Shown here in pieces: positions 1 through 5,775 of a stretch of DNA of 5,775 nucleotides (positions are counted from its first letter, which is position 1; every line of letters starts with the position of its first letter). The stretch lies in assembly GCA_021161545.1 (NCBI GenBank), contig JAGHAJ010000015.1:1-5775 (forward strand). Reading direction: 5' to 3'. Both the position numbers and the translations under genes were made by a program. The DNA comes from Synergistota bacterium. Its GTDB lineage: Bacteria > Synergistota > JAGHAJ01. The notes below the pieces were generated by a model. That model made no database searches, was not told the DNA's origin, and worked only from the letters and a program-made list of their open reading frames with translations.

Positions 1-341
1 AACAACGACAAGGACCCCTGAACATCACTATCTTCCTGATAAGGATGAATATCTACAAGCTTATCCATTCTCGCAACATCTTCATTTACCTTTGGATTAT
101 ACTTCATGGTACAAGAGCCTAAAGGGTAAAATCCACTATCAACTCCATAATTTATCCTCGAAAGGGCAGTAAAATGCCTTACTACATCAACTTCTGACAC
201 CTCAGGAAGCTCCATTTCTCCTTTTCTGACAAGACTAGAAGGAATAACTTTACCTACATCCACATCTGGCACATCAAGAGCGGGAACATCTATACCCACT
301 TTACCCCTTTTAGAAAGCTCATATATTAGCTTTTCAGCCAT
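1..341 (-). CDS. gcvPB: Glycine dehydrogenase (decarboxylating) subunit 2, N-terminal part
   Basis: This is the beta half of the PLP-dependent P protein, which with GcvPA decarboxylates glycine and passes the aminomethyl group to the lipoyl arm of GcvH. About 113 codons are present and the gene continues past the left edge; the family is usually near 480 residues. The visible protein begins [13 protein letters not shown] and contains the family hallmark block [18 protein letters not shown], then [20 protein letters not shown] (around residues 69-88) and a VQGSL motif near the cut. The PLP-binding lysine lies further downstream and is not in the window. The ATG overlaps the end of gcvPA by 8 bp (ATGGCTGA holds both start and stop). 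A G-rich ribosome site (GGAGGGGGG) sits inside the last gcvPA codons, so translation is probably coupled, helping keep the two subunits at equal amounts. Identification is firm; only the C-terminal part is unseen. Confidence 0.95.
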
Positions 342-1689
342 CGTTTACACCCCCCTCCATCGCAGAGAGAAAACTATCTATATCCTCTTTGCGGATGAGT
401 TCCGTAACTGCCACAAGCATGTACCCTTCATACTCTGGATAGAACCTTCCAAGGTTTAATCCTCCTACTATTCCCTTTGCTTTCAACCTCACATTCAATT
501 CTTCTACGGGAATGTTCGGCTTAAAGGCAAATTCGTTAAACACCTTGTTGCTCAGGACCTCTATAGAGTTGTTCCTAAGCGCAGAGATAAAGTACTGAGT
601 CTTTGCAAAATTCTGGTATGAGATAGCCCTCAATCCTTCTTTTCCTACAAGACTCAAGTATACACTAACAGTAAGAGCACACAACCCCTCATTAGAACAA
701 ATATTACTTGTAGCTTTAGCTCTCTTTATATGCTGTTCTCTTGCCTGCAAGGTCAACACGAATCCTCTATTACCATCAACGTCTTCCGTCATACCCACAA
801 GCCTTCCGGGCATCCTCCTCAGATACTTCTCCTTAGCCGCAATCACTCCTACATATGGACCACCATAGTTCAAAGGAAGACCAAAGCTTTGTAACTCAGC
901 AGCAACTATATCTGCACCAAGGTTACCGGGCGCCTCTAAGATACCATACGCCATAGGTTCACTTACAGCAACTATCAACGATGCATTCTTTACCTTATGA
1001 ACTATATCCGATATGAGGGGTATATCTTCCACCATGCCCAAAAAATTGGGAGATTGAATAACCACTCCAACTGTATCCTCTGTTAGAATATCTTTCAACG
1101 CCTCTATGTCAACCTTACCTTCCAAAGCAGGTATCTCAACAATCTCATATCCTTGCCCATGAAGGTAGGTTTCAACCGTCTCTCTATATTCTGGGTGCAA
1201 CATTCTACTTAAAGCAATCCTTCCTCTACCCCTATTCATCCTAAGTGCAAGAAGGGCTGCTTCAGCAGTGGCAGAAGCACCATCATACATAGAGGCATTT
1301 GCTACATCCATACCAAATATGTTTGCCACATGGGTCTGAAACTCAAATATCGATACCAATGTACCCTGACTTATCTCTGGTTGGTAGGGGGTATAAGCCG
1401 TATAAAACTCAGACCTTGAAACCATATGATTCACAACTGAAGGTATATAGTGCCTATAGGCACCAGCTCCAAGGAAACTAACCTTACCATATAGCGAAGA
1501 GTTTCTGGCTGCTGCGCTCTCAAAATCACGTCTTACATCAAGCTCTGACTTCGCACGGGGTATATCCAGTAGCTTGCTTAGCCGAAACTTCTCTGGAATA
1601 TCCGAAAACAACTCATCAATGGAGCTAACACCTATCTCCTTAAGCATCTCCTTCCTATCCTTTTCGGTTATAGGAAGATACGGATACAT
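334..1689 (-). CDS. gcvPA: Glycine dehydrogenase (decarboxylating) subunit 1
   Basis: This is the alpha half of the split P protein; it dimerises with GcvPB to form the glycine decarboxylase of the cleavage system. With the start chosen here it has 451 residues, normal for the family. Recognisable blocks, in order, are [12 protein letters not shown] (about residue 72), [15 protein letters not shown] (about 96), the glycine/serine-rich [18 protein letters not shown] (about 131), [20 protein letters not shown] (about 243), [15 protein letters not shown] (about 267), [18 protein letters not shown] (about 317) and a C-terminal [18 protein letters not shown]. This subunit normally lacks the PLP lysine, which is on GcvPB. 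An in-frame GTG three codons earlier (1698) would overlap the gcvH stop, but it has no room for a ribosome site. The ATG at 1689 lies 8 nt after GAGGAG and gives the usual MYPYLP-type N-terminus. It begins 5 nt after gcvH. No frameshift or odd composition is visible. Confidence 0.96.
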
Positions 1690-1694
1690 CAGAC

Positions 1695-2063
1695 TCACTC
1701 CTCTTCTATACTCTCTTTATATTCTTCTTCTGTCATGAGGTCATCCAGCTCAGAAGGGTCACTCATTTCAACAACTATCATCCATCCCTTTCCTTCGGGG
1801 TCTTCATTAACTATCTGAGGCTTATCCACAACCGCGTTGTTAACTTCAACAACCTCTCCGCTAACAGGTGCATAGAGATCTGAAGCTGCTTTTACAGACT
1901 CTATGGTTCCAAAAGACTCACCCTTCTTCACCTCATCACCAATCTCCGGTAGCTCAACAAAAACTACATCTCCGAGTTCCTTCTGAGCAAAATCGGTAAT
2001 CCCTATTCTCCCCTTTCCATCCTCTACTTCAACCCACTCATGGGTCTTTGCATACTTTTTCAC
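1695..2063 (-). CDS. gcvH: Glycine cleavage system H protein (lipoyl carrier)
   Basis: H protein carries the aminomethyl intermediate on a lipoyl-lysine from P protein to T protein and returns reduced lipoate to the L protein. The 122-residue length is typical. The start is KKYAKTHEWVEVEDGKGRIG, where THEW is the common H-protein opening. The modified lysine is Lys58 in GTIESVKAASDLYAPVSGEV, the classic lipoylation loop. The segment NEDPEGKGWM near residue 86 matches the family C-terminal half. The tail is acidic (ending SIEEE). Translation starts at GTG (2063-2061), supported by a strong site, AAAGGAGGT, about 8 nt upstream; this site is formed by the last codons of gcvT (Lys-Arg-Arg-stop). 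The gap to gcvT is 6 nt. No lipoate attachment gene is in view, so lipoylation depends on genes elsewhere. Confidence 0.97.
   Translation of the reverse strand: MKKYAKTHEWVEVEDGKGRIGITDFAQKELGDVVFVELPEIGDEVKKGESFGTIESVKAASDLYAPVSGEVVEVNNAVVDKPQIVNEDPEGKGWMIVVEMSDPSELDDLMTEEEYKESIEEE
1698..1703 (-). promoter_or_regulatory. Ribosome binding site deciding the gcvPA start
   Basis: On the minus strand GAGGAG at the very end of gcvH lies 8 nt before the ATG at 1689. It overlaps the upstream GTG candidate at 1698 and so cannot serve it. This supports the ATG start of gcvPA. Confidence 0.7.
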
Positions 2064-2069
2064 GGTAAT

Positions 2070-3179
2070 CTACCTCCTTTTATAAAATGGTTTTTCAACA
2101 ATCCTTGCTTTCAAAAATTTATTCCTTATTTTTATCTGCACTTCATCCCCTAAATCTACAACACCACTCTTTATGTAACCCATCGCAATGTATTTCTTCA
2201 GATAGGGAGCAAATGTACCACTCGTAATATCTCCTACCTTTTCACCATCTTTGTATATTTCATAGTGCTGTCGTGGAACACCTTTATCTAACATTTCCAT
2301 ACCATACAACTTAATCGCAGGACCATTTTCTACCTCTTTTTTGAGTGCATCCTTGCCAATAAAGTTATCCTTGTTAAGTTTTACCGTCCAGAGAATATCC
2401 GCCTGAACTGGCGTATGATTTTCATCTATATCATGACCATAAAGTAACATTCCAGCTTCAAGTCTTAAAGTATCCCTTGCCCCCAAGGCACATGGCTCTA
2501 TACCGTACTCCTTACCAGCAGACATAATCAAATCCCACACAGCTTCTGCCTTATCCACCTCCTTGGTATAAAATTCAAAGCCATCAGAGCCAGTATATCC
2601 CGTTCTCGATATTATACCTTCTGCAAATACCCCATCACCAGAAAGTTTACCAAGATCAAAGTGATAGTATTTTATTGCAGAAAGGTCAACATCCATAAGT
2701 TTGGAAAGCAATTCTTCTGACTTTGGGCCCTGAATCGCAAGCTGAATATAATTAGGGCTCTCATTTTTAACAGTAACATCCATCCCTTTCGCCCTATCCA
2801 AAATCCAGTTATAATCCTTATCCGTATTTCCAGCATTAACTACCAGAAGATAGTGGTCATCTGCAAGCTTATATACAAGCAAGTCATCTACTATTCCTCC
2901 ATTTTCATAGCACATAGGCGAATACTTTGCCTGCTTGACTTTCATCTTACTTATATCATTCGTTATTAACATATTCACAAGCTTTGCAGCATCTCTACCG
3001 GTAACGTCAATCTCACCCATGTGCGAAACATCAAACAGTCCTACTCTCTCCCTAACTGCCATGTGTTCTTCAATAATGCTACTATACTGAATCGGCATAG
3101 CCCAACCTGCAAAATCTACAATCTTACCCCCATACCTCTTGTGAACCTCAATCAACGGAGTTTCCTTCAGCACCGCCAT
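2070..3179 (-). CDS. gcvT: Aminomethyltransferase (glycine cleavage T protein)
   Basis: T protein releases ammonia from the aminomethyl group held on GcvH and transfers the methylene carbon to tetrahydrofolate. The 369 residues match the family. Landmarks are VDFAGWAMPIQY (residues 21-32), FDVSHMGEI (49-57), the conserved folate-site region GGIVDD (94-99) with its aspartate pair, VVNAGN (113-118), SRTGYTGSDGFEFY (191-204), CALGARDTLRLEAGMLLYGHD (near 230-250) and the C-terminal SGTFAPYLKKYIAMGYI. It is the first gene of the operon, behind the glycine riboswitch. The ATG used here has only one base between an AAGGGGG ribosome site and the codon. The GTG two codons later (3173), 7 nt from that site, gives MLKETPLIEVHKRYGG, which resembles other T proteins, and could be the real start (367 residues). 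Function is secure; the exact start is not. Confidence 0.96.
   Translation of the reverse strand: MAVLKETPLIEVHKRYGGKIVDFAGWAMPIQYSSIIEEHMAVRERVGLFDVSHMGEIDVTGRDAAKLVNMLITNDISKMKVKQAKYSPMCYENGGIVDDLLVYKLADDHYLLVVNAGNTDKDYNWILDRAKGMDVTVKNESPNYIQLAIQGPKSEELLSKLMDVDLSAIKYYHFDLGKLSGDGVFAEGIISRTGYTGSDGFEFYTKEVDKAEAVWDLIMSAGKEYGIEPCALGARDTLRLEAGMLLYGHDIDENHTPVQADILWTVKLNKDNFIGKDALKKEVENGPAIKLYGMEMLDKGVPRQHYEIYKDGEKVGDITSGTFAPYLKKYIAMGYIKSGVVDLGDEVQIKIRNKFLKARIVEKPFYKRR
2072..2080 (-). promoter_or_regulatory. Ribosome binding site of gcvH inside the gcvT stop region
   Basis: AAAGGAGGT on the minus strand is a nearly full match to the anti-Shine-Dalgarno sequence. It is also the coding sequence for the last residues of GcvT plus the first base of its TAG stop. 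It lies about 8 nt before the GTG start of gcvH and makes that non-ATG start convincing. Confidence 0.8.
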
Positions 3180-3187
3180 CCCCCCTT

Positions 3188-3256
3188 AAAATTAGAAAAA
3201 CTCCCATCTCCCTATACAGAAAAGCTACCTTCTCTGTACAAGAGCCTGAGAGTTTT
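3188..3256 (-). terminator. Riboswitch expression platform with terminator-like fold
   Basis: Two nested pairings on the minus strand compete with aptamer II. The outer one joins AAAACTCTC (3256-3248), part of the aptamer core, to GGGAGTTTT (3205-3197): 9 bp with one G-U. The inner one joins TACAGAGAA (3238-3230) to TTTTCTGTA (3223-3215): 9 bp with one G-U and a 6-nt loop, and uses the CAGAG strand of P1. The outer helix runs directly into TTTTTCTAATTTT, a U-rich tract. With glycine bound, P1 and P2 of aptamer II would hold both 5' arms and allow read-through into gcvT. This suggests an ON switch acting on transcription. The pairings are read from sequence; the mechanism is inference, and the large internal gap makes it a non-standard terminator. 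Confidence 0.5.
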
Positions 3257-3410
3257 AGCCCCTTCGGCATTGCTCCCTCAATGAGAGCAATTCTCCAGAG
3301 TACCATCTGGCTGCAATCCTTTTACCTGAGAGATTCGGGTCCACCCCTTGCCCCTTCGGTCCTCTCCCATTAACTACGGGAAAGCGTCTCTTGCAACCAT
3401 CATCTGGCAC
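3232..3410 (-). promoter_or_regulatory. Tandem glycine riboswitch upstream of gcvT
   Basis: Two glycine aptamers lie head to tail on the minus strand. Aptamer I (about 3399-3308) has GGGAGAGGACCGAAGGGG and CTCTCAGGTAAAAGGA. Its P1 is a 9-bp helix, TGGTTGCAA (3399-3391) with TTGCAGCCA (3316-3308), and its P3a is CTTTCCC with GGGAGAG. Aptamer II (about 3300-3232) opens with CTCTGGAGAA, has a 9-bp P3a (ATTGCTCTC with GGGAGCAAT), then GCCGAAGGGGC and ACTCTCAGG. It closes with P1, CTCTG (3300-3296) to CAGAG (3236-3232). A leader-linker kink-turn is visible: leader GTGCCA pairs with linker TGGTAC, the leader has a 3-nt bulge GAT, and both strands then carry GA before P1. The motif order and the downstream gcvT match the known Rfam glycine riboswitch class. 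The aptamer II 3' joining segment (AGGCTCTTGTAC) departs from the common AGGTAAAAGGAC form. Binding of glycine is inferred from the family. Confidence 0.96.
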
Positions 3411-3437
3411 ACAATATTTAATTATCTACTATTTTAT

Positions 3438-3466
3438 ATACTAAACCACAGAATCTCCTTTGTCAA
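3438..3466 (-). promoter_or_regulatory. Promoter of the gcvT-gcvH-gcvPA-gcvPB operon
   Basis: On the minus strand a perfect -35 TTGACA (3466-3461) is followed by a 17-nt spacer and a -10 TAGTAT (3443-3438), inside an AT-rich stretch (TAGTATATAAAATAG). Transcription would start near 3430, about 20 nt before the first paired base of the riboswitch. That is the arrangement expected for a riboswitch-controlled operon. Confidence 0.75.
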
Positions 3467-3561
3467 GCCCTCATTTAGTTGCATCACAGATAGGTATGAA
3501 GATATGTTCCAGTTTCAGGATAATGGAGAGATAAGGAATATTCAGCAAAAAGTTGCAAACC
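3467..3561. other. Spacer between divergent promoters, no gene
   Basis: This lies between the gcv promoter and the transporter promoter. It has no convincing ORF start, no strong inverted repeat and no recognisable RNA. Short matches such as GTTG...CAAC around 3553-3570 are too small to call an operator. It has room for regulator binding sites, but I cannot name one. Confidence 0.4.
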
Positions 3562-3590
3562 TTGACAACCATTACTCATCGGAGTATAAT
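3562..3590 (+). promoter_or_regulatory. Perfect-consensus promoter of the tctCBA operon
   Basis: TTGACA (3562-3567), a 17-bp spacer and TATAAT (3585-3590) match the housekeeping sigma consensus at all twelve box positions with ideal spacing. Transcription would begin near 3597, leaving a leader of about 20 nt before the tctC start. Such a promoter is intrinsically strong, so either the operon is made at high level or a repressor acts on it. Confidence 0.85.
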
Positions 3591-3617
3591 CAACCACACA
3601 ATCAAAAAGGAGGGATT

Positions 3618-4577
3618 ATGATGCGTAGGAGTTTTTCAATTTTTATTGTTGTTGCTCTCATGCTATCCGTGGTAGCCACCGGATATGCAGCGAAATACCC
3701 CATTAAGCCAGTAAAAATAATTGTAGCGTTCTCCGCTGGTGGAGGCACAGACACAGCTGCAAGGGTCATGGCAAAATTTGCAAAGAAGTATTTTCCACAA
3801 CCATTTGTAGTAGTTAACAAACCCGGAGCAGGTGGGCAAATAGGATTTGAGGCATTGGCATTCAGCAGAAAGGATGGTTATACAATAGGATTTATAAACA
3901 CACCACATGTGGTAAGCCATTATGTATCTGGTAGAGCAAAGTACAAACTTAGCGACTTTCAACCCATATGCAACGTAGTAACAGACCCTGGCGTATTGGC
4001 AGTGAGGAGTGACGACAAGCGATTCAAAACCCTGAAAGACATCGTAGCATATGCCAAAAAACACCCCGGAAAACTAAGTGCAGCTACAACAGGTCCGGGT
4101 GGAGACGACTCCATAGCACTCGCACTCTTTACAGATGAAGCGAAAATCAAAATCAAAGATGTGCCTTTTGGTGGCTCATCCAAAGAGAAAGCAGCCTTAC
4201 TCGGAGGACATGTTGACATTGGGATGGTAAATGTAAGTCAGATATGGTCACTGGTAAACGCCGGAAAACTTAGAATGATAGCAGTAATGACAAAAAAGAG
4301 ATTGCCGTACCTTCCAAACATTCCTACATTCAAAGAGTTTGGCTACGCAGTATATTCTGATTCTTCAAGAGGTATAGCTGCTCCAAGAGGAATACCATCA
4401 CATGCATTCAAGAAACTAAGCGAAACATTTACCAAAGTCATGAAAGACCCTGGTTTCATCAAGGAAGCCAAGAAAATACACTTACTATTGAACTTTATGA
4501 ACGCAAAACAGTTTGAAGAGTACTTACTAACCGAGGAAAAGTTGATAAGAAAGGTGTACAAGAAACACCCGTGGTAA
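3618..4577 (+). CDS. tctC: TTT transporter periplasmic substrate-binding protein (Bug/TctC family)
   Basis: This is the extracytoplasmic receptor of a tripartite tricarboxylate transporter; it binds a small carboxylate-type ligand and delivers it to the TctA/TctB membrane complex. The protein has 319 residues, normal for the family. Residues 1-25 form a Sec signal peptide: MMRRS, then a hydrophobic stretch, with cleavage probably near Ala24. No lipobox cysteine is present. The mature start, YPIKPVKIIVAFSAGGGTDTAARV, is the signature of the Bug family, followed by NKPGAGGQIG (67-76), TGPGG (158-162), PFGGSSKEKAALLGGHVDIG (183-202) and the IAAPRGIP block (253-260). The frame is open upstream to 3348, but that part crosses the riboswitch and promoter, and AAGGAGG at 3607 supports ATG 3618; ATG 3621, at better spacing, is equally possible. 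The substrate cannot be predicted: Bug proteins bind diverse ligands including citrate, amino acids and aromatic acids. Confidence 0.95.
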   Translation: MMRRSFSIFIVVALMLSVVATGYAAKYPIKPVKIIVAFSAGGGTDTAARVMAKFAKKYFPQPFVVVNKPGAGGQIGFEALAFSRKDGYTIGFINTPHVVSHYVSGRAKYKLSDFQPICNVVTDPGVLAVRSDDKRFKTLKDIVAYAKKHPGKLSAATTGPGGDDSIALALFTDEAKIKIKDVPFGGSSKEKAALLGGHVDIGMVNVSQIWSLVNAGKLRMIAVMTKKRLPYLPNIPTFKEFGYAVYSDSSRGIAAPRGIPSHAFKKLSETFTKVMKDPGFIKEAKKIHLLLNFMNAKQFEEYLLTEEKLIRKVYKKHPW

Positions 4578-4581
4578 CACA

Positions 4582-4998
4582 ATGAACAGAATACAAATAA
4601 TCCCTATAATACTTATAGTAATATCTTCTCTAATGATAAAGGCAGCCCTTGCATACCCTGCAAGGGCTGCCTTTGCTTCGCACTATGTTATATTCTGGGC
4701 ACTTATACTGATCGCCTTCTGCATTGCAATAATATTTGGGACTAAAAAGAAGACAGAGAAAATAAAAGAACCCAAGAAATTACTTTTCCTCATAATGTCT
4801 GTCACCCTTTATCTATTTGCCATGACATACATAGGGTTCTTCATCTCAAGTGCAGCATTCATGATAGGGACAATGTTATACTTAGGCGTAAAGGACAAAA
4901 TAGCGTTACTTACCACTACCATCTTAGTATTGGGCGGAATTTATTTTATATTCTTAAAGTTCCTGGAAGTTCCAGTTCCATCAGGGATACTCTTTTAA
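4582..4998 (+). CDS. tctB: TTT transporter small membrane subunit (TctB)
   Basis: This is the small integral membrane partner of TctA. At 138 residues it is close to the family's usual 140-180. Hydrophobic segments lie at about 5-19, 34-53, 67-84, 86-101 and 108-126, with a charged cytoplasmic-type stretch (GTKKKTEKIKEPKK) between the second and third. The C-terminus FLKFLEVPVPSGILF is the most telling part, since TctB proteins typically end in a short helix followed by a V-P-x-P-x-G motif. Primary identity is low, as is normal for TctB, so the call rests on topology, this tail and its place between tctC and tctA. It starts 4 nt after the tctC stop with no good ribosome site (only CGTGGT), suggesting translation coupled to tctC. 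Residues 19-31 are encoded by a perfect stem-loop, noted separately. Confidence 0.88.
   Translation: MNRIQIIPIILIVISSLMIKAALAYPARAAFASHYVIFWALILIAFCIAIIFGTKKKTEKIKEPKKLLFLIMSVTLYLFAMTYIGFFISSAAFMIGTMLYLGVKDKIALLTTTILVLGGIYFIFLKFLEVPVPSGILF
4638..4674 (+). repeat. Perfect 16-bp-arm inverted repeat inside tctB
   Basis: Arm AAAGGCAGCCCTTGCA (4638-4653) and its exact reverse complement (4659-4674) flank the 5-nt loop TACCC. The flanking bases 4637 (T) and 4675 (G) add a possible G-U pair in RNA. The repeat is fully within the reading frame and encodes residues 19-31 of TctB. It is more GC-rich than its surroundings. On the plus strand the stem is followed by TTTGCTTCG, only a weak U-tract. It could be an internal attenuator or RNA-stabilising hairpin; the repeat itself is certain, its role is not. 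Confidence 0.9.
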
Positions 4999-5013
4999 AG
5001 GAGAGAATAAAAA

Positions 5014-5775
5014 ATGTTCGAACACATGTATGCAGGACTCATGCTGTTGATGAATCCAAGCTCTATACTCACTATATTTCTAGGAGTAGTTAGTGGAATA
5101 ATGATAGGTGCATTGCCCGGATTAACAGCAACAATGGCTGTTGCCTTATTGATACCAGTAACATTTGGTATGCCTCCAGAACAGGGTCTGGCACTCCTTG
5201 GAGGTGTGTATTCTGGAGCAATGTACGGTGGCTCTATATCAGCCATCCTACTACATACACCAGGTACACCTGCTGCTGCAGCAACCACTTTCGATGGCTA
5301 CCCCATGACACAGAAAGGGGAAGGTGGAAAAGCATTAGCAACATCAGTAGTTGCCTCTTTTGCAGGTGGCATACTAAGTACAGTTGCACTTCTATTTATA
5401 GCTCCTTTATTAGCATCCATCGCACTCAGGTTTGGTCCTGCTGAGTATTTCCTGCTTGCAATATTAGGGTTAACTACCATCGCCACCCTATCAACTGGGA
5501 ACATAGTAAAAGGATTAGCATCTGGAGTCATAGGACTATTACTAGCAACTGTCGGCACAGACCCTATAAGCGGATATGGTAGATTTACACTCGGTTCAAC
5601 CAATCTTCTTGGAGGAATACCATTTATGCCTGCGTTAATAGGACTCTTTTCTATGGCACAGGTATTAACACTTTCAGAGAGTGAGTACATAGTAAGAATA
5701 GAAAAGGAAGCTCTAAGAAGAATAAGGCATGTCTCCATAACAATAAAAGAATTAAAAAAATTAAAGGGTATAATA
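5014..5775 (+). CDS. tctA: TTT transporter large membrane subunit (TctA), N-terminal part
   Basis: This is the main translocation subunit of the tripartite tricarboxylate transporter. It is an inner-membrane protein that moves the substrate brought by TctC, in characterised systems driven by an ion gradient. The first 254 codons are present and open to the right edge, about half of the usual 500 residues. Family motifs are clear: GIMIGALPGLTATMAVALL (28-46), the strongly conserved YGGSISAILLHTPGTPAAAA (71-90) with TTFDGYPMTQKGEGGKALA directly after it (91-109), RFGPAEYFLLAILGL (139-153), then DPISGYGRFTLGS (183-195) and GGIPFMPALIGLFSMAQVL (200-218). Many hydrophobic helices alternate with short loops. 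AAGGAG at 4998-5003 lies 10 nt before the ATG. The gap after tctB is 15 nt, so it belongs to the same operon. Confidence 0.96.
   Translation, partial: MFEHMYAGLMLLMNPSSILTIFLGVVSGIMIGALPGLTATMAVALLIPVTFGMPPEQGLALLGGVYSGAMYGGSISAILLHTPGTPAAAATTFDGYPMTQKGEGGKALATSVVASFAGGILSTVALLFIAPLLASIALRFGPAEYFLLAILGLTTIATLSTGNIVKGLASGVIGLLLATVGTDPISGYGRFTLGSTNLLGGIPFMPALIGLFSMAQVLTLSESEYIVRIEKEALRRIRHVSITIKELKKLKGII

Follow-up and report, generated by a model that had tools for sequence, protein, structure and literature searches.

A perfect 16-bp hairpin lies within the start of tctB, the gene for the small membrane subunit of a tripartite tricarboxylate transporter, in the window analyzed here (the whole 5,775-nucleotide stretch of DNA). 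Its length is far outside chance expectation, stems of this kind follow most binding-protein genes of the same genome, and in homologous operons stems gather behind the binding-protein gene, some compact operons carrying them inside tctB. Judged from these associations in sequence, the hairpin is very probably the same device that stands behind most other binding-protein genes, where it would raise the binding protein over the membrane pump. In the form that we consider probable, it would serve as the 3'-end element of tctC and protect the tctC mRNA from exonucleases.

The hairpin and its operon

The features on which the analysis rests are the following:

3562-3590, forward strand: candidate sigma-70-type promoter upstream of tctC, TTGACA-17-TATAAT, a 12/12 consensus match, assigned by consensus only
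3618-4577, forward strand: tctC, solute-binding protein gene, with the strong ribosome-binding site AAGGAGGG (Pfam TctC, E 8e-48)
4582-4998, forward strand: tctB, small membrane subunit, 138 aa, ATG at 4582 (Pfam TctB, E 5e-11)
4638-4653, forward strand: 5' hairpin arm AAAGGCAGCCCTTGCA, codons 19-24 of tctB
4654-4658, forward strand: hairpin loop TACCC
4659-4674, forward strand: 3' hairpin arm TGCAAGGGCTGCCTTT, codons 26-31 of tctB
4672-4679, forward strand: weak T-rich tail TTTGCTTC, past the last G-C pair
5014-5775, forward strand: tctA, large membrane subunit, extending beyond the end of the window (Pfam TctA, E 7e-84)

The tctC gene starts at an ATG at 3618 or 3621, and its stop is separated from the tctB start by a gap of 4 nt. 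The arms are complementary at 16 of 16 positions (100%) with 5 nt between them, and the hairpin covers nt 57-93 of tctB, or codons 19-31. Both the coordinates and the pairing confirm the earlier note, which had described two exact 16-nt arms and a 5-nt loop inside tctB; its description of the DNA as AT-rich is fair at a GC content of 40%. The isolated hairpin RNA has a folding energy of -29.5 kcal/mol, and in a 161-nt context (z = -4.9) the hairpin is present in the centroid and is the dominant fold. Five of the eight nucleotides of the tail TTTGCTTC are T, the first three of which are also paired. Anti-SD pairing is strong for tctC (-13.6 kcal/mol) versus weak for tctB (-4.8 kcal/mol). The sole Rfam match in the window is a glycine riboswitch aptamer on the other strand (3304-3403, minus strand, RF00504, 59.8 bits) that precedes the divergent genes gcvT-gcvH-gcvP; the hairpin matches no Rfam family.

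Chance expectation

Chance expectation was estimated from a 364-kb sample of contigs from the genome assembly (288 contigs, 82% complete), in which stems had to be perfect with a loop of 3-10 nt. The tctB hairpin is the longest such stem in the sample. In 20 rounds of dinucleotide shuffling of the same sample, 13-bp stems appeared about 0.05 times per shuffle and longer ones never. Since the hairpin site is coding, synonymous shuffling was chosen as the stricter control; over 100 rounds with 332 open frames it gave 15-bp stems at 0.01 per round and none of 16 bp. With the peptide and register fixed, the probability of obtaining at least 16 pairs through codon choice is 2.7e-4. The hairpin is far beyond both the dinucleotide and the synonymous-codon expectation, which upholds the earlier view that it is unlikely to have arisen by chance. 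The open frames of the sample also carry a general excess of 10-12 bp stems; some of these frames are probably not true genes, and some of the stems proved to sit behind binding-protein genes.

A coincidental hairpin would be one in which the GCN codons of the alanine-rich peptide KAALAYPARAAFA pair by accident and the RNA has no function. The encoded YPARA is the usual TctB motif with no insertion, Ala-Ala codons pair readily, and one extreme among 44 homologous operons is in itself not impossible. Such an accident is nonetheless improbable given the in-register codon probability, the lack of any 16-bp stem in the synonymous reshufflings, and the position of the hairpin behind a binding-protein gene, which is where this genome puts such stems.

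Origin of the palindrome

The hairpin-encoded stretch KAALAYPARAAFA aligns without gaps to LGANSFPDRAADA and to similar stretches of the closest homologues, and its YPARA segment is a normal motif of TctB. A search for the arm in the genome and its relatives found the hairpin to be single-copy: with up to 3 mismatches allowed, the 82%-complete genome yields no further copy, and none occurs among 185 genomes of the phylum. A 12-nt piece of the arm has an exact match at two further places. Because the alignment is gapless and no other copy exists, the palindrome must have formed inside a protein motif that was already there. The same two observations leave without support the earlier suggestion that it is the remnant of a domesticated palindromic element. 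A dispersed element of the REP or RPE type, inserted in frame and domesticated, would account for a compact palindrome within a reading frame; with no other copy in the 82%-complete genome or the 185 phylum genomes and no insertion in the protein relative to homologues, we give that origin practically no credence, and within these genomes the hairpin is not a dispersed repeat. An assembly artefact in the form of an inverted chimera was also considered and is unlikely, as both arms encode family-typical residues and no gap is present.

One residue departs from the family. Residue 27 is Ala in the window versus Asp or Glu in 12/12 homologues with the (F/Y)PxR motif, and its codon, GCA, pairs with the codon of Ala24. 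Template switching, in which quasipalindrome correction perfected an imperfect palindrome without selection on the RNA, would yield perfect arms such as these, and the change from the Asp or Glu of the 12 close homologues is conceivable as a one-step correction. As it does not account for the recurrence of stems after binding-protein genes, both in this genome and in those of other phyla, this route is very unlikely.

Hairpins behind other binding-protein genes

Within the genome, a perfect stem of 8-16 bp occurs no more than 110 nt past the stop in 14 of the 19 binding-protein genes that could be evaluated, which belong to six families, and nearly all of these stems begin 0-17 nt past the stop. 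The gene set combines a survey of three families with genes located through hairpins and with tctC. When the window is left out, stems of at least 8 bp follow 13/18 binding-protein genes as compared with about 8/217 other gene ends (Fisher p = 2e-12); without the two genes located via their hairpins (L156 and L120) and the window, the count is 11/16. The background derives from 222 co-directional gene ends, 13 of which have stems, five being the same or similar binding-protein genes (one, at L134, was judged by its N-terminus only). Examples assigned by Pfam include hairpins of 15 bp behind an ABC sugar-binding gene (L156) and of 13 bp behind both a TAXI-type TRAP gene (L120) and a DctP gene (L116). 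Of this set, only the tctB hairpin falls within the coding sequence that follows, and nowhere is the intergenic gap smaller.

This association, together with that found across genomes below, supports the proposal of the earlier note that a hairpin after the binding-protein gene sets the ratio of receptor to membrane subunits. Viewed across the genome, long hairpins stand behind most ABC and TRAP binding-protein genes (L205, L156, L219, L210, L120, L216 and others), mostly without a U tract.

Stems also occur at compact junctions of other kinds. On the minus strand of L122, a perfect 10-bp stem lies 75 nt past the end of a ClpP-like gene with a nearly gapless junction, in the start of the next, clpX-like gene (codons SFCGRTQNE); it is possibly an in-gene hairpin of the same kind. 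Compact junctions carry two further stems, of 9-10 bp, which apparently fall within the following gene: one 41 nt past a DnaJ-like gene (L126) and one 50 nt past a gene with zero gap (L123).

Homologous tctC-tctB operons

The comparison set comprises 88 tctC-tctB operons, which form 44 clusters at 50% TctB identity. The statistics cover forward-strand loci of whole genomes; restriction to one strand lowers the counts and should leave position unbiased. In the 130 nt past the tctC stop, stems of at least 9 bp are found in 12.5 of the 44 clusters as opposed to 0.18 expected, and six control windows of the operon contain none across the 44 clusters. Operons with wide gaps have a folding signal that peaks 10-60 nt past the tctC stop (mean z -2.5, with 59% of clusters below -2). 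In compact operons the peak is weaker and displaced to 50-100 nt (mean -0.75, 24% of clusters).

With tctB starts anchored by alignment to separate in-gene from intergenic stems, and with the window excluded, coding stems of at least 8 bp occur in 3/13 compact versus 0/31 spaced clusters (p = 0.02). An intergenic stem is present in 15/31 spaced clusters. Since 10 of the 13 compact homologous clusters lack a long perfect stem in tctB, the shift into tctB in compact operons has support in the data but is not general. In other clades, the codons that form the in-gene stem differ from those of the window, so that the location recurs while the stem itself was not inherited from a common ancestor. 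The nearest TctB has 34% identity, and neither the contig collection searched nor the 185 phylum genomes contain close relatives suited to covariation analysis.

Constraint on the RNA was examined in relatives that have in-gene stems of their own. In Thermaceae (L185-L194), tctB contains a hairpin of GGCCTNGAGGC, 5 nt and GCCTCNAGGCC at about codons 18-28. The stem was first noticed in three genomes, and six fetched afterwards all keep it; it is paired in 10/10 genomes with compensatory changes, the tenth through a G-U pair. All 110 of the 110 pair cells are standard, and six have changed on both sides. Pairing is kept through amino-acid changes of Glu to Gln or Lys and of Leu to Phe. The covariation score exceeds that of 500/500 shuffles, with only two pairs covarying and the sequences being related. 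This evidence for RNA-level constraint on the Thermaceae pairing is good but not overwhelming. In the nearest clade of the same phylum (ten genomes), 3/3 paired four-fold sites of the in-gene stem are invariant versus 1/17 elsewhere in tctB.

Proposed function

The location of the hairpin inside tctB, where it shares its letters with TctB residues 19-31, is attributed to the gap of only 4 nt between tctC and tctB. The weak ribosome-binding site of tctB relative to that of tctC suggests that translation at the start of tctB is probably light, which would leave this region free to fold. We infer the following course of events in the cell. On the polycistronic tctC-tctB-tctA mRNA, the hairpin would fold where translation is poor, in the first part of tctB. 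An endonuclease would then cut the weakly translated tctBA part, and 3'-5' exonucleases traveling back from the cut would halt at the hairpin. The tctC mRNA would thereby persist, and the binding protein would outnumber the membrane subunits. As a counterpoint to this protective role, ribosomes on tctB would unfold the hairpin.

The hairpin may alternatively act as a partial intrinsic terminator or attenuator at which RNA polymerase stops in a fraction of transcripts. Poor translation of tctB would raise this fraction, and the result would again be more tctC than tctBA mRNA. For Clostridia, 21-96% termination has been measured in reporters at stem-loops that follow ABC binding-protein genes and have long stems but few U (PMC9045158). 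At its A-A-A/U-U-U base the present stem is similar to their paired-U type, and 5 of the 8 nt past the last G-C pair are T. The tail TTTGCTTC is, however, weak beside the tail of this genome's groEL terminator (7/8), the site is absent from the output of the terminator scan, and the sister hairpins, most of which have no good U tract, carry mostly 1-5 T. We consider partial termination the main alternative, though a less probable one than protection. By position and tail, exonuclease protection fits somewhat better; the 5/8 T would also be compatible with termination. Protection and termination alike predict more TctC than TctBA.

Implications

A broader and more tentative reading, which we hold to be possible rather than likely, is that tripartite tricarboxylate transporter operons require a hairpin module at the end of the binding-protein gene, and that this module enters tctB whenever the gap is lost. 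Such a module would have originated independently in several phyla and would bend the TctB sequence to keep its pairing, examples being Ala in place of Asp or Glu at residue 27 here and, in Thermaceae, Gln or Lys for Glu and Phe for Leu. A device for receptor excess has been measured in ABC operons of E. coli and Clostridia. The present analysis may extend it to transporters of the tripartite tricarboxylate family as well as to an uncultured lineage in which most binding-protein genes are followed by hairpins of this kind. The in-gene stems also offer testable cases in which a single stretch of DNA would serve a protein and an mRNA-stability signal together.

Comparison with known systems

The window agrees with the tripartite tricarboxylate transporter operon tctCBA in gene content, gene order and Pfam families. 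Within the part of the literature covered by the search, no description of a hairpin inside tctB came to light.

The closest functional parallel comes from the differentially decaying operons of E. coli (Dar and Sorek 2018), where hairpins end a stabilized 5' part and malE-malFG is the founding case (PMC5927463). In every ABC operon found there, the stabilized gene is the binding protein (PMC5927463). The protective hairpins lack U tracts, and 17/26 lie within the downstream coding sequence at a mean of 107 +/- 56 nt (PMC5927463); these cases correct the earlier remark that a hairpin would not usually be placed within the following gene. The tctB hairpin shares with them a stable stem at the boundary between 5' and downstream genes, a binding-protein gene upstream, a position in the downstream coding start (nt 57-93) and a lower expected ribosome load downstream. 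Its tail has 5 T in 8 nt, three of them paired, compared with no good U tract in E. coli. It also differs in belonging to a tripartite tricarboxylate transporter of an uncultured organism.

In cellulolytic Clostridia (Wu et al. 2022), internal terminators behind the binding-protein genes of ABC importers are intergenic and occupy gaps of >50 bp, and a cluster with a 24-bp gap shows continuous transcription (PMC9045158). Their stem-loops have folding energies of -10 to -38 kcal/mol (PMC9045158), a range into which the tctB hairpin also falls. The gap in the window is 4 nt and its stem is coding, whereas the Clostridia stems are intergenic; the two have in common a stem-loop behind a 5' binding-protein gene, with a long GC-rich stem and few U.
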